Source of the DNA: Aureimonas altamirensis
Lineage (GTDB): Bacteria > Pseudomonadota > Alphaproteobacteria > Rhizobiales > Rhizobiaceae
Reading direction: 5' to 3'
Assembly (NCBI RefSeq): GCF_001463885.1
Contig: NZ_BBWQ01000015.1
Span: 1 to 64,000, forward strand
Length of the DNA: 64,000 nucleotides
Position numbers and translations under genes: made by a program. The notes beneath the pieces are model-generated. The model was not told the origin of the DNA. It was given only the letters and a program-made list of their open reading frames with translations, and did no database searches. Positions 1 through 64,000 of the stretch are shown one piece after another. How positions within the stretch are numbered: position 1 is the stretch's first letter; every line of letters begins with the position of its first letter.

Positions 1-1
1 A

Positions 2-1801
2 CTTGGTACGGAGCGCGCCCGCGAAACGTTTCCCGCCGATGTGGAGGCGCTCGCCGATTATGTCCGGCGTATCGAGCACCATATGGCCGATGCCTGCGAA
101 GTCGACTTCATGGTGGGTGATGGAGATCTGTATCTCCTGCAGTCGCGTCCGGCCCGCCGAACCGTCGCCGAAGGCGTCCGGGTCGCGGTGGAGATGGTGC
201 GCGACGGCCTGATCGACGAGCCCGAGGCGATCTTGCGCATCGACCCGATGGCCCTGGACGAGCTGCTGCACCCGACGATCGAGCATGGCGATGCGGTGGA
301 AGTCGTCGGACGCGGCATGCCTGCCTCTCCCGGCGCGGCGACCGGCATCGTTGTCCTGAACTCCGAGGAGGCCGTGCGCCTGACGGGCGAGGGGCGTAAC
401 GTCATCCTGGTGCGCAACGAAACCCTGCCGGAAGATGTGCACGGCATGCACGTCGCCGAGGGCGTGCTGACCATCCGTGGCGGAACCACCAGCCATGCCG
501 CCGTCGTGGCGCGCGGCATCGGCAAGCCTTGCGTCACGGGCGCCGGAGCACTTCGGATCGACCTGGCAGCGCAGACGCTGACGGCCGGCAATGTGGTGAT
601 CCGCGCCGGCGAGGCGATCACCATCGACGGTGCGAGCGGAGAGGTTATCCGTGGTGCTGCCCGGTTGCGACGGCCGACGCTGACCGGCGATTTCGCCACC
701 CTCATGGAGTTTGCCGACCGCGCCCGCCGCCTGGGCGTGCGGACCAATGCCGAAACCCCGATCGAGGCGCGCGCCGCACGCGCCTTCGGGGCGGAGGGGA
801 TCGGCCTGTGCCGTACCGAGCATATGTTTTTCGAGGGCGAGCGCGTCGACGTGATGCGCGACATGATCCTTGCCGGCGATGAGGCGGGGCGTCGGAGCGC
901 GCTGGAGAAGCTCTTGCCGATGCAGCGCTCGGACTTTGTCGAGCTGTTCGAGATCATGGCCGGCCTGCCCGTCACCATCCGCCTTCTCGACCCCCCATTG
1001 CACGAATTCCTGCCGAAGGGCGAAGCCGAGATCACCGAACTGGCGGAAAGCCTCGGGCTGGAGGCCGCCGCCCTGCGCCAGCGCATCGAGCAGTTGCAGG
1101 AGTTCAACCCCATGCTCGGCCATCGCGGCTGCCGGCTGGCGATTTCCTATCCGGAGATCGCCGAGATGCAGACGCGTGCCATCATAGAGGCGGCCATCGA
1201 GGCCGGTGGACGCAAGGGCAAGGACGTGGTGCCCGAAATCATGGTGCCGCTGGTGGGGCTGCGGCGCGAGTTCGATTTCGTCAAGCAGCGGATCGACAAG
1301 GTGGCGGACGAGGTCGCCGCCGAGAAAGGCCGGCGTGTTTCCTACCATGTCGGCGCGATGATCGAGCTGCCGCGCGCCGTCATGCGGGCAGACACCATCG
1401 CCGAGGTGTCGGATTTCTTCTCCTTCGGCACCAACGATCTGACGCAGACCGTTTACGGCATCTCGCGCGATGACGCGGCCAATTTCATGAGCACCTATCA
1501 GCGCGCCGGTATCATCGAGCGCGATCCCTTCCAATCGATCGATGCGGAAGGCGTCGGCGAGTTCATCGCCATGGGCGTGGAGAAGGCGCGCCGCACCCGG
1601 CCCGACATAACCCTCGGCGTCTGCGGAGAACAGGGCGGCGATCCGGCTTCCATCAGCTTCTTCGAGCAGGTGGGCCTCGATTACGTGTCCTGCTCTCCGT
1701 TCCGCGTGCCCATCGCGCGCGTTGCGGCCGCCCAAGCGGCCATCCGGCTGCAAAGGGGCCTGCGTACGGCAGCGCCCCCCAAGGCACGCGGACGGAGTTG
1801 A
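2..1801 (+). CDS. ppdK: Pyruvate, phosphate dikinase, C-terminal part (5' end outside window)
   Basis: Interconverts pyruvate, ATP and phosphate with PEP, AMP and pyrophosphate in the cytoplasm. The reading frame is open from the left edge, so only about 600 of the family's usual ~880 residues are visible. Counted from the ATG at 41, the end of the nucleotide-binding domain (LLQSRPARR) lies at residues 32-40, and the swivelling domain carries the phosphorylated histidine in TTSHAAVVARG (His about 152). The PEP/pyruvate-binding barrel follows, with CRTEHMFF, the FGTNDLTQ motif and the active-site cysteine in CGEQGGDP (Cys about 528). The stop at 1799-1801 is followed 6 nt later by a DUF1499 gene. 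Nothing looks degenerate. Identification is firm; the truncation is due only to the window edge. Confidence 0.97.
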   Translation, partial: LGTERARETFPADVEALADYVRRIEHHMADACEVDFMVGDGDLYLLQSRPARRTVAEGVRVAVEMVRDGLIDEPEAILRIDPMALDELLHPTIEHGDAVEVVGRGMPASPGAATGIVVLNSEEAVRLTGEGRNVILVRNETLPEDVHGMHVAEGVLTIRGGTTSHAAVVARGIGKPCVTGAGALRIDLAAQTLTAGNVVIRAGEAITIDGASGEVIRGAARLRRPTLTGDFATLMEFADRARRLGVRTNAETPIEARAARAFGAEGIGLCRTEHMFFEGERVDVMRDMILAGDEAGRRSALEKLLPMQRSDFVELFEIMAGLPVTIRLLDPPLHEFLPKGEAEITELAESLGLEAAALRQRIEQLQEFNPMLGHRGCRLAISYPEIAEMQTRAIIEAAIEAGGRKGKDVVPEIMVPLVGLRREFDFVKQRIDKVADEVAAEKGRRVSYHVGAMIELPRAVMRADTIAEVSDFFSFGTNDLTQTVYGISRDDAANFMSTYQRAGIIERDPFQSIDAEGVGEFIAMGVEKARRTRPDITLGVCGEQGGDPASISFFEQVGLDYVSCSPFRVPIARVAAAQAAIRLQRGLRTAAPPKARGRS

Positions 1802-1807
1802 GCCGGG

Positions 1808-2641
1808 GTGACGGGGCATTACATCCGCAAACGGGTCTGGACGGCAGACTGGGCATTCGCGCTCGCCGGCTTTGCCGGAGCCCTTCTGTTCATGGGCTTT
1901 CTCCTGTTCCGCATGGGCCTGACGCGGCTGGATGATTTCGGCAGCGTCATTGGGCTGGCCGCGGGTCTTCTGGCACTTGCCCTCGTTCTGGCAATCCATG
2001 CCATCGCGATGGTCTGGATTGCCGGCCGCCCGGGAGGAGGGCGCGCGCTTGCCGCCCTGTTTCTTGGTCTCCTCGTCAGCATTCCGTTCGCCGTCGGTGC
2101 GATGCTGGCATTCGACAACCCCGATGGAAACTCCGCCTACACGGCCGGCATGGTGGCGGACGGGTCGACCGCACCCGCCGGCAGCACGCTGATGCTCGGG
2201 CGGGAATTTCCCGCCACGGGGCGGGAAGTCTACAGCACCGCCCGGCAGGTTGCCGACGACCTTGGATGGCAGGTCGATACGGTGGAATCATCGGCCTTGC
2301 CCCAGCCCGCCGCGGGCGATCTCGGCGTCGAAGGCACGGTGCGCATTGCCAGGCCGACATTGCGCTCGACCGTTGATTCCGCAGCCGCCTACGACCGTTT
2401 CGCCGAAATCGATGCCCAGGACTATACAATCAACGCCGTTGCATCCGCGCCCTTGGTTGGCCTGCCGAGCGACATCACCATCCGAATCCAGGAGGATGGC
2501 GGTTCGACCTTTGTGGATGCGCGCTCCGTATCGCGCGACGTGCCGCGCGATCTTGGCCAGAACCGTCGCTTTATCGCGGCTTTCCTGGACCGGCTGGAGA
2601 GTGCGATGGAGATGGCGCAGAGCGGGGTTGTGGAGGAGTAG
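1808..2641 (+). CDS. DUF1499 family membrane protein
   Basis: A 277-residue protein starting at GTG 1808, 6 nt after ppdK; no in-frame ATG fits the first membrane segment better. The N-terminal ~105 residues hold three hydrophobic segments (about 17-37, 43-68 and 78-98). The C-terminal ~150 residues match the DUF1499 pattern, with the segment from EFPATGREVYSTARQVADD through the FVDARSVSR region. DUF1499 proteins have no established biochemical role. Its 3' end overlaps the convergent metallo-hydrolase gene by 71 nt (2571-2641), which is unusually long for a 3'-3' overlap. Probably co-transcribed with ppdK because of the spacing, though no functional link is implied. Confidence 0.8.
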   Translation: MTGHYIRKRVWTADWAFALAGFAGALLFMGFLLFRMGLTRLDDFGSVIGLAAGLLALALVLAIHAIAMVWIAGRPGGGRALAALFLGLLVSIPFAVGAMLAFDNPDGNSAYTAGMVADGSTAPAGSTLMLGREFPATGREVYSTARQVADDLGWQVDTVESSALPQPAAGDLGVEGTVRIARPTLRSTVDSAAAYDRFAEIDAQDYTINAVASAPLVGLPSDITIRIQEDGGSTFVDARSVSRDVPRDLGQNRRFIAAFLDRLESAMEMAQSGVVEE

Positions 2642-3545
2642 CCATCCAGCGGGCGTTCGGCCCGACCGGGCCGCTGGAACGGGCAAGCCCCTTCTGCTCG
2701 AGAAACTCCAGATGCGACAGGACGTTCAGCGCGGCTGCGCCGACAAGCCTTGGATCGATGTTGCGATAGATGGAGGCGACGATCGACGCGACGCTGGTAT
2801 CTCCCTCCGACAACCGCTCGAGTATGGCCCGCTCGCGCATCAGGCGATGCGCGCGCAGGCCACGCAGGAATTTCTGCGGATCGAGAATCCGATCGCCATG
2901 GCCGGGCAGATAGAGCGCCTCGTGGCGGTGCATCAGTTTTTCCAGCGAGGCCAGATAGGGTCCCATGGCGCCGTCGGGCGGCGCCACCAGCGATGTCGCC
3001 CACCCCATTACATGATCGCCTGACAGAAGCACGCTTTGGTCGGGCAGGGCGAAGGACAGGTGGTTGGCTGCGTGGCCGGGTGTTGTCACCGCTTCGATCC
3101 GCATCGCATCGACAGGCAGCGTCTCTCCGTCGGCTATCGTGCGGGCGATGGGCAGTGTCTTGTCGGAAGCCGCATCCAGGCGGTTCTCTTCGCCTGCGGC
3201 CAAGGCCCGCTCGTGGCGATGCGGCCCTTCCGCCCAGATGGGGGCACCCGTCTGTTCGGCCAGCCTTGGCGCAAGAGCCGTGTGATCGAGGTGGGTATGC
3301 GTAATCAGGATCGCTTCGACAGGGCGATTGCCGATGGCACGTAGTAAGGCATCGAGGTGCGCGCCATCGTCCGGGCCGGGGTCCACCACAACGACACTGC
3401 CGCGCCCCAGCACGTAGCTATTGGTGCCGCGAAAGGTCATCGCGCCAGCATTGGGCGCCACGATGCGGAGAATGTCGGGAGCCACTTCTTCGGCCGCGCC
3501 AACGACGGGCCTGAAGTCCGTCCGGAAATCGAGTTCGTCTGCCAT
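2571..3545 (-). CDS. Metallo-beta-lactamase-fold hydrolase (LACTB2/RNase-like subgroup)
   Basis: Predicted zinc hydrolase of 324 residues. I chose ATG 3543-3545 because the conserved sequence starts there (MADELDF) and because further upstream the frame only runs antisense through trhO. The N-terminal half carries the zinc motif THTHLDH (about residues 87-93), a downstream TPGHA and SGDHVMGW, and GHGD near residue 230, all as in the MBL superfamily. The C-terminal ~80 residues form the winged-helix tail seen in LACTB2-like proteins. After the usual family end (about NARWMA) the frame continues for some 22 proline- and serine-rich residues that are antisense to the end of the DUF1499 gene. Substrate unknown; it could be a nuclease or a thioester hydrolase. 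Confidence 0.85.
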   Translation of the reverse strand: MADELDFRTDFRPVVGAAEEVAPDILRIVAPNAGAMTFRGTNSYVLGRGSVVVVDPGPDDGAHLDALLRAIGNRPVEAILITHTHLDHTALAPRLAEQTGAPIWAEGPHRHERALAAGEENRLDAASDKTLPIARTIADGETLPVDAMRIEAVTTPGHAANHLSFALPDQSVLLSGDHVMGWATSLVAPPDGAMGPYLASLEKLMHRHEALYLPGHGDRILDPQKFLRGLRAHRLMRERAILERLSEGDTSVASIVASIYRNIDPRLVGAAALNVLSHLEFLEQKGLARSSGPVGPNARWMATPPQPRSAPSPSHSPAGPGKPR

Positions 3546-3611
3546 CGCGAAAAGGGGTCGCGCTTTTTGGAAATGCTTGTCAAGCCGCCGCGATTTTGCC
3601 AGTTGGCGGTG

Positions 3612-4493
3612 ATGAGCTATCGCATCGCAGCCCTCTATCGTTTCGTGACGATCGACGACCTCCCGACATTGCGCCGGGAGCTTCTGGACATGTGCCTTGG
3701 CGAGGGGGCATGCGGTACGCTGCTGATCGCCTCGGAAGGGATAAACGGCACCATCGCCGCCGCGCCGGATGCGATCGAGCGGGTGGTGGACCTGCTGGAT
3801 GCGCGGCTTGGTGTGCGCCAGGGGGAGGTGAAGTTTTCGCAGAGCTCGGAAAAGCCCTTCCGCCGGATGAAGGTTCGTATCCGACCCGAGATCATCACCA
3901 TGCGGGCGCCCGAGGCAAACCCGGCCCTGAGAGTCGGCACCTATGTCGCCCCGCGCGATTGGAACGCCGTCATCTCGGATCCGGATGTCGTCGTCGTGGA
4001 TACGCGTAATACCTATGAAACGCGCATCGGAACGTTTCGCGGCGCTGTCGACCCGGGGATCGAAAGCTTCACGCAGTTCAAGCGCTTCGTCGCCACCGAG
4101 CTGGATCCGTCGAAGCATCGCAAGGTGGCGATGTTCTGCACCGGTGGCATCCGCTGCGAAAAGGCGTCGGCCTACATGCTGGCCGAGGGCTTCGAGGAAG
4201 TCTTTCATCTCAAGGGCGGTATCCTGCAATACCTTGAGGATGTGGCCGCCGAAGACAGCCTGTGGGACGGAGACTGCTACGTCTTCGACGGGCGGGTCGC
4301 CGTTGGCCAGGGGCTGGCCGAGGCGCAGTATACGCAGTGTTTCGGATGCGGCGCGGCGCTGACGCCCGAGGAAACGCAAGCGCCGAGCTTCGAGGCGGGC
4401 GTATCGTGCCCGCATTGCCGCGACCGCCTGACACAGGAGCGTGCCGAGGGGCTGCGCCTTCGCCACGCCGAGAGAACCCGCCTGCCCGGGTAA
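3612..4493 (+). CDS. trhO: tRNA uridine(34) hydroxylase, rhodanese-like (TrhO/YceA)
   Basis: Oxygen-dependent hydroxylation of the wobble uridine to ho5U in tRNA is the role established for YceA/TrhO. This 293-residue protein starts at ATG 3612 (MSYRIAALYRF), the family start; the longer frame upstream is antisense to the hydrolase gene. An N-terminal ferredoxin-like domain (residues 1-95) precedes a rhodanese domain (about 110-230) whose active loop is CTGGIRC (Cys176 to Cys182). The C-terminal region has a CFGC...CPHC cysteine set, as expected for the long form of the family. Divergent from the MBL hydrolase with 66 nt between the two starts. High confidence in the family; activity inferred from E. 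coli and B. subtilis relatives. Confidence 0.92.
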   Translation: MSYRIAALYRFVTIDDLPTLRRELLDMCLGEGACGTLLIASEGINGTIAAAPDAIERVVDLLDARLGVRQGEVKFSQSSEKPFRRMKVRIRPEIITMRAPEANPALRVGTYVAPRDWNAVISDPDVVVVDTRNTYETRIGTFRGAVDPGIESFTQFKRFVATELDPSKHRKVAMFCTGGIRCEKASAYMLAEGFEEVFHLKGGILQYLEDVAAEDSLWDGDCYVFDGRVAVGQGLAEAQYTQCFGCGAALTPEETQAPSFEAGVSCPHCRDRLTQERAEGLRLRHAERTRLPG

Positions 4494-4555
4494 TCCATCT
4501 TTTCAGCGCGCGGTGTCAGCGTCATAAGTATGTGCGGCGACAGCGGGGGCGAATC

Positions 4556-5884
4556 ATGGCAGTGACGGCAGCCGGGCAGGGCTATGCAGTCGAAGAGGTC
4601 CTGGAGCGCGCCGGAACGGGCCGCTTCCAACGGCGTCTCCTGGGGATTTTCGGTCTCGTCTGGGCGGCCGACGCCATGCAGGTCATCGCCGTCGGGTTCA
4701 CCGCGCCGTCGATTGCCGCAAGCTTCGGCCTGTCGCTACCGCAAGCCCTGCAGACCGGCACCGCTTTCTTCTTCGGCATGCTGATCGGCGCCTATGTCTT
4801 CGGCCGATTGGCCGATAAATATGGCCGCCGGCGCATCCTTCTGTTCACCGTGGCGCTCGACGCCCTGTTCAGCCTGGCTTCCGTATTCGCGCCGGACTTC
4901 GCCGTGCTGCTGATCCTGCGCTTCATCGTCGGTCTGGCTGTCGGCGGCACGCTGCCGGTGGATTACGCGATGATGGCCGAGTTCCTGCCGGCGCGCAGCC
5001 GTGGCCGGTGGCTGGTGATGCTGGAAGGCTTCTGGGCCGTCGGCACGGTCGCCGTCGCCATCGTCGCCTGGGCCGCCCACGCATACGGCGTGGCGGAGGC
5101 TTGGCGCATCATATTCCTTGCCACAGCCATCCCCGCCATCCTCGGTATCGGCCTTCGCCTATGGATACCGGAATCTCCCCGCTACCTTCTTTCCAATGGC
5201 CGCGCCCAGGAGGCGCAGGCCGTCTTCGACAAGGTGCTGGAGGTCAACCGCCGCCCCAGGCTGGACAAGCCGGTGCTGCCCGATCCGCAACCCGCCGGCC
5301 ATGTCGGTATCTTCGCGGCCCCCTATATGCGCCGCACCGCCTGCATCCTTGCAATCTGGTTGCTGGTGTCGACGGCCTATTACGGCGTGTTCACCTGGCT
5401 GCCGGGCCGGCTCGCAGGCGAGGGGCTCGGTTTCCTGCGCGGCTATGGCTTCCTGATCGTCGTCGCCCTGGCCCAGATACCGGGCTATGCGTTGGCGGCC
5501 TACGGCGTGGAGCGATGGGGGCGGCGTGAAACGCTGATCGGCTTCCTGCTGCTTTCGTGCATCGGCTGTTTCGTCTTCGCGATCAGCCTGGAGCCTGTCA
5601 TCGTGACGGGTGCGATCCTGATGATGAGCTTCTCGCTGCTGGGCACCTGGGGGGCGCTCTATGCCTGGACGCCCGAGCTTTATCCAACCAGCATCCGCGC
5701 GACCGGCATGGGAACGGCAGGCGCGATGGCGCGGCTGGGCGGCCTTCTGGCGCCGACGGCCATTGCGCCGCTTGTGGCCATCGGTTTTCCGGTCGCTGTC
5801 GGCTTCTTCGCGGCGCTGCTGTTCATCGCCCTGCTGGCCGCTGCCGCCGTCGATCTTGAAACGCGGCAGAAGCCTATCGGCTGA
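4556..5884 (+). CDS. MFS transporter, sugar/aromatic-acid:H+ symporter type
   Basis: A 442-residue inner-membrane protein with about 12 hydrophobic segments. The MFS signature between helices 2 and 3 is present (GRLADKYGRRR), a second one lies after helix 8 (YGVERWGRRE), and the helix 4-5 loop has the PARSRGR pattern of the sugar/anion symporter branch (SV2/niacin-transporter-like). ATG 4556 gives a sensible N-terminus; longer frames upstream overlap trhO. It lies 62 nt downstream of trhO and converges on ribB with 19 nt between the stops. The substrate cannot be told from sequence; similar proteins carry aromatic acids, nicotinate or metabolite anions. Confidence 0.85.
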   Translation: MAVTAAGQGYAVEEVLERAGTGRFQRRLLGIFGLVWAADAMQVIAVGFTAPSIAASFGLSLPQALQTGTAFFFGMLIGAYVFGRLADKYGRRRILLFTVALDALFSLASVFAPDFAVLLILRFIVGLAVGGTLPVDYAMMAEFLPARSRGRWLVMLEGFWAVGTVAVAIVAWAAHAYGVAEAWRIIFLATAIPAILGIGLRLWIPESPRYLLSNGRAQEAQAVFDKVLEVNRRPRLDKPVLPDPQPAGHVGIFAAPYMRRTACILAIWLLVSTAYYGVFTWLPGRLAGEGLGFLRGYGFLIVVALAQIPGYALAAYGVERWGRRETLIGFLLLSCIGCFVFAISLEPVIVTGAILMMSFSLLGTWGALYAWTPELYPTSIRATGMGTAGAMARLGGLLAPTAIAPLVAIGFPVAVGFFAALLFIALLAAAAVDLETRQKPIG

Positions 5885-5903
5885 GGGTCTTCAGGTCCTG
5901 CCC

Positions 5904-7025
5904 CTAGTCGTCCAGCAGGATGGTGCCGCCGACGTCGATGCCGAATCCGGTGAGGCCGACATAGGACCGTTCATGCGTTGCCAGAATGCGGATGGAGCGC
6001 ACGCCAAGATCGCGGAGGATCTGCGCGCCAATGCCGATTTCGCGCCAGCGCGCCATCCGCGCACGTGCGCTGCCATGCTTTTCACCATCCTCAACGGCGG
6101 GGCTGGCATGCTCTTCCGGCGTGTAATCGTCGGCTTCCGAGGTGCGCAGCAGCATCAGGATGCCGTTCTGGTGCTTCTGCAGGGCGTCGACGGCTGACTC
6201 TACCCAGGTGCGGCTGCCACGGACACGCCCGAACAAATCCTTGACCGGCTGTTCGCGGTGAATGCGCGTCGGCACGTGGGCGGCGTATTTGACGTCGCCG
6301 AACAGGGCAACGACATGCTGCATGTCGTCGAACGGCGTCTCATAGATGCGCACGCGCCCCTTCATGCCGCCGATCATCATCTCCTGTTCCTTGACACAGG
6401 TGACGAAGCTTTCGCGGCGTATGCGATAGGCGATCAGGTCTTCGATGGAAACGATCTTGAGCCCGTGCTCCCGCGCGAAGGGAATGAGCTCGGGCAGGCG
6501 CTTGACGGTGCCGTCGTCGTTGACGACTTCCGCGAGCACGCCGGCCGGCTCCAGCCCAGCCAGCTTGGCAAGGTCCGTTCCGGCTTCCGTGTGGCCGGAT
6601 CGGGTCAAAACGCCGCCCTCGCGCGAGATCAGCGGAAACATATGGCCGGGGCGCAGAAAGTCGTTTGCCGAGACATTGTCGTTGGCAAGGGCCCGGGCCG
6701 TGTTGGCGCGTTCTTCCGAGGAGATGCCGGTCGTCATGCCGACCTTGTAGTCGACGGACACGGTGAAGGCGGTCCGCATCGGATCGAGATTGTTGGCCAC
6801 CATCGGCGGCAGGTTCAGGCGCTGGGCCCGGTCCGCCGTCATGGGCACGCACAGGATGCCGCTCGTATGGCGGATCATGAAGGCCATCTTCTCGGGCGTC
6901 GCCTTCGACGCCGCCATGATCAGGTCGCCTTCATTCTCTCGGTCGGTATCGTCGACCACCACCACAAGCTCGCCCGCGGCGATCGCGGCCACCGCATCTT
7001 CGACGCAATCCAGTTCGCTCGTCAT
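5904..7025 (-). CDS. ribB: 3,4-dihydroxy-2-butanone 4-phosphate synthase with degenerate GTP cyclohydrolase II domain
   Basis: Makes the four-carbon riboflavin precursor from ribulose 5-phosphate. Residues 1-205 hold the intact RibB domain: DDTDRENEGD near residue 25, RHTSGILCV, the SANDFLRPGHMFPL loop and RSGHTEAGTDL. The remaining ~165 residues align with GTP cyclohydrolase II, but the zinc site that normally reads with three cysteines (C-x10-C-x-C) is replaced by a stretch around HVPTRIHREQPVKDLFGRVR with none. The second activity is therefore probably lost, so a separate RibA would be needed. Start is ATG 7025 (MTSELD). The gene follows the TerC gene by 32 nt on the same strand, too close for a riboswitch leader between them. 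Confidence 0.92.
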   Translation of the reverse strand: MTSELDCVEDAVAAIAAGELVVVVDDTDRENEGDLIMAASKATPEKMAFMIRHTSGILCVPMTADRAQRLNLPPMVANNLDPMRTAFTVSVDYKVGMTTGISSEERANTARALANDNVSANDFLRPGHMFPLISREGGVLTRSGHTEAGTDLAKLAGLEPAGVLAEVVNDDGTVKRLPELIPFAREHGLKIVSIEDLIAYRIRRESFVTCVKEQEMMIGGMKGRVRIYETPFDDMQHVVALFGDVKYAAHVPTRIHREQPVKDLFGRVRGSRTWVESAVDALQKHQNGILMLLRTSEADDYTPEEHASPAVEDGEKHGSARARMARWREIGIGAQILRDLGVRSIRILATHERSYVGLTGFGIDVGGTILLDD

Positions 7026-7057
7026 ACCTGTCCTCGCCAGTTCCGGGTGCCGGACGG

Positions 7058-7693
7058 TCAATGCTCCAGGCAAAGGGCCGGGAGGAAGCCCGCGCAGGCA
7101 ACCTGCTCGGTGCCCTCGTAGATCATCTTGAGCGCAACGAACAGGATGATCAGCAGGCCGATCCAGGCGATGAAGCGATATTTGCTGAGAAGGCGGGCAA
7201 TCAATGTGGCCATGGCGCCCATCAGCACGACGGATATCAGCAGGCCTGCCACAAGCACTTCGATATGATCGCGCGCGGCGCCGGCGACCGCCAGGACATT
7301 GTCCAGCGACATGGAGATATCCGCGACGATGATCTGCAGCAGTGCCTGACCGAAGCTCTTCTTCGGCATTCTGGCGGCGGCCTCCTCGTCGATCTCCTCG
7401 TGGCCGCCCTGCCGGATTTCGCGGTACATCTTCCAGCAGACCCAAAGCAGCAGAATGCCGCCGGCAAGCGTCAGGCCAACGACCGCCAGAAGTTCGACGG
7501 CAATGATCGCCAGCAGGATGCGCATGACGACGGCGCCGGCGATGCCCCAGAAAATCACCTTGCTGCGGATCGACTTGTCGACGCCTGCCGCTGCCATGCC
7601 CACGACGACGGCATTGTCGCCGGCCAGCACGATATCGATGAAGAGGACCTGTAGAAGGGCGGCAAACTCTGCCGCGAGGAAGGATTCGCTCAA
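7058..7693 (-). CDS. TerC family integral membrane protein
   Basis: Seven or so hydrophobic segments and the two acidic family motifs: DIVLAGDNAVVVG near residue 19 and ADISMSLDNVLAVAG near residue 110. TerC/Alx-type proteins are implicated in metal-ion (manganese) efflux and tellurite resistance. There is no in-frame ATG before the first membrane helix; TTG at 7691-7693 (LSESFLAAEF) has a GGTGA-type ribosome site at good spacing and is used here, giving 211 residues. It is transcribed toward ribB and may share its transcript. It diverges from fdhD with 133 nt between. A second, larger TerC-CBS protein sits at 39003-40613. Confidence 0.85.
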   Translation of the reverse strand: MSESFLAAEFAALLQVLFIDIVLAGDNAVVVGMAAAGVDKSIRSKVIFWGIAGAVVMRILLAIIAVELLAVVGLTLAGGILLLWVCWKMYREIRQGGHEEIDEEAAARMPKKSFGQALLQIIVADISMSLDNVLAVAGAARDHIEVLVAGLLISVVLMGAMATLIARLLSKYRFIAWIGLLIILFVALKMIYEGTEQVACAGFLPALCLEH

Positions 7694-7826
7694 CGCATCA
7701 CCTGTCGCTATGTAGATTGTGACTCGCGCGATGGTTGCGCATTTACGGTCATAGTGCGCTTCGGCGCGTTTGAACACGTCCGCGTGATAACTTTGTGATA
7801 CACTTATGTCCAAGTGAGGTGCCGCA

Positions 7827-8627
7827 ATGAGTGTGGACGTCAAGGCGGCTACCCTGGCCTGGCGCGACGGACGCTTTGCCGCCAGCGAAAGGCCGGTGCC
7901 GGAAGAGGCCGCCGTCGCCGTGTCGATCAACGGGACGACACACGCCGTGATGATGGCGACCCCCTCAGACCTGGAGGATATGGCGCTGGGGCTGGCGCTG
8001 AACGAGCGGATCGTCCGCACGATCGACGAAGTCGAGCGGCTTGAGATGGAGTCGGTCGATGGCGGTTACGACTGCCGTCTCTGGCTGGTGCCGCAGCGGG
8101 CAGCGACCTATGTGGCGCGCCGTCGCCAGATGACGGGCCCGGTCGGCTGCGGCCTGTGCGGCGTGGAATCGCTCGAATACGCCACCGTTTCCCTGCCGAA
8201 GGCCCGCGATACGCTGGCGGTGGAGCCGGCGCAGATTTCCCAGGCGATGGAGGAGATGGCGGAAGGCCAGGTCCTTGGTCGCCGCACCCGCGCGGTGCAT
8301 GCCGCGGCGTTCCACAGGCAGGGGATGGGCTGCATCGTGATCCGCGAAGATGTCGGCCGGCACAATGCACTGGACAAGGTCACGGGCCATCTTGCGGCCT
8401 CGGGCGCGGAACCGGCACTCGGTTTCCTGACGATCACCAGCCGACTTTCCGTCGAGCTGGTGCAGAAGGCGGCGATGATGGGTTGCGGCCTGATTGCCGC
8501 CATATCCGTGCCGAGCGCGCTTGCGCTTCGCGAGGCGGACATGGCCGGCATCACCGTGGTAGCCGTTGCGCGCGGCGAGGCCTTCGAAATCTTTACCCAT
8601 CCGCAGCGGATCGTGGGCGCAGGCTGA
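7827..8627 (+). CDS. fdhD: Formate dehydrogenase accessory sulfurtransferase FdhD
   Basis: FdhD passes sulfur from a cysteine desulfurase to the molybdenum-bis-MGD cofactor of formate dehydrogenases. The 266-residue product has the conserved CxxC pair in GCGLCG (Cys108 and Cys111) and the REDVGRHNALDKV segment near residue 172 that binds the cofactor. ATG 7827 has a GTGAGG ribosome site 9 nt upstream. No formate dehydrogenase structural gene is in the window, so it must act on an enzyme encoded elsewhere. Its stop is only 5 nt before the first 308-bp tandem unit, so transcripts reading past fdhD would enter the array. Confidence 0.93.
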   Translation: MSVDVKAATLAWRDGRFAASERPVPEEAAVAVSINGTTHAVMMATPSDLEDMALGLALNERIVRTIDEVERLEMESVDGGYDCRLWLVPQRAATYVARRRQMTGPVGCGLCGVESLEYATVSLPKARDTLAVEPAQISQAMEEMAEGQVLGRRTRAVHAAAFHRQGMGCIVIREDVGRHNALDKVTGHLAASGAEPALGFLTITSRLSVELVQKAAMMGCGLIAAISVPSALALREADMAGITVVAVARGEAFEIFTHPQRIVGAG

Positions 8628-8635
8628 GCATGTTC

Positions 8636-8663
8636 TTGAACGTCCGCGCCGATGTGATAATAT
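8636..8663 (+). promoter_or_regulatory. Sigma70-like promoter of repeat unit 1
   Basis: TTGAAC at 8636-8641, a 16-nt spacer, then TAATAT at 8658-8663. Predicted +1 falls at 8670-8671, on the first base of the inverted repeat. Confidence 0.6.
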
Positions 8664-8670
8664 TCATACC

Positions 8671-8813
8671 AAGGGGGTGATGTTGCCCGGCTTCGGTCGG
8701 GACCGGCATTCGCGCCGGCCCCTTCTGGGTTACTTCCAGACCAGTGTTAGGCTGCAACCGAACAACGTGATCCGAAGTACCGCCTTCCGAAGTTTCACAA
8801 ACATCACCCCCTT
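8671..8813 (+). ncRNA. Candidate small structured RNA, unit 1
   Basis: Closed by a perfect 14-bp stem, AAGGGGGTGATGTT (8671-8684) with AACATCACCCCCTT (8800-8813). Inside are a CCCGGC-TTCG-GTCGGG tetraloop hairpin, a CCGGC-ATTCGC-GCCGG hairpin and a bulged pairing of GGTTACTTC with GAAGTACC. The inner TCAGG/CCTGA pairing of the other units is weakened here (TTAGG against ACGTGA). A CGCGGC-AGGAC-GCCGCG hairpin lies just 3' of the core and could be part of the transcript or its end. The strand is inferred from the promoter. Expression is not shown. Confidence 0.55.
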
Positions 8814-8943
8814 TCGGCTGCACGCGGCAGGACGCCGCGAGCGAAAATCCTCTATCCTATCGAGTTTCTGTTTGTCAGTAGACGATTCATGGAGGTGCCG
8901 CATTGGCGGCGCAGAGGAGCGTCGGCGCAGCTCAACAGCGTTC

Positions 8944-8971
8944 TTGAACGTCCACGCGGATGTGATAATAT
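8944..8971 (+). promoter_or_regulatory. Sigma70-like promoter of repeat unit 2
   Basis: TTGAAC at 8944-8949 and TAATAT at 8966-8971, spacer 16 nt, predicted start at about 8978-8979. Confidence 0.6.
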
Positions 8972-8978
8972 TCATGCC

Positions 8979-9121
8979 AAGGGGGTGATGTTGCCCGGCT
9001 TCGGTCGGGACCGGCATTCGCGCCGGCCCCTTCTGTGTTACTTCCAGACCAGTGTCAGGGTCCAACCAAACAGCCTGATCCGAAGTACGACCTTCCGAAG
9101 TTTCACAAACATCACCCCCTT
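8979..9121 (+). ncRNA. Candidate small structured RNA, unit 2
   Basis: Same architecture as unit 1 with an intact 14-bp closing stem (8979-8992 with 9108-9121). TCAGG/CCTGA pairing is intact although the loop sequence differs. In the hairpin 3' of the core, a C-to-T change still pairs through a G-U (GCGGC with GCTGC), a mild sign that structure is kept. Confidence 0.55.
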
Positions 9122-9251
9122 TCGGCTGCACGCGGCAGGATGCTGCGCGCGACAATCCTCTATCCTATCAAGTTTTGATTTGTCAGCAGCCAATTCATGG
9201 AGGGTGCCGCATTGGCGGCGCAGCGGATCGTTCGCGCAGGCCTACCGCGTC

Positions 9252-9279
9252 TTGAACGTCCATGCGGATGTGATAATAT
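9252..9279 (+). promoter_or_regulatory. Sigma70-like promoter of repeat unit 3
   Basis: TTGAAC at 9252-9257 and TAATAT at 9274-9279, spacer 16 nt. Identical hexamers to the other units although the flanking spacer is diverged. Confidence 0.6.
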
Positions 9280-9286
9280 TCATGCC

Positions 9287-9428
9287 AAGGGGGTGATGTT
9301 GCCCGGCTTCGGTCGGGACCGGCATTCGCGCCGGCCCCTTTCGGGTTACTTCCAGACCAGTGTCAGGCGCCAACCGAACACCCTGATCCGAAGTACCACT
9401 TTCCAAAGTTTCACAAACTTCACCCCTT
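9287..9428 (+). ncRNA. Candidate small structured RNA, unit 3 (closing stem damaged)
   Basis: The 5' arm is unchanged, but the 3' arm reads AACTTCACCCCTT (9416-9428): one A-to-T change and one missing C. This breaks the otherwise perfect 14-bp stem without a matching change in the 5' arm. The hairpin after the core is also shortened. This unit may be decaying. Confidence 0.45.
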
Positions 9429-9559
9429 TCGGCTGCACCAGGCAAGACGCCGCGCGCACGAATCCTCTATCCTATCCATTTTTGATTTGTCAGTAGCTGT
9501 TTCATAGAAAGCACGGCACAGGCGGCGCAGAGAGGCGTCGACGCAGCGCAACAGCGTTC

Positions 9560-9587
9560 TTGAACGTCCACGCGGATGTGATAATAT
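9560..9587 (+). promoter_or_regulatory. Sigma70-like promoter of repeat unit 4
   Basis: TTGAAC at 9560-9565 and TAATAT at 9582-9587, spacer 16 nt, predicted start at about 9594-9595. Confidence 0.6.
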
Positions 9588-9594
9588 TCATGCC

Positions 9595-9737
9595 AAGGGG
9601 GTGATGTTGCCCTGCTTCGGTCGGGACCGGCATTCGCGCCGGCCCCTTCTGGGTTACTTCCAGACCAGTGTCAGGCGCCAACCGAACACCCTGATCCGAA
9701 GTACCACTTTCCGAAGTTTCACAAACATCACCCCCTT
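9595..9737 (+). ncRNA. Candidate small structured RNA, unit 4
   Basis: Closing stem intact (9595-9608 with 9724-9737). The first hairpin has a G-to-T change (CCCTGC) that costs one pair. The conserved CU-rich string follows at about 9773-9786, after which the sequence leaves the repeat consensus and runs antisense toward the end of the M42 peptidase gene. Confidence 0.5.
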
Positions 9738-9829
9738 TCGGCTGCACGGGGCAGGACGCCGCGCGCATGAATCCTCTATCCTATCCAGTTTTGATTCGTC
9801 ACCAGCCGCTGGCTACCAGTAGCTTGTCG

Positions 9830-10996
9830 TCAGTCGCGGTCTTCGCTGCCCGGGTCGGAATCTTCCGCCAGTTCCTGTGCGGCTTCTGCTGCCGGCTGAC
9901 GGGTGAACCCTTCAAGCCCCGCATGCAGGTTGCGATCCCGCTCGATCTCCACCGGTGAGGTGGCATAGGCGGTGATGAGCTCCGTCAGCGAGCGCAAGGC
10001 ATGGATGTGAATGCGCTCCCACCCGTGCGAGGCGTCGACGCCGAACGTGACGAGCGCGGTGCGGACGTCGTGCCCGGCCTCCACCGCCGAAGCGGAATCC
10101 GAGCGGTAGTAGCGGAACACGTCCTTCTGGTACCGGATGTCCTCGTCCTGGCAGAGCCGGACGAGCTTCTTGGTCAGATGATAGTCGAACGGTCCGGTCT
10201 GGTCGGCCATGGCGATGGTGACGCCGAACTCCGAAGAGTTCTGCCCCGGTGCAGTCGTGCCATTGTCCACCGCCACCATGGAGGCGACATCCGGCGTCAG
10301 GATGGACGATGCGCCGACCCCGACCTCCTCGGCAATGGTGAACAGCCAGTGGATGTCCACCGGCGTCACGGTCTTCTCGCGCTCCAGCGCCTCTATTGCG
10401 GCGAGCATGATGGCCACGCCGGCCTTGTTGTCGAGGTGGCGCGAGACGATGAAGCCATTGTCCAGAAATTCGGGCTGTGGATCGATCGCGACGATATCGC
10501 CCACCTCTATGCCCAGTCGCGCCAGTTCGCGGCCATCGCGTGACAGGGCGTCGACGCGCAGCTCCACATGCGGCCAACCGACGGGATGGCTGTCCACGGC
10601 ATCGTTGAATGTGTGGCCGGACGCCTTCAACGGCAGGATCGTGCCGCGATAGGAGCCCGTATCGGCAAAGATGGTGGCTCTGGCGCCTTCGGCGAAGCGC
10701 GCGGACCAGTGCCCGATCGGCACAAGCTCGAGGCGGCCATTGGGCTTCAGCGCCTTCACCTGTGCACCCAGCGTATCGACGTGACTGACGATGGCGCGCG
10801 CCGAAGCGCGGCGGCTTCCCTGCCGCAATGCCCGAATGGCGCCGCGCCGTGTCAGCTCCACGCGCAGGCCGAGGCGCTGCAACTCGTGCGTTACGTGCCG
10901 CACGATCGTATCCGTATAGCCCGTCGGGCTCGGTATACGCAGAAGGGCCTTGAGTTGGTCGGTCAGATAATGGCTGTCGATCGAAAGCCGGGGCAC
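9830..10996 (-). CDS. M42-family aminopeptidase of the NAGGN osmoprotectant system
   Basis: A 388-residue zinc peptidase. Metal and catalytic motifs of M42/M28 co-catalytic peptidases are visible: VSHVDTLG near residue 69 (His, Asp), HLDNKAG, the catalytic glutamate pair AEEVGVG and VDNGTT. It is the third gene of the NAGGN cluster (amidotransferase, ligase, peptidase), which in other proteobacteria always carries this particular M42 subfamily. Turnover or trimming of the osmolyte dipeptide is a reasonable guess but unproven. Start ATG 10996; 69 nt separate it from the ligase stop. Its 3' end faces the tandem repeat array. The last ~20 residues are acidic and low-complexity. Confidence 0.9.
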   Translation of the reverse strand: MPRLSIDSHYLTDQLKALLRIPSPTGYTDTIVRHVTHELQRLGLRVELTRRGAIRALRQGSRRASARAIVSHVDTLGAQVKALKPNGRLELVPIGHWSARFAEGARATIFADTGSYRGTILPLKASGHTFNDAVDSHPVGWPHVELRVDALSRDGRELARLGIEVGDIVAIDPQPEFLDNGFIVSRHLDNKAGVAIMLAAIEALEREKTVTPVDIHWLFTIAEEVGVGASSILTPDVASMVAVDNGTTAPGQNSSEFGVTIAMADQTGPFDYHLTKKLVRLCQDEDIRYQKDVFRYYRSDSASAVEAGHDVRTALVTFGVDASHGWERIHIHALRSLTELITAYATSPVEIERDRNLHAGLEGFTRQPAAEAAQELAEDSDPGSEDRD

Positions 10997-11065
10997 GATG
11001 AACTCCTGCGCCGCTACGTTGTATGCGGCCTATAGCTGATTTCACGAGGCGCTTGCGAGACGGAT

Positions 11066-12856
11066 CTAGACTCTTTTGCGTTTGCGCTGCTGCGCCTTGC
11101 GTACGGAGGCGGGGATGGACAGCGGGAAGAGCAGGTCCACGAAACGCTCCGCCGTGGGTTGCGGCTCGTGGTTGGCAAGGCCGGGGCGCTCATTGGCTTC
11201 GATGAACACATAGTCGGGCAGGCGCGGATCCTTGACCATCAGGTCGACCCCGCAAACCGGTATGTCGATCGCACGTGTGGCGGCCACGGCGGCCTCCACC
11301 AGTTGCGGATGCACCATGCCGGTCACGTCGTGGATCGTGCCGCCCGTGTGCAGGTTGGCGGTTCCGCGGACCTTGACCTCCACGCCTTCGGGCAGGACGT
11401 CATCCAGGCCGAAACCTGCCTTGCGCACCGAACGCTCCGTCTCGTCGTCCTGTGGGATGCGGCTTTCGCCGCCTGTCGCGGCGCTGCGGCGGCGCGACAG
11501 GCGTTCGATGAGGTCCCTGATGGAATGGCGCCCATCGCCGACTACCACCGGCGGGCGCCTGATCGCCGCGGCCACGACGCGAAAATCGATGACCACAAGT
11601 CGCAGATCGTCTCCCTGGAAACAGGATTCCAGAAGGACCCGCTCACATTGCTCACGCGCATCCCGGATCGCGGCCTTGGCGTGGTCGAGCGTCTCAACGC
11701 CAACCGCGATACCGCGGCCTTGCTCGCCCCGGGCTGGCTTGACGACGATGGAGCCATGCGCCTCGATGAAGGAAGCGAGGTCCTCCTCGCTCTCCGGCGC
11801 GGTTATCTGCGCCGGTACGGCAACACCGGCTCCTTCCACGAGGCGGCGGGTGGCGCTCTTGTCGTCGCAGATGGACATGGCGACGGCCGATGTCAGTTCC
11901 GACAGGCTCTCGCGGCAGCGGACGCTTCTGCCCCCATAGGTAAGCCGGAAAAAGCCGCCGGATGCGTCGATCACGTCAACCGATATGCCGCGCCTGCGGG
12001 CTTCGTCGACGATGATGCGGGCATAGGGATTGAGATCGTCAAAGGCGTCGCCCGCGCCCGTGAAGAGCTGTTCGTTGATCTGGTTTCGCAGCTTCACCGC
12101 GAAGAAGGGGACGCGATAGAACCCCAACCGCTCGTACAGCCCGATCGCGGGCTGGTTGTCGTGCATCACGGACAGGTCCATGTAGGCGCAGCTGCGCGCC
12201 TGGAAGTGTTCGGCAAGCTGGCGCACCAGCGCCTCGCCGATGGCAGGATGCTGGGCCTGCGGATCGACGGCCAGACACCAGAGGGACGACCCTTTCTCCG
12301 GATCGTCGAAGGCGCGTGCGTGGTCGACGCCGGTTACCGTGCCGACGATCTGCCGCGTCGTTTCGTCTTCGGCCACCAGCCACGTCAGCGCGCGGCTGTC
12401 GCGGTTCTGCCAGAAGAAGTCCGGATCCACAGTCACCATGCGCCGGCTTTGGTAGATACGGTTGATCTCCGCCGCATCGGCCACCGACGCCAGGCGGCGG
12501 ATGCGGAAGCCTGCCGGCCGCCGGCGACTGGGCCGGTAGGTGCTGAGGTCCAGCCGGTAGGTATGGGACGGATCGAGGAACAATTCCTGCGGCGCGTAGG
12601 AAATCAGGACGTGCGGATCGCGGACATAGAAAGCGATGTCGCGCCGGTCGGGTCCTTCTTCGTTCAGCCGCTTTACCAGTGCCGACGGATCGTCGAAGGT
12701 TTGCCCGAACAACAGCCGGCCCCATCCGCAGTCGACCGAGGCGTCGGGCTGCGCCGTGTCGTCTGCCGCCGCATGCGGCTCCTTGGCGAATGTGCGCATG
12801 CGCTTCAGACGCCGTTCGTAACCGGCTGCGGCCTTGCCGTGGTCGTCGCCTGACAT
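11066..12856 (-). CDS. ngg: N-acetylglutaminylglutamine synthetase
   Basis: Builds N-acetyl-L-glutaminyl-L-glutamine, precursor of the osmolyte NAGGN, from glutamine, acetyl-CoA and ATP. The 596-residue protein is a fusion: a GNAT acetyltransferase domain at about residues 95-265 (DLSVMHDNQPAIGLYERLGF is the typical end of the fold), then an ATP-grasp ligase domain at about 325-580 with VVKPARGEQGRGI and FIEANERPGL. ATG 12854-12856 (MSGDDHGK) lies 5 nt after the asnO stop; a frame ATG 10 codons earlier would overlap asnO. Operon position and fusion order match the described system, so confidence is high. Confidence 0.93.
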   Translation of the reverse strand: MSGDDHGKAAAGYERRLKRMRTFAKEPHAAADDTAQPDASVDCGWGRLLFGQTFDDPSALVKRLNEEGPDRRDIAFYVRDPHVLISYAPQELFLDPSHTYRLDLSTYRPSRRRPAGFRIRRLASVADAAEINRIYQSRRMVTVDPDFFWQNRDSRALTWLVAEDETTRQIVGTVTGVDHARAFDDPEKGSSLWCLAVDPQAQHPAIGEALVRQLAEHFQARSCAYMDLSVMHDNQPAIGLYERLGFYRVPFFAVKLRNQINEQLFTGAGDAFDDLNPYARIIVDEARRRGISVDVIDASGGFFRLTYGGRSVRCRESLSELTSAVAMSICDDKSATRRLVEGAGVAVPAQITAPESEEDLASFIEAHGSIVVKPARGEQGRGIAVGVETLDHAKAAIRDAREQCERVLLESCFQGDDLRLVVIDFRVVAAAIRRPPVVVGDGRHSIRDLIERLSRRRSAATGGESRIPQDDETERSVRKAGFGLDDVLPEGVEVKVRGTANLHTGGTIHDVTGMVHPQLVEAAVAATRAIDIPVCGVDLMVKDPRLPDYVFIEANERPGLANHEPQPTAERFVDLLFPLSIPASVRKAQQRKRKRV

Positions 12857-12861
12857 CGGCC

Positions 12862-14637
12862 TCAGATCTCCTGGCTCTGCAGCCACAGCTCAAGCAGCGC
12901 GACCTGCCAGAGCTCCGATCCACGCAGGGGCGTGATCCGATCGGTCGGGTTGGCGAAGAGGTCGTCCAGGTAATCCTTGCGGAATAGCTGGCGTTGCCGT
13001 GCCTTGTCGCTGGTGAGCGTATCGCGGACCATATCCAGATAGGGGCCCTGGATGTATTTGAGCTGGGGAACCGGAAAGTAGCCCTTCTTGCGGTCGATCA
13101 CCTCGGAGGGGATCACCTGCCGCGCAGCCTCCTTGAGCACGCCCTTGCCGCCCTGGCGCAAATTTTCCGCCGAGGGGATGCGAGCTGCCAGCTCCGCCAG
13201 CTCGTGGTCAAGGAACGGCACGCGGGCCTCCAGCCCCCAGGCCATCGTCATGTTGTCGACGCGCTTCACGGGATCGTCCACCAGCATGATGCGGCTATCG
13301 AGGCGCAACGCCTTGTCGACCGGATCGTCGGCACCCGGCAGCCCGAAATGGGTGCGGACGAAGTCCAGGCTGACATCGCTGCCGGCATGCCATTCCGGTG
13401 ACAACTGGCGGCGCAGGGTTTCGTCGCTGCGGTCGAAGAAGGCCTTCGAATAGGAGGCGAGCGGATCGTTGGCGCCGGCGAGGGGTGGGTACCAGTGGTA
13501 GCCACCGAAGACTTCGTCGGCGCCCTGTCCCGACTGCACGACCTTGATGTGCTTCGAGACTTCCCGCGAGAGGAGGTAGAAGCCGATATTGTCGTAGGAG
13601 ACCATGGGCTCCGACATGGCGGCGATGGCGCCCGGCAGGTTCTCCATCAGTTCCGAGCCCGGCACGAAGATCTTGTGATGCTTCGTATCGTAGTGCCGGG
13701 CGATCAGGTCGGAATACTCGAACTCGTTGCCGACCTCGCCATTGGCATCCTCGAAGCCGATGGAGAAGGTGCTGAGGCCCGTCTGTCCGGCCTCGGCCAG
13801 AAGGCCGACGATCAGCGACGAGTCGACCCCGCCGGACAAAAGCACGCCAACCGGAACATCGGCGACCATGCGTCGCTCGACGGCGGTGCGCAGCGATTCC
13901 AGCACCGCATCCCGCCAGTCGTCGGCGGTCATCGCCTCGTCGCCCGGCTGCGGGCCGTAGGAGGGGTTCCAGTAGACCGTGTCCTCGAAGGAGCCGTCGG
14001 GCTCGATCAGGCGCACGGTCGCCGGCGGAAGCTTGCGCACGCCCTTGATGATGGTCAGCGGTGCCGGCACCACGGCATGGAACGTCATGTAATGGTGCAG
14101 GGCCTCGCGGTCGATCGACGTATCGACATCGCCCGTCCTCAAAATCGACTGCAGGGACGAGGCGAAGTACAGCCGTTCCGGCGTCTGCGACAGGTAAAGC
14201 GGCTTGATGCCGAAGCGGTCGCGCGCCAGCATGACGCGGCCGGTATCCCGCTCGTGGATGGCGAACGCGAACATGCCCTTGAACCGCTCCACGCAGGACG
14301 GACCCCACGCGTGGTAGGCCTTGGCGATCACCTCTGTGTCGCCGTGCGAAAAGAACCGGTACCCCATGTCCAGGAGTTCGGCCCGCAGGGCCGGATAATT
14401 GTAGATGCAGCCATTGAAGGCGAGGGTGAGGCCGAGATCGGCATCGACCATCGGCTGCTGCGCCTTTTCCGACAGGTCGATGATCTTCAGGCGGCGGTGG
14501 CCGAAGCCGACATTGCCGCGCACGACCTGACCCGCTCCGTCGGGACCGCGCCGCGCAAGGCAATTGCCCATGCGTTCGATCCGCTCCGGGGAGGCCATCC
14601 TTCCATCGAAGCGAATTTCACCGCAAATTCCGCACAT
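12862..14637 (-). CDS. asnO: N-acetylglutaminylglutamine amidotransferase (asparagine-synthetase-like)
   Basis: Converts the terminal carboxylate of acetyl-Gln-Gln to the amide, giving the neutral osmolyte NAGGN. The product is 591 residues. Cys2 of MCGICGE is the class-II glutaminase nucleophile, so the start is fixed at ATG 14637. Residues 1-190 form the glutaminase domain, and the synthetase domain follows with the pyrophosphate loop SGGVDSS near residue 263. First gene of the NAGGN operon; the ligase follows after 5 nt. The 148-nt gap to the divergent MaoC gene must hold the operon promoter, which is expected to be osmotically induced; I could not point to a specific operator. Confidence 0.93.
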   Translation of the reverse strand: MCGICGEIRFDGRMASPERIERMGNCLARRGPDGAGQVVRGNVGFGHRRLKIIDLSEKAQQPMVDADLGLTLAFNGCIYNYPALRAELLDMGYRFFSHGDTEVIAKAYHAWGPSCVERFKGMFAFAIHERDTGRVMLARDRFGIKPLYLSQTPERLYFASSLQSILRTGDVDTSIDREALHHYMTFHAVVPAPLTIIKGVRKLPPATVRLIEPDGSFEDTVYWNPSYGPQPGDEAMTADDWRDAVLESLRTAVERRMVADVPVGVLLSGGVDSSLIVGLLAEAGQTGLSTFSIGFEDANGEVGNEFEYSDLIARHYDTKHHKIFVPGSELMENLPGAIAAMSEPMVSYDNIGFYLLSREVSKHIKVVQSGQGADEVFGGYHWYPPLAGANDPLASYSKAFFDRSDETLRRQLSPEWHAGSDVSLDFVRTHFGLPGADDPVDKALRLDSRIMLVDDPVKRVDNMTMAWGLEARVPFLDHELAELAARIPSAENLRQGGKGVLKEAARQVIPSEVIDRKKGYFPVPQLKYIQGPYLDMVRDTLTSDKARQRQLFRKDYLDDLFANPTDRITPLRGSELWQVALLELWLQSQEI

Positions 14638-14785
14638 GGATCGTCCCTGCCTTTCCTTGGATTTCCGTCTGGTGCCTGCACATATGGGCCACGATGCTGC
14701 GCTGCCCACCCCCGATGCTTTGCAACGGCGGCCTGGACAGGGCATAGGAAGACGCGAACGGGACGACGGGCGGAAGGGTTGCCGA

Positions 14786-15280
14786 ATGAGCGAAGTGTCG
14801 GAGGCCGATCTCAGGCAAAGGCTGGTGCCTCTGGAAACCTATCGAGGCTACGTCGACGGCGACGCGTTCGTGTCCGACTGGCTGACGGTAGACCAGGCGA
14901 TGATCGACACGTTCGCGGATGCGACGCACGATCACCAGTTCATCCATGTCGATCCTGCACGTGCGAAGGCCGAGGGGCCTTTCGGCGGCACGGTAGCGCA
15001 TGGCTTCCTGTCGCTGTCGCTGCTGTCGACACTTGCCTATCGCGCCATGCCCTTTGTCGAGGGGGCTACCATCGGCGTCAATTACGGGTTCGAGCGCGTT
15101 CGCTTCGTTTCGCCGGTGCGCAGTGGCGCGCGGGTGCGGGGCTGTTTCCGCCTCAAGGGCCTGAACGAGAGGGCCGTGACGATCCAGTCCACCTGGGAGA
15201 CGACCGTGGAGGTCGAGGGGGCGGCAAAGCCCGCATTGACGGCCGAGTGGATCACCGTCTCAATGATCCAGCCTGCATGA
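14786..15280 (+). CDS. MaoC-like dehydratase (hotdog fold, enoyl-CoA hydratase type)
   Basis: A 164-residue single-hotdog protein. The hydratase-2 motif is present: Asp and His in DATHDHQFIHVDP (about residues 47-59), then FGGTVAHGFLSLSLL. Such proteins hydrate trans-2-enoyl-CoA or related acyl-CoA substrates. ATG 14786 has a GGAAGGG ribosome site. The stop sits inside the first copy of a 14-bp tandem duplication that also carries the ribosome site of the following gph gene. The substrate cannot be assigned. Confidence 0.88.
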   Translation: MSEVSEADLRQRLVPLETYRGYVDGDAFVSDWLTVDQAMIDTFADATHDHQFIHVDPARAKAEGPFGGTVAHGFLSLSLLSTLAYRAMPFVEGATIGVNYGFERVRFVSPVRSGARVRGCFRLKGLNERAVTIQSTWETTVEVEGAAKPALTAEWITVSMIQPA

Positions 15281-15301
15281 GGGAGAGTGCATGAGGGAGA
15301 G
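15274..15301 (+). repeat. 14-bp tandem duplication of a stop/ribosome-site segment
   Basis: TGCATGAGGGAGAG occurs twice in direct succession (15274-15287 and 15288-15301), followed by TGCATGAG. The first copy contains the MaoC stop. Each copy carries an ATGA and a GGGAG ribosome site, so gph is preceded by a duplicated initiation region. Confidence 0.85.
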
Positions 15302-15304
15302 TGC

Positions 15305-15991
15305 ATGAGCGATAGCCCGACCTGGCCGAAGGCCATCCTGTTCGATCTCGACGGAACGCTTGTGGACTCCGTCCCCGATATCCATGCGGCGCTGAACGAT
15401 ACGTTGGCCAGCTACGGCGAGCCGCCCTTTACCCTGGAGGCCGTGACAGGCTTTGTCGGGCAGGGTGTGCCGAAGCTGATCGAGCGTGCCTATGCGGCGC
15501 TCGACAAGCCCATCGATCCGGCCAGCCGCGACAAGGTGGTGGAGCGCTTCCTTGCCATCTACGGGCCGCGCGCCACCGAACTGACGACCCTCAACGCGGG
15601 CGCAAGTTCCATCGTGCGTCAGCTGGACGATGCGGGCTACGGACTTGGCGTCGTCACCAACAAGCCGGGCTCAGAGACGGCGACGATCCTTTCGCATTTC
15701 GGCCTGTCCGATGCGATGGATATCGTGGTCGGCGGCGACGCCGGCCCGGCGAAAAAACCGGCGCCGGATCTTCTGCTGCTGGCGTGCGAAAGGCTCGGTG
15801 TCGCGCCTTCCGATACGATGTTCGTCGGCGACAGCGAAAACGACGTCGCAGCGGCGCAGGCGGCCGGCATGGCGGTCGCGGTCCTGCGCGGTGGCTACAC
15901 GTCCATACCGGCCGAAGCGCTGGGCGCCGATTATGTACTGGAGCGACTTGACCAATTGCCGCAGGCTATCATGTCGATAAAGGCGGTGTGA
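15305..15991 (+). CDS. gph: Phosphoglycolate phosphatase (HAD superfamily)
   Basis: Dephosphorylates 2-phosphoglycolate formed by DNA repair or Rubisco side activity. Haloacid-dehalogenase motifs are complete: FDLDGTLVDS at about residues 13-22, the motif-II TNK, Lys in AKKPAPD and GDSENDV. Length is 228 residues from ATG 15305, which has GGGAG 7 nt upstream; a GTG at 15287 would add six residues. It is separated from MaoC by the duplicated ribosome-site segment and is probably in the same transcript. HAD phosphatases are promiscuous, so the exact substrate is a family-level inference. Confidence 0.87.
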   Translation: MSDSPTWPKAILFDLDGTLVDSVPDIHAALNDTLASYGEPPFTLEAVTGFVGQGVPKLIERAYAALDKPIDPASRDKVVERFLAIYGPRATELTTLNAGASSIVRQLDDAGYGLGVVTNKPGSETATILSHFGLSDAMDIVVGGDAGPAKKPAPDLLLLACERLGVAPSDTMFVGDSENDVAAAQAAGMAVAVLRGGYTSIPAEALGADYVLERLDQLPQAIMSIKAV

Positions 15992-16045
15992 GCAAGACGT
16001 GAAGGCTCCCCCCGCGTGTTCTTGGCGTAGGGGGAGGGAAGCCGC

Positions 16046-17413
16046 ATGGCGGTTCAGGAAGCGCAAGGCGAACCGAAGCTCAAGCGGGCGGCGGGCCTGA
16101 CGCAAATCACACTATTCGGCCTCGGCAGTATGCTCGGGGCGGGCATTTACGGGCTGATCGGCAAGGCGGCCGGCGAACTGGGCAGCGCCGTCTGGGTTGC
16201 CTTTCTCGTTTCGATGGTGGCGGCACTCCTGACGGGGCTTTCCTATGCCTCCATCGCCTCGCGCTATCCCCGTGCCGGCGGCGCGGCTTACGTGACGCAG
16301 ATGGCCTACCGCCGACCGATGGTCAGCTATGTCGTAGGGCTGGCCGTGGTCTGCTCCGGTCTGACATCCATCGCCACGCAGTCCAATGTCGTCGCGGCGA
16401 ACATAGCCGAGACCTTCGGCGTCGGCGCGCCGCACTGGCTACTGGCCATCGGCTTCTTGGTGCTGCTATCCGGCGTCCTGTTTCGCGGCATTTCGGAATC
16501 ATTGTGGCTCAACGCCGTCTGCACGCTGGTCGAGGCCTTCGGTCTGATCCTCGTGATTTCCGTCGGTGTCAGCTATTGGGGCAACGCCAATCTGCTTGAG
16601 TTTCCGCCCTCCGATGGCGGGGGCGGGATAGAGGGCCCGGTCGCGCTTCTGGTGATGCAGGGCGCCGTCCTGACCTTCTTTTCCTTCATCGGCTTCGAAG
16701 ACATGCTGAATGTATCGGAAGAGGTGAAGAACCCCGAGCGCACCATGCCTCTGGCCTTCATCCTGGCGATCCTTGCCGCCACGCTGATCTATATCGCGGT
16801 ATCCATAACGGCGGTATCGGTGGTGCCCTGGCAGGAACTGGCCGAAGCTGCCGGGCCGTTGACGCTGGTCGTCGAGCGGGCCGCGCCGTGGTTTCCCGTG
16901 GGGGTGTTCGCCGCCATCACCATCTTCGCCGTCGCCAATACGGCGCTGGTCAACTACGTGATGGCCTCGCGCCTTTTATACGGCATGTCGCGGCAGGGCC
17001 TGCTGCCGGCGCCGCTCGGCCGCGTCCACAAGGCCCGTCACACGCCCTATGTCGCGATCTTCGTGCTGCTGGCCATCGTGATCCTGTTGTCGTTGCTCGG
17101 CGACATCGCGGCCCTGGCATCCTCGACCGTGCTCTTGCTGCTGATGGTCTTCACCATCGTCAACGTCGCGCTGATCGTTCTGAAGCGGCGGCCGGACGAC
17201 AAGCCGGGCAGGTTCGAGGTGCCGGCCATCGTGCCGGCGCTGGGCGCGCTGTCCTGTGCAGCCCTGCTGATCGTGCGTATTGCGGAAGGAGACTGGACCG
17301 CACCGCTGATCGCCGGTGGCCTCGTGGTCGCGATCGTCATCCTCTATTTCGTAACGGGCGCAGGTGACAAGGGGCGCATCGAGAAGTTCCTGGCGAGCGA
17401 GCGCGATTCCTGA
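16046..17413 (+). CDS. APC-family amino acid permease
   Basis: Inner-membrane transporter of 455 residues with about 12 hydrophobic segments. The first helix has the GxGSMLGAGIYGLIG pattern typical of the APC superfamily, and the FSFIGFEDMLNVSEEVKNPERTMP region matches helix 6 and the following loop. A good GGGAGGG ribosome site precedes ATG 16046. It stands 54 nt after gph. Substrate unknown; relatives transport amino acids or polyamines. It ends 12 nt before a hairpin shared with the convergent DUF2076 gene. Confidence 0.88.
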   Translation: MAVQEAQGEPKLKRAAGLTQITLFGLGSMLGAGIYGLIGKAAGELGSAVWVAFLVSMVAALLTGLSYASIASRYPRAGGAAYVTQMAYRRPMVSYVVGLAVVCSGLTSIATQSNVVAANIAETFGVGAPHWLLAIGFLVLLSGVLFRGISESLWLNAVCTLVEAFGLILVISVGVSYWGNANLLEFPPSDGGGGIEGPVALLVMQGAVLTFFSFIGFEDMLNVSEEVKNPERTMPLAFILAILAATLIYIAVSITAVSVVPWQELAEAAGPLTLVVERAAPWFPVGVFAAITIFAVANTALVNYVMASRLLYGMSRQGLLPAPLGRVHKARHTPYVAIFVLLAIVILLSLLGDIAALASSTVLLLLMVFTIVNVALIVLKRRPDDKPGRFEVPAIVPALGALSCAALLIVRIAEGDWTAPLIAGGLVVAIVILYFVTGAGDKGRIEKFLASERDS

Positions 17414-17425
17414 CCTAAAAAATTT

Positions 17426-17447
17426 GGGCCCGGTTTTCACCGGGCCC
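17426..17447 (-). terminator. Intrinsic terminator of the DUF2076 gene
   Basis: Perfect 8-bp GC stem GGGCCCGG / CCGGGCCC with a 6-nt loop. On the minus strand it is followed by AAATTTTTTA, a proper T-run, so it mainly ends the minus-strand gene. On the plus strand it may serve the APC permease gene, with only a weak T-run after it. Confidence 0.85.
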
Positions 17448-17458
17448 GATCCTTCGCA

Positions 17459-18058
17459 TCAGATGTCGTCGAAACCGTCGAAGCCGCCGCCGTCGTCGAA
17501 GCCGTCCATCCCGACATCCTCGGCCAGCCCGTCGGCAGCATTGCCGACTTCACCCGCGATGGCGTCACCCGCCCCACCGAACATCGAACCCAGCATGGAG
17601 CCGAGCATCATGCCGCCGGCGACACCGACGGCCGTTTGCGCGGCGCCGGCCAGGAAGCCGCCACCCTGCCGTGCGGCCGGCTGAGCCTGTGCACCGGATG
17701 CGCCGCCGCCCCATGGCGTGCCGGCCGGCATCGCGCCGCCGACGCGCCCCTGCTGCGGCGAGGGCTCGGCTGCTCTCTGGCCGCGCTGGCCACCGCCGAA
17801 TAGACCGCCGAGCAGGCCGCCGCCTCCCTGTTGCGGTTGGGATTCGAGCTGGCGGATACGCTCCTGCGCCGCTTCCAGCGCCTGCTCCTGCACGATGATG
17901 GTCTGCGCCATGTAATAGGGCGCCGCCGGCTGGTCGGAGAGCCTTTTCTGGATGAAAGCCTCCGCTTCGCCATCGCGCGGGGCAGCCTCGCGCTCGACCG
18001 TGCCGAGCCGGGTGAACAGTCCTTCGATCAGGCGCTTCTCTTCAGCATTCATGCTCAT
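17459..18058 (-). CDS. DUF2076 domain protein
   Basis: A 199-residue protein beginning MSMNAEEKRLIEGLFTRLG, the DUF2076 N-terminus (helical, about residues 1-80). After that come low-complexity stretches rich in Gly, Gln and Ala, a small-residue region GGMMLGSMLGSMFGGAGDAIAG that could insert in or associate with a membrane, and an acidic Asp/Gly/Phe tail. Function unknown; the family is described as periplasmic ligand-binding sensor-like in databases without experimental proof. ATG 18058 has GGGAG upstream; ATG 18052 is an alternative. It ends at a strong terminator. Confidence 0.82.
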   Translation of the reverse strand: MSMNAEEKRLIEGLFTRLGTVEREAAPRDGEAEAFIQKRLSDQPAAPYYMAQTIIVQEQALEAAQERIRQLESQPQQGGGGLLGGLFGGGQRGQRAAEPSPQQGRVGGAMPAGTPWGGGASGAQAQPAARQGGGFLAGAAQTAVGVAGGMMLGSMLGSMFGGAGDAIAGEVGNAADGLAEDVGMDGFDDGGGFDGFDDI

Positions 18059-18152
18059 TTCCGGGACTCCCGAAGTTGCAGTGCCTGTCCAGATAGGAAG
18101 TCGCAGCGGCGGCATGAAGGCCATGGAGTTTTCGTGATCGCGCCGTGATACC

Positions 18153-19595
18153 TCAGGCCGCGGGCCGAAAGCGCGCCGTGCGCGGGTCTGCCACGTAGCG
18201 GCTTGCAAGCTGTGCAGCCGTGTCGGCGAGTTCGGCGACGGCATCGAGGATGCGTTCGGCCTCGGCATCAGAATGCAGATAGCTGAAGTTCAAGCGCACC
18301 CAGCCGGGCTTTTCGAGTTCGTGTCCGGCTCCAAGCCGCAGGAACAGCGCCTGCGATGCCGCGTCGTCCAGGCCGAGCAGGCGGTGGGCATAGGGCCCGG
18401 CACAGGCGCAGCCGCCGCGCACCTGTATGCCCCACATGTCGCTCAGCATCCGCGTGAACATCTGGTGATGAACGAGGGTGCCCTGTGGATCCACGACCTG
18501 GAAGGAAAAGATGGGCAATGCCGTCATGCCGGGCTTTTGGCCGAGAAGGCGGATGCCGGGCACCTGCGTCCAGCGATCGACGGCGCGCTGCCGCAGCGCT
18601 TCCTCTCGCTCCAGAATGGCGTGGGTGCCGACGGCATCCTTGACCAGCATCACCAGCGCGGCGCGGATATCGCCGACGACATTGGGCGTGCCAGCCTCTT
18701 CCCGCGCCTCGACGCGGGCGCTGTAGGCATGGCCCCAGGGTGAGACGAAAGCGACCGTGCCGCCTCCGGGCAGCGTCGGCGTCGTGCGCCGCACGATGCT
18801 GTCGCGCACCACCATGATGCCGGATGCGCCCGGACCGCCGGGAAACTTGTGCGGCGACAAGACGATCGCATCCTTTGCTGCAGCGCCATCCCCCATGTCC
18901 ATCGGCAGATAGGGGGCGCCGGCCGCATAATCCCAGATCGCGAGGGCCCCGGCCGCCTTGAGGCGGCGCGTCACGGTGTCGACATCGGTAACGATGCCCG
19001 TGACGTTGGACGCGGCGGAAAAGCTGCCGATGATCAGGTCTGCGCCCGCGGCCTCCTCGAGGGCCTCATCCAGGCTGGCAAGATCGACGCCGCCACACTC
19101 TGCCTCGGCAATCTCCACAACGCGTGCGCCGCTTTCGCGCCACGGCAGAATGTTGGAGTGGTGCTCGTAAGGCCCCGACAGAACCACGACGCGGTCGCCC
19201 CCGGCAACCCGCCTTTCCACCTCTAAAAGTCGCACGATCCGGTTGATCCCGTTTGTCGCGCCGGAGCCGGTGAAGACGACATGGCAATCGGCCCCGGCGC
19301 CCACGAGCCCGGCGATCGCACCGCGCGCCTCTTCCCGAAGCCGCGTCATGGTGCCCCCGCAGTGGGACGCTTCGGTGTGGCTGTTGGCATACCAGGGCAG
19401 GACGTTCTCGGTGACGAACTCCTCCACCTGACGCAGGGCGCGCCCCGACGCCACGTAATCGGCGTACAGAAGCGATTGCGGACCGCAGCCGGCGTCGAAA
19501 CGCGCGCCGTTGCCGATAAGACCGCCGCGCAACCGCGCTACGGTGTCACCGGATGCCAGATCGTTTCTGAAGTCTGCAAGAATGCCCATCGCCAT
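18153..19595 (-). CDS. Class-V aminotransferase-fold PLP enzyme (cysteine-desulfurase-like)
   Basis: A 480-residue PLP enzyme related to SufS/Csd. The PLP lysine is in SPHKFPGGPGASG (near residue 240). A cysteine-containing segment GGCACAGPYAHRLLG near residue 405 sits where desulfurases carry their catalytic cysteine, but the context differs from classical SufS, so desulfurase, selenocysteine lyase or another activity are all possible. Start chosen at ATG 19593-19595 (MAMGIL); ATG 19589 is an alternative two codons in. No suf or isc genes are adjacent. The neighbouring Lrp regulator and the persulfide-dioxygenase-like gene suggest a cysteine or sulfane-sulfur context. Confidence 0.85.
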   Translation of the reverse strand: MAMGILADFRNDLASGDTVARLRGGLIGNGARFDAGCGPQSLLYADYVASGRALRQVEEFVTENVLPWYANSHTEASHCGGTMTRLREEARGAIAGLVGAGADCHVVFTGSGATNGINRIVRLLEVERRVAGGDRVVVLSGPYEHHSNILPWRESGARVVEIAEAECGGVDLASLDEALEEAAGADLIIGSFSAASNVTGIVTDVDTVTRRLKAAGALAIWDYAAGAPYLPMDMGDGAAAKDAIVLSPHKFPGGPGASGIMVVRDSIVRRTTPTLPGGGTVAFVSPWGHAYSARVEAREEAGTPNVVGDIRAALVMLVKDAVGTHAILEREEALRQRAVDRWTQVPGIRLLGQKPGMTALPIFSFQVVDPQGTLVHHQMFTRMLSDMWGIQVRGGCACAGPYAHRLLGLDDAASQALFLRLGAGHELEKPGWVRLNFSYLHSDAEAERILDAVAELADTAAQLASRYVADPRTARFRPAA

Positions 19596-19733
19596 GCTCC
19601 GCCCCACCAGGATTGGAATGAACGATAATGGACATCGCTGGCGATTTTTCACCGATCTGACCCGGTCTGATCAGAAAGTATGCAAGGTTTGATCGCATAA
19701 AGAAAAAAATGGAACGGTAATGACAACATGCAG

Positions 19734-20198
19734 TCAGCGGATGGGAATCGCGCGGTTTTCCAGGATGGCTTCCATCGTGAAATACGAGGTGACGTTTTCC
19801 AGGTCGAGTTTCTCGATAAGGCGCTGGTAGACCTCGTCGTAGCTTTTCATGTCGCGCGTGACGATCTTCAACATGTAGTCGTAGTCGCCGCCGATGCGGT
19901 AGAAATCGGTGATGTCGGAAATCGATGTGACATGTGAGCGAAACTTCTTAAGCCATTCAGCGGAATGGTTTCGCGTGCGGATCATGGCAAAGACGACCAG
20001 CCCGCGCCCCAGCAGTTCCCGGTCGATCCGAGCCGTCTGACCTTTCAGAACGCCGTCTTCCTGCAACTGCTTGATACGCCGCCAGCAGGCATTCTGCGAA
20101 AGGCCGATCTTGTCGGCCAGGTCTCGCTGAGACTGGCTGGCGTCCTCCTGCAGCTCCATGATGATCCTGGCATCGATATGATCGATCTTTAGGGCCAT
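19734..20198 (-). CDS. Lrp/AsnC family transcriptional regulator
   Basis: A 154-residue regulator: N-terminal helix-turn-helix at about residues 6-60 (SQRDLADKIGLSQNACWRRIKQLQ) and a C-terminal RAM ligand-binding domain (about 67-145). Such proteins sense amino acids and usually control a nearby gene. It is transcribed away from the persulfide-dioxygenase-like gene with 123 nt between the two starts, and toward the class-V PLP enzyme, so either is a likely target. A different, only distantly similar Lrp protein is at 32542-33012. Confidence 0.92.
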   Translation of the reverse strand: MALKIDHIDARIIMELQEDASQSQRDLADKIGLSQNACWRRIKQLQEDGVLKGQTARIDRELLGRGLVVFAMIRTRNHSAEWLKKFRSHVTSISDITDFYRIGGDYDYMLKIVTRDMKSYDEVYQRLIEKLDLENVTSYFTMEAILENRAIPIR

Positions 20199-20321
20199 CT
20201 TTCGTTCAACTCCTCATCGATCGTGCGATTTAGGCCAACAGCCTGTGACGGTTTACCGATTTTGGCATGTTACCATTATTTCGAGGTCCGGACGATCGAG
20301 GGCCGATTCAGGAGAAGCGCC

Positions 20322-21197
20322 ATGAGTGAATTGAACGGTCGGCCGGATGTTACCGGCTTCTTCGACCCGCAGACGCATACGATCGCCTATGTCGTGGCAG
20401 ACCCGGAGACTGGCGCCTGCGCCATCTTCGATGCGGTCATGGATATCGACTATGCAGCCGGCCGCATCGCGTTCGAGCATGCCGACCGGATGATCGACCA
20501 TGTGCGTGCACATGGCCTGACCGTCGAGTGGGTGATCGAGACCCATGTGCATGCCGACCATTTGTCGGGCGCGCCGTACATCCAGGAAAAGCTCGGTGGC
20601 AAGTTGGCCATCGGTGCGGATATCGTGGCCGTGCAGGAAACTTTCGGCAAGATTTTCAACGAGGGGACCGAGTTCCAGCGCGACGGCAGCCAGTTCGATG
20701 TCCTTTTTTCCGACGGCGACCGCTACACCATAGGCCGGATCGATGCCTTGGCCTTGCACACGCCGGGGCATACGCCGGCCTGCATGACGCACCGGGTCGG
20801 CGATGCGGCCTTTGTCGGTGATACGCTCTTCATGCCGGATGGCGGTTCCGCACGCGCCGACTTTCCGGGCGGTGACGCCGGGCAACTCTACGATTCCATC
20901 CAGCGCATTCTTGCCCTGCCGGACGAAACGCGACTGTTCATGTGCCATGATTACGGGCCGAACGGTCGCGATATAGGGTGGGAGACCACCGTTGGAGAGG
21001 AGCGGGCCGCCAACATCCATGTCGGTGGCGGTCGCTCCCGTGAGGAGTTCATCGCCTTTCGCACCGCACGGGATTCGACCCTGCCGATGCCAAGGCTCAT
21101 TCTGCCGGCATTGCAGGTCAACATGCGTGCCGGCCGGCTGCCGGCGGCCGACCCCGAAGGCCGGCGCTACCTCAAGGTGCCACTGAACGGCCTTTGA
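20322..21197 (+). CDS. Metallo-beta-lactamase-fold enzyme, persulfide dioxygenase-like
   Basis: A 291-residue protein from ATG 20322 (AGGAG ribosome site 8 nt before). The metal motif is ETHVHADHLSGA (about residues 70-81), followed by HTPGHTPACMTH, VGDTLF and ARADFPGGDA, and CHDY. This set is the ETHE1/Blh persulfide dioxygenase pattern, enzymes that oxidise glutathione persulfide to sulfite with a mononuclear iron. It would fit sulfane-sulfur disposal downstream of cysteine breakdown. Likely controlled by the divergent Lrp gene. A glyoxalase-II-like hydrolase is the alternative, less favoured because of the ETHxHADH form. Confidence 0.85.
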   Translation: MSELNGRPDVTGFFDPQTHTIAYVVADPETGACAIFDAVMDIDYAAGRIAFEHADRMIDHVRAHGLTVEWVIETHVHADHLSGAPYIQEKLGGKLAIGADIVAVQETFGKIFNEGTEFQRDGSQFDVLFSDGDRYTIGRIDALALHTPGHTPACMTHRVGDAAFVGDTLFMPDGGSARADFPGGDAGQLYDSIQRILALPDETRLFMCHDYGPNGRDIGWETTVGEERAANIHVGGGRSREEFIAFRTARDSTLPMPRLILPALQVNMRAGRLPAADPEGRRYLKVPLNGL

Positions 21198-21226
21198 GCG
21201 CCAAGGCGCCAAATCTGCTCCCATGA

Positions 21227-21236
21227 AAATCTACAA
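21227..21236 (-). promoter_or_regulatory. Weak second BioR-like box
   Basis: Reads TTGTAGATTT on the minus strand, 84 bp upstream of the better box. It has three differences from TTATMKATAA, so it may be chance in an AT-rich leader. Confidence 0.3.
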
Positions 21237-21310
21237 AAAATCTCTAGTACAGAACTCGGTTGCCTAAATCGAAAAACCGGACCTAAATTATAGCGACAAG
21301 AATCAAATTT

Positions 21311-21320
21311 TGTAGATAAA
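21311..21320 (+). promoter_or_regulatory. BioR-like operator upstream of bioY
   Basis: TTGTAGATAA differs at one position from the alphaproteobacterial BioR palindrome TTATMKATAA and lies 9 nt before the bioY start, a position suited to biotin-responsive repression by the GntR-type regulator BioR. No bioR gene is in the window. Confidence 0.5.
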
Positions 21321-21329
21321 AGGTGTCGC

Positions 21330-21902
21330 ATGGTTGAGCTTGCAGTGTCGGTATTGTCCGGTACCCGTATGCGCCGGGTTTCAAGGCAGGTCGCCGCAGT
21401 CGCGGTGGGCAGCATCGCTTTGACGCTGTCATCCTATATCGCTGTGCCGATGGTGCCCGTTCCGGTGACGATGCAGACGCTGGCGGTCACCATGGTTGGT
21501 GCGCTTCTGGGACGCCGTCTGGGAGCGATCACCGTGATGGCGTGGCTGGCGCAGGCGATGGCCGGACTGCCCGTCCTTGCCAATGGCGCCGGCGGCATCC
21601 ACCATTTTGCCGGTCCGACCGCGGGCTATCTCGTGGCCTTCCCGATCATGGCCTGGATGATGGGCTGGCTTGCCGAAAATGGGTGGGCCGGCCGCAAGCC
21701 ATTGCGAGCCTTTGCCGGCATGCTGGCCGCAAACCTTATCTGTCTTGCGCTCGGCGGCGTGTGGCTGGCGGGCATTGTCGGTCCGACGCAGGCGGTTGCA
21801 CTCGGGGTTACGCCGTTCCTGGTCGGGGCGGTGCTGAAGTCGGGCCTGGGCGCCGCGCTTCTGGTGGTCATCGCCCACCGCCGCTTGCGCAAGGCCGCAT
21901 GA
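21330..21902 (+). CDS. bioY: Biotin transporter BioY (ECF S component)
   Basis: Membrane protein of 190 residues with six hydrophobic segments. The BioY signature is clear: VPMVPVPVTMQTLAV at about residues 39-53, GRRLGA, and HHFAGPTAGYLVAFP. BioY takes up biotin, alone or with the AT module BioMN; neither bioM nor bioN is nearby. The start at ATG 21330 follows a BioR-like box. The stop overlaps the start of the DUF1284 gene (ATGA), indicating translational coupling. Confidence 0.94.
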   Translation: MVELAVSVLSGTRMRRVSRQVAAVAVGSIALTLSSYIAVPMVPVPVTMQTLAVTMVGALLGRRLGAITVMAWLAQAMAGLPVLANGAGGIHHFAGPTAGYLVAFPIMAWMMGWLAENGWAGRKPLRAFAGMLAANLICLALGGVWLAGIVGPTQAVALGVTPFLVGAVLKSGLGAALLVVIAHRRLRKAA

Positions 21903-22351
21903 CGATCCATCTGCGGCCGCATCATCTCCTGTGCCTCCTGACCTATGTGGGCAAGGGGTACGGGGATGCCTTCATCCGCAATTACGACAGGATCGCGCAG
22001 CGTCTGTCCATGGGCGAAGCGATCATGGTCGTCGATGGGCCGGACGATATCTGCGCGCCGTTGCTGACCGACCCGGATGCCCATTGCCGCCGGGCAGGGG
22101 TGACGGCGCGCGACGCGGATGCCTTGCATGATATTGCCGGCATTCTTGCCATCGGGGTTGGTGACACACTGTCGCTCGACCCGGCAACGCTTTCGGATAT
22201 GAGGACTGCCTTCGCTTCCGGGCGTAGCCGGGGCGCCTGTGCCGGCTGTGAATGGGAAGCGCTTTGCAGCGCGGTGGCGCGGGACGGGTTTGCCGGCGCC
22301 CGCGTGCAGCTTGCCGAAGGCGGCGCCAAGGCCATGTGTTGCGGTTCTTGA
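21899..22351 (+). CDS. DUF1284 family protein
   Basis: A 150-residue cytoplasmic protein coupled to bioY by a 4-nt overlap. It begins with the family hallmark RPHHLLCLLTYVGKGY and carries seven cysteines, including CAGCEWEALC near residues 116-125 and CC near the end, consistent with a metal or iron-sulfur site. No biochemical function is known to me. Co-occurrence with bioY is common in Rhizobiales and hints at a biotin-linked or cofactor role, but that is inference. Confidence 0.85.
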   Translation: MTIHLRPHHLLCLLTYVGKGYGDAFIRNYDRIAQRLSMGEAIMVVDGPDDICAPLLTDPDAHCRRAGVTARDADALHDIAGILAIGVGDTLSLDPATLSDMRTAFASGRSRGACAGCEWEALCSAVARDGFAGARVQLAEGGAKAMCCGS

Positions 22352-22375
22352 TCCTTTTTCCAGGCCGGAGCATCG

Positions 22376-22966
22376 ATGGCTGACGCCCAGATACAAACGT
22401 TGACCGAACTTCTGGACGCAGTCGAAGAGCGCAACAGGGCCGATGGCGGCCTGTCGATGGGCGTCATCGGAGACATCGCCGGCGACAGGGCCTTCGGCGC
22501 GATGATCCTGCTGCCTGCCCTTGTAACCGTATCTCCCTTGTCCGGCATCCCGACGGTGCCGACCATGGTTGGTATCATCGTCATGTTGCTATCCGCGCAA
22601 CTTGCGCTCGGACGAAGGGAGCCATGGTTGCCGAAGCGCCTGGCCAATGCCCGGCTGTCGACCGAGCGCGTCCACAAGGTGTTGGGCTTCATGCGGCGGC
22701 CCGCCGGTTGGATAGACCGGGTGGTGCGCCCGCGTCTTCGCTTCGCGACAAGCAGCATCGCCCTGCGTGGGGCGGCGCTGATCTGCTTTCTGACGGCGGC
22801 GACCATGCCGCCGCTTGAGATATTGCCCTTCATGGCAACGACGGCCGGGCTGGTCATCTCCATCTTTGCCCTTGCAATCACTCTGCGCGATGGCCTCCTG
22901 ATGATCCTTGGTCTCGCTGCCACCGGTGGAATGGCCTATGCGGCATGGGCGCTCGTGGCGGGCTGA
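22376..22966 (+). CDS. exoD: ExoD family membrane protein
   Basis: A 196-residue protein matching ExoD (exopolysaccharide synthesis, named from Sinorhizobium meliloti mutants defective in nodule invasion and alkaline tolerance). The conserved stretch GDRAFGAMILLPALVTVSPLSGIPTVPT (split here: PALVTVSPLSGIPTVPTMVG) is at about residues 37-66, with further hydrophobic segments at 65-78, 125-155 and 165-192. Follows the DUF1284 gene by 24 nt. The molecular activity of ExoD is unknown. Confidence 0.88.
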   Translation: MADAQIQTLTELLDAVEERNRADGGLSMGVIGDIAGDRAFGAMILLPALVTVSPLSGIPTVPTMVGIIVMLLSAQLALGRREPWLPKRLANARLSTERVHKVLGFMRRPAGWIDRVVRPRLRFATSSIALRGAALICFLTAATMPPLEILPFMATTAGLVISIFALAITLRDGLLMILGLAATGGMAYAAWALVAG

Positions 22967-23111
22967 GCCCCTGCCGCTTGCGCGCCGCGGAAAACCCCCG
23001 AAATTCAGGGAGTTCAGGCGCGTTGCCCCCGCTGATTTGCGAAACTCTGCCGGATGATCGTGCCATCGTGGTGCCGCCAGCCGGCGTGAAGCGGATGATG
23101 GAGACAGTTTG

Positions 23112-24251
23112 ATGAAAGTGGTCGTTCTGGGCGCCGGTATCGTTGGGTCATCGGTTGCGTATCTTGCGGCCCGGGCCGGTGCGGCCGTGACACTGATCGA
23201 CAAGGAGTATCCCGGCTCCGGAGCGTCCTCGGCCAGCTTTGCCTGGACGAATTCTAACGGCAAGCCACCCGCGGACTATCACGCGCTCAACGTTCGGGGC
23301 ATCGAAGGCTACAGCCTGCTGGCGGCCGAGCTGGGCAGAGAGCCGTGGATGCACCGATCGGGCAGCATCGAGTGGCGCAAGGGCACCGACGCCGATTCGC
23401 TTGCACAGCGCATCGCCGACCTCCAGGACCTCGATTACCCGATCCGGGAGATATCGGTCGATGAGGCGATCGAGCTCGAGCCCGGCATCGACGCGAACGA
23501 GCTTGCCGATGCGTTGATTGCCCTTTCTCCCGGGGAAGGCTGGGTCGACCCGGTCGTTTACTGTGGATGGCTGGTCGATCGCGCGGTCAGGCAGCATGGG
23601 CTATCCCTGCAGACAGGGACGAGAGTGACAGGCGTGACCGCGCGACAGGGCCGTGTTTCCGGCGTGACCTGCGCCGACGGTCGCCATGTCGAGGCGGACA
23701 TTGTGATCGGCTGTCTGGGGACAAGCGTCAACGATCTGCTGCGTGACACCGACTTCACCTTACCCCTGGTGCGAAATGTTGGCTACCTGGCCTTCACGAG
23801 GCCGGCGCCGGTGATGGTATCGCGGCCTCTGCACGGGCCGGACATCGATATTCGCCCCGATGGCGCCGGCCGGCTGCTGCTGCGCCGCGACAGGCTGGAT
23901 GAAATGCCGCGCGACACGCTGGATCCGCATCCGGACGGACCGACAGCGCAATCCGTCATCGCGCGCGCAAGAGAGGTCTTGCCGCAACTGCGACACGTTC
24001 CGGTGGAGGCGGTCCGCATCACCGAAAGGCCGATCCCGGGTGATGGTCTGAGTGCGGTCGGCCCCATCGACGATCTTCCCGGTCTTTATATCGCAGTTAC
24101 CCACAGCGGCGTGACGCTTGCCCCGATCATCGGGGATCTCGTCGCGCGGGAGACGGTCCTTGGCCAAACCTGCCCGGAACTTGCAAGCTTCAGGCCGGGC
24201 CGTTTCTCTTCTCAGGCCATTTCAGTGAAGCGATACAAGGGCGGCATGTGA
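23112..24251 (+). CDS. FAD-dependent amino-acid-oxidase-type oxidoreductase (1)
   Basis: A 379-residue DAO-family flavoprotein. The dinucleotide motif VVLGAGIVGSSVAYL is at residues 4-18, followed by an acidic residue closing the ADP fold at TLIDKEYPG. Such enzymes oxidise D- or N-methylated amino acids. It is the most diverged of three consecutive DAO-family genes. ATG 23112 is preceded by GGAGACAG; a TTG one codon earlier is possible. Its stop overlaps the next ATG by one base (TGATG), so the pair is translated together. First gene of the catabolic locus that runs to 36.5 kb. Confidence 0.87.
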   Translation: MKVVVLGAGIVGSSVAYLAARAGAAVTLIDKEYPGSGASSASFAWTNSNGKPPADYHALNVRGIEGYSLLAAELGREPWMHRSGSIEWRKGTDADSLAQRIADLQDLDYPIREISVDEAIELEPGIDANELADALIALSPGEGWVDPVVYCGWLVDRAVRQHGLSLQTGTRVTGVTARQGRVSGVTCADGRHVEADIVIGCLGTSVNDLLRDTDFTLPLVRNVGYLAFTRPAPVMVSRPLHGPDIDIRPDGAGRLLLRRDRLDEMPRDTLDPHPDGPTAQSVIARAREVLPQLRHVPVEAVRITERPIPGDGLSAVGPIDDLPGLYIAVTHSGVTLAPIIGDLVARETVLGQTCPELASFRPGRFSSQAISVKRYKGGM

Positions 24252-25567
24252 TGCCATCGCCGGCCGATGTGCGGTCCTCTCCGAACCGTTCGGACCAGTA
24301 TGACGTGATCATCGTGGGCGGCGGCATCGTCGGAACGGCGATCGGCTACCTACTGGCGACGCGCGGTCTGCATGTGGCCGTCCTTGAGAAAGGGTTCGTT
24401 GCCGGCGAGCAGTCCAGCCAGAACAATGGGTGGGTCCGACAGCAGGGTCGCGACCTGCGGGAGCTGCCCCTGGCCGTGGAAAGCCTCAGGCTGTGGCGCG
24501 GGCTTTCGAAGGCACTGGGGCGCGATGTCGGTTATCGCCAGTGCGGCAGCCTCTATCTGCTCGATACGGATGAAGACCACGCGCATTACGCAGGGTGGAT
24601 CGAGGCTGCGAAAGGCTTCGACCTCGATACCCGATTGCTGCAGTCCGATGCGGTGGCGGCTCTGGCGCCGTCTCTCGGACGTCGTTGGAAGCATGGCCTC
24701 TACACGGCCAGCGACGGCAAGGCAGAACCCGAGATCGCGGCGCCTGCGCTGGCAGAGGGCATCCAGGACCTTGGAGGCCACATCGTCCAGAAATGCTGCG
24801 TCCACGCGATCGATGTGCAGGCTGGACGCGTCCATGGGGTGCAGACCGAAAGCGGCATCATCCGGGCCGGCGCCGTTGTCGTTGCCGGCGGCGTCTGGTC
24901 GAGCCGTCTGCTCCGAGGCGCGGGGATACGGCTGCCGCAGTTGAAGGTGCGCATCTCCGCCATGCGATTATCGGGCGTGGACGGCCCTTCGCCTTGCGTC
25001 TGGGCGCCCGGCATCTCCATGCGCAAGCGGCTGGACGGCGGCTACACCGTGACCCAAGGCAGCAAGATCATCGCCGATCTGGGGCTGGATTCCTTTCGGT
25101 ACGCCCGCGACTTCCTGCCGGCCGTGCGTGCCGGGTGGAACGATCTTCATGTCCGCCTCAACGGGCGCTTTGTCGAAGATTTCAGACAGAGCCGCGCCCT
25201 CGTTACACCCGGTCCGATGGGACAGGACATGCGCGAACTCAAGGCAGCTCCCGACCATGCCATTCTCGACCGGCTGCACCGCGACGTCGTTCGCGAAATG
25301 CCGGTCTTCGCCAAGGCCGACATCCTGGAGCGGTGGGCAGGCTACATCGATGCCACGCCCGATGGTGTACCCGTCATCGACCGGGTCGACCAGGTTGCCG
25401 GCCTGTTCGTGGCAACCGGATTTTCCGGCCATGGCTTCGGCTTGTCCATGGGAGCGGCCTCGCTTCTGTCGCGGATGGTCATTGGCGACGATCCGCCTGT
25501 CGATCCCGCCCCTTACAGGCTATCCCGGTTCGGGGTCGGCGAGCGGCACGAGGTCGGCAGGATATGA
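24251..25567 (+). CDS. FAD-dependent amino-acid-oxidase-type oxidoreductase (2)
   Basis: A 438-residue DAO-family enzyme with the FAD motif VIIVGGGIVGTAIGYLL (about residues 19-35) and the subgroup signature EQSSQNNGWVRQQGRDLRELP. The signature and the C-terminal TGFSGHGFGLSMG are shared with the next gene, so the two are tandem paralogues; overall they remain clearly different proteins. Starts at ATG 24251, overlapping the previous stop; GTG 24248 is an alternative. The substrate is likely an amino acid or secondary amine. Confidence 0.87.
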   Translation: MPSPADVRSSPNRSDQYDVIIVGGGIVGTAIGYLLATRGLHVAVLEKGFVAGEQSSQNNGWVRQQGRDLRELPLAVESLRLWRGLSKALGRDVGYRQCGSLYLLDTDEDHAHYAGWIEAAKGFDLDTRLLQSDAVAALAPSLGRRWKHGLYTASDGKAEPEIAAPALAEGIQDLGGHIVQKCCVHAIDVQAGRVHGVQTESGIIRAGAVVVAGGVWSSRLLRGAGIRLPQLKVRISAMRLSGVDGPSPCVWAPGISMRKRLDGGYTVTQGSKIIADLGLDSFRYARDFLPAVRAGWNDLHVRLNGRFVEDFRQSRALVTPGPMGQDMRELKAAPDHAILDRLHRDVVREMPVFAKADILERWAGYIDATPDGVPVIDRVDQVAGLFVATGFSGHGFGLSMGAASLLSRMVIGDDPPVDPAPYRLSRFGVGERHEVGRI

Positions 25568-25632
25568 TTGCGCCCTGTTAACGACTCTCGCCTTATGCGA
25601 TCCCACCCAGACCTCTTGCGGAAACAGAACCG

Positions 25633-26925
25633 ATGGTGCCTCCCGTTCGACACGTCAGCAGCAGCAGTGTCATCCCCGCGTCGGCCGATGTGGTCATTAT
25701 CGGAGGAGGGCTCATCGGACTGACGACGGCCATGTTCCTGGCCGAGGCCGGGCAAACATGCGTGGTCTTCGAGAAGGGCCGCGTCGGGGCCGAGCAATCC
25801 GGGCGCAATGCCGGCTGGGTGCGCCAGCAGGGCCGCGATGTGCGGGAGGTTCCGCTTTCGATCGAAAGCCTCCGCCTCTGGGGAGAGACCAGCCGGAAAC
25901 TGTCCAATGCTACGGGCTTTGCGGTGTGCGGCTCGCTCTATGGCTTCCGCAACGATGCGGAACTTCAGGCCTACGCGCCCTGGATGGCGAGGGCACGGGA
26001 ATGCGGGCTTGCTTTCGAGGTGCTCGGCGCCGACGGAGTGCGCAGGATCGCCCCCGGGCTGGAGAGGGAGTTTCCCATTGGCCTGTTCACGCCATCCGAC
26101 GGGCGGGCAGAGCCCGAGCTTGCCGCCCCGGCAATTGCCGAACATATCCAGAGTCTGGGCGTCCGGGTCGTGCAGGGCTGCGCCGTAAAGGGCATCGAGC
26201 GCAGCGCCGGCGCCGTGTCCGCAGTTGTCACCGAGCGCGGCAGCGTCGCCTGCAGCCGCGTGGTCGTGGCGGCCGGCGCCTGGTCGTCGCTGCTGTTGCG
26301 CTCTCTCGGCATTCGCCTGCCGCAGCTCAAGGCGATGGTATCCATGGCCAAGACGCAGCCATTTCCGGCTGGCCATCAGTCGTCGATATGGGTGGAGGGA
26401 TTATCCAGTCGCCGCTGCGCGGACGGACGCCTGTCCATCGAGCATGGCGGGCGCTACGTCGCCGACATCGTGCCCGACAGCTTCCGCTACCTGCGCGATT
26501 TCCTGCCTGTCATCCGCGAGCAGGGGAAGGACATGAAGCTCAGGCTCGGACGCCGGATGCTGACCGAGCTCGGCTACGAGCGGTGGTGGCGGCGGGGCGG
26601 TGCGACACCGTTCGAGCGTGAGCGCGTCCTCGATCCATCGCCGGTGGCGATCGTGGATGCGGTCGGACCAACCCTGTCCCGGGTGATGGAGGGGTATGAC
26701 CAGGTGCGCTATACGGATCGCTGGGCCGGTTACGTCGATGTGCTGCCCGACGCGGTTCCGGTTATTTCCCACGCTGCCGCCGTGCCCGGCCTGACGGTCT
26801 CGACCGGGTATTCCGGCCATGGATTCGGCCTGAGCTTCGGCGGCGGGCGATTGACGGCCGATCTCGTGCTTGGACGCACGCCCATCGTCGACCCCTCGGA
26901 CTTGTCGTTGAGCCGGTTTTCCTGA
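25633..26925 (+). CDS. FAD-dependent amino-acid-oxidase-type oxidoreductase (3)
   Basis: A 430-residue paralogue of the preceding gene: VVIIGGGLIGLTTAMFL near residue 20, EQSGRNAGWVRQQGRDVREVP, and a C-terminal STGYSGHGFGLSFGGG that closes the FAD site. Separated by 65 nt from the previous stop. Keeping two diverged copies side by side suggests different substrates or stereochemistry, or a two-subunit enzyme. A 175-nt gap follows before the substrate-binding protein and probably holds that gene's promoter. Confidence 0.87.
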   Translation: MVPPVRHVSSSSVIPASADVVIIGGGLIGLTTAMFLAEAGQTCVVFEKGRVGAEQSGRNAGWVRQQGRDVREVPLSIESLRLWGETSRKLSNATGFAVCGSLYGFRNDAELQAYAPWMARARECGLAFEVLGADGVRRIAPGLEREFPIGLFTPSDGRAEPELAAPAIAEHIQSLGVRVVQGCAVKGIERSAGAVSAVVTERGSVACSRVVVAAGAWSSLLLRSLGIRLPQLKAMVSMAKTQPFPAGHQSSIWVEGLSSRRCADGRLSIEHGGRYVADIVPDSFRYLRDFLPVIREQGKDMKLRLGRRMLTELGYERWWRRGGATPFERERVLDPSPVAIVDAVGPTLSRVMEGYDQVRYTDRWAGYVDVLPDAVPVISHAAAVPGLTVSTGYSGHGFGLSFGGGRLTADLVLGRTPIVDPSDLSLSRFS

Positions 26926-27100
26926 CGCTTTGGCCGCGATCCGTCGGCGGCCTGAGGAAATATGCAGGAAACGTCAAAATCGGCATCGTTATCGCGTCAA
27001 AACCCAGCTAACCAGTAGTGCAATGCGGTAACCAGGCAGCGCGCCGCCCTAGGCTGACAGTTGCAACACCGCTTGCTGGACCGATGGAAAGGGGAAAAAC

Positions 27101-28666
27101 ATGAAGAATGATGTCCTAACCGACGCGCTGGGTCTTTCTCGACGCGCGCTCCTTCTCGGCTCGGCCGGCATGCTTGCCGTTGGCGCTTTGGGCGGACGCG
27201 CGAGAGCGCAGGAGATGACCCCCAAGCGGGGCGGTCACCTGGTCTTCGGGCTCGATACCGCCTCGAGTTCCGACAGCATCGACCCGGCATTCTACACCGA
27301 GTCCTACATGTATACGGTGGGCTTCCAACTGTTCAACACGCTGGTGGAGATCGGCGAGTCGAGCGAACTCGTGCCCTCGCTCGCCGAATCCTGGGAGCCG
27401 ACACGCCCCGACGGGTCCGAATGGCGCTTCAAGATCCGCAAGGGCGTGCAGTTCCACAACGGCAAGGAACTCGACGCGAACGATGTGATCTACTCCATCA
27501 ACCATCATCGCGGGCCGGACTCCAAGTCCGGCGCCAAGGGGAGCCTGGAGGCGATCACCGAAATCAAGGCCACCGGGCCGATGGAGGTGACGATCACGCT
27601 GGTGGGCGGCAATGCCGATTTCCCCTATACGCTGACCGACTATCATCTCGGGATCGGCCCCGACGGCGGCGACTTCACCAAGGGTATCGGGACGGGCGCC
27701 TATACGCTCGAAACATTCCAGCCGGGTGTCCGCGCGCTGACCAAACGGTTCGAGAACCACTGGAACCCGGACCGCGGTTTCGTCGACTCGTGCGAAACGC
27801 TGGCCATGAGCGATCCGACCGCCCGCATGGCGGCATTGGTGAGTGGCCAGGTTCACATCATCAATCGCGTCGATCCGAAGATGGCCGGCCGCCTTGCGTC
27901 GATGTCGGGCGTGAAAGTCTTCAGCACGCCGGCCAACACGATGTATTGCTTCCCGATGCGTTGCGACATGGCGCCATTCGACAATGTCGACATGCGCCAG
28001 GCCATGAAGCACGCCATCGATCGCGAGATTATCCTGAAGAACGGCTATGGCGGCGCGGGCATTGTCGGAAACGACACGCCCATCCCGAATTGGAGCCCCT
28101 ATTATTCCGCCGATGTGCCGAAGAACAGCTACGACCCCGACAAAGCCCGGTCCCTTATCCAGAAGGCGGGCTTCAGCGGGCCCATCGAGCTGTCCGTTTC
28201 CGATAACGGGTTTCCGGGCTCCGTCGACGCGGCGCAGCTTTTCCGCAATTCGGCTTCGGCCGCCGGCATCGACATCACCGTCAACCGCGTTCCCTCCGAT
28301 GGATACTGGGACGAGGTGTGGATGAAGAAGCCCTTCTGCGCGTCGAACTGGTCTGTCCGTCCGACCGTGGATGCCATGCTGTCGCTCATTCTGCAGACCG
28401 GCGCACCCTGGAACGAAACCTACTGGAGTAATCCGGCCTTCGACCAGCTCATCATCAGCGCGCGTGCCGAGCTGGACGAGACGAAGCGCAAGGCGATCTA
28501 TCACGACGCGCAGGTTATTCTGGCGCAGGAGGCCGGCGAGCTGATCCCGATTTTCGTGGACCAGCAGAATGCCAGCACCGACCGCATCCAGGGCATCAAG
28601 GGCATCCCGGGCGGCGGCGACATGGGCGGCTATCGCCTGTCCGAGAAGGTCTGGTTCGAAAGCTGA
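27101..28666 (+). CDS. ABC transporter substrate-binding protein, peptide/nickel family 5, Tat-exported
   Basis: Periplasmic solute receptor of 521 residues. The N-terminus has a twin-arginine motif, SRRALLLGSAG (from about residue 14), and an AxA-type cleavage site at about RARAQE. The SBP-family-5 core follows (SLAESWEPTRPDGSEWRFKI, then FHNGKELDANDVIYS). Family members bind di-/oligopeptides, opines, nickel-chelates or sugars. No permease is adjacent; the matching permeases and ATPase genes lie 4.3 kb away on the other strand (33015-36480), so the transporter is split across the locus. GGAAAGGGG precedes the ATG. Confidence 0.9.
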   Translation: MKNDVLTDALGLSRRALLLGSAGMLAVGALGGRARAQEMTPKRGGHLVFGLDTASSSDSIDPAFYTESYMYTVGFQLFNTLVEIGESSELVPSLAESWEPTRPDGSEWRFKIRKGVQFHNGKELDANDVIYSINHHRGPDSKSGAKGSLEAITEIKATGPMEVTITLVGGNADFPYTLTDYHLGIGPDGGDFTKGIGTGAYTLETFQPGVRALTKRFENHWNPDRGFVDSCETLAMSDPTARMAALVSGQVHIINRVDPKMAGRLASMSGVKVFSTPANTMYCFPMRCDMAPFDNVDMRQAMKHAIDREIILKNGYGGAGIVGNDTPIPNWSPYYSADVPKNSYDPDKARSLIQKAGFSGPIELSVSDNGFPGSVDAAQLFRNSASAAGIDITVNRVPSDGYWDEVWMKKPFCASNWSVRPTVDAMLSLILQTGAPWNETYWSNPAFDQLIISARAELDETKRKAIYHDAQVILAQEAGELIPIFVDQQNASTDRIQGIKGIPGGGDMGGYRLSEKVWFES

Positions 28667-28737
28667 TGTCGCCGGCGGGCCGCCCGGTGCGGCCCGCTGC
28701 GCCCGCCACCCCGGAAATGCGTCTGAGAGGCATGGCA

Positions 28738-29931
28738 ATGCTTGCAAACGATATTGGCCCCGAGATCGATACCGCCGCCGGCCGGATCGAAGAGAAGCTG
28801 GTGGCCATCCGGCGCGATATCCATGCGCATCCCGAAACGGGCTTCGACACCATACGGACCAGCGCGCTGGTGGCCGACCAGTTGAAGGCCGCCGGCATCG
28901 ACGTCGTCTCGGGCGTCGGCCGTACGGGTGTAGTGGGAACCATCGAAACCGGACGGCCAGGCCCGACCGTGCTTCTGCGCGCGGATATGGACGCGCTTCC
29001 CATCCACGAGATGACCGGCCTCGACTTCGCCAGCACGGTCGACGGCAAGATGCACGCCTGCGGCCACGATCTGCACACGGCCACCCTGATCGGCGTCGGC
29101 ATCCTTCTGCGCGATCTGGCGCCGCGCCTGAACGGCACGGTCCGGCTTATGTTCCAGCCGGCGGAAGAAACGTCGGAAAGCGGCGCCAGGGCGATGATCG
29201 AGGATGGCGTCCTCGATGGCGTGGATGTGGCCCTGGGCTTCCACAACCAGCCCGATGAGGACGTCGGGACATTCAGCTACATTCCCGGTATCTCGAACGG
29301 ATCGTCCGACGAATTCAGCATCCTCGTGCGAGGGCGGTCCGGACATGCGGCGCGCCCGCATCTGGCCGCCGACCCGATCATCGCGGCGGCGACGCTGGTG
29401 CTGCAGCTTCAGACGATCGTTTCCCGCGAGGTCGACCCGATGCACCCTGCGGTGCTGACGATCGGCGGCATCAGCGGCGGCATGGCCGAAAACATCATTC
29501 CCGATACGGTGCGGTTGATCGGCACGGTCAGAACCCAGCTTCCCGCCAATCGCGATCTGATCGAAGACGCCATTCGCAGGCAGTGCGACGGTATCTCCAC
29601 GTCCATGAATGTCCGCTGCGATTTCACCATGGTGCGCGGCGTGCCTGCGATGGTTCATGATGAGAAGGTCACCACGCGCACCATGCAGGCGATTGCCGAT
29701 CATTTCGGGCAGGGCGCTATACGCAGGCGCGATGCGACGCTGGGCGCCGAGGACTTCGCGCTCATCTCCGAGCGCGTACCGACCTTCCAGCTCGGTGTGG
29801 GATCGCGGCTGCCGGGCCGCGATGACAAGCTGCATAATTCCGACTACCAGCCGGACGAGCGCTCCATCCGCAACGGGGTCGTCGGGTTGACGCTGGCCGC
29901 CTGCAGCTTCCTGTCGAGCCCGCAACTTTGA
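28738..29931 (+). CDS. M20-family amidohydrolase (hippurate/N-acyl amino acid hydrolase type)
   Basis: A cytoplasmic zinc amidohydrolase of 397 residues. Motifs: RRDIHAHPETGFDT, RADMDALPI, ACGHDLHTATL, and the catalytic glutamates in QPAEETSES. These remove acyl groups from amino acids or cleave similar amides. Several in-frame ATGs exist (28717, 28732, 28738); 28738 is chosen because GAGAGG lies 7 nt upstream. It follows the substrate-binding protein by 71 nt and probably acts on the imported compound, releasing an amino acid for the oxidases. Ends before a strong convergent hairpin. Confidence 0.88.
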   Translation: MLANDIGPEIDTAAGRIEEKLVAIRRDIHAHPETGFDTIRTSALVADQLKAAGIDVVSGVGRTGVVGTIETGRPGPTVLLRADMDALPIHEMTGLDFASTVDGKMHACGHDLHTATLIGVGILLRDLAPRLNGTVRLMFQPAEETSESGARAMIEDGVLDGVDVALGFHNQPDEDVGTFSYIPGISNGSSDEFSILVRGRSGHAARPHLAADPIIAAATLVLQLQTIVSREVDPMHPAVLTIGGISGGMAENIIPDTVRLIGTVRTQLPANRDLIEDAIRRQCDGISTSMNVRCDFTMVRGVPAMVHDEKVTTRTMQAIADHFGQGAIRRRDATLGAEDFALISERVPTFQLGVGSRLPGRDDKLHNSDYQPDERSIRNGVVGLTLAACSFLSSPQL

Positions 29932-29953
29932 CACGGCCACGCTGACAGGCTGA

Positions 29954-29978
29954 GCCGTGTTCGGCACCCGAACACGGC
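29954..29978. terminator. Bidirectional hairpin between convergent genes
   Basis: Perfect 11-bp stem GCCGTGTTCGG / CCGAACACGGC with a 3-nt loop in the 59-nt gap between the M20 gene and the methyltransferase gene. No T-run on either side, so its terminator role is inferred from position and stem strength. Confidence 0.65.
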
Positions 29979-29990
29979 CCGGGAACGTCA

Positions 29991-30887
29991 TTAACGCATC
30001 GCCTGGCGCAGGCTGTGGATGTGATGGGCGCCGACGCCGCAGCAACCGCCGATCATCGTGGCGCCGGCCTCGGCCCATTCGCAGGCGAAGCGATTGTACC
30101 GATCGTCGGTGAGGTCGGTGCGCAACTCCGTCAGGGTTTCGTTTGCCGCGCCGTCGGAGGTGGCCTCGAAGGCGTTGGCATAGACGCCCAGCTTCATGGC
30201 CGAACCGGCATCCGCAATGATTTTCGCGGCTGTTGCTACGGCACAGCCCATCACTTCCGGGCGGCTGCAATTGAACAGAAGCGCTGCCGCACCCGCCTCG
30301 ACCGCCCAGACGGCCGCGTCCCGCACGCTCTCGCCGGAGCGCAGCGTGGGCTCTTCCGCTTCGGCCCCGGGGCCATCGGACAGGGTGAACGAGATCCAGA
30401 ACGGTTTGCCGGTGGCGGCGACGGCGGTGCTGACGGCGCGTCCTTCCGCGATCAGGCTGAGCGTTTCTCCAAGCCAGACATCGACGTAAGGATCGAGATT
30501 GTCGACGAGGACGGATAGATAGTCCTGCACGTCGTCTTGCCTGAACAGTTCGGGCTCGTAGGAGCCGAAGATCGGCGGGAGAGAGCCGGCAACGACGATC
30601 TTGCGGCCGGCAGCGTCGGCGGCCTCGCGCGCAAGCCGGCCGGACAGCGCGATCAGCTCCGCGCCCTCGCGGCGAAATCTTTCTTCGCCGATATGAAACG
30701 GCACAAGGGCGTAACTGTTGGTCGTGACGACATCGGCGCCGGCGTCGATGAAGGCCGTATGCGCGTTTCTGACGATGTCCGGGCTTTCGATCAGGGCCAG
30801 CGCCGACCATTCGGGCTGGCGCAGCCGAGCGCCGAGCCGTTGAAGTTCGCGGCTCATGCCACCGTCGAGGATCGTCACTTCAGTCAT
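29991..30887 (-). CDS. Homocysteine S-methyltransferase family protein
   Basis: Zinc-dependent methyltransferase fold, 298 residues. Visible: ILDGGMSREL at the start, TTNSYALVP, and the zinc cysteines in FNCSRPEVMG and GGCCGV near the end. Members transfer methyl groups from S-methylmethionine, betaine or similar donors to homocysteine, forming methionine. Start chosen at ATG 30887 with GGAG 6 nt upstream; ATG 30899 would add four residues. It stands 111 nt downstream of the PLP lyase on the same strand, so methyl transfer and sulfur amino acid cleavage may be linked. Confidence 0.88.
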   Translation of the reverse strand: MTEVTILDGGMSRELQRLGARLRQPEWSALALIESPDIVRNAHTAFIDAGADVVTTNSYALVPFHIGEERFRREGAELIALSGRLAREAADAAGRKIVVAGSLPPIFGSYEPELFRQDDVQDYLSVLVDNLDPYVDVWLGETLSLIAEGRAVSTAVAATGKPFWISFTLSDGPGAEAEEPTLRSGESVRDAAVWAVEAGAAALLFNCSRPEVMGCAVATAAKIIADAGSAMKLGVYANAFEATSDGAANETLTELRTDLTDDRYNRFACEWAEAGATMIGGCCGVGAHHIHSLRQAMR

Positions 30888-30998
30888 CGCATGCTCCATG
30901 CTGTTTTGTCCGCGCTGGGCGCTGGTGGTCCATCGATCGAATGCGGCCCGTGGCGGACATCCCCATAACCCTGGATGATCGCCGTGGCGAGGCTGGCG

Positions 30999-32258
30999 TC
31001 ATCGGCCGGTGAGTGCCTGGCCGAGGTCGGCGACCAGGTCCTGCGGGGCTTCCAGTCCGATCGACAGTCGAAAGATGCCGTCCCCCGCGAACGCGCGGTA
31101 AGCCTCGCGCTGTTTGCCCTCCAGCCGATAGGTCGATTGCATCATCTCTTCCGTGTCGAGAAGCACGACGATGCTGCGCTGATGGCCGAGCGAGAAGGCG
31201 TAATGAATGACCTTCAGCCGGTCCGAGAGCTGCAACGCCGTGGCGCGGGGATCGCGGACCTGAAAGGAGATCATGCCGCCGCCCACATCCATCTGCCGCT
31301 TGGCCAGCGCATGCTGCGGATGGGATTCCAGCCCGGGATAGATGACGCGTGTCACGTCGGGATGCGAGGCGAGCGCCCGGGCGACGATGAGCGTGCTGTC
31401 CGAGATGGTCTTCATCCTGGGATAGAGGGAATCGATACCGCGCATGATCAGCCAGGCATTCTGCGCCGACAGCGAGGCGCCGAGATAGACGCCCGCGCGG
31501 GCGCGAATCCGGGCAATCAGATGCTTGCTGCCACAGACCACGCCGCCGAGCGCATCGCCGTGTCCGTTGATGAACTTCGTCAGCGAGTGCATGACCAGAT
31601 CGGCGCCGAACTCGGCCGGACGCGTGGCGACGGGCGTCGCGAAGGTGGAGTCCACGGAAACGAGCGCGCCATGTGCATGGGCGAGCCTGGTGACGAAGGC
31701 GAGGTCGGTGATGCGCAGGATCGGATTGCAGGGCGTTTCACAATGAACGACCCTGGTATTGGGACGAAACGCCGCCGCGACCGCCTCATGATCCGACATG
31801 TCGACGGCTGTCACTTCGATGCCGTAGTCGGGAAGAATGCGTCTCGCAAGTTCGTTGGCACCGGCATAGCAGACGTCGCTGACGATCAGGTGGTCGCCGC
31901 TTTTCAGGAAGGTGAAGAATATCGCCGCAATGGCGGCGATGCCCGTTGCCGTGGCAAGGGATTCTTCCGTTCCCTCGATAGCGGCCATGCGGTTTTCGAG
32001 CTGGCGTACGGTCGGATTGGTCCATCGTGCGTAGAGAAATGGAAGATCCGCGAGGTCTTCGACGCCATCGGCGGAGAAGGCGCCGTCGCCCGGCGTCAGC
32101 ACGTTGTTCACCGACATCGAGATGTTCGGTGCGATTGCCCTGGTGAACGGATCGGCCGTCAGCCCGCCATCGAGCGCCAGCGTTTGCCCGTGCAGGGGGC
32201 GAACCTGTCCCGTATCGGAGCCAGGCACCACAGCGGCACGGGATAATCGTTCAGACAT
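30999..32258 (-). CDS. Cys/Met-metabolism PLP enzyme (cystathionine/methionine gamma-lyase family)
   Basis: A 419-residue fold-type-I PLP enzyme. YARWTNPTVRQLE (near residue 76) and the PLP lysine in HSLTKFINGHGDALGG (near residue 215) are family hallmarks. Members include methionine gamma-lyase, cystathionine beta- and gamma-lyases and gamma-synthase; they cannot be separated here by eye. Divergent from an Lrp regulator with a 283-nt intergenic region, the usual arrangement for Lrp-type control of an amino acid catabolic gene. The start ATG 32258 begins MSERLSRAAVVPGS. Confidence 0.87.
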   Translation of the reverse strand: MSERLSRAAVVPGSDTGQVRPLHGQTLALDGGLTADPFTRAIAPNISMSVNNVLTPGDGAFSADGVEDLADLPFLYARWTNPTVRQLENRMAAIEGTEESLATATGIAAIAAIFFTFLKSGDHLIVSDVCYAGANELARRILPDYGIEVTAVDMSDHEAVAAAFRPNTRVVHCETPCNPILRITDLAFVTRLAHAHGALVSVDSTFATPVATRPAEFGADLVMHSLTKFINGHGDALGGVVCGSKHLIARIRARAGVYLGASLSAQNAWLIMRGIDSLYPRMKTISDSTLIVARALASHPDVTRVIYPGLESHPQHALAKRQMDVGGGMISFQVRDPRATALQLSDRLKVIHYAFSLGHQRSIVVLLDTEEMMQSTYRLEGKQREAYRAFAGDGIFRLSIGLEAPQDLVADLGQALTGR

Positions 32259-32541
32259 GACTTGCCCTTCAAGCAGGTTTGCGCGTCGAACCTAGCCGAG
32301 GCAGACGAAGGATCTTCGGCCAATTGGGCACGTGTGACGGAGAAAAAACCTTTGCGCGGCGGCAGGCATGCGGGTTGGCGGCACGCAAACCGGCTCGCGG
32401 TTCCGGCAAGCGCCCACACCGTTCGGGGCCGCCAGAGCCGGGCAGTGTCCTTGAGAGGGAATCCGCGGCACATGGCACCGCGATGCGGGACGGCCGCATG
32501 CTTTGCCGTTATCGTGACGAATACAAGCCATGGAGATGCCG

Positions 32542-33012
32542 ATGACGGAGCAACTGGACAAATTCGATCGGGAGATCCTGAGGATCGTTCAGAAGGACTG
32601 CCAGCTCAAGGCCGAGGCGATTGCCGACATGGTCGGCCTTTCTCCTTCTGCCATTCAACGCCGGCTCAAGCGTATGCGGCAGGCGGGCATCATCGCCGCA
32701 GAGGTTGCGGTGGTCGACCGCAAGGCCATCGGCAAGTTCATGACCTTCATCACCGGCATGGAAATCGAGCGGGAGAACTATGATGCGCTCTCCAGATTCC
32801 GGCTCTGGGCCGACCGGCAGGCCCATATCCAGCAGGTCTATTACGTCACGGGCACTTTCGATCTGATCGCCATCATCACCGCAGAAGATGTCATGCAGTA
32901 TGACGCCATCGCGGCCCATATCATGGCCGAGAACCCCCAGATCAAGCGCATGCACACCAATGTCGTCCTGAAGGAGCTGAAGGTCGGCCTGTTCGTACCC
33001 GTACCGGACTGA
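32542..33012 (+). CDS. Lrp/AsnC family transcriptional regulator
   Basis: A 156-residue regulator with an N-terminal helix-turn-helix (AEAIADMVGLSPSAIQRRLKRM) and a RAM domain. Start chosen at ATG 32542 because GGAG lies 6 nt upstream; ATG 32530 is in frame and would add four residues. It diverges from the PLP lyase and ends 2 nt before the ATPase stop on the other strand. As the only regulator between 23 and 36.5 kb it is the best candidate to control the locus in response to an amino acid. Confidence 0.92.
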   Translation: MTEQLDKFDREILRIVQKDCQLKAEAIADMVGLSPSAIQRRLKRMRQAGIIAAEVAVVDRKAIGKFMTFITGMEIERENYDALSRFRLWADRQAHIQQVYYVTGTFDLIAIITAEDVMQYDAIAAHIMAENPQIKRMHTNVVLKELKVGLFVPVPD

Positions 33013-33014
33013 TC

Positions 33015-34637
33015 CTATGCCGGCACGGCGCCGAGGGCCGGTGACGGCCGCACGGTCTCGAGCCAGCCGCGTTGCATCTTCGGTACCGACTCCAGCAATT
33101 GCGCGGTGTAGCTGTCGAAGGGGGGCGACAGGACGGCCTGCTTGCTTCCGAACCGGATGAGCCGGCCTTCCCGCATCACCGCGATGGAATCGGCGATCGC
33201 CTCCACCGTCTCCAGATCGTGCGTTATGAAAAGGTAAGAGACGCCGCGCTCTACCTGCAGCTTGCGCAACAGTTTCAGAACGCCATCGGCCACGAGCGGA
33301 TCGAGTGCGGAGGTGGGCTCGTCGCAGACGATGACGTCGGGCTGCGCGGCCAGGGCCCGCGCGATGCACACGCGTTGCTTCTGGCCGCCCGAAAGCTCGG
33401 CCGGAAAGCGATGGGCAATCGATTCCGGCAGCTCGATCTCGGCGAGGAGGTCGCGCACACGGGCGCGCCGTTCGGCCGCGCGCATGCCGAAATAGAGCTT
33501 AAGGGGTCTGGATATGATCCGCTCGATCGTATGGCGCGGATTGAGGGCGACATCGGGAATCTGGTTTATGATCTGGACCCGGCGCAGATCGTCCCGGTTG
33601 CGCTTCGTCACCGATGCCGGCAGACGCCTGCCATCCAGAACGATGTGACCCTTGGTCGGCTCCATCAGGCCCATGGCCACCCGCGCCAGGGTAGACTTGC
33701 CGGAGCCTGACTCCCCCACGATCGCCAAGGTGCGCCCTTCTTCGACGAAGACGCTGACATCGTGGAGAACAGGCATCTTGCCGTAGCTTGCCGCGATTCC
33801 GGAAATCTCAAGGCGTTTCGAGGCCGAGGTGTCGGACGCATCGTGCCGATGCCGCCGCACCGAAACGAGCGCGCGCGTATAGTCCTGACGCGGCCTTTCG
33901 ATGATGTCCTCGGTGGAGCCGTATTCCACGGTCTTACCGTGCCGAAGCACCATGATGTTGTCGGCGATCTGCGCAACCACGGCCAGATCGTGCGTGATGT
34001 AGACCGCCGCGGTGCGGGTGATCCTGATCGCGTTCTTGATTGCCAGAAGAACGTCGATCTGTGTGGTCACGTCCAAAGCGGTCGTCGGCTCGTCGAACAC
34101 GACCAGCGCCGGATTGCTGCACAGCGCCATGGCCGTCATTGCCCGCTGCAACTGTCCGCCCGAGGCCTGATGGGGATATTTGTTGCCGAAGTTTTCGGGG
34201 TCGGGAAGCGTTAGAAGCGCGAACAGCTCCTTTGCCCGGGCCAGCGCCTGCTGACGCGTCAACGTGCCATGCCATACCGCCGCCTCTATGACCTGGTCGA
34301 TCAAGCGGTGGTTGGGGCTGAAGGCGGCGGCCGCCGACTGGGCGACATAGGATACCGTGTCGCCCTTCAGCTTGAGCAGGGCGCGCGGCGACAGGGCGTA
34401 AAGATCCTGTCCCTGCAGTTCGACCGAGCCGGAGACGTGGTGGATGCCGCTCCGCAGATGGCCGATCGAAGCCAGGCCCAGGGTCGACTTGCCGGCTCCG
34501 CTTTCCCCGATCAGGCCGATGACCTTTCCCGGTTCCAGGCTGAAGGAAACGTTGTCGACGATGGTCGCGGCACCGGCGCGGTCCGGCCCGGCCGAAAGAG
34601 TCAGGCCGCGCACGTTGAGGAGGGGAGCTGGCGTCAT
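33015..34637 (-). CDS. Peptide-type ABC transporter, fused double ATPase (DppDF-like)
   Basis: 540 residues with two nucleotide-binding domains in one chain, as in Rhizobiales Dpp/Opp transporters. The first has Walker A GESGAGKST (near residue 43), signature ASGGQLQR and Walker B VVFDEPTTALD. The second has GESGSGKST (near residue 308), LSGGQKQR and VIVCDEPTSALD. The first signature is slightly non-canonical (ASGGQ), which is common in fused proteins. Last gene of the transport operon; the start overlaps the permease stop by 4 nt (ATGA). It most likely works with the substrate-binding protein at 27101. Confidence 0.92.
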   Translation of the reverse strand: MTPAPLLNVRGLTLSAGPDRAGAATIVDNVSFSLEPGKVIGLIGESGAGKSTLGLASIGHLRSGIHHVSGSVELQGQDLYALSPRALLKLKGDTVSYVAQSAAAAFSPNHRLIDQVIEAAVWHGTLTRQQALARAKELFALLTLPDPENFGNKYPHQASGGQLQRAMTAMALCSNPALVVFDEPTTALDVTTQIDVLLAIKNAIRITRTAAVYITHDLAVVAQIADNIMVLRHGKTVEYGSTEDIIERPRQDYTRALVSVRRHRHDASDTSASKRLEISGIAASYGKMPVLHDVSVFVEEGRTLAIVGESGSGKSTLARVAMGLMEPTKGHIVLDGRRLPASVTKRNRDDLRRVQIINQIPDVALNPRHTIERIISRPLKLYFGMRAAERRARVRDLLAEIELPESIAHRFPAELSGGQKQRVCIARALAAQPDVIVCDEPTSALDPLVADGVLKLLRKLQVERGVSYLFITHDLETVEAIADSIAVMREGRLIRFGSKQAVLSPPFDSYTAQLLESVPKMQRGWLETVRPSPALGAVPA

Positions 34638-35455
34638 GCGCTTCTCCTTTTCAGGCGCGAGGTATGGTTGATGAGCCCGTCGACGACGAGGTTGACGGAA
34701 ATGGCAAGAAGCGAGATGGCCGCCCCGGGGATGAGCGCGGTGGCGATGCCGAACATCAGGCCGTCCTTGTTTTCCTTGACGAGCATGCCCCAGTCGGCAA
34801 GCGGCGGCTGAATGCCGAGCCCGAGAAACGACAGGGAGGAAAGGAAAAGCACCGAGAATGCGAAACGCAGTCCGAGTTCCGCGAGAAGCGGGGACAGCGC
34901 ATTGGGCAGCATTTCCTGGACGATGATGTAGGTCCAGCCTTCGCCGCGCGCACGGGCCACTTCCACGAAATCCATGACGGCGATCTCTGACGCGATCGAA
35001 CGGCTGACGCGGAAGACGCGGGTGGATTCCAATGTCGCGACCACCAGGATCAGCACCGTGATCGTCTTCGGCAGAACCGCAAGCACCACGAGTGCCAGAA
35101 TGAGCGTCGGGATCGCCATCAACAGATCGTTGAGACGCGACAGCACCTGATCCACCCATCCGCCCCGGACCGCCGCTATGAAGCCGAGCGTGCCGCCGAT
35201 CAGGAAGGCCAGCAGCGTTGCCGCGATGGCAACGAGAAAGGTGATCTGGGCACCCCACACGATGCGGGAAAACATATCCCGCCCGATGCTGTCGGTGCCC
35301 AGCCTGTACATGTCCGATGGCGGCTCCCAGACCGAGCCGACGGCTGCCGTCGGATCGTAGGGCGCGATGACGCCCGCGAAGATGGAGATGACCAGTAAGC
35401 CGGCCAGGATGACGGCCGCTGCGATGGTGAAGGGGCTCTGCGCGCGCATGCTCAT
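34634..35455 (-). CDS. Peptide-type ABC transporter permease (DppC-like)
   Basis: Inner-membrane permease of 273 residues with about six helices. The GTDSIGRDMFSRIVWGAQ segment after helix 1 and the EAA loop around EVARARGEGWTYIIVQEMLPNAL are characteristic of DppC/OppC. The start ATG 35455 overlaps the stop of the DppB-like gene (ATGA); ATG 35449 is a weaker alternative. It is the partner of the following ATPase gene. Confidence 0.92.
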   Translation of the reverse strand: MSMRAQSPFTIAAAVILAGLLVISIFAGVIAPYDPTAAVGSVWEPPSDMYRLGTDSIGRDMFSRIVWGAQITFLVAIAATLLAFLIGGTLGFIAAVRGGWVDQVLSRLNDLLMAIPTLILALVVLAVLPKTITVLILVVATLESTRVFRVSRSIASEIAVMDFVEVARARGEGWTYIIVQEMLPNALSPLLAELGLRFAFSVLFLSSLSFLGLGIQPPLADWGMLVKENKDGLMFGIATALIPGAAISLLAISVNLVVDGLINHTSRLKRRSA

Positions 35456-36480
35456 CTCCTGTAGCGGAGGCGGGGGTTGGCCAGGGTGATCGCGATGTCC
35501 GCCAGCACGTTCAGGAAGATGTACATGGCGGCAAACACCGCCCCGCAGGCCTGGATGACGGGTATGTCGCGCTTGGCGACATGATCGACCATGTACTGGC
35601 CAAGGCCCGGATAGACGAAGACGACCTCCACGACCACGACGCCCACGACCAGATAGGCGAGGTTCAGGGTCACCACGCTGATGATGGGGCCGAGCGCTGC
35701 CGGCAAGGCATGCCGGTAAAGGATCCGCCAGGCGGGAAGGCCCTTGAGTTGTGCCGTCTCGATGAAGGGGGCTTCCATGACGTTGAGAAGCGCGGCGCGC
35801 GTCATGCGCATCATGTGGCCCAGCACGGCCATGACCAGGGTTGCGCAGGGGAGGGCCATGGTCCAAAGCCGTTCGCCGAAGGACATCCCGTCATGGACCA
35901 CGGCGCTGCTGGGCGCCAGGCCGTACTGGACGGAGGCGTAGGTGATCAGCAGATAGCCGACGAAGAATTCCGGAAGCGAGATGACGCCGAGGGTGACGAT
36001 GTTGATCGCCTTGTCCAACAGACGGTCCCGGTAGAGAACGGAGATGACCCCCAGTATGATCGCAGTGGGAACGGCAACCGCTGCGGCCATGGCCGCCAGC
36101 GAAAGCGTGTTGGCCAGTCTTGGAAACAGTCCGTCCGCGATGCGCTGGCCATTGGAGTAGCTGGTGCCGAGATCGCCGGTCAGAGCGCCGCCCAGCCATT
36201 GGAGGTAGCGCAGCATCGCCGGCTGATCGAGCCCCAGCGCGTTGCGGATGTTCTGCACCGCTTCCGGCGTTGCCTGCTGGCCGAGGATGGCCGTGGCGAC
36301 GTCGCCCGGAAGCACCTGCGTGCCGAGGAAGATGACCAGCGTCGCAGCCAGAAGGAGGATCAGTCCAAACATCACGCGGCGCAGGACGATGTCACCCAGG
36401 GTCATGCCGGCCAGGCGGCTGACGCGCTCTGGAGCCAGCTCCAGCTCGGTTGGTCCTGCACTGTAGAGTTGGTCTGACAT
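35452..36480 (-). CDS. Peptide-type ABC transporter permease (DppB-like)
   Basis: A 342-residue permease with six membrane segments after an N-terminal extension of about 30 residues. DppB/OppB features are seen: TQVLPGDVATAILGQQATPEAVQNIRNALGLDQP (split: LPGDVATAILG), a GDLGTSY motif, and an EAA loop near FIETAQLKGLPAWRILYRHALP. First gene of the transport operon; the 363-nt gap upstream must hold its promoter, which faces the ECF sigma factor gene. Confidence 0.92.
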   Translation of the reverse strand: MSDQLYSAGPTELELAPERVSRLAGMTLGDIVLRRVMFGLILLLAATLVIFLGTQVLPGDVATAILGQQATPEAVQNIRNALGLDQPAMLRYLQWLGGALTGDLGTSYSNGQRIADGLFPRLANTLSLAAMAAAVAVPTAIILGVISVLYRDRLLDKAINIVTLGVISLPEFFVGYLLITYASVQYGLAPSSAVVHDGMSFGERLWTMALPCATLVMAVLGHMMRMTRAALLNVMEAPFIETAQLKGLPAWRILYRHALPAALGPIISVVTLNLAYLVVGVVVVEVVFVYPGLGQYMVDHVAKRDIPVIQACGAVFAAMYIFLNVLADIAITLANPRLRYRR

Positions 36481-36843
36481 TGGGTCTTCAATACCTTCCA
36501 GAATCAAGGCGCGATGTCGGAGCATCGACGGCAGTCGCCGTGTCTGAACCGCTCCTCGGCCTGGCAGTACCCGCAGTGGGCGTCGTTCCGTGTAGCGAGT
36601 GAAGAACAGTAGAAAACCCTTTTCGCAGAATTTCCGCGAAAATGTCGTCCGCCTGCCGCAACTCCGCGCCTTGGCACCCGAGGAGTAGCGTTAATGTCAC
36701 GAACGGCGCGATAGTCAATGTGCGCAGTCCCGCCTGCCGCCCGCCCGGCAACGGGCATCGTACCGGGGGCGGAACCTGATCGGCGCTCGAAAAAGAATCG
36801 GAAGGCGAAGGGATGGAAACACGCTGCCGTTCGTATACCGATC
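36481..36843. other. Divergent intergenic region between transporter and sigma factor genes
   Basis: 363 nt without a convincing gene. It must carry promoters in both directions. I see a 7-bp dyad TTTTCGC / GCGAAAA (36620-36626 and 36636-36642, 9-nt centre) that could be an operator, and an isolated GGAAC at 36771-36775 without a proper ECF-type -10 partner. Nothing else is supported. Confidence 0.5.
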
Positions 36844-37383
36844 ATGAGCAAGGATAAGCGCGACAACGATGTCATCGGGCTGCTGGGCCCCCTGCGGCGC
36901 TACGCGCTGTCTTTGACGCGCGACGTGGGTGAGGCGGAAGACCTCGTCCACGATACCCTGCTGCGTGCCTTCGAGCAGCGCGCCCAGTTCAAATCCGGGC
37001 ACAGTCTGCGGCCATGGCTGATGTCGATCCTGCACAATCGCTTCGTCGACCAGGCGCGCCGGAAGCGATCGGAACGCCATCGCGACGAGGCCATCGCCCT
37101 GCATATCGAACCTTCGGTGAGCGGAAGGCAGGAAGGGTCGACACGGCTCGCGGACGTCCATCGCGCCTTCCTGACCCTGCCGGAAGAGCAACGCGCCGCG
37201 TTGCACCTGGTTACCGTCGAGGGACTTTCATACGAAAAGGCGGCCGAGACGCTTTCCATTCCGGTGGGCACGCTGGTTTCCCGGTTGTCGCGGGGCCGCG
37301 CCCGCCTGCGCGAACTGGAGGACGGGCCGTCCGACGTCCGGGTCTTGCCGTTCCCCGCCGGAGGACGACGCGATGCGCTCTGA
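36844..37383 (+). CDS. ECF-type RNA polymerase sigma factor
   Basis: A 179-residue alternative sigma factor. Region 2 contains LTRDVGEAEDLVHDTLLRAFEQ (split: GEAEDLVHDTLL) and SLRPWLMSILHNRFVD; region 4 has LPEEQRAALHLVTVEGLSYEKAAETL with a helix-turn-helix (PVGTLVSRLSRGRARLR). The ATG at 36844 has only a weak ribosome site, and the frame is open upstream to 36718, so a longer form is not excluded. It overlaps the anti-sigma gene by 11 nt, the standard pairing. No PhyR or NepR gene is nearby, so this need not be the general stress sigma factor EcfG. Confidence 0.88.
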   Translation: MSKDKRDNDVIGLLGPLRRYALSLTRDVGEAEDLVHDTLLRAFEQRAQFKSGHSLRPWLMSILHNRFVDQARRKRSERHRDEAIALHIEPSVSGRQEGSTRLADVHRAFLTLPEEQRAALHLVTVEGLSYEKAAETLSIPVGTLVSRLSRGRARLRELEDGPSDVRVLPFPAGGRRDAL

Positions 37384-38149
37384 TGTCGATCCGATCACCG
37401 ATTTCGACCTTGCCGCCTATGTCGACGACCAGCTTCCGGTCGATCGGCGGATCGATGTCGAGGCCTATCTGGCTGGCCGCCCGGAAGAGGCGGCAAAGAT
37501 GATGGACGAGCTGCGGACCCGCGACGAGCTTCGCATCGCGATCTCGTCCGTCCCGCTTCGCTCGGACCCGCGCATGGACAAGGAGGCCGCCTGGCTGGGG
37601 CGGTCGATGGCGCGGCGTGGCATCCTGCGCCGTCTCTCGCGTGTTGCGGCCTTGGCACTGATGCTCGGCATCGGCTGGATTGCACATGCCGAATTCAACG
37701 CGCTCGGTATCCGGGAAAGCGTTGCCTCTGCGCCGCCACCGCCTTTCGTCGCGGACGCGATCCGCTCGCACGGCACCAGCGCGATCCGTGCGGCCATGGT
37801 TTCCCAGGTCGAGACCGCCGATTATGACCCGGTCGAAATCCTTTCGGCTACCGCCATACGCGTGCCCGACCTGCCGGAAGACTGGACGGTGCTGGACGTG
37901 CAGGTCTTTCCGTCGACCTTCGGGCCGAGCCTCGAAATGGCGCTCGGCTCGCCAGAGCTCGGCAACGTCTCTCTGTTCGCTACCCGCCCCGGCACGGTGG
38001 ACAGATTGCCGGTCGGCGCCTTCGTGGAAGGCAACGCCACGGCCGCCTACTGGCAGGTCGGCGAGGTCGCCTATGCGCTGGTGAGCCGCGGCGTCACCCG
38101 CGATGCGTTGGAGTACGAGGGCGAACGCATCGCGGCCGGGCTCCGCTGA
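37373..38149 (+). CDS. Membrane anti-sigma factor
   Basis: A 258-residue protein with an N-terminal anti-sigma domain (residues 8-60: DFDLAAYVDDQLPVDRR, then VEAYLAGRPEEA), one membrane helix at about 84-106 and a ~150-residue periplasmic part without recognisable motifs. The zinc-binding HxxxCxxC motif is absent, so it is not a ZAS-type redox sensor. Gene overlap with the sigma factor points to a stoichiometric pair. The periplasmic domain is probably the stimulus-sensing part. Confidence 0.82.
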   Translation: MRSDVDPITDFDLAAYVDDQLPVDRRIDVEAYLAGRPEEAAKMMDELRTRDELRIAISSVPLRSDPRMDKEAAWLGRSMARRGILRRLSRVAALALMLGIGWIAHAEFNALGIRESVASAPPPPFVADAIRSHGTSAIRAAMVSQVETADYDPVEILSATAIRVPDLPEDWTVLDVQVFPSTFGPSLEMALGSPELGNVSLFATRPGTVDRLPVGAFVEGNATAAYWQVGEVAYALVSRGVTRDALEYEGERIAAGLR

Positions 38150-38292
38150 GCGACCCATGAACGACGCTTTGAGCGCTGCTTGTGCGCATCCTTCCACTTT
38201 CCTTTTCACTTCGTGCCCGGCCTTGCAAGGCGACACGGAGGGGCCCGAACCACTGGTTCCGGCCGGTTTCATGAATCATGACAGGGACTTCG

Positions 38293-38946
38293 ATGGACTC
38301 CTTTCTTGCCGACCTCGGCGACCTTATCCGCACGCATCAGGCCTGGGCGTTCCCCATCGTCACCCTGATCAGCCTGGGTGAGTCTCTCGTACTCGCCGGC
38401 CTGCTGATCCCCGCCACGGCGATCATGCTCCTGCTCGGCGGTTTGGTCGGAGCGGGCGTCGTCGATCCCATTCCCGTGCTGGGCGGCGCGATCCTCGGCG
38501 CGATTCTCGGAGACATCCTTTCTTATGGAATCGGCCGCTGGCTGGGGCCGGGTGTCGTGTACCGCAAGCCGCTGCGGCGATACCGGCACGCCATCGCCAG
38601 AACGCGGCTGTTTTTCCGCAGATATGGTTTTGCCGCCGTGTTCCTGGGCCGCTTCCTGGGGCCGATCCGCTCTACTGTGCCGCTCGTCGCCGGAATGATG
38701 GCCATGAGCCAGACCCGCTTTCAGTTGGCGAACGTCGCCTCGGCCGTCCTCTGGGCGCCGCTGATGCTGGCGCCCGGCTATCTCGGAGCGCGTGGCGCGG
38801 GCGAAGTCGGAACCGTTGCAGGCGAGGGCGGCCTCGGCATCGTCGCGCTCGCTCTCGCCATCACGCTCGTTGCCACCGTATGGGGCGGCAAGCGCTTCCT
38901 CACCAGCCGTCGGCCGCGCCGCATTCGCGCCGGCATCGACCGCTGA
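38293..38946 (+). CDS. DedA family membrane protein
   Basis: A 217-residue SNARE-associated (DedA/TMEM41) protein with the family motif FLGRFLGPIRSTVPLVAGM near residue 120 and a re-entrant-type hydrophobic N-terminal half. DedA proteins are implicated in undecaprenyl phosphate or phospholipid flipping and in membrane homeostasis. ATG 38293 has CAGGGA upstream; ATG 38278 is also in frame. It follows the anti-sigma gene by 143 nt. Confidence 0.9.
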   Translation: MDSFLADLGDLIRTHQAWAFPIVTLISLGESLVLAGLLIPATAIMLLLGGLVGAGVVDPIPVLGGAILGAILGDILSYGIGRWLGPGVVYRKPLRRYRHAIARTRLFFRRYGFAAVFLGRFLGPIRSTVPLVAGMMAMSQTRFQLANVASAVLWAPLMLAPGYLGARGAGEVGTVAGEGGLGIVALALAITLVATVWGGKRFLTSRRPRRIRAGIDR

Positions 38947-39002
38947 CGGCCTGACATCCACTTCCTCTTATCGCCCTTCGCCACTTTCAGGACGCAACCA
39001 CC

Positions 39003-40613
39003 ATGGAATTCCTCGCTGATCCCCAAATCTGGATCGGTCTTGCCACGCTGATCGTGCTCGAGGTCGTGCTCGGGATCGACAATCTGGTCTTCATCGCCAT
39101 CCTCGCCGACAAGCTGCCGGCCCACCAACGCAACAAGGCGCGCGTCATCGGCCTGTCGCTGGCGCTCGTGATGCGCATCATCCTTCTGTTCTCGATCTCC
39201 TGGATCGTGACGCTGACGCAGCCGCTGTTCACGCTGGCCGGCTGGGCGTTCTCCGGACGCGACCTGATCCTGATCTTCGGCGGTGTCTTCCTGCTTGCCA
39301 AAGGCACGATGGAGTTGCACGAGCGGCTGGAGGGCGTGCACAAGCCGAAGGAAGGCAAGGTCGTCCACGCCGTCTTCTGGCAGGTTATCGCGCAGATCGT
39401 CGTGCTCGACGCCGTCTTCTCGCTGGACAGCGTCATCACCGCCGTCGGCATGGTGGACGAGCTCTGGGTGATGATCACCGCGGTTTGTGTTGCGATAACC
39501 GTCATGCTGCTCGCCTCGAAGCCGCTGATGGCCTTCGTCTCGAAGCATCCTACCGTGGTTATCCTGTGTCTCGGCTTCCTGCTGATGATCGGCTTTTCGC
39601 TCGTCGTCGAGGGCTTCGGCTTCCACATCCCGAAGGGCTATCTCTATGCGGCCATCGGCTTCTCGGTGCTGATCGAGGCGGCCAACCAGTTCGCGCGCCG
39701 CAACCGCGAGAAGGTGGTCACCACCAACGATCTTCGCGAGCGCACCTCGCAGGCGGTCCTGCGGCTGCTTGGCGGTCGCTCGGACGATGCGGCGCTGTCG
39801 GAGACGATCGACGTCATCGCCGAACAGACCGCCGGCGGCGAGATCTTCCGGACCGAGGAGAAGGAGATGATCCGCGGCGTGCTGGGGCTGGGTGGACGCC
39901 CGGTCGCCTCTATCATGAGTCCACGCGGCGAGGTCGAGTGGCTGGATCTGGACGGTACCGCCGAAGAGCTTGCCGAAGACATTCGAGCCCTGACGCACAG
40001 CCGCGTGATCCTGGCGCGTGGCCAGGTCGACGCGTTCGTCGGCGTTGCGCTTGTGAAGGACCTGCTGCTGGCGCTGGCGGACGGTCGGCCGATCGACTGG
40101 CCGCGCATGACACGCCAGCCCGTAGTGGTCCACGAGCGCACCAATGTCCTCCGCGTCATGGAGCAGCTCCGCGCCTCTCCGGTGCAGATGGCGATCATCG
40201 TCGACGAGTACGGATCTTTCGACGGCATCGCGACACCCACCGATGTTCTCGAGGCCATCGCCGGCGAGTTCCCGGACACCGACGAAGCGCCCGCCGTCGC
40301 CCTGCGGCAGGACGATGGATCCTGGGAGGTGGATGGCTTCATGGACATCCGGCAGCTTTCCGGCATCCTCGATCGCGACTTTGTCGACGACGCCAACCGC
40401 TACTCCACGCTGGCGGGCTACGTCCTGACGCGGCTTGGCCATCTGCCGGGCGTCGGCGAGACGTTCGAGGACGGCGGCCTTGTCTTCACTGTGCGGTCCC
40501 TCGCGGGCCGGACCATCGGCAAGGTGGGCATTCGGGAGGCATCGTCAGACGGCAATGCAGCGCAGGAGGTGGAAACCCAGCCGCTCCAGGTGCAGGCATC
40601 GACAGCAATGTGA
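39003..40613 (+). CDS. TerC family membrane protein with CBS pair and CorC/HlyC domain
   Basis: 536 residues in three parts. The N-terminal ~240 residues are a TerC domain with acidic motifs [11 protein letters not shown] and [16 protein letters not shown]. Two CBS domains follow (about residues 300-425; [12 protein letters not shown] and [22 protein letters not shown]), then a CorC_HlyC domain (about 440-520; [26 protein letters not shown]). This YegH/YoaE-like architecture is linked to cation or metal efflux. Starts 56 nt after the DedA gene. A second, minimal TerC protein is at 7058-7693. Confidence 0.92.
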
Positions 40614-40623
40614 AGGGGATGAG

Positions 40624-40699
40624 TGGTGCCGCTTAGGTGACTCGAACACCTGACCCCATCATTACGAATGATGTGCTCTACCAACTGAGCTAAAGCGGC
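40624..40699 (-). tRNA. tRNA-Thr (anticodon CGT)
   Basis: 76 nt including an encoded CCA. The acceptor GCCGCTT pairs with AAGCGGC. D arm GCTC-AGTTGGTA-GAGC; anticodon stem CATCA / TGATG with loop TTCGTAA, giving anticodon CGT; T arm AGGTG-TTCGAGT-CACCT. All stems are perfect. Confidence 0.97.
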
Positions 40700-40711
40700 T
40701 GGTTCCTGTAG

Positions 40712-40748
40712 GAACGGCGCCCTGATACATCCCATCCGGGCGCCGTTC
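40712..40748. repeat. 11-bp inverted repeat between nitronate monooxygenase and tRNA genes
   Basis: GAACGGCGCCC / GGGCGCCGTTC with a 15-nt loop, 36 nt after the nitronate monooxygenase stop. It could terminate that transcript, but no T-run follows, and it covers the predicted tRNA promoter. Confidence 0.6.
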
Positions 40749-40750
40749 AA
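40722..40750 (-). promoter_or_regulatory. Predicted promoter of tRNA-Thr
   Basis: On the minus strand, TTGAAC (40750-40745), a 17-nt spacer and TATCAG (40727-40722) give a start near 40715 and a leader of about 15 nt before the tRNA. Confidence 0.55.
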
Positions 40751-40784
40751 GCCTTATTTTGCGAAACCAGCCCCCTCGGCCGTG

Positions 40785-41747
40785 CTAAAGCGCCAGCCGC
40801 CGGCGCGCCGCCTCGTATTCGCCGGCAAGCCTGTCCACCAACCGGGCCGCAGGCACGACCGCATCGACCGCGCCGACTCCCTGGCCCGCACCCCAGATAT
40901 CCTTCCAGGCCTTTGCCTTGTCGCCGCCGGCGGCAGCGCCGAAATCCATCTTGCTCTTGTCCGCCTCGGGCAGGTTATCCGGGTCCATTCCGGCCGCTTC
41001 GATGGAAGCCCGCAAATAATTGCCCGATACGCCGGTGAAGTAACTGGAATAGACGATGTCGCTGGCATGCGCGTCGACGACGGCCTGCCGATAGGCGTCG
41101 GAGGCGTTGGCCTCTTCCGTCGCGATGAAGGCAGACCCGATATAGGCGCCGTCCGCGCCCATGGCCTGCGCCGCCAGCACCGCGCCGCCGGTCGCGATGG
41201 CGCCGGACAGGAACAAAGGCCCGTCGAACCAGCGGCGGATCTCCTGCACCAGCGCAAAGGGCGATAGCTGCCCGGCATGGCCGCCGGCGCCCGCCGCCAC
41301 CGCGATCAGGCCGTCGGCGCCCTTTTCCACGGCCTTGTGCGCGAAGCGGTCGTTGATCACGTCATGCAGCACGATGCCGCCATAGCCGTGCACGGCTTGA
41401 TTCACCTCTTCCACCGCGCCGAGCGACGTGATGACGATCGGCACGCGGTGCTTGACGCAAAGGGCCAGATCGCGATCCAGCCGTGTATTGGAGCGGTGGA
41501 CGATCTGGTTGACGGCGAAAGGGGCCGCGCGCCGGTCGGGATTGGCTGCATCATGGGTGGCGATTCCCGAGGCGATCTCGTCCAGCCAGTCGTCCAGCAG
41601 CGATTCCGGCCGGGCATTCAGCGCCGGAAACGCCCCGACGATGCCGGAAGTCACCTGCGCCAGAACCAGCTTCGGATTGGATATTATGAACAGGGGTGCG
41701 CCGATGACGGGCAACCTCAGCGCTTGCATGCTGGCCGGCAATGACAT
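40785..41747 (-). CDS. Nitronate monooxygenase (2-nitropropane dioxygenase family)
   Basis: An FMN enzyme of 320 residues that oxidises alkyl nitronates, such as propionate 3-nitronate. TIM-barrel features are seen: APLFIISNPKLVLA at the start, the FMN-binding GAGGHAGQLSPFALV segment (near residue 150, with the catalytic His in GGHAG), and SGAIATGGAVLAAQAMGADGAYIGSAFIAT. ATG 41747 has GGGAGGAA upstream. It is transcribed toward the tRNA. The natural substrate may be a nitro compound or an enoyl derivative; family annotation is broad. Confidence 0.88.
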   Translation of the reverse strand: MSLPASMQALRLPVIGAPLFIISNPKLVLAQVTSGIVGAFPALNARPESLLDDWLDEIASGIATHDAANPDRRAAPFAVNQIVHRSNTRLDRDLALCVKHRVPIVITSLGAVEEVNQAVHGYGGIVLHDVINDRFAHKAVEKGADGLIAVAAGAGGHAGQLSPFALVQEIRRWFDGPLFLSGAIATGGAVLAAQAMGADGAYIGSAFIATEEANASDAYRQAVVDAHASDIVYSSYFTGVSGNYLRASIEAAGMDPDNLPEADKSKMDFGAAAGGDKAKAWKDIWGAGQGVGAVDAVVPAARLVDRLAGEYEAARRRLAL

Positions 41748-41902
41748 CGTTCCTCCCGATTGACGTAAACGTAAGTTGCCAGGCCACCAAATCGATCGCG
41801 GCCCGAAAGGTCAAGACTTTGCCCATCTCCCATGGTCAACACTGGAACCGTCGATCCCGGCCAAGGTTTCTGTCGGGCAGGTGACGAGAGGGGACTGGTT
41901 AC

Positions 41903-42922
41903 ATGAATTGCAGGTTCTACGGGCGCAGCCGCCGCACCGCAGTCTGGGCCGGCGCGTTGGCCGGTGCGGTGTTGAGCGCTGGGGCGGCGATGGCGGCAAG
42001 CGAGGAGGCATGGGACGAATTCCGTGCCGATGTCCGCAAGACGTGCCTGACGAAGGGCGAAGAACTGGTGGAAACACCGGCCATCGTCATCGACCCGTTC
42101 GGCTCGGAAACCTTCGGATACGCACTGATGACGGGCATGGAAAAGGGCTCTGCCAATGTGCGCTCGGTGGTCTGCGTTTTCGACAAGCAATCCCGGACGG
42201 CAGAAGTCAGCGCGCCGCTGGACCTTGCCACAAGCGAAGCGCCCGGCCTTGCCGAGGAAACCGGCAAATCCGCGCGTGTCGACCGGGGGACGAGCGCCGG
42301 CGTCGTCGCGCCGTTCGGCGGCCAATGCACGGAAGAATGCGAGGCGACCCTGTCGCTGCTGGATGCGGGCGACCAGCGCAAGGTCACGCGGCTTCCGCAG
42401 GTGATCGCCCAGACGATTCTCGAGCATCCCCAAGGCACGGGCATCGCCGGTGTGGACAGCGTGCGCGATGTTGCGCTGTCTTTCAGCGAGCTGGTGGCCG
42501 GAACCCCCTCCGATACCCTGGCGGCCCCGCGCTCCGCGATGCCGGGCAAGGTGCCGTGCTCGATCTACTATTACGGCTTCATGAACGAGCCGGCCAAGCT
42601 GGTTGGAAACCACACCTGCACCGTTTCGGCGCTGGAAGGCGGCGGCCTGCTTCTGGAGAAGACCACGGGCGAACGCCTGCGCGCCGAACTGCGCCCGCTG
42701 ACCGACGGCTTCTCCGCCGTCATCGGCCGCAACTTCCTGGCCGACCAGGAAGAGCGGCAGTACGATTCGGCCAACCCGGCCAATGCCGGCAACGACAATT
42801 TCGGCAATGTGGTCGGCCTGGCGACAGCAGGTAACGGCCGTCTCTACGTTTTCTCCAGCGAGCAGCGCGGCTTCCAGCAGGAAGACCCGACATTCTTCTG
42901 GGCCTTGACCGTAGGAGGCTGA
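41903..42922 (+). CDS. Secreted protein of unknown function
   Basis: 339 residues with a Sec-type signal peptide (RSRRTAVWAGALAGAVLSAG, cleavage about after residue 31, AMA-AS). The mature part has six cysteines spread in pairs (for example CTEEC near residue 138) and no domain I recognise. The C-terminal ~70 residues read as a beta-rich region. Probably periplasmic. It lies 43 nt before the exonuclease gene and could share its transcript, though the topics seem unrelated. Divergent from the nitronate monooxygenase (155 nt). Confidence 0.75.
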   Translation: MNCRFYGRSRRTAVWAGALAGAVLSAGAAMAASEEAWDEFRADVRKTCLTKGEELVETPAIVIDPFGSETFGYALMTGMEKGSANVRSVVCVFDKQSRTAEVSAPLDLATSEAPGLAEETGKSARVDRGTSAGVVAPFGGQCTEECEATLSLLDAGDQRKVTRLPQVIAQTILEHPQGTGIAGVDSVRDVALSFSELVAGTPSDTLAAPRSAMPGKVPCSIYYYGFMNEPAKLVGNHTCTVSALEGGGLLLEKTTGERLRAELRPLTDGFSAVIGRNFLADQEERQYDSANPANAGNDNFGNVVGLATAGNGRLYVFSSEQRGFQQEDPTFFWALTVGG

Positions 42923-42965
42923 TTTTACTTGCCTTCGTGCCGGCATCTCCCCATTTTGTGAGGCG

Positions 42966-43793
42966 ATGGAAGAGTTGTTCCCCGCCTCGCAAAAGACGCT
43001 GTCGCTGTTCGCCGAACCGGGCAACCCGGTGGTTCGGGTGATCGATACGGAGACGGCCGGTCAGGCACGCGTGGCCGAGGATGCCGTCATCGAAATCGGC
43101 TCCGTCGACCTCGACCTCGCCACCGGCCGCATCTTCAACCCCATGCAGACCCTGGCAGACCCGGGCGGCGTCATCATCACCGAGCACGCAAGGCGCGTGC
43201 ACCGAATCACCGATGAGATGCTGGTCGGCGCCCCGCCGTTTGCCGAGGCCGCCGCACCCTTTACGCAAGGGGTCGAAACCTATGCCGCGCAGCGTGCCAG
43301 CTTCGACCGGGACAGGCTGCGCTTCACCGGACGCTGGTTCTGCACCTACAAGCTTGCCCTGCGCGCCTTTCCGGACGTGCGATCGCACGGCTTGCAATCC
43401 CTGGTGAAATACCTGCCTCTCGATCTGTCGGAAGTGCAGGGCCAGCTCGAGGGGCTGCATCCGCACCGCGCTTTGTACGATGCGTTGTGCACGGCCATCC
43501 TGATGCGGCGGATTTCGGAGCAGCTCCTGCCGTTCTGCCAGGGCCTCGACGACTTTATCGAGCGCGCGGAGCGCGTTACGCTGGAGCCGGCGCTGCTGGC
43601 GCGTTTCCGCTTCGGCAAGCACAAGGGCATCGCCCTCGGCAACGTGCCGACCGACTATCTGGAATGGGTGGTGATGCAGCCCAACATGGAGGCGGACGCC
43701 GCTTATACTGCCCGCCACCATCTGAAGCGCCGGCAGGCCGAGCAGCTTCAGCGCATCGCGCGCGGCCCCGTCATCGCCGCGATCGCGTCCTGA
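42966..43793 (+). CDS. DEDDh-type 3'-5' exonuclease with ExoX-like C-terminus
   Basis: 275 residues. The Exo I motif is VIDTETAG (about residues 25-32), and Exo III is HPHRALYDA near residue 165. The Exo II region, usually AHNAxFD, reads AAQRASFDRDRL: the aspartate is kept but the preceding His-Asn is lost. A C-terminal ExoX-like motif FRFGKHKGIALGNVPTDYLEW lies at about 216-236. It is 13 nt upstream of an ATP-dependent DNA ligase, so the two probably act in one DNA-end repair process. A GAGG ribosome site precedes the ATG. Confidence 0.85.
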   Translation: MEELFPASQKTLSLFAEPGNPVVRVIDTETAGQARVAEDAVIEIGSVDLDLATGRIFNPMQTLADPGGVIITEHARRVHRITDEMLVGAPPFAEAAAPFTQGVETYAAQRASFDRDRLRFTGRWFCTYKLALRAFPDVRSHGLQSLVKYLPLDLSEVQGQLEGLHPHRALYDALCTAILMRRISEQLLPFCQGLDDFIERAERVTLEPALLARFRFGKHKGIALGNVPTDYLEWVVMQPNMEADAAYTARHHLKRRQAEQLQRIARGPVIAAIAS

Positions 43794-43806
43794 AGGCCGC
43801 GACGGG

Positions 43807-45450
43807 ATGGAGCGTTTCGCCGAGCTTCTCGACCGTTTGCTCCTGACACCGCAGCGTAACGGCAAGCTGCGCCTCCTCGTCGATTATTTCCGGCACGTGC
43901 CGGACCCGGAGCGCGGCTATGCGCTGGCGGCCATCACCGGTGGGCTGGACATACGAAGCGTCAAGCCCGCCATGCTGCGCGCGCTGATGGCCGAGCGGAT
44001 GGACGAGGTGCTGTTCGGCTATTCCTACGACTATGTCGGCGACCTGGCGGAAACCATCGCCCTGGCATGGCCCGAGCGGGAGCCGGCGGGTGCTTCGGGG
44101 CCGCTGCCTGCGCCACCCGGTCTGGCGGAGGTGATCCACGCGCTGGACGGCGCCACGCGTGCGGAAGGCCCGCGCTTGGTGGAAGCGTGGCTGGACGTCC
44201 TGGAATCGCAGGGGCGATATGCCCTGCTGAAGCTTGTCACCGGTTCGTTGCGCATCGGCGTTTCCTCGCGGCTGGCCAAGCAGGCGCTTGCCGATTTCGG
44301 AACGCGCGACGTCGCCGAAATCGAGGAGTTGTGGCACGGGCTGACACCGCCCTACGAGGATCTGTTCGCATGGCTGGAGGGGCGGGCGGACAAGCCGGCA
44401 TCGGCGGCCCGCGCGCCGTTTCGCCCGGTCATGCTGTCGCAGCCGCTGGAGGATGGCGACCAGGCCCGTATCAAGCCAGAGGATTATGCCGCCGAGTGGA
44501 AATGGGACGGCATCCGCGTGCAGGCCACGGTGGATGGCGGCGTCAGACGGCTCTATTCACGCACGGGCGACGATATCTCCGGCTCGTTTCCGGATCTTGT
44601 CGATTACATGACCTATGACGGCACGCTGGACGGCGAGCTTCTGGTGGCGCGCGCGGCCTTGCCCGACGAGCCGGCTGTCGAAGGCGGCGGTATCGTTGCG
44701 GCGAGCTTTTCCGATCTCCAGCAACGGTTGAACCGCAAGGCCGTGTCCGCCGCCGTCATGCGCAAATATCCTGTGTTCCTGCGTGCCTACGACCTTCTGC
44801 AGGATGGCGCGGAGGATATACGGGCGCTGCCCTATACCGAGCGGCGCCGCCGGCTGGAAGCGTTCCTGGTCCATCTGGAGCCGACGCGCTTCGACCTGTC
44901 GCACCAGGTCGCCTACAGCAGCCTGGGCGAGTTGGCGGCGATGCGGGCAGAGCCGCCCCACAGCGTGATCGAGGGGCTGATGCTCAAGCAACTCACCTCG
45001 CCCTACGTGCCGGGGCGCCCGAAGGGGCCATGGTTCAAGTGGAAGCGGAACCCCCATCTTATCGATGCCGTGCTGATGTATGCGCAGCGTGGCCATGGCA
45101 AGCGCTCCAGCTACTATTCGGACTACACGTTCGGTGTCTGGACGGGGCCGGAGGATGCGCCGGAACTGGTGCCGGTCGGCAAGGCCTATTTCGGCTTCAC
45201 CGACGAGGAGTTGCGCCGGCTCGACAAATACATCCGCGACAATACGATAGAGCGCTACGGCCCGGTACGATCCGTCCGGGCAGAGCCCGACCATGGCCTC
45301 GTCATCGAAGTCGCCTTCGAGGGGCTGCAGAAGTCGGCCCGCCATCGCTCCGGCGTGGCCATGCGCTTTCCGCGCGTCTCGCGCCTGCGCTGGGACAAGC
45401 CTGCCTTCGAGGCCGACCGGCTGGATACGTTGCAGGCGATGCTGCAATGA
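43807..45450 (+). CDS. ATP-dependent DNA ligase (bacterial LigC/Lhr-associated type)
   Basis: 547 residues. The adenylated lysine is Lys232 in EWKWDGIRVQ (motif I, KxDG form), followed by RLYSRTGDDISGSFPDL (motif Ia/III region), LDGELL, and the motif V lysines in PWFKWKRNP. The N-terminal ~200 residues are a DNA-binding domain. This subfamily is often found with a ligase-associated exonuclease and an Lhr helicase; here the upstream partner is instead an ExoX-like nuclease and no helicase is present. A back-up, repair-type ligase in addition to the essential NAD+-dependent LigA is the likely role. Confidence 0.92.
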   Translation: MERFAELLDRLLLTPQRNGKLRLLVDYFRHVPDPERGYALAAITGGLDIRSVKPAMLRALMAERMDEVLFGYSYDYVGDLAETIALAWPEREPAGASGPLPAPPGLAEVIHALDGATRAEGPRLVEAWLDVLESQGRYALLKLVTGSLRIGVSSRLAKQALADFGTRDVAEIEELWHGLTPPYEDLFAWLEGRADKPASAARAPFRPVMLSQPLEDGDQARIKPEDYAAEWKWDGIRVQATVDGGVRRLYSRTGDDISGSFPDLVDYMTYDGTLDGELLVARAALPDEPAVEGGGIVAASFSDLQQRLNRKAVSAAVMRKYPVFLRAYDLLQDGAEDIRALPYTERRRRLEAFLVHLEPTRFDLSHQVAYSSLGELAAMRAEPPHSVIEGLMLKQLTSPYVPGRPKGPWFKWKRNPHLIDAVLMYAQRGHGKRSSYYSDYTFGVWTGPEDAPELVPVGKAYFGFTDEELRRLDKYIRDNTIERYGPVRSVRAEPDHGLVIEVAFEGLQKSARHRSGVAMRFPRVSRLRWDKPAFEADRLDTLQAMLQ

Positions 45451-45535
45451 TGACGAAAGGTTTCGCGCGGTAGATCGCCTTGCCTCTGCCGCAAGGCACG
45501 CATAAGTGAGGCCGAACAGACAGACGAGGGTGTCC

Positions 45536-45808
45536 ATGCCGGGTTCAGTTTCCAATTTTCTGGGTGGATCGCCTTTGTCGGTCATCGTGCGGCTGGCGAT
45601 CCTGTCGCTGCTCGTCGGTATCCTGATGAGCTGGTTCGACATCCGGCCCGTCGAACTCGTCGACTGGGTGGTCGATTTCGGGCGCTATCTCTGGAATTCC
45701 GTCTTCGGCTCGCTCAACCGCGCCATCGACTATTTCCTGCTCGGCGCGGTGATCGTGGTGCCGATCTTCCTGATCTCGCGGCTTGCCAAGATGGGCAAGC
45801 GCTCATGA
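45536..45808 (+). CDS. Small membrane protein, DUF6460-like
   Basis: A 90-residue protein with two hydrophobic segments (about residues 14-34 and 64-83) joined by an amphipathic stretch, starting MPGSVSNFLGGSPLSVIVRL. The NFLGxSPLxVxxRL start and overall layout fit DUF6460, a family of small alphaproteobacterial inner-membrane proteins without known function. ATG 45536 has GAGGGTGT upstream. It overlaps the next gene by 4 nt (ATGA). Confidence 0.72.
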   Translation: MPGSVSNFLGGSPLSVIVRLAILSLLVGILMSWFDIRPVELVDWVVDFGRYLWNSVFGSLNRAIDYFLLGAVIVVPIFLISRLAKMGKRS

Positions 45809-46650
45809 CGCCACTCGTCTTTACGGCGGTCATTGCCGCGGCGCTTCTTCATGCGCTGTGGAATGCCCTCCTGAAGACGCAAAGCGACAAATATGCCGGC
45901 GCGCTCGGTGTCTCGGTCGGCGGTGTGCCGCTGGCCGTGGCCTGCCTTCTGGCCGCGGGCCTTCCAGCGGCGGAAAGCTGGCCCTATGTCGCTTCGTCCG
46001 CGTTGATCCACACGTTTTACTTCGTTTGCCTGCTCAATGCCTATCGCGCGGCGGACTTTACGCAGGTCTATCCCATCGCGCGGGGCGCGGCGCCCGTCAT
46101 CACGGCCATTGCCGGCACCTTGCTGGTCGGCGAGGTGCTGACGCCGCTGCAGACGGCCTCGGTCATGGTCATCGCCTGCGGCGTCATGAGCCTCGTCTTT
46201 GCCGGCCGGGGCAGCCGTCGGCTGACGCGCGCCGGCCTGCTCTGGGCGCTGGCCACCAGCGCCATCATCGCCACCTATTCCGTCAATGACGGCATCGGCG
46301 CGCGCCTGGCCGGCAACAGCTTCGCCTTCTATGGCGCATCCGCTACGCTGAACGCGGTGTTGCTGACGGCCTATATCGGCTGGCGGCATCCGCCCGCCAT
46401 CCGCAACAGCTTCACCACCGGGCGGCGGGCGCTGCTGATCGGCGGGCCGGTGTCCTTTATCGCCTATGCGCTGGTGACGTGGGCCTTCTCGCAGGCGCCT
46501 ATCGCGATGGTGTCCGCCCTGCGCGAGATTTCCATCGTCTTCGCAATCCTGATCGGCACCTTCATCCTGCGCGAGCGGATGGACTGGCGGCGCATCGCCT
46601 CGTCCTTCGTGACGCTGATGGGCGTTCTTCTGCTGCGGGCCGCCAAGTAG
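45805..46650 (+). CDS. EamA/DMT family transporter
   Basis: 281 residues, ten hydrophobic segments in two EamA repeats of about 140 residues (internal duplication: VYPIARGAAPVITAI in the first half, VSALREISIVFAILIGTFILRE in the second). Drug/metabolite exporters of this family move amino acids or small metabolites outward. Translationally coupled to the DUF6460 gene. Converges on the deacetylase gene with 2 nt between stops. The substrate cannot be assigned. Confidence 0.88.
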   Translation: MTPLVFTAVIAAALLHALWNALLKTQSDKYAGALGVSVGGVPLAVACLLAAGLPAAESWPYVASSALIHTFYFVCLLNAYRAADFTQVYPIARGAAPVITAIAGTLLVGEVLTPLQTASVMVIACGVMSLVFAGRGSRRLTRAGLLWALATSAIIATYSVNDGIGARLAGNSFAFYGASATLNAVLLTAYIGWRHPPAIRNSFTTGRRALLIGGPVSFIAYALVTWAFSQAPIAMVSALREISIVFAILIGTFILRERMDWRRIASSFVTLMGVLLLRAAK

Positions 46651-46652
46651 CG

Positions 46653-47555
46653 TCAGCTAAATTCGCGCGCCACGCGGTGCAGGATGGTGTGCCGGCGTGC
46701 CAGGGTGTCGATGTCGCGGCTGTAACCGCCGCCGATGACGCCGACCACCGGTATGTTCCGCTGCCGGAAAAAACCGATGACGCGCCGGTCGCGTTCGGCA
46801 AGGCCATTGTCGCTGAGGGCCAGGCGGCCAAGCCTGTCGTCGGCATGCGGGTCCACCCCGGCATTGTAGAAGACGATGTCGGGGCGGGCGCGGCGCAACG
46901 CTTCGTCCAGAAGGGCCGGCAGCATCGCCAGATAGGCGGCATCCACCATGCCGTCCGGCAGGGGGACATCGAGGTCGGAGACGGCCTTTTCGTAAGGATA
47001 GTTCCGTGCCGCATGCATGGACAGGGTGAAGACGGCGTCATCATCCGCGAAGATGCGGGCGGTTCCGTCACCCTGGTGGACATCGCAATCGAAGACGAGG
47101 ATGTGGGCGACGTCACCATCCGCCAGAAGGGTGGCCGCGGCGACGGCCACATCGTTGAAGACGGAAAACCCCGCTCCGCCGCTGCGGGAGGCATGGTGGC
47201 TGCCGCCCGCCGTATTGCAGGCAAGGCCGACATCCAGCGCAAGCTGCGCCGCGATCACCGTGCCGCCGGTGGCGTGCAGAGAGCGCCTGGCGACGCGCTC
47301 GTCCACGGTGAAGCCGATGGCCTTGTCTTCCTGCGGGGTGGTGGTGCAGGTGACGATGCGTTGCACATAGCCCGGGTCGTGCGCGCGCTCCAGCCAGCTT
47401 TCCAGAGCCGGCGCGGCAGGGTGGAACCCCTCGGGCCCGACGACCCCGTCCTCCCGCAGGATCTGCGCGATCCTGGAGAATTTCGACATCGGGAAGCGGT
47501 GCCCCGTATCGAAAAGGGCATCATAGGCAGGATGGTGGATGAATGGCGGCGTCAG
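46653..47555 (-). CDS. Histone-deacetylase-family amidohydrolase (acetylpolyamine/acetoin type), apparent CTG start
   Basis: Zinc deacetylase: [19 protein letters not shown] (tandem active-site His), [15 protein letters not shown] (zinc Asp/His) and [12 protein letters not shown] are intact. The only in-frame ATG is at 47489, but family sequence continues 22 codons further upstream ([17 protein letters not shown], the conserved N-terminus that holds the first active-site loop). No ATG, GTG or TTG precedes it in frame; the likely start is CTG 47553-47555, which overlaps the pyrD stop as CTGA, with AGGT 8 nt upstream. That gives 300 residues, the normal family length. Bacterial homologues deacetylate polyamines or acetoin-related compounds. 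Confidence 0.85.
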
Positions 47556-48667
47556 TTGCCGACCTGTTCGGCGGGTGGCGGCCCGCGCTCCAGTATTTCA
47601 TCCACGCGCGTATCGCGGATACGCCTGAGGTTCGGCGCGCGCGATTTGTCGAGATAGTGCACGAGGCCGTTGAGAATGCGCAGCGGCAGGCGAGGCCCGG
47701 CATAGACGAGGGCGGTGTAGAACTGCACGAGATCTGCCCCGGCCTCCATCTTGGCCAGGCAGGTGCGGGCGCTTTCCACGCCGCCCGCGCCAATCAGCGG
47801 AAAGTCCGGCCCGAGCGCCTTGCGGAAAGCCGCCAACGCAAAGCTGGACCGGCTGATCAACGGCCGGCCCGAGAGGCCGCCGGATTCTTCGCCGTGTTCG
47901 CGCCCTTCCACGCCGTAGCGCGACAGGGTGGTGTTGGACACGATCAGGCCATCCAGCTTGTACTTGCGCACCGTGTCGGCGATGGCGCCGATTTCCGGCA
48001 GGGACAGGTCGGGCGCCACCTTCAGGAAGATCGGGCAGGGGGGCACGGCGGCCAGCGCGGCCGCGCCGTCGCGCGCTGCGGCCACCGCGTGCATCAGCTC
48101 GACCAGTTCGTCGCCCTTCTGCAGCGTGCGCAGGCCCGGCGTGTTGGGCGACGAGATATTGACGGTCAGATAGCTGGCCAGCGGCGCAAAGCAGTGAACG
48201 CCGGCGACATAGTCGGCGATGCGATTGCCGCTGTCCTTGTTGGCGCCGATGTTGACGCCGACGATACCCGCCTTGCGCACGCGCTTCTTCAGGCGGGCGG
48301 CAACTTCGGCGTGGCCGTCATTGTTGAAGCCCAGCCGGTTGATGATGGCGCCGGCCTCGGGCAGGCGGAAGATGCGTGGCTTCGGGTTGCCTTCCTGCGG
48401 CTGCGGCGTGACGGTGCCGACCTCGATGAAGCCGAACCCCATCTTCAACATGGCGTCGGGCACTTCGCCGTTCTTGTCGTAGCCTGCCGCCAGCCCCAGC
48501 GGGTTGGGGAAGGACAGCCCGGCCAGCTCAACCTTCAGGCGCGGGTCTGTCGGCACTTCGATGCGCGGCAGCAGCCCGGTCTTCAGGGCGCGGATGGACA
48601 ATGTATGGGCCTGCTCCGGGTCCAGCCGGAACAGCAATGGTTTGGCCCAGCGATAGGCGACGCTCAT
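47552..48667 (-). CDS. pyrD: Dihydroorotate dehydrogenase (quinone), class 2
   Basis: Fourth step of pyrimidine synthesis, linked to the respiratory quinone pool at the inner membrane. 371 residues with the class-2 N-terminal amphipathic helices (residues 1-40), the FMN-binding [11 protein letters not shown] and [11 protein letters not shown] with the catalytic serine (near residue 172), NTTLSR, and GAGGVESA. The start ATG 48667 overlaps the DUF952 stop, and its stop overlaps the apparent CTG start of the deacetylase, so three genes form a tightly coupled run. Confidence 0.95.
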
Positions 48668-49017
48668 CGGATAGACTCCGGAAATGCGTGGCGACCATCC
48701 TCGGACAGCCCAATCTCGGTGGCGAAGATCACGCTGTCCATGGCAAGGTCGCCGTAGAGATGAGGGAAAAGCGCGCCGCCGCGCGATGGTTCCCAGCGCA
48801 GTTCCGCTCCAAGCCGGCGCGGGTCCACAGCCACCAACAGCAGGTCGCGCTGGCCCTTGAAGTGCTTTTCCGCCGTTTCGCGTAGCTGGGAGCCGGTCGA
48901 AAAATGGATGAAGCCGTCCTGCAGGTCGACGGGCAGGCCCGTGAAGCGGCCGGATTCCTCGGCCTGTGCCCAGATCTGGGCCGGGACGAGCTTATAGATG
49001 GGTTCGTTGCGGTTCAT
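48664..49017 (-). CDS. DUF952 family protein
   Basis: A 117-residue protein with the family core YKLVPAQIWAQAEESGRFTG and the DLQDGFIHFSTGSQL motif (near residues 31-45). DUF952 proteins resemble ADP-ribosyltransferase-like folds, but no activity is established. ATG 49017 chosen because the conserved sequence starts there; it overlaps pyrD by 4 nt at its end. Co-occurrence with pyrD is usual in Rhizobiales. Confidence 0.87.
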   Translation of the reverse strand: MNRNEPIYKLVPAQIWAQAEESGRFTGLPVDLQDGFIHFSTGSQLRETAEKHFKGQRDLLLVAVDPRRLGAELRWEPSRGGALFPHLYGDLAMDSVIFATEIGLSEDGRHAFPESIR

Positions 49018-49042
49018 CGGTTGTCCGAAATGCAAGGGGACG

Positions 49043-50047
49043 TCATCGGGCAGCGGTCGAACCGGCCAGCGCGACATCGGCGATGCCGCCGATGAATTTC
49101 GACATTTCACTCATCGAGGTTTCACCGGCCTTCCGGCCGAATGCCTGGAAGACATGGCAGCCGCCCGTCCAGACGGAAAGGTCCGATACGTTGCCGGCGG
49201 CCATCCAGCGTGCAGCCATGAACAGCGAGTCGTCGAGAAGAAGGTCCTGTGTGCCGACGGTGAAGAGCGCCGGCGGCAGCCCGGACAGGTCCGCATAAAG
49301 CGGCGATATCGCTGGATCGCGCAGGCTGTACGCCTCGGGCACGAAACGCATGACGAATTCCTTGATGTCCTCGGTGTTGAGGACAAGCCGTTCCGTGCCG
49401 GCATTGCGCACGCTGGGCGTCAGCGACAGGTCGTAGCAGCCGGCATTCAGGTTGGCGGCGGAAAACGGCACCAGGCGATGCCCGTCCCGAAGCCGCAGCA
49501 GCGTCAGCACGCTGAGATGCGCCCCGGCGGATTCGCCGCCGATCGCCAGAAAATCCGTCGGCGCTCCCTCGATTTCGCCGCGCACCAGGGCAAGGGCGGC
49601 ATCCTCGCAATCGTCGGGCGCGGCCGGAAAGGGATGTTCGGGCGCCAGCCGGTAATCCACCGACACCGTTGCAAGGCCCGTCGCGTCGGCCAGCCGCCGC
49701 AGGGCAGCATCGCTTTCGACCGCTTCGCCGAATACCCAGCCGCCGCCGTGGATATGCAGGTATGTGCCGCGCGGCTTGCCGCCTGCCGGCATCAGGATTC
49801 GAAGCGTAATGTCGTTGCCGTCGCGGCCGCGAACTCTGCGCGTGATCGCATCCGGATCGGGGGCGACAGGCGGGAAAACGCCTTTCCCCTCGCGGCGCGC
49901 CTCACGGACGACCTCCTCGGGGAAATCCCATGGGCTGGGACGCGTTTTCTGAAATGCGACGATAGAGGCATTCAGTTCCGCCAACTCGTCGGAAACAAGC
50001 CCCTTATCGAACATTGCCCGGTTGATGACGATCGATTGGCCCGTCAT
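49043..50047 (-). CDS. Alpha/beta-hydrolase, hormone-sensitive-lipase family esterase
   Basis: 334 residues. The HSL oxyanion motif HGGGWVFG (near residue 105), the nucleophile elbow GGESAGAH (near residue 176), DLLLDDS and the final His in GGCHVFQAF give a full Ser-Asp-His triad. The short N-terminal cap is normal. Start at ATG 50047 (MTGQSIV); an ATG 8 codons earlier is less likely. It lies 25 nt upstream of the DUF952 gene and may be the first gene of that operon. Substrate unknown, probably a short-chain ester. Confidence 0.88.
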   Translation of the reverse strand: MTGQSIVINRAMFDKGLVSDELAELNASIVAFQKTRPSPWDFPEEVVREARREGKGVFPPVAPDPDAITRRVRGRDGNDITLRILMPAGGKPRGTYLHIHGGGWVFGEAVESDAALRRLADATGLATVSVDYRLAPEHPFPAAPDDCEDAALALVRGEIEGAPTDFLAIGGESAGAHLSVLTLLRLRDGHRLVPFSAANLNAGCYDLSLTPSVRNAGTERLVLNTEDIKEFVMRFVPEAYSLRDPAISPLYADLSGLPPALFTVGTQDLLLDDSLFMAARWMAAGNVSDLSVWTGGCHVFQAFGRKAGETSMSEMSKFIGGIADVALAGSTAAR

Positions 50048-50324
50048 TTGTCCTCGTGCGCCATACGCCAAGTCTGCACGTTCTAAAGCCTTTCCTGCCG
50101 CAGGGGAAGCGCCGCCCGGCCCATCGAGGCGCCGGCGTGCCGTCTCACGCGAAAGCGGCTGCGTTTAACCATTGCGGTGCGCGCTGGCAAGCTGCGGCAG
50201 GGCCGCGCAGCGTATTGCGACGCAATTTCGAGTTGCATCCGTCGGCATCGGAGAACATTGTCTCATCTTCAACGGCCGATCACATCGGCGTGTCGCGTAG
50301 TGCAGGGGCTGAAGAGGGGTACGC

Positions 50325-50801
50325 ATGCTCAAGGAGTTTCGGGAGTTCGCCCTCAAGGGCAACATGGTCGATCTGGCCATCGGTATCATCATCGGTGCGG
50401 CCTTTTCGGGCCTCGTCAACTCCATCGTCGCCGATATCATCATGCCGCTCGTCGGTTTGCTCACGGGTGGCGGCGTAGACTTTTCCAACCTCTTCATTCC
50501 GCTGTCCAGCAACGTTACGGCGGCCGGTCTTGCGCAGGCGCGCGAACAGGGGCCCGTGCTGGCCTATGGCGCCTTCCTGACGCTGCTCATCAATTTCATG
50601 ATCGTCGCCTTCGTGCTGTTCATGGTGGTCAAGGGCATGAACAGGCTGAAGCGCAAGGAAGAGGCAAAGCCGCCGGAGGCCGCCGAAGTCCCGCGCGACG
50701 AAAAGCTTCTCGAAGAGATCCGCGACATCCTTGCCGCCGGCAACCCGAACCGGCCGGGCACGACGCCGGGCTCGGGCCGCATTCCGGGTACGGACTTCTG
50801 A
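50325..50801 (+). CDS. mscL: Large-conductance mechanosensitive channel MscL
   Basis: Emergency osmotic release valve of the inner membrane. 158 residues: N-terminal helix [23 protein letters not shown] (split: [16 protein letters not shown]), pore helix with GxxxAxxG spacing, second membrane helix at about 85-105 and a charged C-terminal bundle. Slightly longer than the 136-residue E. coli protein because of the C-terminal tail. A strong hairpin follows. Together with the NAGGN operon it makes two osmotic-response systems in the window, but they are far apart. Confidence 0.96.
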
Positions 50802-50813
50802 TCCACGACCGTT

Positions 50814-50835
50814 GGGGGAGCCGAGCGGCTCCCCC
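50814..50835 (+). terminator. Hairpin after mscL
   Basis: 9-bp stem GGGGGAGCC / GGCTCCCCC with a 4-nt loop, 12 nt after the mscL stop; no T-run follows, so termination may be factor-assisted. Confidence 0.65.
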
Positions 50836-51003
50836 CGCCATCCGGATGCCGGTTCCCGACGCCGGCACGGCGTGCTTGCCGCCCGGGCTGACGGCATGCG
50901 CGCAATTAATCCAAATCCCTTGACGGACACCCTCGTTTGGCGCACTGCCCATGGCAAACCATCGGGCCGCTCAAGCGGCATCCTGCGCCCCGGGGCATCG
51001 GAC

Positions 51004-52173
51004 ATGACACTTCTTCAAAAGCTGAGCACGAGCGCCCTGGCGGCGCCGGAGAGCGGTATCGTATCGCTGGTCAATTATGCGCGCGGCCGCGAGGGGCTCA
51101 TTCCGCTCTGGGTCGGCGAAGGGGACCTCGCCACACCATCCTTCATCGCGGATGCCGCCCGGCGCAGCCTGGATGCGGGCGAAACCTTCTACACCTGGCA
51201 GCGGGGCCTGCCCGAGCTTCGGCAGGCGCTGGCCGACTATGTCGGTAACCTGTACGCATTCGAGCCGACCGCCGACCGCTTCTTCGTCACCGGCTCCGGC
51301 ATGCACGCCATCCAGATCGCCGTCGATCTCGTGGCCGGCCCCGGCGACGAACTCGTCTATATCGGTCCGCTTTGGCCCAACTTCGCGGCCGCCGCCGATC
51401 TTTCCGGCTCCAGGGCCGTCGAGGTGCTCCTGGATGAGCGGGACGGGATGTGGTCGCTGGACCTCGACCGCCTCAAGGCGGCGATCGGGCCACGGACAAA
51501 GGCGATCTTCGTCAACAGCCCCAACAACCCCACGGGCTGGACGGCCGATCTCGATACGCTGCGCGCCATTCTGGACATGGCGCGGGCGGCCGGCATCTTC
51601 ATCATCGCCGACGAAATCTACGGGCGCTTCTTCTATCAGGGCGGCCGGGCGCCGTCCTTCCACGACGTGATGCAGCCGGACGATGCGATCCTCTTCGTCA
51701 ACTCCTTCTCCAAGAACTGGGCGATGACGGGCTGGCGGGTGGGCTGGATCGAGGCGCCGGCCGAGTTCGGCGACGTCATCGAGAACCTTGTCCAATACTC
51801 CAATTCCGGCGTCGCCCCCTTCATGCAGCGGGCCGCCATCGCGGCCCTGCGCGAGGGCGAGGCGTTCGTGGAAGGCCAGGTCGCCCGCGCCCGGACGGCA
51901 CGCGACATCTTCTGCGAGACGCTGCGCGCCACCAACCGTGTTGCGCTGACCATGCCGGCCGGCGCGTTCTATGCCTTCTTCGCCATAGACGGCGTCGGCG
52001 ATGCGCGGGCCGCGGCCATCCGCATCGTGGATGAGGCCGGCGTCGGACTGGCGCCGGGCGCCGCCTTCGGCAATAGCGCGGCACCCTATATGCGCGCCTG
52101 CTTCAACCGGCGCCTGGACGAAGTCGAGGAAGCCGCCGCCCGCATCGCCCGTTGGGTGCGGCAGGCGGCGTGA
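51004..52173 (+). CDS. Class-I/II pyridoxal-phosphate aminotransferase
   Basis: 389 residues of fold type I. Visible: NSPNNPTGW (near residue 178), the DEIYGRF segment, the PLP lysine in SFSKNWAMTGWRVGW (near residue 237) and the C-terminal arginine region APYMRACFNRR. Close to aspartate/tyrosine aminotransferases of the subgroup IAspAT; donor and acceptor are not predictable. ATG 51004 (MTLLQKLS) is chosen since family sequence starts there. The stop overlaps a GTG start of the next gene (GTGA). Confidence 0.87.
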   Translation: MTLLQKLSTSALAAPESGIVSLVNYARGREGLIPLWVGEGDLATPSFIADAARRSLDAGETFYTWQRGLPELRQALADYVGNLYAFEPTADRFFVTGSGMHAIQIAVDLVAGPGDELVYIGPLWPNFAAAADLSGSRAVEVLLDERDGMWSLDLDRLKAAIGPRTKAIFVNSPNNPTGWTADLDTLRAILDMARAAGIFIIADEIYGRFFYQGGRAPSFHDVMQPDDAILFVNSFSKNWAMTGWRVGWIEAPAEFGDVIENLVQYSNSGVAPFMQRAAIAALREGEAFVEGQVARARTARDIFCETLRATNRVALTMPAGAFYAFFAIDGVGDARAAAIRIVDEAGVGLAPGAAFGNSAAPYMRACFNRRLDEVEEAAARIARWVRQAA

Positions 52174-53291
52174 CGTCCGGAATGCCGGAAGCGGCCCGAC
52201 TGCCCCTGACGCTCCTGTTCGGTGCGGCGGGAGGGGCGGTCGCGCATCTGGCCGGAATGCCGGCAGGATGGTTGCTGGGCTCCATGCTGGCAACGCTGGC
52301 CAGCGTGCTGTGCGGCTTCAAGCCATCGCTGCCGAACTGGCTGCGCGACATCACCTTTTTCATCCTTGGCATCCAGGCCGGGTCCGGCGTCACCCCTGCG
52401 GTCATCGAGCAGCTCGCCCTCTGGCCGCTATCCTTCGCGATCCAGATGGCGGGCGTGGTGGTGGTAGCGCTGGTCACCATGCTGTTTCTGGAGCGCGCCT
52501 TCGGATGGGACAGGGAAACGGCCCTCTTCTCGTCGTTGCCGGGGGCGCTGTCCTTCGTGCTTGCGGCAGCGTCCGAGACGCGCGCCGACATGACGCGCAT
52601 CACGGTGCTGCAGACAGTGCGGCTTTTTTTCCTGATCGCGGTGCTGGTGCCGCTGCTGGGATGGCTGGAAGGCGATGAATCGAGAGTGCCCGCCATGGCC
52701 GCCCATGGCGATGCCGTGTGGCAATATCCGCTTCTGGTGGTCGTCTGCGCGGTCGCTGCGTGGGCCGGCGTCCGCAGCCGTGTGCCAGGGGGTCTCATTC
52801 TCGGTGCGCTCGTCGGCAGCGCCGTCCTGCATGGCGTGGACGTGGTGACGGTGGGCGTGCCGCCTTTGATTGCGACGCCGGGTCTTGTCGCCATGGGGGC
52901 GTTGATTGGCTCCCGGCTGCAGCGCGAGGACAGGGGTGCGCTGCCGCAGCTTCTGCCGGCCTCGATCGGCGCGTTCGTCATCGGACTGTCGATCATGACG
53001 CTGTCGGGCCTTGCCGCGATCTGGGCCCTGGGGCTCGACATCGGCCGCGTGTCGCTGGCCTATGCGCCCGGCGCGCTCGAGGCGCTGACGGTGCTGGCCT
53101 ACCAGTTCGACATCGACCCCGCCTATGTTGCCGCCCACCATGTCGTGCGCTTCGTCGGCATTGTGCTGCTGGTGCCCGTTCTGGCGCGCCGCCTGCCACG
53201 CCGTGCCCCCACCTTGGCCGATGCAGTGCGGTCCGAGGCGACCTTGCCATCGGCCGCCCACGATACCGAAGCCACGGGCCGCGAGCACTGA
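52170..53291 (+). CDS. AbrB-family (COG3180) integral membrane protein
   Basis: 373 residues, about ten hydrophobic segments in two similar halves, each with a GxPxGxLLGSM or GGLILGALVGS pattern (AGMPAGWLLGSML near residue 28; RVPGGLILGALVG near 210). Database names such as 'AbrB transcriptional regulator' or 'ammonia monooxygenase' are misleading: it has no DNA-binding domain and looks like a transporter. Starts at GTG 52170 overlapping the aminotransferase stop; ATG 52182 is an alternative. Probably translated with the aminotransferase. Confidence 0.8.
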   Translation: MTSGMPEAARLPLTLLFGAAGGAVAHLAGMPAGWLLGSMLATLASVLCGFKPSLPNWLRDITFFILGIQAGSGVTPAVIEQLALWPLSFAIQMAGVVVVALVTMLFLERAFGWDRETALFSSLPGALSFVLAAASETRADMTRITVLQTVRLFFLIAVLVPLLGWLEGDESRVPAMAAHGDAVWQYPLLVVVCAVAAWAGVRSRVPGGLILGALVGSAVLHGVDVVTVGVPPLIATPGLVAMGALIGSRLQREDRGALPQLLPASIGAFVIGLSIMTLSGLAAIWALGLDIGRVSLAYAPGALEALTVLAYQFDIDPAYVAAHHVVRFVGIVLLVPVLARRLPRRAPTLADAVRSEATLPSAAHDTEATGREH

Positions 53292-53309
53292 ACCGGCCGG
53301 CACAACGCG

Positions 53310-54953
53310 TCAGCCGCCGCGCAGGCGCGTTTCCAGAAGGTCGAGCTCGCGCACCAGCTTGCGCATGATGTCTTCCGGCAGGCGGTGCGTGCGCGTCAGG
53401 TGGTAGAAAGTGTTGCGCTCGGCCTCGATGCCGGCCAGCCGCAGATCGCGTTCGATCGCCTCCATCCTGCGCATCGCCTCCGCGTCTTCGCCGGTAGAGG
53501 TGCCGCGCTGCAGGCGCAGGCGATAGACGTCCATGATATGGGCGGCCGCATCCGCATAGATGTCGGCTTCGTCTGCGCTTTTGCCGCTGAGGCGGTATTG
53601 CGCCGTCTCCACCGCCTTCATGCCGGCCTGCGCGGCTGCCAGCCGCGCACGGTCTTCTTCTTTCCGGTGGGTCGGTTCCGGCGGCAGATGCAGCCCGGAC
53701 AGCACCGTCGGCAGGCCGATGCTGGCAATCACCAGCGACAGGATGATGACGCCGGCGGCAAGGAAGATGGCAAGATCGCGCGCAGGGAACGGCGAGCCGT
53801 CCGGCAGCAGCAAGGGCAGGCTCATGACGCCGGCAAGCGTGATGGAGCCGCGCACGCCGGCCAGCGCCGTGGCAACCACCAGGCGCCAGTTGGGCGCCGT
53901 CACGCTATGGCCGCGCCGCGCCGCACGAAACATGGTGAAGCGAAGCGCCGTCCAGGTCCAGACGAAGCGAAGAAGCACCAGACCCACGGTCATCGCCAGG
54001 ATGTATATGGCCAGCCATGCCGGCTGGTGGTGGCCCGTGTCGCGGACGACTCCAGCGGCGCCATCGACGATGCGCGGAAGCTGCTCTCCGAGGATCACGA
54101 AGGTCATGCCGTTGGCGGCGAACTGGACCGTATCCCAGAAGGAGGCGCGGCGAACGCGCGTCATGGCAAGCGCCTGGCCCCACTGCTCGACATAGCTCAT
54201 GCTGATGCCGGCGCCCACGGCGGCAAGAATGCCGGAGCATCCGAGATGCTCCGCCAGGAGATAGGCGCCGAAGGGCGTCAGCAGGCTTATGAGGATTTGC
54301 GATCCCGTTTCCTCGCCGTAGCGCAGCGAGGTGAAGCGCTTGGCCCGCGTGATCGCGTAGGTGAGCACGATGCCGACCGCCAGCCCGCCGGCCGACATCC
54401 AGACAAGGCTGCCGAAAGCATCTGCCAGCGAAAAGGTGCCCGTTGCGGCGGCGACGACCGCGAACCGCATGCAGACGAGGCCGGAGGCATCGTTGAGCAG
54501 CGACTCGCCTTCCAGAATGTGCATGAGCCGCGTGGGTATGGGTGTCCGCGACGCGATGGCCGACACGGCGACCGGGTCGGTCGGGGAGACGACCGCGGCC
54601 AGCGCAAAGGCCACGGCCAGCGGCATGGAGGGGATAAGCCAGTTCAGGAAGAAGCCAAGGCCGACCACGGTGAAGACGACGAGGCCGAAGGCCAGCGCCA
54701 GAATGGTTCTGGCGTCGTGGAACAGGCCGTCCTTGGGAATTCTCCAGCCGTCCAGGAACAAGAGCGGCGGCAGGAACAGCAGCATGAAGATTTCGGGCTG
54801 CAGGATAATGCCGAAATCGAAGCTTGCCGAGATCGTGGCGCCAAGCGCGATCTGGACCAGCGGCAACGGTATGGGTAGCGGCAGCGCCCGCGTGATCGTG
54901 CCGCTGATCGCGACGGCGACGAGCAGGACAAGTACGGGTAGAACCGATTCCAT
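53310..54953 (-). CDS. Na+/H+ antiporter, CPA1 (NhaP/NhaO-like) family
   Basis: 547 residues: 12 or so membrane helices over residues 1-400, then a ~145-residue cytoplasmic tail rich in charged residues. Ion-site motifs are present: VSPTDPVAVSAIA near residue 125 and EGESLLNDASGLV near 148. It exchanges sodium (or potassium) for protons and contributes to pH and salt homeostasis. Converges on the AbrB-type gene (18 nt between stops) and is 41 nt downstream of hemA, both read leftwards. Confidence 0.92.
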   Translation of the reverse strand: MESVLPVLVLLVAVAISGTITRALPLPIPLPLVQIALGATISASFDFGIILQPEIFMLLFLPPLLFLDGWRIPKDGLFHDARTILALAFGLVVFTVVGLGFFLNWLIPSMPLAVAFALAAVVSPTDPVAVSAIASRTPIPTRLMHILEGESLLNDASGLVCMRFAVVAAATGTFSLADAFGSLVWMSAGGLAVGIVLTYAITRAKRFTSLRYGEETGSQILISLLTPFGAYLLAEHLGCSGILAAVGAGISMSYVEQWGQALAMTRVRRASFWDTVQFAANGMTFVILGEQLPRIVDGAAGVVRDTGHHQPAWLAIYILAMTVGLVLLRFVWTWTALRFTMFRAARRGHSVTAPNWRLVVATALAGVRGSITLAGVMSLPLLLPDGSPFPARDLAIFLAAGVIILSLVIASIGLPTVLSGLHLPPEPTHRKEEDRARLAAAQAGMKAVETAQYRLSGKSADEADIYADAAAHIMDVYRLRLQRGTSTGEDAEAMRRMEAIERDLRLAGIEAERNTFYHLTRTHRLPEDIMRKLVRELDLLETRLRGG

Positions 54954-54994
54954 TCAACTATCCAGACAGGCGATGCCGCATTTGCGGCGGCAGC

Positions 54995-56275
54995 TTATCC
55001 GCCTGCCTTGGATACGACCAGTGGTGTTGCCGGCATGTCTGCCTCGCCCTGTGCGGGCCGGTCGCCGGCAAAGGGAATGCCCACCGAGATCCAGGTTTCC
55101 ACCAGCGCATCGCGCAGCGTATCGATCAGCGCGTCGCCATGCAGCGGCGTCGGCGTGATGCGCAGGCGTTCGGTGCCACGCGGCACGGTGGGGTAGTTGA
55201 TCGGCTGGATATAGATGCCATGCCGCGTCAGCAGATGGTCGCTGGCTTGCTTGCAAAGGTCGGGGTCGCCCACCAGCACCGGCACGATGTGCGTGTCCGA
55301 CGGCATGACCGGCAGGTTCGCGGCAGCAAAAACGGCCTTGGCGCGCGATGCCTGCCGCTGTTGCCCGTCCCGCTCGGCCTGCGATTGCTTCAGATGGCGG
55401 ATGGAGGCCGTCGCTGCCGCTGCGAGGGCGGGGGGCAGGGCGGTGGTGAAGATGAATCCCGGCGCATAGGAGCGCACGGCGTCGATCAGATGTTGCGAGC
55501 CGGTGATGTAGCCGCCGAGGACGCCGAAAGCCTTGGCCAGCGTACCCTCGATCACGTCGATGCGGGCCGCGACACCGTCACGCTCGGAGATGCCGCCGCC
55601 GCGCGCGCCGTACATGCCCACCGCATGCACCTCGTCGATATAGGTCATCGCGTTGTAGCGATCCGCGAGGTCGCAGATTTGCGCGATGGGCGCGATGTCG
55701 CCATCCATCGAGTAGACGCTCTCGAACACGATCAGCTTGGGGCGGCCGGGTTCTGCCGCCTTCAACAGCTCTTCCAGATGCGCCACGTCGTTGTGGCGGA
55801 ATATCTGCTTCTTGCCGCCGGCCTTGCGCACGCCCTCGATCATCGAGGCGTGGTTGAGCTCGTCCGACAGGATGAGGCAATCCGGCAGCAGGCGGGCGAT
55901 GGTGGAGATGGACGCCTCGTTGGAGACGAAGCCGGAGGTGAAGACCAGCGCGGCCTCCTTGCCGTGCAGGTCTGCCAGCTCCTGCTCAAGCTCGACGAGC
56001 GGGTGGTTGGTGCCGGAGATATTGCGCGTGCCGCCCGCGCCGGTGCCCATGATGCCGGCTGTCTCGCGCATGGCGGTGACGACCGCATCGTGCTGGCCCA
56101 TGCCGAGATAGTCGTTGGAACACCAGACGGTGATTTCCTCTGCCTTGCCGTCATGCCGCCAGATCGCCTGCGGGAAACGGCCCGCGATCCGCTCGAGGTC
56201 GGCGAAGACGCGGTAACGCTTCTCGGCGTGGAGCGCCTCGATGGCGGACCTGAAGTGGCTCTGATAATCGATCAT
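54995..56275 (-). CDS. hemA: 5-aminolevulinate synthase (C4/Shemin pathway)
   Basis: Condenses glycine and succinyl-CoA to 5-aminolevulinate, the first step of haem synthesis in alphaproteobacteria. 426 residues; glycine loop [13 protein letters not shown] near residue 77, [10 protein letters not shown] near 214 and the PLP lysine Lys248 in EGTLAKAFG, the same number as in the Rhodobacter enzyme. ATG 56275 has a strong AAGGAG site 7 nt upstream; a longer frame to 56359 is not favoured. It is read toward the antiporter. No clear iron-responsive box was seen upstream. Confidence 0.96.
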
Positions 56276-56365
56276 CCGGAACTCCTTCGTAAGAAGGGTT
56301 CTAAGGTCCTGAGCGCGCCAAGTCCATGCCCGGAACGGTGCCTTGGACATTCTGTCCAATACGGC

Positions 56366-56533
56366 TCAATCCGCCTCTGGGCGGGCCTCGTCCTGCGCGT
56401 CATCCGGCTCGTCCATCAGAGACCGGCGCGCCTTGGCCTGCGCCTTGCGCTTCTTCAGATTGTCGCGAAGCTGCTCCTCGAGCCGCTTCTGCCGCTGCAC
56501 CTTGCCGGGTTCGATAGGCTTGTGGGAACTCAT
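56366..56533 (-). CDS. Small basic, highly charged protein (55 residues), unknown
   Basis: Frame MSSHKPIEPGKVQRQKRL onward, ending with an acidic tail DEPDDAQDEARPEAD. The middle is rich in Lys, Arg and Gln (about residues 11-37) and should form one amphipathic helix or coiled coil, possibly nucleic-acid binding. Support for a real gene: its ATG overlaps the stop of the epimerase as ATGA, the most common coupling pattern in this window, and codon use looks like its neighbours. I do not recognise the family. It lies 90 nt before hemA on the same strand. Confidence 0.65.
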   Translation of the reverse strand: MSSHKPIEPGKVQRQKRLEEQLRDNLKKRKAQAKARRSLMDEPDDAQDEARPEAD

Positions 56534-57486
56534 CCGCCATTGCCCCTGTCGTCGGCACGGTTGTAGAGCGTCAGCGCCTCATGCGTGGACAGGCGCGGCC
56601 GCCAGCCCGTGCGCAGGCGGATCTTGGCCGTGTCCACCACGAACTCGGCAAAGAGCCTGTCGGTGATCTCGGACTTGCCGGCCAGCCGCGCGACAAGGCG
56701 CAGCAGGCCCACCGGCATGGCGAACAGCCCGGGCGACCGGCCCCGCGCACCACGCATGGCCGCGACCAGCTCCGACAGCGTCGTCGGGGCGTCGTCGGCA
56801 ACCAGGAAGGTGCGGCCGGCAGCGGCCGGATGCACGATCATCGCCATGATGGCCTCGACCGCATTGTCGACGGCCAGGATGCTGCGCCGGTTGCGGGCAG
56901 AGCGAAAGGGCAGGGGCAACCGGGTCGCGGCCAGCCTTTCCAGCTTGGCGATGGCGCCCTTTCCGCCGGGTCCGTAAACGGCGGGCAGGCGCATGATCGT
57001 ATATTCGGTGGCGCTGTCTTCCAGCTCGGCGCGCAGGCGGCGCTCGGCCTCGAGCTTGGAGGCCGCGTAATTGTCGACCGGGCGCGGCCTGTCATCCTCG
57101 ATGATGGGCTTGTCGCCCTGCATGGAATGAATATTGGCCGTGCTGGCGAAGACGAATCGGCGCACGCCGGTTTCCGCTGCCACCCGCGCCAGCGCGGCGG
57201 TGCCACCGGCATTGGCCTGCCCCAGCGCCACCGCGTCGTCCATGGCGGTGTCGCCACGCTCGGGGTTGAGGGCGGCAAGATGCACGATGGCGTCGAGGCC
57301 GAGGGGCCATCTCTCGTGCCGGCGTATGCGCGACAAGTCGCGCGGGGAATCCAGCGTCTCGGCCCGCTCGTCCGGGCTTGTCGCGTCCTCGCGCACGAGC
57401 ACCGTCACCGCGTGCCCTTCGTCGAGCAGGCGCGAAACGAGGCGGCGACCGATGAACCCAGTTGAGCCTGTGACGAGGATGCGCAT
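56530..57486 (-). CDS. NAD-dependent epimerase/dehydratase (nucleotide-sugar type)
   Basis: Extended short-chain dehydrogenase of 318 residues. The Rossmann motif VTGSTGFIGRRLV is at residues 5-17 and the catalytic YxxxK is in YAASK near residue 138, with the upstream Ser in STANIHS. Relatives reduce or epimerise UDP-sugars such as UDP-N-acetyl-4-keto-quinovosamine. The neighbouring divergent gene encodes a polyprenyl-phosphate sugar transferase, so the pair likely starts a surface polysaccharide: one makes the sugar nucleotide, the other loads it on the lipid carrier. Confidence 0.87.
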   Translation of the reverse strand: MRILVTGSTGFIGRRLVSRLLDEGHAVTVLVREDATSPDERAETLDSPRDLSRIRRHERWPLGLDAIVHLAALNPERGDTAMDDAVALGQANAGGTAALARVAAETGVRRFVFASTANIHSMQGDKPIIEDDRPRPVDNYAASKLEAERRLRAELEDSATEYTIMRLPAVYGPGGKGAIAKLERLAATRLPLPFRSARNRRSILAVDNAVEAIMAMIVHPAAAGRTFLVADDAPTTLSELVAAMRGARGRSPGLFAMPVGLLRLVARLAGKSEITDRLFAEFVVDTAKIRLRTGWRPRLSTHEALTLYNRADDRGNGG

Positions 57487-57569
57487 GAGACTGCTTGAAA
57501 CGACTCCAATTCGTGATCGGTCGTTTCTTCCTTGCCCAATTCGTGGCTTTGCGGCAATTCGCTTGTCCC

Positions 57570-58121
57570 ATGAAACGTGTTTTTGACATAGCAGCGAGCT
57601 TTTTCGGTCTCATATGCTTCGGCTGGCTGATCCTGCTGCTTGCGGCGATGATCCGCCGCGATACGCCGGGACCGGGCATTTTCCGGCAGGTTCGCGTTGG
57701 GCGGAACGAGCAGCCCTTCACCTGCTACAAGCTGCGCACCATGGCGTCCGGCACCGTATCGGCGGCCTCGCACGAAACGCCGCGCGCGGCAGTGACGGGG
57801 CTTGGCGTGCGCCTGCGCGCCTGGAAACTCGACGAGCTGCCGCAGCTATGGAACGTGTTGAAGGGCGACATGAGCTTCGTTGGCCCGCGCCCCTGCCTGC
57901 CTGTCCAGACCGTGCTGATAGAGGCGCGCCGGCGGGAAGGCGCCTTCCGCGTGCGGCCCGGCATTACCGGGCCGGCGCAGGTGCGCGGCATCGACATGTC
58001 GGAGCCGGAGCGGCTGGCGCGCATCGACGGCGCCTATGCGCGCGCGTCCGGCTTCTGGAGCGATCTTCTCCTGATCCTCCAGACGGTCACGGGCAAGGGC
58101 CGGGGCGACAGGGTGCGGTGA
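57570..58121 (+). CDS. Undecaprenyl-phosphate sugar-1-phosphate transferase (WcaJ/PglC family)
   Basis: 183 residues: one N-terminal hydrophobic re-entrant helix (about residues 8-28) and a cytoplasmic catalytic domain with the family strings FRQVRVGRNEQPF, YKLRTM, KLDELPQLWNVLKGDMSFVGPRP and the C-terminal RPGITG. This is the minimal PglC-like form without the large WcaJ N-terminal half. It transfers a sugar-1-phosphate to the lipid carrier at the inner membrane. Start ATG 57570 (MKRVFD); the longer frame upstream overlaps the intergenic promoter region. Divergent from the epimerase (83 nt). Confidence 0.9.
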   Translation: MKRVFDIAASFFGLICFGWLILLLAAMIRRDTPGPGIFRQVRVGRNEQPFTCYKLRTMASGTVSAASHETPRAAVTGLGVRLRAWKLDELPQLWNVLKGDMSFVGPRPCLPVQTVLIEARRREGAFRVRPGITGPAQVRGIDMSEPERLARIDGAYARASGFWSDLLLILQTVTGKGRGDRVR

Positions 58122-58193
58122 TTTCACAAGCGCCGCCAATTGCCTTATAGACCCCGAACTCCCGGCCGCCGGGACCAGATCGAAAGGCCTTCC

Positions 58194-59516
58194 ATGAACC
58201 TGATCGACCCAATCGGCTTTGCTGCGGAGCTTGCGGCCCACGCCGAGCGGCATGGCCCCATAACGATCGGCCTTGCCGGAGCCGGCCAGATGGGCACCGA
58301 CATCGTCGTTCAGGCGGCCTTGATGCGGGGCATCCGCATCGGCGCCATTGCCGCCAGCCGCCCGACCCGGCCGATGGAGGCCATCGCCATGGCCGGCCAC
58401 AGCGAGGGCCACGGAATCATCGTCGATACGGACGCCGCCATAGACGCCGCCATCGAGGCCGGGCGGATCGCGGTGACGGACGACCTTACGGCACTCACCC
58501 GCGCCGGGCGCATCGACGTCGTGGTGGATGCCACGGGCAGCCCCGAGATCGGCACGCTGCTGGCGCTGGAATCCATCCGCAACGGCAAGCATATCGTGAT
58601 GCTGAACGTGGAAGCCGACATAACGGTCGGCCGCTATCTGGCGGAAGAAGCCCGCAAGGCCGGCGTGGTCTATACGGGGTCCGCCGGGGACGAGCCCGCC
58701 GCGACGCTGGACCTGATCGCATTTGCGCAGGCGCTGGGGATGGACGTCATCGCTGCCGGCAAGGGCAAGAACAACGCGCTGGATTTCAACGCCGTGCCGT
58801 CCGACTTCGAGGAAGAGGCACGCGCCCGCAACATGAATCCCCGTATTCTGGTGGAATTCGTCGACGGCTCGAAGACCATGGTCGAGATGACGGCCATCGC
58901 CAATTGCACCGGGCTGCTGCCCGACGTGCCGGGAATGCACGGCCCTGCCGCCACGCTGGATAATCTGGCGCAAATCCTGTGCACCGAAGCGGATGGTGGC
59001 ATCCTGTCCCGCCCCGGCTGCGTCGACTACACCATCGGCAAGGGCGTCGCGCCGGGCGTCTTCTGCGTGGTGAAGCCCAGGCACGAGCGCGCCATCGAGC
59101 GCATGGCCGACCTGAAGGTCGGGCCCGGGCCCTGCTTCACGCTGACGCGGCCCTTTCACCTGACCAGCCTGGAAACGCCGCTGTCGGCTGCCCGGGCCGT
59201 GATGTATCGCAAGCCCGACATGGTTCCGCTGGCGCGCCCCGTTGCCGAATGCGGCGCCATCGCCAAGCGCGACCTGGCCCCCGGCCAGACGCTGCAGCGC
59301 ATCGGCATGGAAGATTATCGCGGCTACGCCATGACATGGGTAGACGGCCGTGCCGCGAAGGCATTGCCGCTCGGGCTTGCCGAGGGCTCCCGCGTGACGC
59401 GGGCCGTCAAGGCCGGCGAGCTTCTGACGCACGAAAATTGCGCGGCGGACGAAAGCCTCAACGTGACGCGTATCCGCAAGGAGATCGACGAGGCCGACAC
59501 GCAGTACCTAAGGTGA
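58194..59516 (+). CDS. Homoserine-dehydrogenase-like NAD(P) oxidoreductase with SAF domain
   Basis: 440 residues. The N-terminal Rossmann fold has GLAGAGQMGTDIV (about residues 25-37), followed by a homoserine-dehydrogenase-like catalytic half, then a C-terminal SAF domain (about 350-420; GAIAKRDLAPGQTL), the fold shared with FlgA and sialic-acid synthases. Often misnamed 'flagellar protein'. Members act on hydroxy-acids in apionate/erythronate-like carbohydrate breakdown, but the exact reaction here is not predictable. Starts at ATG 58194, 72 nt after the sugar transferase. Confidence 0.82.
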   Translation: MNLIDPIGFAAELAAHAERHGPITIGLAGAGQMGTDIVVQAALMRGIRIGAIAASRPTRPMEAIAMAGHSEGHGIIVDTDAAIDAAIEAGRIAVTDDLTALTRAGRIDVVVDATGSPEIGTLLALESIRNGKHIVMLNVEADITVGRYLAEEARKAGVVYTGSAGDEPAATLDLIAFAQALGMDVIAAGKGKNNALDFNAVPSDFEEEARARNMNPRILVEFVDGSKTMVEMTAIANCTGLLPDVPGMHGPAATLDNLAQILCTEADGGILSRPGCVDYTIGKGVAPGVFCVVKPRHERAIERMADLKVGPGPCFTLTRPFHLTSLETPLSAARAVMYRKPDMVPLARPVAECGAIAKRDLAPGQTLQRIGMEDYRGYAMTWVDGRAAKALPLGLAEGSRVTRAVKAGELLTHENCAADESLNVTRIRKEIDEADTQYLR

Positions 59517-59520
59517 TGCA

Positions 59521-60765
59521 TCAGGTGAAGCGGCTGTCGTAAACCTGCCGTAGCGCGCGCTTTTCGCTGTCCATCTGCAATGTCTTTTCGCACCGCTCCA
59601 ACAGCTCCAGCGCATGGCGGCGCGATGCGGCGCGGAAGTCCGGCCCACCCAGATCGTGCAGGCTGGCGAACGCCTTCATCAGCCGCACCGACACCTCGAT
59701 CTCGGCCGCGCCATCACGCCCGAACGAGGTGAACATGTCGTCGAACAGATCGTCGGCCTCTATCCGCGCCACATAGACCCGGTCATGGCGGATTTCCGAC
59801 GCCTCGGACGGCTGCGCGGCGGCGGCCATGACGCGCAGCGACCGCCCGATAATATCGATGGCCGTGCCGATATCGTTGATCGCCGCCGATAGCGCCCGCG
59901 CGCCGATCTCGGCAAGCACCGCGACGGCAAAACGCGGGTCCTGGTCGAAGGAGCGTTGATCGCCGATCGTCAGCGCCTGCAGGATTGCTGCATCCTCCGG
60001 CAAATCGCCGTCACCTGCGATTTCCAGTACGGGGCGCGAGGGATCGCAAAAGGTGCCGACGTTGGACAGAAGTGCGATCCGGCATTCGTGCCGCTCTGCA
60101 AGGGCCTGAAGGCCTGCAAAATCGACGTGCTGGATATATCCTATGGTTCGGCAACGGAGCTTGCGGCGGTTGCCGTCCGCAGGGAAGTCCAGCCTGTTTC
60201 GGCAGCCCCTGAACGGATCCTTGGCATAGGCTTCGACGACATCGAGGGCCACCTTCTCCACGCGCTGCGCGGTATCGCCCACGCGGCCGATGCGCGACAG
60301 GTAGTCGATCCAGCGCAGCAGGGTAAACACGGTGACCACGATGACGGCGATGGTTGCGCCGAACAGGATGACGCGGCCCTGCTCGCCATAGGTGCCGGTG
60401 GACAGGGCGATGATGCCGACGATGGAGTACAGGAACACGCCGACAAAGGTGGACAGCACGTTCTGGCTGGTCGGGTCGGCCATCAGCAGGCGCGTCGCGC
60501 GCGGCGTGGCGTTGGTGGTGGCCGAGGAATAGGCGCCCACCATGATGTTGAGCGAGAATGTCGTGACCGCCAGCATGCTGGACGCCAGGATGCCGAGGAT
60601 ATTGTCCACCGCGTCGGCGCCGATGCGGCCGCCGAGTTCCGATGGAATGAGGGGGCTGAGCCACGCCGCCATGAGGGCAGCGATGACGCCGATGGCGGAA
60701 AAGATCAGGGATCGGAACCAGAGCCCGCTGGTCAATTGCCTTACGATAAACCGCCAGCGCGACAT
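59521..60765 (-). CDS. DUF2254 family membrane protein
   Basis: 414 residues. The N-terminal ~180 residues hold four hydrophobic segments (residues about 17-40, 55-80, 105-128, 135-158), with the family pattern LAVTTFSLNIMVGAYSSA near residue 65. The remaining part is soluble, probably cytoplasmic. No function is established. It ends 4 nt after the convergent SAF gene's stop. It begins 31 nt after the permease gene on the same strand and so could be co-transcribed with the second transporter, although there is no known link. Confidence 0.83.
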   Translation of the reverse strand: MSRWRFIVRQLTSGLWFRSLIFSAIGVIAALMAAWLSPLIPSELGGRIGADAVDNILGILASSMLAVTTFSLNIMVGAYSSATTNATPRATRLLMADPTSQNVLSTFVGVFLYSIVGIIALSTGTYGEQGRVILFGATIAVIVVTVFTLLRWIDYLSRIGRVGDTAQRVEKVALDVVEAYAKDPFRGCRNRLDFPADGNRRKLRCRTIGYIQHVDFAGLQALAERHECRIALLSNVGTFCDPSRPVLEIAGDGDLPEDAAILQALTIGDQRSFDQDPRFAVAVLAEIGARALSAAINDIGTAIDIIGRSLRVMAAAAQPSEASEIRHDRVYVARIEADDLFDDMFTSFGRDGAAEIEVSVRLMKAFASLHDLGGPDFRAASRRHALELLERCEKTLQMDSEKRALRQVYDSRFT

Positions 60766-60796
60766 TCTTTTCTCTTCGGCCCTTTGCGAACGGTCC

Positions 60797-61606
60797 TTAT
60801 CTTGGCGCCTTGCTGCGCGGGTCCAGCCTTTCCGCAAGGCCATCGCCCAGAATATTCGCACCCAGCACCGTCATGGCGATGGCCGCACCCGGCGCCAGCG
60901 CCATCCATGGGGCAATGCCGAGGTAGCTTTGCGAATCCGCCAGCATGCGGCCCCACGATGGCGAGGGCGGCTGCGTTCCAAGACCGAGATAACCGAGGCC
61001 GGCTTCCGTCAGGATGGCGAGCCCGAATTGAAGCGATAGCTGAACCGCCAGAAGACCGCCGATATTGGGCAGCACATGGCTTGCCGCAATCCGCCGGTCG
61101 CTGGCGCCAAGCGCCCGCGCCGCCCGTACGAAATCGCTGCGCAGCACCTGTCCGGCCCCGGCATAGGAAACCCTTGCAAAGACCGGCGTGACGAAAAGCG
61201 CGATGGCGGCAACCGCGCCGAGCGGCCCGGCCCCGAGCGTGAAAGCCAGCAGCAGAGCCGACAAAACGGGCGGAAAGGCAAACAGGATATCCATGATCCG
61301 CATGGTCAGGCCGGCGAGGGCGCCGCCGCGAAGCGCTGCGAAAAGGCCCGTGACGCTGCCGGCGAGGCCGCCGAGCGCCACGGCCGCCAGCGCGATGGAC
61401 AGGGAGCCCGCCGCCCCCATCATGACCATGGAGGCCGTGTCGCGCCCGAGTTGATCGGTGCCGAGAAGCGCCGTTGCGCCGGGTGGCGTCAGCCGGGCGG
61501 GAATGTCCAGGCGCAGGGGCGTCGGGTCCGGCGTCCAGACGAACGACAGAAGAGCCATGGCCGCAGTCACGGTCAGAAGCGCTGTTCCGACGGCGATGCG
61601 CCTCAT
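60797..61606 (-). CDS. Peptide-type ABC transporter permease (DppC-like), second system
   Basis: 269 residues with about six membrane segments; GTDQLGRDTASMVMMGAAG after helix 1 and the EAA loop near ARALGASDRRIAASHVLPNIGG are DppC/OppC features. Starts at ATG 61606, overlapping the upstream permease by 4 nt. It belongs to a second, complete-looking Dpp-type set with the permease and substrate-binding protein on its left and right; no ATPase gene follows it in the window. Confidence 0.9.
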   Translation of the reverse strand: MRRIAVGTALLTVTAAMALLSFVWTPDPTPLRLDIPARLTPPGATALLGTDQLGRDTASMVMMGAAGSLSIALAAVALGGLAGSVTGLFAALRGGALAGLTMRIMDILFAFPPVLSALLLAFTLGAGPLGAVAAIALFVTPVFARVSYAGAGQVLRSDFVRAARALGASDRRIAASHVLPNIGGLLAVQLSLQFGLAILTEAGLGYLGLGTQPPSPSWGRMLADSQSYLGIAPWMALAPGAAIAMTVLGANILGDGLAERLDPRSKAPR

Positions 61607-62550
61607 GCAGGCGACCTCGGGTCGGTGGCCGCGATGACGGTCTCGACGGCGAAGTTGACCAGCACGACGATGCCGACGAACAGAAGGATACAGCCCTGCA
61701 GCACCGGGATATCCCGTTGCGCCAGCGCCTGTATGGCAAGGCGTCCAAGCCCCGGCAGCACGAAGACGTTTTCCACCAGCACGGCGCCGGCCACGAGGTA
61801 CGATACCTGCAGGCCCGCAAGCGTCAGGATGGCGGGCAGCGCCGTGCCGAACACATGGCGGCGCATGATGGCCCCATCCGACAAACCTTTCGCACGCGCC
61901 GTGCGGACATGATCCTGCGACAGCGCCTCCTGCAACGCGCCGCGCGCGACGCGCGCCAGCACCGCGGCCTGCGGTACGGCAAGGGCGATGGCCGGCAGTA
62001 TCAGATATGGCAACGCCCCAAACCCATCCTGCCATCCGGGAAAGCTGCCCGTCGGCAAGGGCCCGCTTTGAAAGACCAGAATGAGCAGGATGCCGATGAA
62101 GAAGCCGGGCAGGGCGATGCCGCCCTGCGCCAGAAGGGCGACGGCAGCCTCGGCGGCCGGCCGACGGCGCGCCGCCGCCATGGCAAGCGGCAGAGCCAGC
62201 AGGGTTGCCGCCAGCATCGCCAGGCCGGCAAGCGGCAGCGTGACGGACAGCCGCTCGAGCAGAAGGCGAGAGACCGGAACGCCGTAGGTTGCCGAAAGCC
62301 CGAAATCGCCCCGCGCCGCGTCCCCTATCCAATGCAGGTAGCGAAGCCAGAGCGGCTGATCGAGGCCCAGCTCGGCGCGCAGCGCGGCCAGGGTTTCCGG
62401 CGAGGCCGATGTGCCGAGCATGATGGCCGCCTGGTCGCCCGGCAGGACCGACGTCATCAGAAAGATCAGGCTGGCAACCGCCACCAGCGACAGAAGCAGC
62501 GTCGCGCCACGTCGCGCCAGGGCGCTGGCCGGGCGGCCCATGCGCCTCAC
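61603..62550 (-). CDS. Peptide-type ABC transporter permease (DppB-like), second system
   Basis: 315 residues with six membrane segments; LPGDQAAIMLGTSASPETLAALRAELGLDQP (split: LPGDQAAIMLGTSASP) and GDFGLSATYG match DppB. Starts at GTG 62550 overlapping the substrate-binding protein stop (GTGA) with GGAG 6 nt upstream; ATG 62541 is an alternative. Clearly distinct in sequence from the DppB-like protein at 35452-36480, so this is a separate transporter rather than a recent duplicate. Confidence 0.9.
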   Translation of the reverse strand: MRRMGRPASALARRGATLLLSLVAVASLIFLMTSVLPGDQAAIMLGTSASPETLAALRAELGLDQPLWLRYLHWIGDAARGDFGLSATYGVPVSRLLLERLSVTLPLAGLAMLAATLLALPLAMAAARRRPAAEAAVALLAQGGIALPGFFIGILLILVFQSGPLPTGSFPGWQDGFGALPYLILPAIALAVPQAAVLARVARGALQEALSQDHVRTARAKGLSDGAIMRRHVFGTALPAILTLAGLQVSYLVAGAVLVENVFVLPGLGRLAIQALAQRDIPVLQGCILLFVGIVVLVNFAVETVIAATDPRSPA

Positions 62551-64000
62551 TCGCTGCTCCAGCGAACATCCGTCAAATCGTTGGAGGGAATGGGCTCGTC
62601 GTGCCAGAAGCCGGTGAGGCCGCTTCGCCAGACACCGAGCTTCGGCATCACGAACAGGAAGAGCGCCGGGACATCGTCGGCCAGCATCTCCTGCGCTTCG
62701 CCATAGAGACTGTCCCTGACGGCGCTGTCGCCGGCCGCCTCCGCGCGCGAAATGATGTCGTTGAAGGCCGGGTTGGCATAGCCGAAATAATAGTCGGGCC
62801 GCGCGAAGATATCGATATCCATCGGTTCGGCATGCGCCACGATGGTCATGTCGAAGTCGTGGTTCTGCAGGACATCCGATACCCAGGCCGCCGGAAATTC
62901 GGTCGGCACGATCTCCAGGCTGACGCCGATCTCGGCCAGAAAGGCCTGCAGAATTTCGGCCGAGCGCACGGCATAGGGCATCTGCGGAACCTTGATGCGG
63001 ATGCTGAGCCCGTTGCCGTAACCTGCCTCAACCAAAAGATTTTTTGCCGCATCGGGGTCGTAAGCGAGATGGCCCGTCAAATCCTTGAAGCCCGGATCGT
63101 TCGGCGTGTAGTGGCTTCCGATCGGTGTGCCGTAGCCGGACCATGCCCCGTCCACCAGGGCCTGCCTGTCGACGGCCATCATCAAGGCGCGGCGCACGCG
63201 CACGTCATCCAGCGGCGGACGGCGAAGGTTCATGCCCGCCACCACCTTCAACTCCGTATTGCCGACGACCGTTTCGAAGGCCGGGTCCGCCTCCAGCGCC
63301 GCATAGAGTTCTGGTGCTGCGAACTCCGGAAAGGCATCGACCTGCCCGGAGTTGAGCGCGGCTGCCTGCGCCTGCGGATCGTTGATGAAGCGGAAGGTGG
63401 CAGCCGAAAGTTGCGGCGTATGGGCCGTGTTCCAGTAATCGTCGCTCCGCGCCAGCCGCACGCTGTCGCCCGGCTTCCATTCGGCGACGGTGAACGGGCC
63501 GGTGCCCACCGGTGCGGTCCGGTTCGTATCGGCGCTGGACGGCTCCACCATGACGCTGGCCGGCCACCCCAGCCAATAGGGGAGATTGCCCGAGGGACGC
63601 GACAGGTGGACGATGAGCTTGGCCGGAGCAGGCGCCTCCACGCTGTCGATGGCCGCGAAAAACCGCTTCTGCGGATTGGCCGAGTTTGGCCCGCGCGCGC
63701 GGTCCAGTGCAAACTTGGCCACGCCGGCATCGAAGGGGGCCCCGTTATGGAAGCGCACACCCTTCTGCAACTCGAACTCGTAGGTCAGGCCATCGTCCGA
63801 CAGCGTCCACCGGCGCGCGAGCTGCGGCTGCACCGAGCCGTCCTCGGCGATGCGCGTCAGGCCCTGGAACACGTTCTGCCAGACGATCTGGCCGATGGAA
63901 ACGGGCGCGGAAATGGTCGGGTCGAGGCCCGCCGGCTCTATCGACATTCCGATCACGACATCGGTTCGCGGCGCCGATAAGGCGCTGCCGCCAAGGGCCA
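62547..64000 (-). CDS. ABC transporter substrate-binding protein, family 5 (5' end outside window)
   Basis: Solute receptor of the peptide/opine/nickel family, about 484 residues visible. The frame stays open to the right edge; the first visible residues, ending GSALSAPRTDVVIG, look like the end of a signal peptide, so only a short part is missing. Core motifs: ARRWTLSDDGLTYEFELQKGVRFHNG (split: LSDDGLTYEFELQKGVRF) and PYWLGWPASVMV. First of the three visible genes of the second Dpp-type operon, which runs leftwards. The ligand is unknown. Confidence 0.88.
   Translation of the reverse strand, partial: ALGGSALSAPRTDVVIGMSIEPAGLDPTISAPVSIGQIVWQNVFQGLTRIAEDGSVQPQLARRWTLSDDGLTYEFELQKGVRFHNGAPFDAGVAKFALDRARGPNSANPQKRFFAAIDSVEAPAPAKLIVHLSRPSGNLPYWLGWPASVMVEPSSADTNRTAPVGTGPFTVAEWKPGDSVRLARSDDYWNTAHTPQLSAATFRFINDPQAQAAALNSGQVDAFPEFAAPELYAALEADPAFETVVGNTELKVVAGMNLRRPPLDDVRVRRALMMAVDRQALVDGAWSGYGTPIGSHYTPNDPGFKDLTGHLAYDPDAAKNLLVEAGYGNGLSIRIKVPQMPYAVRSAEILQAFLAEIGVSLEIVPTEFPAAWVSDVLQNHDFDMTIVAHAEPMDIDIFARPDYYFGYANPAFNDIISRAEAAGDSAVRDSLYGEAQEMLADDVPALFLFVMPKLGVWRSGLTGFWHDEPIPSNDLTDVRWSSE

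Follow-up and report, generated by a model that had tools for sequence, protein, structure and literature searches.

A tandem array in Aureimonas altamirensis of conserved micropeptide units that probably work like type I toxin-antitoxin modules

The question raised by this locus is what is encoded by a short tandem array in a contig of Aureimonas altamirensis (NZ_BBWQ01000015.1), of which positions 1 to 64,000, called here the window, were analysed. The array lies between fdhD (plus strand, 7827-8627) and a gene for an M42-type peptidase (minus strand, 9830-10996), which form a convergent pair; the gene names in the window are our own reading of the translations. The initial annotation described four tandem units of 308 bp, each with a promoter and a structured RNA, and this arrangement was confirmed together with its coordinates, as the start-to-start spacing of the four copies is 308, 308 and 308 bp. 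Tandem Repeats Finder placed the array at 8602-9808, with a period of 308, 3.9 copies and 88% matches, and in the own genome the genome searches found no copies other than these four. Beside the array, a minus-strand cluster (window 9830-14745) carries M42-type peptidase, ATP-grasp/acetyltransferase-like and asparagine-synthase-like genes, presumably the synthesis set for the osmolyte N-acetylglutaminylglutamine amide. The window also holds a perfect 14-bp tandem repeat of 2.6 copies (TGCATGAGGGAGAG) at 15274-15309, and its sole tRNA, tRNA-Thr (cgt), is on the minus strand at 40624-40699.

Each unit has the promoter motif TTGAAC-16-TAATAT that had been annotated, located 7 nt 5' of the start of a stem (Table 1). 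A generic sigma-70 scan of the array gave 0 promoters, since TTGAAC/TAATAT has 8 of 12 consensus matches and the scan demands 9, and the scan for terminators listed none in the array. The stem is formed by an inverted repeat at the two ends of a core of about 143 nt. It was annotated as 14 bp in all units, which is correct for units 1, 2 and 4, where it is perfect, while in the distal arm of unit 3 (about 9416-9428) one nucleotide is deleted and another is mismatched. Unit 3 (window 9285-9431) is the only unit whose Shine-Dalgarno (SD) arm is damaged and whose peptide, described below, has R replaced by W; this copy could therefore be decaying or leaky. The cores are strongly structured, as had been proposed: for each of the six cores folded (four plus-strand and two minus-strand), 0 of 200 dinucleotide shuffles were equally stable.

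The minus strand of the core gives a more stable fold than the plus strand and also contains a conserved short ORF. Read on this strand, each unit has in order a hairpin, an SD sequence, a GTG start, an ORF of 22 codons, a GC-rich hairpin and an anti-SD sequence, and through the inverted repeat the SD pairs with the anti-SD 115 nt downstream. We consider it probable, with some reserve, that each unit of 308 bp uses both strands to form an RNA-controlled micropeptide module whose working resembles that of a type I toxin-antitoxin system.

Table 1. Positions in the window of the features of the four units
Feature	Position	Strand	Remark
Unit 1 micropeptide ORF, 22 codons + TAA (VKLRKAVLRITLFGCSLTLVWK)	8730..8798	-	
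Unit 2 micropeptide ORF (VKLRKVVLRIRLFGWTLTLVWK)	9038..9106	-	
Unit 3 micropeptide ORF (VKLWKVVLRIRVFGWRLTLVWK)	9346..9414	-	SD arm damaged
Unit 4 micropeptide ORF (VKLRKVVLRIRVFGWRLTLVWK)	9654..9722	-	
Unit 1 SD arm (AAGGGGGTGATGTT)	8800..8813	-	complement of 8671-8684
Unit 1 anti-SD arm	8671..8684	-	on plus strand, 5' end of putative antisense RNA
Unit 2 SD arm	9108..9121	-	
Unit 2 anti-SD arm	8979..8992	-	
Unit 3 SD arm	9416..9428	-	1 base shorter, one mismatch
Unit 3 anti-SD arm	9287..9300	-	
Unit 4 SD arm	9724..9737	-	
Unit 4 anti-SD arm	9595..9608	-	
Unit 1 putative antisense-RNA promoter TTGAAC-16-TAATAT	8636..8663	+	
Unit 2 putative antisense-RNA promoter	8944..8971	+	
Unit 3 putative antisense-RNA promoter	9252..9279	+	
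Unit 4 putative antisense-RNA promoter	9560..9587	+	
Unit 1 candidate mRNA promoter CTGACA-16-GATAGA (weak)	8851..8878	-	by eye
Unit 2 candidate mRNA promoter CTGACA-16-GATAGA (weak)	9159..9186	-	by eye
Unit 3 candidate mRNA promoter CTGACA-16-GATAGA (weak)	9466..9493	-	by eye
Unit 4 candidate mRNA promoter GTGACG-16-GATAGA (weaker)	9775..9802	-	by eye
Unit 1 putative antisense RNA core, 143 nt	8671..8813	+	
Unit 2 putative antisense RNA core	8979..9121	+	
Unit 3 putative antisense RNA core	9287..9428	+	
Unit 4 putative antisense RNA core	9595..9737	+	

Relatives of the element were found by covariance models and patterns, and 37 copies from Aureimonas, other Hyphomicrobiales genomes and phages were aligned; these copies are related, so the counts given below are not independent. 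Clear copies were found in 5 of the 21 genomes of the GTDB genus to which A. altamirensis, A. frigidaquae and A. fodinaquatilis belong. The genome studied here has four, G005 has a tandem pair, and a single copy is present in each of A. altamirensis, A. frigidaquae and A. fodinaquatilis. The tandem pair of G005 and the single A. altamirensis copy occupy the same fdhD-peptidase site as the array. The copies of A. frigidaquae and A. fodinaquatilis have a gene for an XRE-like protein after them; that of A. fodinaquatilis is also adjoined by a small-terminase gene (Pfam Terminase_2), and the same stretch occurs in an IMG/VR viral contig. Three further viral contigs carry the element. Tandem arrays were also found elsewhere, with two and three copies in G582 and two in G094, and in G094 the alphaproteobacterial sRNA BjrC1505 of Rfam (L088 524-662) is located about 0.8 kb away from the tandem elements.

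The covariance-model search that the initial annotation had recommended was made with two models, R1 from 11 copies, which matched 10 of 394 family genomes, and R2 from 26 copies, which matched 6 of 397 order-wide genomes including the own genome; the two genome sets overlap, and sets of more than 40 genomes were scored with stricter filters. Weak matches were left out, namely six rows at E 0.001-0.01, two at E 0.17-0.55, six at E 0.2-0.9, and 14 of 16 genomes in one search at E up to 1. In another, 115 of 397 genomes matched at E up to 1, and those among the 115 that were left out included G395, G356 and G582, later recovered by R2. The partial match of G658 (L126) was kept among the 37, the second, partial match of G320 (L092) was left out, and at L088 one opposite-strand match was removed by a tighter E-value. 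Two pattern matches, L037 (Saprospiraceae) and L042 (a viral contig), were rejected because they had no such ORF or stem. No match was given by blastn of the A. fodinaquatilis copy against phages, by blastn of the window copy against plasmids, or by tblastn of the peptide against phages; blastn of the G700 copy gave one partial match to a Bosea plasmid and matched two equally long phage records, of which one was examined.

The micropeptide ORF is conserved on the minus strand, and its substitutions fit that frame. A closed ORF of 21-24 codons is present in 34 of the 37 copies, and an intact SD-like arm precedes it in 33 of these; the three others are L089 and L123, which lost the stop, and the partial L126, while L125 has a broken SD arm. 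The start codon is GTG, TTG or CTG about eight nt 3' of the SD-like arm, and the ORF ends directly 5' of the GC-rich hairpin. In a column-shuffle coding test of the 11 closest copies, the observed amino-acid similarity was reached in 5 of 1000 shuffles when scored by BLOSUM of the differences and in 6 of 1000 by identity, with a weaker echo (20-22 of 1000) in the antisense frame whose third positions coincide with those of the ORF. When 18 copies were tested over 22 codons, the values were 0 of 500 (BLOSUM) and 4 of 500 (identity), against 80 of 500 and 13 of 500 in the echo frame, and this set had 0 stops where 19.8 were expected. Judged by these substitution patterns, the short ORF (below 60 codons) appears to be under selection. 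The ten peptides computed have a net charge of +2 to +7, and their hydrophobic residues alternate about a central turn such as FGW or FGC. Their hydrophobic moment is higher for beta than for alpha structure in six of the ten and even in one, and the two peptides from the window do not lean to beta.

The closing stem is likewise kept by compensating changes. In a plain MAFFT alignment of 11 copies, 5 of its 14 pairs were changed on both sides, and among the 37 copies 8 of 14 were, with 93.8% of cells paired. The covariation score of the whole structure in the 37 copies was 0.443, compared with 0.05-0.14 when the partners were slid; the 37-copy alignment leans towards the model because it was fitted to it. 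The initial annotation had set coding-type against stem-preserving substitution in homologues, and the relatives show both, the coding type being on the minus strand. When the RNA was folded in silico, the long-distance 5'-3' pairing sequestered the SD: in 11 copies the predicted SD was unpaired at 0.02-0.22 in the full-length RNA, and at 0.34-0.66 in 10 of the 11 when the 3' arm was removed. The exception was L041, whose SD was 16% unpaired even without the 3' arm.

These results also bear on the view taken by the initial annotation, that the units are four non-coding, trans-acting small RNAs of the plus strand, in which case the minus-strand ORF would be accidental. The closing stem alone does not distinguish the strands, and the plus strand even has slightly more of its cells paired (98.7% vs 96.6-96.8%); the conserved plus-strand promoter pattern also fits such RNAs. 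On the other hand, the conserved SD, start, frame and stop are on the minus strand, the minus-strand fold has the lower energy in 11 of 11 and 36 of 37 copies (the opposite strand of L125 folds better), and in the internal stem of L040 the minus strand retains 18 of 19 pairs, compared with 16 of 20 for the plus strand, with little difference in other copies. We therefore consider it very unlikely that the units are such RNAs and nothing else; the claim of a solely non-coding RNA with other targets was not upheld, as a minus-strand ORF with coding-type substitution was found.

In the proposed two-strand module, the plus-strand promoter would have another role. The pattern TTGANN-16/17-TANNNT, 3-18 nt from the arm, was found in 22 of 26 copies and in 27 of 13,000 letter-shuffled flanks. 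A wider opposite-promoter pattern, which has no null of its own, was found in 28 of 37 copies; this fixed 37-copy pattern misses L084 (TTGAAA-16-TATTAT) and L087 (TTGAAA-17-TATCGT). Hexamers and spacing are kept while the spacer sequence diverges, and about 7 of 37 copies, including four of the five in G582, have a weak promoter or none. In copies linked to an XRE gene the promoter bases overlap the start region of that gene, and coding constraint may help to preserve them; to copies without an XRE-like gene such a constraint does not apply. Because the plus-strand promoter recurs in diverged relatives, it is likely that an RNA begins at the stem, as had been predicted, and this RNA would be a putative antisense RNA opposite the candidate toxin gene. 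The candidate promoter of the minus strand, CTGACA-16-GATAGA, occurs in units 1-3 and in A. altamirensis, with variation by eye in unit 4 and in the G005 versions. It is weakly sigma-70-like and is the weakest element of the module.

An XRE-like gene directly follows the element on the same strand in 14 of 37 copies, phage copies included (13 by a motif script and L118 by eye), with frames of 67-135 aa. It suggests another possibility, namely a leader-peptide attenuator, in which the ORF and the long-range stem would control the downstream XRE gene and the Aureimonas array would be a relic or decoy without its gene. Similarly placed Brt RNAs of Bartonella are reported to attenuate adjacent XRE genes, according to the part of the source available to us (PMC8070961). 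However, no XRE-like gene is next to 23 of the 37 copies, the window array and 19 others, yet the ORF is still closed in 21 of the 23, which argues that the unit is self-contained and more than a leader for that gene. In the window array no XRE gene lies downstream, and the next gene that way, fdhD, is oppositely oriented. Moreover, the peptide sequence itself is conserved, and the opposite promoter is not required for attenuation. Attenuation thus seems to us an unlikely function of the unit.

The XRE linkage also suits an antisense-controlled micropeptide with a non-toxic task, for example a phage regulatory peptide that acts with an XRE repressor. It would agree with the 14 linked copies, several of them with a spacer dyad by eye, and with the cationic, partly beta-amphipathic peptides; yet 23 copies have no XRE-like gene beside them and the layout closely matches that of toxin modules, and we judge a non-toxic task quite unlikely. 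The apparent dyad was seen by eye in the upstream-promoter spacer of L104, L113, L008, L007 and L133 (TCGTACATAGTACGA in L008), which in these XRE-linked copies seems as expected of an autoregulated operator. Just beyond the window, an XRE HTH gene (L103, G000:C15:68411-68611) has 58% identity to an HTH that follows the element in a phage. No convincing element was found upstream of it, and this gene could be a relic or a trans-acting regulator.

The position before XRE genes raises the question of the Bartonella Brt RNAs. In genus g115, which we take to be probably Bartonella, R2 matched 1 of 61 genomes with the stricter filters: G789 has two clear copies before XRE-like genes, and the search of the 60 other genomes gave none. 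Among six XRE-like loci examined in three g115 genomes, the element was found only at the two of G789. A model scan of 0.4 Mb each of G796 and G802 gave a best E of 0.47. A search for the arms, which covered 1.2 Mb of the 1.94 Mb of G796 and 0.4 Mb of the 2.6 Mb of G802, gave one chance-like match; this search missed one of six known elements. In the sections of the source available to us, Tu et al. describe Brt1-9 as multicopy structured RNAs directly 5' of, and sense to, XRE HTH (trp) genes, non-coding, genus-specific and 194-203 nt long, with Trps of 108-152 aa (PMC5387305). The element resembles them in its position before XRE genes in 14 of 37 copies, and the window array differs. As described, the non-coding nature reported for the Brt RNAs also differs from the 21-24-codon ORF found here.

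Turning back to the type I-like module, its closest design is found in AapA/IsoA of Helicobacter (Epsilonproteobacteria), where, according to the portion of PMC6733600 available to us, the SD is kept covered by pairing between the distant 5' and 3' ends until the mRNA is trimmed at its 3' end. The RNA proposed by the initial annotation is best read as the antisense partner of a micropeptide mRNA. As far as the accessible parts of PMC6733600 and PMC8309996 describe them, the two share a small ORF (30 codons there and 21-24 here), an SD-sequestering long-distance pairing, which is predicted in silico here, an opposite-strand antisense RNA, which is putative here and predicted from the promoter pattern, and several copies per genome. 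They differ in the antisense promoter, which lies beyond the anti-SD here and, as we understand the same portion of PMC6733600, inside the ORF for IsoA3. The element further differs in its GTG, TTG or CTG starts, its XRE-like linkage in 14 of 37 copies, and several peptides that are beta- rather than alpha-amphipathic; the type I membrane toxins described in the available part of PMC8309996 are alpha-helical. The likeness to AapA/IsoA would be one of working; a sequence search of PDB chains at E up to 10, with limited sensitivity for peptides so short, gave no match that would indicate a relationship.

The ldr/Rdl and ibs/Sib loci of E. coli are also repeated in tandem, and every repeat combines a small toxin ORF with an antisense RNA that overlaps it. 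Their peptides are hydrophobic helices, differing from those of the element, and we know of no 5'-3' SD pairing of its kind in these loci.

According to the mechanism that we propose, the minus strand would give a short mRNA running from the first hairpin to the anti-SD. In the completed transcript the 3' anti-SD would pair over 14 bp with the SD, and because the SD is covered, the full-length mRNA would be silent. The SD would be exposed where the 3' arm is removed or late, and the product would be a cationic peptide of 22 residues. From TTGAAC-16-TAATAT the plus strand would give an RNA that starts at the anti-SD and is complementary to SD, ORF and anti-SD; being fully complementary, it could block or degrade any open mRNA. 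We infer that both RNAs are made and interact, and that the peptide either is toxic or modulates growth. The array would then be a chromosomal copy of a phage-carried module, which in phages is followed by an XRE repressor-like gene.

No known family was found to include the element, in agreement with the initial annotation. Rfam searches at the gathering threshold and at E up to 10 gave no overlapping family, three weak matches being at chance level, and no covariance model of an sRNA family in Rfam 15, including any alpha-r family present there, matched the elements. The peptides tried had no match in Pfam, PHROGs, NCBIfam or PDB, where the sequence search at E up to 10 matched no chain, with the sensitivity limited by the short peptides. 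Among the publications listed by our literature search, none was seen to describe the element family or a type I module in Aureimonas. Type I modules are reported from few phyla, as stated in the part of PMC12390103 available to us, and they are hard to find because their peptides are tiny. We tentatively suggest that the elements could form an undescribed Hyphomicrobiales family of phage-borne, chromosomally amplified modules, in which a 3' anti-SD locks the SD and the antisense RNA begins at this lock. Their cationic peptide might be a beta-hairpin, in contrast to the helical type I toxins. The strong covariation, the readable coding signal and the promoter signature together provide a model with which the family can be searched. 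If the Brt RNAs prove to be members, the reported non-coding regulators would be micropeptide mRNAs. The module is also a warning that structured "small RNAs" before XRE genes in these bacteria may be coding.
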